This document shows, piece by piece, positions 1 through 8,302 of a stretch of DNA of 8,302 nucleotides; position 1 is the stretch's first letter; every line of letters begins with the position of its first letter. The stretch covers positions 1 to 8,302 of the forward strand of contig JBFJWU010000133.1 in NCBI GenBank assembly GCA_041623475.1, read 5' to 3'. The DNA is from JBFJWU01 sp041623475 [NCBI: bacterium]. Its GTDB lineage: Bacteria > J088. Under the pieces are notes generated by a model. That model was not told the DNA's origin, made no database searches, and saw only the letters and a program-made list of their open reading frames with translations. A program made the translations under genes and the position numbers.

Positions 1-816
1 GAACCGATTGGTATGAGCGGTATGCGGCTGGAAGCCAAGGTCTATATCGTTACCGCGGCTGTAACCAGCGCCCAGAACCTCGTCAAATGTGCGAACCGCA
101 CCGGTCTGCACGTGTCGGACATCGTCCTGCAGCAACTGGCCAGTGCCGAGGCGTGCTTGACACCGGACGAGAAAGAGCTGGGGGTTGCCCTGGTTGACAT
201 CGGCGGTGGCACCAGCGACATCGCGATCTTTACCGAAGGGGCACTGAAGTTCACATCCGTTATCAGCCTGGGCGGCAACCATTTCACAAATGACATTGCC
301 GTCGGTTTGCGGACGCCAATCCGCGAGGCCGAAAGAATCAAAAAGAAATGGGGCAACAGCCAGGTGGCCAGCGTCGAGGAAGACGAAATGCTGGAAGTCC
401 CATCGGTGGGCGGTCGCGAGCCGCGTCTGGTGCCGCGTCGCTTCCTGGCGCAGATCATCGAGCCACGCGCCGAGGAAATCGCCTGCCTGATCAAACAGGA
501 GCTGGATGACTCTGGCTACCGCGAACTGCTGGCCGGCGGGGTTGTCTTTACGGGCGGGACCTCGCAGCTGAACGGGCTGGTGGAAACGTGCGAGGAGATC
601 CTGGACCTGCCGTGCAGGCTGGGTGCACCGCGCAACGTCAAAGGCCTGGCCGACATTGTCAGCAGCCCCCAGTACTCGACCGGGGTCGGCCTGATGTTGT
701 ACGGACTGAAATATGACGGCGAACAGAAGTTCCGCATTCGCGAAAACAACCTGTTCGGCAAGATCAAGGACCGAATGACGGACTGGTTTGGCGAACTTGT
801 CGCTGCAATGTTTTGA
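1..816 (+). CDS. ftsA: Cell division protein FtsA, C-terminal part (5' end outside window)
   Basis: FtsA is the actin-like ATPase that tethers FtsZ to the cytoplasmic membrane and helps recruit the divisome. The frame is open from base 1 (codons E-P-I-G-M-S-G-M), so the gene began upstream. About 145 N-terminal residues of a typical roughly 415-residue FtsA are missing, and 271 remain. Visible landmarks are the [12 protein letters not shown] segment that opens the second half of FtsA, the phosphate-2 motif [16 protein letters not shown] at about fragment residues 61-76, and the adenosine-site motif [13 protein letters not shown] near 181-193. The last residues, [18 protein letters not shown], fit the amphipathic membrane-targeting helix that ends FtsA proteins. 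ftsZ follows after 94 bases on the same strand, the classic division-cluster order. The first ATG in the window (13) is internal, not the start. Identity is firm from the motifs and the neighbour. Confidence 0.95.
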
Positions 817-869
817 GATGCACGAACTGGACAGCCAACTGGACCTTACTTTTGACAACGAACCAACAT

Positions 870-887
870 ATTCCCGTTTGGGGGAAT
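870..887 (+). other. Small hairpin in ftsA-ftsZ spacer
   Basis: The ftsA-ftsZ spacer (817-910) holds a perfect 6-bp inverted repeat: ATTCCC at 870-875 and GGGAAT at 882-887, with a 6-base loop. It lies 12 bases before the ftsZ Shine-Dalgarno site, so it would sit in the leader of ftsZ mRNA. A role in ftsZ translation or mRNA processing is only a guess. A TTGACA at 852-857 looks like a -35 box, but no convincing -10 hexamer lies 16-18 bases downstream, so I do not call a promoter. Confidence 0.3.
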
Positions 888-910
888 CAATTGAATCACG
901 GAGGGAAACC

Positions 911-2056
911 ATGATTTACGAATTAGAAGAGCAGCGAACTCAAGCTGTTATCAAAGTAATCGGTGTCGGCGGCGGCGGTGGCAATGCCGTAGACACCATG
1001 ATCGAACGCGGTATCGACGGCGTCGAGTTCCTGGTGGCCAATACGGACATTCAGGCGCTGGAAACCAAGCTGGCGGGTACCAAGATCCAGATCGGATCTG
1101 AACACACCCGGGGGTTGGGTGCTGGTGCCAACCCCGAGGTCGGCAAGATCGCCGCGGACGAGGACCGGGAACGGATCCGCGAGGCGCTGGACGGTGCCGA
1201 CATGGTGTTTGTAACCGCCGGAATGGGCAAGGGTACCGGAACAGGTGCTGCACCCGTCATTGCCGAAATCGCCAAGGAAATCGGAGCCCTGACGATCGCG
1301 ATTGTAACCCGACCGTTCGCGTACGAAGGCCGCCAGCGGTTGCGCAACGCTGATTACGGCACCGAGCAGTTAATGAATGTTGCTGACACGTTGATCACCA
1401 TCCCCAATGACCGGCTGCTCAGCCTTGCACGCAAGGATATGGGGTACCGGGACGCGTTTAAACTGGCGGACCAGGTGCTGTACCAGTCGGTACGGGGCAT
1501 TTCGGACGTGATTACGATCCCCGGCCAGATCAACGTTGACTTTGCCGACGTGCGGACTGTCATGTCCAGCCGCGGAATGGCGGTAATGAGCAGCGGTGAG
1601 GCCGAAGGCGAGGGCAGGGCAATCGAGGCTGCCGAACGGGCAATTATGAGCCCGCTGCTCGAGGACGCCGAGATCGACGGTGCGACATCGGTGCTGGTGA
1701 ACATTACCTGTAACGAGAAACTCGGCCTCCACGAAGTCAACGAGGCCTGCACCTTTATCCAGGACAAGGTCCATGAAGAAGCGAATATCATCGTTGGTGT
1801 CGCCGAGGACCCGAAACTGGGTGAAAAGGTACGGATAACCGTCCTGGCGACCGGATTCGGATCCCAGGCCAAACACGGACGGCCAAGCCTGCGAATTGCA
1901 CAGCCGGCCGGACAGCAGACGATTACACAGGACCAGCCGGCAACCGGCAGTTCGACCCAGATGTCGAAATTGCACGACCAGTTGGGCAAGACACCTTACG
2001 ACGGTGACGAGTATGACATTCCCGCGTTTATCCGCGAAGGTCGCAGCCTGATGTAG
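911..2056 (+). CDS. ftsZ: Cell division protein FtsZ (tubulin-like GTPase)
   Basis: FtsZ polymerises with GTP into the division ring at midcell. I choose the ATG at 911 because GGAGGG (900-905) sits 5 bases before it. The protein then opens [20 protein letters not shown] as FtsZ should, giving 381 residues, a normal length. The longer frame from 788 would overlap ftsA and add 41 unrelated residues. Landmarks are [15 protein letters not shown] (17-30), ANTDIQAL (43-50), the nucleotide loop [12 protein letters not shown] (104-115), [11 protein letters not shown] (133-143), the catalytic T7 loop region [11 protein letters not shown] (205-215), and a C-terminal peptide [13 protein letters not shown] (366-378) that matches the FtsA-binding tail. 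The variable linker is short, about 45 residues. The loop is odd: K replaces the first glycine of GGGTGTG. The gene follows ftsA and ends in a strong terminator. Confidence 0.97.
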
Positions 2057-2079
2057 TCAATCACGACAGTATCGAAGGT

Positions 2080-2142
2080 TTCAATTCCGGGGACCCGGCA
2101 CCTCCTCCTCCCCCCTGAACGGTAAACGGCCCCGGAATTGAA
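2080..2142. repeat. 13-bp perfect inverted repeat after ftsZ
   Basis: TTCAATTCCGGGG at 2080-2092 is exactly complementary to CCCCGGAATTGAA at 2130-2142, with a pyrimidine-rich 37-base loop. It starts 23 bases after the ftsZ stop codon and is the first of three consecutive inverted repeats between ftsZ and 2230. The arms have no adjoining T-tract, so it is not a classic terminator by itself. It could stabilise the ftsZ mRNA 3' end or be part of a repeat element. The symmetry is directly visible; function is unknown. Confidence 0.6.
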
Positions 2143-2149
2143 TACTTGA

Positions 2150-2170
2150 CAAAAAGACGTTGTCTTTTTG
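2150..2170. terminator. A/T-armed hairpin, possible weak or bidirectional terminator
   Basis: A perfect 9-bp inverted repeat, CAAAAAGAC (2150-2158) and GTCTTTTTG (2162-2170), with a 3-base loop. The A5/T5 arms look like the A-tract and T-tract of a compact bidirectional terminator, but the stem core is only GAC/GTC. It directly abuts the next hairpin (2171-2222), so it may simply be the A-tract side of that terminator. It lies between convergent genes, where transcripts from either strand would need to stop. Confidence 0.4.
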
Positions 2171-2230
2171 AGGCAGAGAGGCACCCTCCTGCATCCCCTC
2201 CCCCCAAACCGCCTCTCTGCCTTTTTTTTT
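2171..2230 (+). terminator. Strong rho-independent terminator of ftsA-ftsZ
   Basis: A perfect 12-bp stem, AGGCAGAGAGGC at 2171-2182 pairing with GCCTCTCTGCCT at 2211-2222, is followed by nine consecutive T residues (2222-2230). The loop is long (28 bases, C-rich) but the stem is stable and the T-tract is textbook. It faces the ftsZ transcript and would end the division-gene operon before the convergent minus-strand genes. On the minus strand the stem is not followed by a run of T, so it should work mainly in the + direction. Confidence 0.85.
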
Positions 2231-2278
2231 CGTCCGCGACGCGGGCGAAATCCAGGCCCCTCGCACCGCGCACGGTGC

Positions 2279-2341
2279 CCCATGCACGCACGAGGCCCTC
2301 AGGACATAGCTTTGGCTATGCCCTTCGGCCCATGCACGCAC
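2279..2341. repeat. Repeat-flanked stem-loop in gene-free region
   Basis: The 13-base direct repeat CCCATGCACGCAC occurs at 2279-2291 and 2329-2341, exactly 50 bases apart. Between the copies is an imperfect stem: GGCC (2294-2297) with GGCC (2327-2330), then AGG (2301-2303) with CCT (2322-2324), one mismatch, then CATAGC (2305-2310) with GCTATG (2315-2320) around a TTTG loop. A small perfect hairpin, GCACCG/CGGTGC, sits just before it at 2263-2278, and another, GGACCA/TGGTCC, after it at 2366-2382. The layout resembles a REP-like or small mobile intergenic element, or a structured RNA. I recognise no known family. The surrounding stretch (2231-2523) contains no gene I can support. Confidence 0.45.
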
Positions 2342-2492
2342 CTGGAACCCCGTTCACGGCACGCTGGACCAGGATTTGGTCCGCATCGCGAACTCAATTT
2401 TTCAAGATTGGAAGGCGTGACCCGCTGAAAAATCGACAAAGTCGGGCAGCCTCGTTCACCGGGCAGAGCTACAGCAATTCAGACCACAATAT

Positions 2493-2513
2493 GGATTGTT
2501 TCCTCAACAATCC
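2493..2513 (-). terminator. Hairpin after minus-strand gene, possible terminator
   Basis: GGATTGTT (2493-2500) pairs perfectly with AACAATCC (2506-2513) around a 5-base loop. On the minus strand it begins 10 bases after the stop codon of the 2524-3396 gene, where a terminator is expected. It is an 8-bp stem without a clear T-tract downstream, so it may work weakly, or only block exonuclease digestion of the mRNA. Confidence 0.4.
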
Positions 2514-2523
2514 CCGATGGCCA

Positions 2524-3396
2524 CTATTTCGCGGGCACAATCGGGGTCAGCAGGGGGTCCCATTTGTATTTGTTGTAGGTGTTGGTCTCGATGGCTTTGC
2601 GCAGGGCGGCGCCATCGATCAGGCTGGTTTCCAGGACGAATGCGCTGGCACCGTCAACGGGTTTGACGTCGGCTTTCATCAGGTCCAAGGTCGCAAACCA
2701 CGATTCGGGGCCTTCCTGCAGGTAGCGGGCTTCCGCCAGGAAAAGGTACCACAGCGCGAATACGCCTTCCTGCAGTGGTTTGGCGCGTTCCAGGTATTCC
2801 ATACCCTTGTCGATGTTGCCGACGCTGATGGGAAAGGGTGGGACCTTGATCAGCATCTTGGCCTGGGCGGTCAGGACCATGCCGTAGATATAGTTTGGAT
2901 CAATCTCTTCGGCAAAATCCAGCAGGCGCTGGAACTCGGGCAGGTTCTGGACCGTTTCCAGGATGCCGCGGCTCAACGCATCCAGACCGATATAGATGGC
3001 GCTCCAGAACGGGCCGACGACGGAATTCGGGCGGGCGTTCTTGAATTCGCCGGCCATGCGCAGGCCGATACGGGCGGTTCGGGCGCGGGGTTGGCCCAGC
3101 GGCACCATTCGCCACAGGTTGTACGTGTACATCATTGCCCATTCGGCGTACCTGGGATCACCGGTGGACTTGAATTGACGCCACATCCGTTCGACCACTG
3201 CCTGGGCGAATTGCTGGTCAAACAGTGCCGGGCGAATTTGTTCGTACAGGTGATCCAGTGGCCGCATCGGATCAAATGAATCGACGGGCAGGTCGGCGAC
3301 GCTGGATCGCGCGCGGGACGGCAATACAGCCTGGGCTGCTGCCGCACCGCTGGCCAGCAGTGCCGTCCGTCGCTTGAATGTCAGGTCCAGATCCAT
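2524..3396 (-). CDS. Tat-exported TatT-like helical protein (second of tandem pair)
   Basis: A 290-residue protein, probably exported. The N-terminus has a twin-arginine-like signal: FKRRTALL at 7-14, then a hydrophobic Ala-rich stretch to about residue 25. No lipobox cysteine is visible. The mature part looks all-helical, and landmarks shared with the upstream neighbour include RYAEWA (82-87), VVGPFW (126-131), LSRG (141-144), EIDPNYIYG (164-172), KVPPFPISVGNIDKG (184-198), FALWYLFLAEA (213-223) and YNKYKWDPLL (274-283). From memory, the pattern 'LdpsY-yG ... P-p--GgdpeKg---leKA' resembles the TatT family, periplasmic TPR-like T components associated with TRAP transporters, but no TRAP genes lie in the window, so this is tentative. 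The Shine-Dalgarno site before the ATG at 3396 is weak. The gene lies 83 bases downstream of its paralog and is probably co-transcribed with it. A 377-codon + strand frame overlapping it is a shadow. Confidence 0.8.
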   Translation of the reverse strand: MDLDLTFKRRTALLASGAAAAQAVLPSRARSSVADLPVDSFDPMRPLDHLYEQIRPALFDQQFAQAVVERMWRQFKSTGDPRYAEWAMMYTYNLWRMVPLGQPRARTARIGLRMAGEFKNARPNSVVGPFWSAIYIGLDALSRGILETVQNLPEFQRLLDFAEEIDPNYIYGMVLTAQAKMLIKVPPFPISVGNIDKGMEYLERAKPLQEGVFALWYLFLAEARYLQEGPESWFATLDLMKADVKPVDGASAFVLETSLIDGAALRKAIETNTYNKYKWDPLLTPIVPAK

Positions 3397-3438
3397 ACCT
3401 ATACACTAGTCGGTTCGGGACAATATTCCAACAGTTTC

Positions 3439-3457
3439 CCGAGTATCGAATACCCGG
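3439..3457 (-). other. Hairpin between the two tandem paralogs
   Basis: In the minus-strand transcript, CCGGGTAT (3457-3450) can pair with ATACTCGG (3446-3439) over 8 bp, including one G-U pair, around a TCG loop. It lies in the 83-base gap between the two paralogous genes. No T-tract follows, so it may be a processing or stabilising hairpin rather than a terminator, perhaps setting different levels of the two proteins. That role is inference. Confidence 0.3.
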
Positions 3458-3479
3458 TACGCGTGATTCCCACTGGCGA

Positions 3480-4391
3480 CTATTTCCGGATCCCGCACTG
3501 GCCGGGGAACGGGATTTCCCGGCCGCGCAGTTCTTCGATTGATTCCAGCAACGGGTCGTACGTGTATTTGTTGTACCGGCCGTCGTCCAGGGCCTTGGCT
3601 AACTTTTCGGCCATGAACATGGACACCTCGTACACAAATGCTGTGACCAGATTGTCCGGGCAGACTTCGGATAATCTTGCCAATGCGTCACGGGCGGCCG
3701 TCTCACCGGCACGTTGGTGTTCGGCTTCGGCCAGCACCAGGTACCACATCGCAAACCTGCCCTGCTGGTATTGCCGAGCCTTTTCCAGCTCGGCCAGGCC
3801 CTTGTCCAGGTCGCCGGTACTCATCGGAAACGGGGGCAGCTTGATGTACATCTTGGCGCGGACCATATGGACAGAACCGTAATAATAGGACGAATCGATC
3901 TCGGACGCGCGATCCAGTTTGGCAGACAATGTCGGGATCATATTGATCGAGTTCAACGGGCCGCGGCTGATGCCCTCGCTGCCGAAAAACGTTGCCAGCC
4001 AGTACGGACCCACGACTTCGTGCGGATGGTTGTTTTCATAGATCTTGGACAGTTTCTGGCCGATCTGGGCGGCCTGGATCCGGGGTTTTCCGGGCGGTAA
4101 CGTCTGCCACCAGAACAACAGGTAGATCAGGGCCCATTCACCATATCGCTTGATGCCATCCCGCTTGTAACGTCCCCACAGGGTCAGGGCCACCTGGAAC
4201 ACGTCGTCGGGTACCTGGAACCTGTTCCTCAAGCGGTGGTAATTACCGGCAATCTGCTGCCTGGGGTCCAGTTCGTCCAGCGATGGCTGATTGGCGTCCA
4301 GGCGCACGGGTGTCAACGCGCCCAGGCCAGCCAATGTTGCCAGTTTTGCCAGCGTGCGCCGCTGCAATGGTTGAGTACTGCGTCTTTTCAT
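3480..4391 (-). CDS. Tat-exported TatT-like helical protein (first of tandem pair)
   Basis: A 303-residue protein from the ATG at 4391. The frame stays open to an ATG at 4487, but that would bury the export signal behind 32 charged, Pro-rich residues, so the later start is preferred although its ribosome site is weak. The signal peptide carries QRRTLAKLATLAGLGALTP (10-28), close to the Tat consensus RRxFLK. The helical body includes RYGEWALIY (82-90), VVGPYW (126-131), ISRG (141-144), EIDSSYYYGS (164-173), KLPPFPMSTGDLDKG (184-198), FAMWYLVLAEA (213-223) and YNKYTYDPLL (273-282). Residues 71-230 align without gaps to the same numbers of the downstream paralog, with 70 of 160 identical by hand count. 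The fold resembles TatT, the TPR-like partner of some TRAP uptake systems, but the ligand is unknown. It is the promoter-proximal gene of the pair and is divergent from the ribosomal operon. Confidence 0.8.
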   Translation of the reverse strand: MKRRSTQPLQRRTLAKLATLAGLGALTPVRLDANQPSLDELDPRQQIAGNYHRLRNRFQVPDDVFQVALTLWGRYKRDGIKRYGEWALIYLLFWWQTLPPGKPRIQAAQIGQKLSKIYENNHPHEVVGPYWLATFFGSEGISRGPLNSINMIPTLSAKLDRASEIDSSYYYGSVHMVRAKMYIKLPPFPMSTGDLDKGLAELEKARQYQQGRFAMWYLVLAEAEHQRAGETAARDALARLSEVCPDNLVTAFVYEVSMFMAEKLAKALDDGRYNKYTYDPLLESIEELRGREIPFPGQCGIRK

Positions 4392-4447
4392 CTTGACTGG
4401 TGTAGTGCGGGTGTCCCTTGCCCGGCGGCACGCAGGCGGTGTTTTCG

Positions 4448-4476
4448 TTGCGCGGGCCAGGGGTTCAGGATACACT
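4448..4476 (+). promoter_or_regulatory. Candidate sigma-70-type promoter of the ribosomal operon
   Basis: The 167-base space between the divergent genes (4392-4558) must hold two promoters. For the + strand the best pair I see is TTGCGC (4448-4453) and TACACT (4471-4476) with a 17-base spacer. It would start transcription near 4483, just before the candidate S6:S18 leader structure. Matches to consensus are only 3 of 6 and 4 of 6. On the minus strand TATCCT, overlapping the same bases, could act as -10 for the secreted-protein genes, with a weak -35. Both are tentative. Confidence 0.25.
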
Positions 4477-4488
4477 GACAAGTGCATT

Positions 4489-4540
4489 TTGCAGACCGAT
4501 TACTTCCCTTCTTGCTTCGAACAAGGCTTCGGGGCTGTGA
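4489..4540 (+). promoter_or_regulatory. Candidate S6:S18-binding leader RNA
   Basis: Upstream of the S6-S18 gene the RNA can fold as a two-part stem. TTGCAG (4489-4494) pairs with CTGTGA (4535-4540), two pairs being G-U. After an internal loop of A (4495) against GG (4533-4534), CCGA (4496-4499) pairs with TCGG (4529-4532). An inner hairpin, CTTG (4511-4514) with CAAG (4522-4525), fills the top. Known S6:S18 leaders in many bacteria use a stem with a conserved CCG element that imitates the 16S rRNA site, letting excess S6:S18 repress translation. The ACCGA here may be that element. The fit was judged by eye, so I hold it as plausible only. Confidence 0.35.
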
Positions 4541-4558
4541 GTCCAAGAGGAGGGCCAC

Positions 4559-5029
4559 ATGAATACGTACGAGACCGCCCTGGTATTGGCGGATTCCCTT
4601 GGCCAGGATGACATTGACGAGTTCGTCAAAAAAGTCCAGGCACTTATCGAAAAGAACGACGGCAAGCTGGTCGAAACGACTCCCTGGGGTCGCAAGCGAT
4701 TGGCCTATGAAGTTGCCGGCACGCGCCACGCCCATTTTGTGTTCCTGAAAATCGAGGGACCGGGATCGATTGTCCATGTGCTGGATGCCGCATTGCGCAT
4801 CGAAAAACCCGTCATTCGATTCCAGACTTTCATTTATGAGGGCGACCCGGCCGAGGGCGACCTGCATTTCAAGAATTACGAAATGCTGTTGGGTTATATC
4901 ACGGACCGTGGCAAGATTCGCCCACGGCGGACGACGCGCATGAGCGCTCCGAAACAGCGCCAACTGGCTAGTGCGATCAAGCGTGCCCGAATGCTGGCAC
5001 TGCTGCCCTACACAACGATGGGCAGTTGA
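4559..5029 (+). CDS. rpsF-rpsR: Ribosomal protein S6-S18 fusion (bS6-bS18)
   Basis: S6 and S18 form a heterodimer on the 30S platform, touching the central domain of 16S rRNA. Here one 156-residue frame encodes both. GAGGAGGG (4547-4554) lies 4 bases before the ATG. Residues 1 to about 97 are S6: [10 protein letters not shown] start, [12 protein letters not shown] (41-52), HFVFLKIEG (59-67), and [14 protein letters not shown] (78-91) at the end of the fold. After the linker GDPAEG come residues 101-156, which are S18: [17 protein letters not shown] (104-120), then [20 protein letters not shown] (133-152). This part aligns gaplessly with the last 56 residues of E. coli S18, about half identical from memory. 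The roughly 19-residue basic N-terminus of S18 and the acidic S6 tail are missing. The usual RITG turn reads RTTR. No stop, start or ribosome site separates the halves. rplI follows after 46 bases, as it follows rpsR elsewhere. Confidence 0.93.
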
Positions 5030-5075
5030 CGGCCGAAATTTCCAGGACCCACAGGGTCGGACCAGGAGAGCAATT

Positions 5076-5705
5076 GTGAAATTGATATTGATTGACCAAG
5101 TTGATAACCTCGGGCTTCCCGGCGACGTTGTAACCGTCAAGGACGGATATGCCCGGAATTACCTGATTCCACATGGCAAGGCGCTCAAGGCCACCGACGG
5201 CAACGTCGAGGAGATGGAGCACCAGAAACGTATCGCAGACAGCCGTCGCAAGAAGCTGATTGAGGACCTGAGTGTTCGCCGCGATACGATCAATGGCAGC
5301 AGTGTGTCATTTACGGAAAACGTTACCGATGGGGGTCGGCTGTATGGCTCGATTACATCGCGCCGCGTTGCCGACGCACTGCGCGAGACCTTTCCCGACG
5401 TTAAAAACGGATGGGTAGACCTGCCAGAGCCGATCAAAGAGCCCGGTGAATTCCAGATCGCCCTGAATATGGCGCCTGACGTGACGGCCACCGTCACGGT
5501 GACAGTAATCGCCGATGCCGTCGTCGAGCCCGAGCCTGAAGCCGACGACGTCGACGAAGATGTCATTGCGGACGGTGACGAGGCCGAGACCGACGAGGCC
5601 GCTGAGGGCGACGATCCAGTCGACAGTGACGAGGATGCCCCCGCCGCTGATGAAACGGCATCAGAACCCGAAACCGACGGCGATCAGGATCAGGACGAAA
5701 GCTGA
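5076..5705 (+). CDS. rplI: Ribosomal protein L9 (bL9) with long acidic tail
   Basis: L9 is a two-domain 50S protein that binds 23S rRNA near the L1 stalk base and helps maintain reading frame. The start is GTG at 5076, preceded by AGGAGAG (5064-5070); from there the protein reads (M)KLILIDQVDNLG, typical of L9. An in-frame ATG at 4971 lies inside the upstream gene and is not used. The L9 signature GDVVTVKDGYARNYLIPHGKA spans about 16-36, the connecting helix 43-68, and the C-terminal domain ends near residue 148, the normal family length. Residues 149-209 are an extra tail with 30 Asp/Glu in 61 and no Lys or Arg. The tail is in frame with no sign of a frameshift. The gene sits 46 bases after the S6-S18 gene and 31 before glmS, probably co-transcribed. 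Confidence 0.95.
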   Translation: MKLILIDQVDNLGLPGDVVTVKDGYARNYLIPHGKALKATDGNVEEMEHQKRIADSRRKKLIEDLSVRRDTINGSSVSFTENVTDGGRLYGSITSRRVADALRETFPDVKNGWVDLPEPIKEPGEFQIALNMAPDVTATVTVTVIADAVVEPEPEADDVDEDVIADGDEAETDEAAEGDDPVDSDEDAPAADETASEPETDGDQDQDES

Positions 5706-5736
5706 TTGACCTGACGCACAGGATGGGACAGACCTG

Positions 5737-7569
5737 ATGTGCGGCATTGTTGGCTATACCGGTCCCGGGCAATCCACCGACGTCCTGATTGACGGGCTGC
5801 GGCGGCTTGAGTACCGCGGGTATGACTCGGCCGGGGTGGCCATTCACACGCCGGACGGCCTTGAGATATTTCGTAAAAAAGGGCGCATCAAGGACCTGAT
5901 CGGGGTCCTGCCCAATCCTGCGCCCGAATCCAGCTGCGGAATCGGGCATACCCGCTGGGCCACCCACGGTCGACCCAGCGAAACCAATGCCCATCCCCAC
6001 CGCGTGGGGCAGGTCGTCGTTGTTCACAACGGTATCATCGAAAACCACGTCGCCCTGCGGCAGGAACTGGAAGCATCCGGGTCTGAGTTCCAGTCCGAGA
6101 CCGACACCGAAATTTTTGCCCATTTGCTGGAGGGTGCCCGCCAGGCCGCTGGCGAGTTGAATCCCGAGGCCGTTCGCCAGGTTCTGGGTCGAATCGAAGG
6201 CAGTTACGGACTGGGCATCATTGTCGAAAGCCAGCCAGACCAGGTGCTGTTTGCCCGAAAGGGCAGCCCCCTGATTGTTGGACTGGGCTCTGGCGAAAAT
6301 TTCATCGCCTCGGATATCGCCGCGATCCTGTCCTATACGCGTGAAATGGTTTTATTGAATGACGGGGATGTCGGGGTCATTACGCCAGGAACGGTGACCA
6401 TCCTGGACGAGGACGGCAAGGCCGCCGAACGCCCGCCACGTCAGGTTTCCTGGGATCCACTGATGGCAGAAAAAGGCGGTTTCCCGCATTTCATGCTCAA
6501 GGAGATCCATGACCAGCCCCGTGCGATCAGCGACACAATGGCCGGTCGAATCGGACCCGATGAGGGCCGCGTCTATCTTGAAGGTGAGTTCCTGGGCCAG
6601 GACAAGGTCAAATCCGCGTCCCGTATCGTGTTCCTGGCATGCGGGACAAGCTATAACGCGGGGCTCGTGGCCAGTTACGAGTATGAACGGACGCTGCGGA
6701 TACCCGTCCGGGTCGAGTATGCCAGCGAGTTTCGCTATCGTGACCCGGTCCTGGGCGACAACGACATCGTTATTGCGATCTCGCAGAGCGGCGAAACAGC
6801 AGATACGCTGGCGGCGGTAGAGGTTGCCCGCGAGGCCGGTGTTCCGGTTGTTGCAATTTGCAACGTCGTTGATTCATCGCTGGCCAGAAACAGCGATTTT
6901 GTGATGTATACCCATGCCGGGCCGGAAATCAGCGTCGCCAGTACCAAGGCGTTTGTGACCCAACTGGTGTCGCTGCAACTGGTATTGGTCCATATGGCCC
7001 AGATCCGCGGCAATCTGGATACCGCAGGTGTCCGGGAATGGCTGCAGGAACTCAGCCGTTTGCCAGCTGCCGCGGCACGGACTCTGAAATTACGCGAGGA
7101 CATCCGCCGGATCGCAAAAAAATATGCTTACGCAGAAAACATGCTGTACCTGGGGCGAGATGTTCATTTCCCGCTTGCGCTTGAAGGCGCACTGAAACTG
7201 AAGGAAATCAGTTATATCCACGCCGAGGCGTATCCAGCCGGTGAAATGAAGCACGGCCCGATCGCTTTGGTGGACAAGGATATGCCGGTTTTTATCATCG
7301 TCCACGACAGTTCTGTTCGTGGCAAGGTCTTGTCCAACATGGCCGAAATTCGTGCCCGTGACGGCAGGGTCATCGCCCTGACGCTGCCGGGTGATGACGA
7401 GGTGGAAGAGGCGGCTGATTCGGCCATTGCGGTCGAGTCCGTCGGCCCGCGCGTGGATCCGATTCTGCTGACGATTCCATTGCAGTTGTTTGCGTACCAG
7501 ATCGCGGTCCATCGGGGTACCGATGTTGACCAGCCCCGAAACCTGGCCAAAAGCGTCACCGTAGAATAG
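5737..7569 (+). CDS. glmS: Glutamine--fructose-6-phosphate aminotransferase (GlmS)
   Basis: GlmS makes glucosamine-6-phosphate from fructose-6-phosphate and glutamine, the first step toward UDP-GlcNAc for peptidoglycan and lipopolysaccharide. The 610 residues match the family length. The start MCGIVGY exposes Cys2, the glutaminase nucleophile after Met removal. The N-terminal glutaminase domain shows HTRWATHGRPSETNAHPH (71-88), HNGIIENH (97-104) and ETDTE (121-125). The first SIS domain has CGTSYNAG (302-309), SQSGETADTL (349-358) and VASTKAFVTQL (400-410). The second has EGALKLKEISYIHAEAYPAG (483-502) and EMKHGPIALV (503-512). The end DQPRNLAKSVTVE (598-610) is the conserved tail carrying the catalytic Lys (605). 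A modest GGATGGGA (5721-5728) precedes the ATG. The 31-base gap after rplI leaves no room for a glmS ribozyme. All catalytic landmarks are present. Confidence 0.97.
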   Translation: MCGIVGYTGPGQSTDVLIDGLRRLEYRGYDSAGVAIHTPDGLEIFRKKGRIKDLIGVLPNPAPESSCGIGHTRWATHGRPSETNAHPHRVGQVVVVHNGIIENHVALRQELEASGSEFQSETDTEIFAHLLEGARQAAGELNPEAVRQVLGRIEGSYGLGIIVESQPDQVLFARKGSPLIVGLGSGENFIASDIAAILSYTREMVLLNDGDVGVITPGTVTILDEDGKAAERPPRQVSWDPLMAEKGGFPHFMLKEIHDQPRAISDTMAGRIGPDEGRVYLEGEFLGQDKVKSASRIVFLACGTSYNAGLVASYEYERTLRIPVRVEYASEFRYRDPVLGDNDIVIAISQSGETADTLAAVEVAREAGVPVVAICNVVDSSLARNSDFVMYTHAGPEISVASTKAFVTQLVSLQLVLVHMAQIRGNLDTAGVREWLQELSRLPAAAARTLKLREDIRRIAKKYAYAENMLYLGRDVHFPLALEGALKLKEISYIHAEAYPAGEMKHGPIALVDKDMPVFIIVHDSSVRGKVLSNMAEIRARDGRVIALTLPGDDEVEEAADSAIAVESVGPRVDPILLTIPLQLFAYQIAVHRGTDVDQPRNLAKSVTVE

Positions 7570-7622
7570 TGCCGTTGGTGCGGCACAATCCCGGTACACG
7601 CAGGTCCCGCCGCGGACGGCGG
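7569..7622 (+). other. Two hairpins between glmS and the helicase gene
   Basis: The 58-base spacer contains two perfect 6-bp inverted repeats: GTGCCG (7569-7574) with CGGCAC (7581-7586), and CCGCCG (7607-7612) with CGGCGG (7617-7622) around a CGGA loop. The second ends 5 bases before the helicase ATG and covers the only purine-rich stretch able to act as its ribosome site, so it may hold helicase translation low. Neither has a T-tract, so they are not terminators. Confidence 0.35.
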
Positions 7623-7627
7623 TCCAG

Positions 7628-8302
7628 ATGACGGACACCGGCCAGTTGCTGGCGTCACTGAATGATCCCCAGCGCGATGCAACAGCGCACGTGGACGGAC
7701 CGCTTTTGATCCTGGCCGGCGCTGGCAGCGGAAAAACCAGGGTCCTGACGCATCGTGCGGCGGCATTAATCCAGGGGGGGCACGCCGAGCCCGGCCAGAT
7801 CCTCTGTGTCACGTTTACAAACAAGGCCTGCGGGGAAATGGCCGAGCGCATTGACCACCTGGCCGGTAACTCCGGCGTCTGGGTCAGGACGTTTCACAGC
7901 TTTGGGCTGCAGATGATTCGCAGTGGGGCACTAGGGACATATGTCGATCCTGGCAGTACCGTCCTGGATGATGCTGACCAGCGTCAGGTAATTCGGGACT
8001 GCATGAAGTCATTGGACATCAACAGTGACCAGAATCCACCGCGGAAAATGCTGGGACGGATCGAAGCGTTCAAACGCAAGGGGCAGTTGCCCGAGGACCT
8101 GGATGCCGAACGCCTGGAACTGATCGAAGGATTTCCGATTGTCGATCTTTACTTTGCGTACCAGAATACGCTGCAGCGAAACCGAAGCCTTGATTTCGGC
8201 GACCTGCTGTTGTATCCGGTCCGGGCGTTGGCGGAAAACCCAACGATACTGGCAGCGCAACAGCGGCGGTTCAAGTACGTCATGGTCGACGAATTCCAGG
8301 AC
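7628..8302 (+). CDS. UvrD/PcrA/Rep-family superfamily 1 DNA helicase, N-terminal part
   Basis: An ATP-driven 3'-5' DNA helicase of the UvrD/PcrA/Rep type, used in repair, fork restart or removal of proteins from DNA. The frame runs from ATG 7628 to the window edge with no stop; 225 residues are visible of the usual roughly 650-750. It opens MTDTGQLLASLNDPQRDA, with the Q-motif-like LNDPQR (11-16). Then come Walker A LAGAGSGKTRVLTHRAA (29-45), motif Ia VTFTNKACGEMAERI (61-75), motif Ib VRTFHSFGLQMIR (86-98), SLDFGDLLLYPVRAL before the DEAD-like motif, and Walker B VMVDEFQD at the edge. The usual sequence there is VDEYQDTN; Phe for Tyr is a conservative change. No in-frame start lies between the glmS stop and 7628. 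UvrD, PcrA and Rep cannot be separated from this half, so no symbol is given. Confidence 0.93.
   Translation, partial: MTDTGQLLASLNDPQRDATAHVDGPLLILAGAGSGKTRVLTHRAAALIQGGHAEPGQILCVTFTNKACGEMAERIDHLAGNSGVWVRTFHSFGLQMIRSGALGTYVDPGSTVLDDADQRQVIRDCMKSLDINSDQNPPRKMLGRIEAFKRKGQLPEDLDAERLELIEGFPIVDLYFAYQNTLQRNRSLDFGDLLLYPVRALAENPTILAAQQRRFKYVMVDEFQD

What the first reader, a model, noticed from the sequence alone, without database searches (positions are those of the whole stretch)
4559..5029. S6 and S18 fused into one ribosomal polypeptide
One uninterrupted frame carries a full S6 fold (1 to about 97), a linker of about six residues, and an S18 domain (101-156) that aligns gaplessly with the last 56 residues of E. 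coli S18 as remembered. No stop, start codon or ribosome site separates them. S6 and S18 are obligate partners on the 30S platform, so a covalent heterodimer would fix their 1:1 ratio and change assembly order. I know of no well-studied example, though rare fused architectures may already be listed in domain databases.
Basis: partly seen in the sequence, partly recalled or inferred. Interest (0 to 1): 0.92.

Follow-up and report, generated by a model that had tools for sequence, protein, structure and literature searches.

The report
Two ribosomal proteins joined in one
One bacterial gene encodes two partner proteins of the small ribosomal subunit, S6 and S18, as a single chain; the reading frame is clear and looks functional, but it rests on one sequence from an unplaced organism and no second example turned up.

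Summary
Bases 4559-5029 (+) are one uninterrupted 156-codon frame with a complete S6 domain (PF01250, residues 3-91, E 8.6e-21) and a nearly complete S18 domain (PF01084, residues 102-149, E 1.4e-18), in the usual place before rplI. The join drops the S6 tail and the basic, Cys-bearing S18 N-terminus but keeps the S18 residues known to touch 16S rRNA. AlphaFold2 gave one compact, confident model (pTM 0.85), but its other four models and a repeat (pTM 0.67) were weaker. Of 59 fetched loci with both genes recognised, none has them in one open frame; in 7 a single in-frame TAA separates them. Five searches of distantly related genomes gave no fused row. The window's own lineage was not reached and its genome is not held, so a second rpsR or an assembly deletion cannot be excluded. 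Nine paper searches listed no S6-S18 fusion. Best reading: a real gene fusion that makes S6 and S18 as a tethered pair, a new variant of a known kind. Key tests: reads across 4830-4865 and a search of the source genome for rpsR.

The parts
4559..5029 (+). fused S6-S18 reading frame, 156 aa, calculated 17.7 kDa, pI 9.5
4565..4831 (+). S6 domain (PF01250), residues 3-91
   Evidence: S6 fold matched
4832..4861 (+). join, residues 92-101
   Evidence: from the Pfam limits; sequence
4862..5026 (+). S18 domain (PF01084 match 102-149) and C-terminus, residues 102-156; native N-terminal basic/Cys segment absent
4838..4862 (+). 10-bp direct repeat GAGGGCGACC at 4838-4847 and 4853-4862 (period 15, in frame), at the join; possible rearrangement scar
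   Evidence: one of two 10-mer pairs starting within 30 bp of each other in the window
4549..4553 (+). Shine-Dalgarno-like GGAGG 5 nt before the fusion's ATG
   Evidence: sequence
5076..5705 (+). rplI (L9), GTG start, AGGAG at 5064; next gene in the operon

Best explanation
This is a real gene fusion of rpsF and rpsR. An in-frame loss of the segment between the S6 core and the S18 core (S6 tail codons, stop, intergenic DNA, S18 start and first ~19 codons) left both rRNA/partner-binding cores and joined them by a short linker. The product folds as a tethered S6:S18 pair, binds the 16S platform as the normal heterodimer does, and so forces 1:1 supply and removes the bimolecular dimerisation step. 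Shown: frame, domains, operon context, missing segments, kept contact residues. Inferred: expression, ribosome entry, assembly effect, and the deletion origin.
For: Both domains pass Pfam and NCBIfam thresholds in one frame. The S18 part starts at the equivalent of residue 20; several solved S18 chains listed hold only 52-57 residues and match from there (e.g. 2ykr_R, 55), although others hold 65 or more, so the lost segment is one often left out of structures (my inference). In 56 rows (55 places) with S6 and S18 side by side, 167-930 nt lie between the reference codons against 42 in the window, consistent with loss of the material between the cores. Joining is within easy reach: in 7 of 59 loci one in-frame TAA alone parts the two genes. 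S18 residues K60, R61, R63 (rRNA contacts, PMC4647458 section 8) map to K141, R142, R144; interface Y23/K24 to F104/K105; S6 R85 to R87 and the loop RQLAYP to KRLAYE. AF2 best model: pLDDT 93.8, pTM 0.85. The S6 half matches S6 chains at Z 14.6-17.3 in the 50 rows shown. S6 and S18 dimerise before joining the rRNA-S15 complex (PMC4647458 passage). The next genes, rplI and glmS, are whole.
Against: No second example: one window only. 0 of 59 loci with both genes recognised are fused, and no displayed row is; one search gave one relative, with separate genes. None of these is close kin (best S6 identity 41%; GlmS at most 51% in the rows shown). An assembly deletion falls in frame one time in three. 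In the AF2 runs only 1 of 10 models was confident as a whole: run 1 means 93.8, 74.1, 69.9, 69.5, 68.5; run 2 best 80.4, pTM 0.67, residues 96-101 under pLDDT 50. The fold searches did not test the S18 half. [quoted passage not shown] No promoter-like site or Rfam match upstream.
Confidence: 0.6

Rival explanations
1. Assembly artefact: the contig lost the segment between two separate genes (for instance by collapse over short or low-complexity repeats), so the fusion does not exist in the cell.
For: Single contig; a 10-bp direct repeat sits at the join, one of only two such close pairs in the window; some S6 tails in relatives are low-complexity (e.g. L056, L061); no fetched relative shares the fusion (0 of 59).
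Against: Both domain cores are kept whole and the frame is intact, which a random deletion would seldom give (inference); two copies of the repeat are present, not one as a simple collapse between repeats would leave; rplI and glmS next door are whole.
Confidence: 0.25
2. The fusion is real but is not the only S18: a separate complete rpsR elsewhere supplies the ribosome, and the fused gene acts mainly as S6 or as a special-purpose variant (as with paired C+/C- S18 copies).
For: Own genome not held, so a second rpsR is untested. C+/C- bS18 pairs exist in Mycobacterium smegmatis (PMC9976891 passage). The fused S18 lacks the N-terminal segment.
Against: It sits in the standard rpsF-rpsR-rplI place; nearly every genome gave just two matches, one for each half.
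Confidence: 0.1
3. The fused chain is made and then cut in the linker to give two ordinary proteins, as a fused molybdopterin synthase (MoaX) is cut to become active.
For: Precedent for a fused protein needing cleavage (PMC4326299, title and start of abstract in a search listing). Linker of low confidence in the second model.
Confidence: 0.05

Closest known systems
bS6 (rpsF, PF01250/TIGR00166)
   Same: complete domain, start site, operon position
   Different: no C-terminal tail and no stop; the chain continues into S18
bS18 (rpsR, PF01084/TIGR00165)
   Same: core from residue ~20 to the end, with K60/R61/R63 equivalents
   Different: lacks its own start and the N-terminal basic, Cys-bearing segment seen in relatives
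S6:S18 heterodimer of the 30S platform (1g1x and 30S structures)
   Same: the same two partners 1:1; the S6 half matches 1g1x_A (Z 14.9)
   Different: normally two chains from two genes; here one chain
rpsF-rpsR pairs parted by one in-frame TAA (L039, L043, L046, L052, L054, L057, L093)
   Same: both genes adjacent in one frame, one stop-codon change away from a fusion
   Different: stop present, S6 tail and S18 N-terminus kept
Other ribosomal protein fusions: ubiquitin-RPS27a (PMC10457151, start of abstract in a listing) and the bifunctional signalling protein/L9 model NF011110 (a name listed)
   Same: a ribosomal protein encoded in one frame with another domain
   Different: those join a ribosomal protein to a non-ribosomal partner; here two neighbouring ribosomal proteins are joined

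Membership tests
bS6 (PF01250) | domain above curated cut-off, over the whole profile | tested here: met
   74.4 bits against 27, profile 1-89/90; TIGR00166 passed
bS6 (PF01250) | S6 fold | tested here: met
   model residues from 1 to about 92-109 matched to S6 chains, Z 14.6-17.3, rmsd 1.2-3.2 in the 50 rows shown
bS18 (PF01084) | domain above curated cut-off | tested here: met
   67.2 bits against 21, profile 5-52/52; TIGR00165 passed, profile 19-68/70
bS18 (PF01084) | N-terminal basic, Cys-bearing segment (FRRRKxC type) | tested here: not met
   seen in the full-length S18 rows (L018, L029 and L032 were cut short by my choice of start, and the L050 row is not S18); absent here, no Cys in the protein
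bS18 (PF01084) | residues contacting 16S C719/C720 (K60, R63) | tested here: met
   K141, R144
S6:S18 heterodimer | interface residues (S18 Y23/K24; S6 loop RQLAYP and R85) | tested here: inconclusive
   F104/K105; KRLAYE; R87: partly conserved
S6:S18 heterodimer | the two halves pack as in the 30S subunit | tested here: inconclusive
rpsF-rpsR-rplI operon | rplI directly downstream | tested here: met
   L9 at 5076-5705
rpsF-leader autoregulation | conserved S6:S18-binding leader RNA upstream | tested here: inconclusive
   no Rfam match up to E 1 in the window; leader fold not better than shuffles (z 1.24)
sole source of S18 | no other rpsR in the genome | not testable with these tools
   own genome not held

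The most novel reading that the evidence does not exclude
In an unplaced bacterial lineage all S6 and S18 come from one covalent chain, so the 30S platform is assembled from a pre-joined pair and lacks the S18 N-terminal segment and S6 tail. Platform assembly order, feedback control of the operon, and the surroundings of the 16S 3' tail would then differ from all studied bacteria.
Probability: 0.4. Interest if true: 0.7.

Novelty: new variant of a known kind. Interest (0 to 1): 0.58.

Why it matters
If real, nature has done the experiment of tethering two ribosomal proteins that normally pair before binding rRNA. It would test whether S6:S18 dimerisation is a limiting or regulated step, show that the S18 N-terminus and S6 tail are dispensable in some ribosomes, and offer a ready-made single-chain heterodimer for assembly and structural work. 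In Bacteroidia, bS21, bS18 and bS6 form the pocket that holds the 16S 3' tail (PMC9976891, passages), so changes at this spot may bear on translation initiation.

Tried and rejected
Missed frameshift: the other two frames across 4791-4930 show no FRRRKxC-like S18 N-terminus, so a pair of compensating frameshifts does not explain the join.

Rows that looked like fusions in other genomes. G397 matched query 3-126, but its locus L037 has S6 and S18 in separate open frames. In some searches several S6 and S18 rows of one genome bear the same open-frame length (G284 226, G330 203, G242 206), which I had at first overlooked; read out, these (L043, L052, L093) hold S6 and S18 in one frame parted by one TAA, so that column reads through the stop. 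G686 (L057) and G302 (L046) are of the same kind; G480 (L056), G490 (L094), G350 (L049, L096), G257 (L048) and G206 (L050) hold separate genes; of G269 (L095) only S18 was recognised. L049 and L096 are one place, so 59 loci are 58 places. A narrower form of the same patterns gave 0 in 92 loci.

Taxonomy: GlmS of the window is at most 51% identical in the rows shown from 200 genomes of the phylum of the one named relative (199 with a match; list cut). In a 33-row tree it sits on a long end branch (1.65), grouped 98/98 with 12 rows, which the tool warns is unsure for long rows; one other row (L078) I translated in a wrong frame. FtsZ gave no close kin (about 50-54% in the 8 of 115 plasmid records shown), and the plasmid DNA search no place over 80% of the query. 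The neighbouring TAtT-like ORF found nothing in 398 genomes at E 1e-8. For some searches the tool warns that an empty answer without a positive shows nothing. The lineage is therefore unplaced, and the negative searches speak only for distant kin. The searched sets overlap; a distinct total was not computed. In one search the match list was cut, but it is ordered by E-value and its best row covers S6 alone. Searches used strict E limits (1e-11, 1e-18, 1e-14), so a very divergent fusion could be missed. Plasmids: 67 records matched, 19 with at least 80% of the query in one place; of the 15 rows shown 12 are of these, and each of the 15 is two pieces. Phages: 25 records, 7 with at least 80%; 10 rows shown, each two pieces. 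Viral contigs: 4 stretches matched a pattern, none encodes a relative.

Fold searches list S6-like chains; no S18 chain appears in the rows shown, which shows nothing against S18 because one domain can fill the list. The first alignment A1 laid S6 tails over S18 and was not folded.

Papers (open-licence PMC only): nine searches, 13, 19, 20, 40, 59, 63, 68, 69 and 75, listed no S6-S18 fusion among the titles and abstract starts shown; two returned no paper at all, 68 showed 10 of 276 and 75 showed 8 of 1,376; 39 was too broad to tell. Seen: PMC4647458 section 8 and passages, PMC9976891 passages; others as search listings only.

Full report
What is there. Window 4559-5029 (+) is one open frame of 156 codons with no internal stop. 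hmmscan finds Ribosomal_S6 at residues 3-91 (E 8.6e-21, profile 1-89 of 90) and Ribosomal_S18 at 102-149 (E 1.4e-18, profile 5-52 of 52); the NCBIfam equivalog models for S6 and S18 both pass their cut-offs. Two curated domains in one frame at these scores are not chance. A GGAGG lies 5 nt before the ATG, and rplI follows at 5076 with its own AGGAG. Around it are ftsA (cut by the window's start), ftsZ, two ORFs on the other strand of which the larger matches TAtT and both weakly match BstC, glmS, and a uvrD-type helicase (cut by the window's end).

What was lost at the join. In relatives S6 carries a tail beyond its core and S18 starts with a basic, Cys-bearing segment. Here the S6 match ends at residue 91 and S18 begins at the equivalent of residue 20. 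In 56 rows (55 places, since L001 and L002 are one) with S6 and S18 side by side, the distance between the codons matching residues 88 and 102 is 167-930 nt; in the window it is 42; the two share a frame in 18 of those 56 rows. At the join lies a 10-bp direct repeat with period 15, in frame; only one other such close pair exists in the 8.3-kb window. That may be the scar of the event, or a hint of an assembly problem.

What was kept. By the alignments and the residues named in PMC4647458 section 8, the S18 contacts to 16S rRNA (K60, R61, R63) are K141, R142, R144; the S18 interface pair Y23/K24 is F104/K105; S6 R85 is R87, and the S6 loop RQLAYP is KRLAYE (residues listed; the paper's S6 numbers run one below the chain's). 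The same paper says S6 and S18 form a heterodimer before they join the rRNA-S15 complex. It also says that an N-terminal portion of S18 contacts S6, part of which may be missing here.

Structure. AlphaFold2 on alignment A3 gave pLDDT 93.8 and pTM 0.85, the join included, but the other four models had means of 68.5-74.1. A repeat on A2, where a few S6 residues were laid against the linker and the S18 end, gave 80.4 and pTM 0.67 with a loose linker. Secondary structure was nearly the same in both. The S6 half matches S6 chains at Z 14.6-17.3 in the 50 rows shown; for some chains (7k00_F, 5mdv_k, 9h90_f) the aligned range ends at model residue 106-109, which would fit a native S6 tail that runs near the linker, though only first and last residues are told. 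The S18 half was not tested by these lists. I take the fold as compatible with a tethered heterodimer, not as proof of it.

Relatives. Genome contigs gave one relative, with separate genes. In genomes of the same phylum as that relative: 48 of one class (42 with a match), 398 across the phylum (386 with a match), 369 of a second class (41 at E 1e-11), 385 of a third (1 at E 1e-18), 78 of a fourth (0 at E 1e-14). The sets overlap. No displayed row is a fusion; those that looked like one were read (see Tried and rejected). In a direct check of 96 fetched loci and the window, 59 loci hold both signatures: none in one open frame, 7 in one frame parted by a single TAA (L039, L043, L046, L052, L054, L057, L093), 52 otherwise apart; the window is the only sequence with both in one frame without a stop. 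So the two genes are often one point mutation or one small deletion away from fusion, yet in this sample they stay apart. Plasmids and phages show two pieces in every row displayed, and viral contigs gave no relative. No close relative was examined: best S6 identity is 41%, GlmS at most 51% in the rows shown, and GlmS sits on a long branch. The absence elsewhere says the fusion is not common, not that it is false.

Known or not. Nine paper searches listed no natural S6-S18 fusion; two of them returned nothing and two showed only part of their hits, and only open-licence PMC papers are held. Databases of domain architectures were not available, so unremarked examples may exist there.

Verdict. 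A real fusion is more likely than not, because both cores, the frame, the start site and the operon place are all intact. It remains a single, uncorroborated sequence. Whether it is the only S18, and whether ribosomes contain it, cannot be answered from here.

Noticed in passing
L039, L043, L046, L052, L054, L057, L093: In these seven loci S6 and S18 lie in one frame and are parted by a single in-frame TAA, so stop readthrough or one mutation would give a longer S6-S18 fusion.
   Followed up: partly
window 2524-3396 and 3480-4487 (-): Two tandem paralogous ORFs (38% identical over 282 columns), the larger one matching TAtT (TRAP transporter T-component) and both weakly matching BstC; the larger found nothing in 398 genomes at E 1e-8.
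   Followed up: partly
L064 775-1425 (+): Two S6-like domains in one frame joined over a run of unknown residues: scaffold gap artefact or an S6-S6 duplication.
   Followed up: no
window 5076-5705 (+): L9 carries an acidic C-terminal tail of about 60 residues beyond its Pfam domains, with its own 10-bp close repeat at 5577/5592.
   Followed up: no
L015-L034 (class of G170): 682-930 nt lie between the S6 and S18 reference codons in the rows measured, room for another gene between, and most of the S18 rows there have a CxFC pair.
   Followed up: no
window 788-2056 and 5737-7569 (+): FtsZ and GlmS have no close kin in what was searched (FtsZ about 50-54% and GlmS at most 51% in the rows shown), so the source lineage is deep or fast-evolving.
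   Followed up: partly
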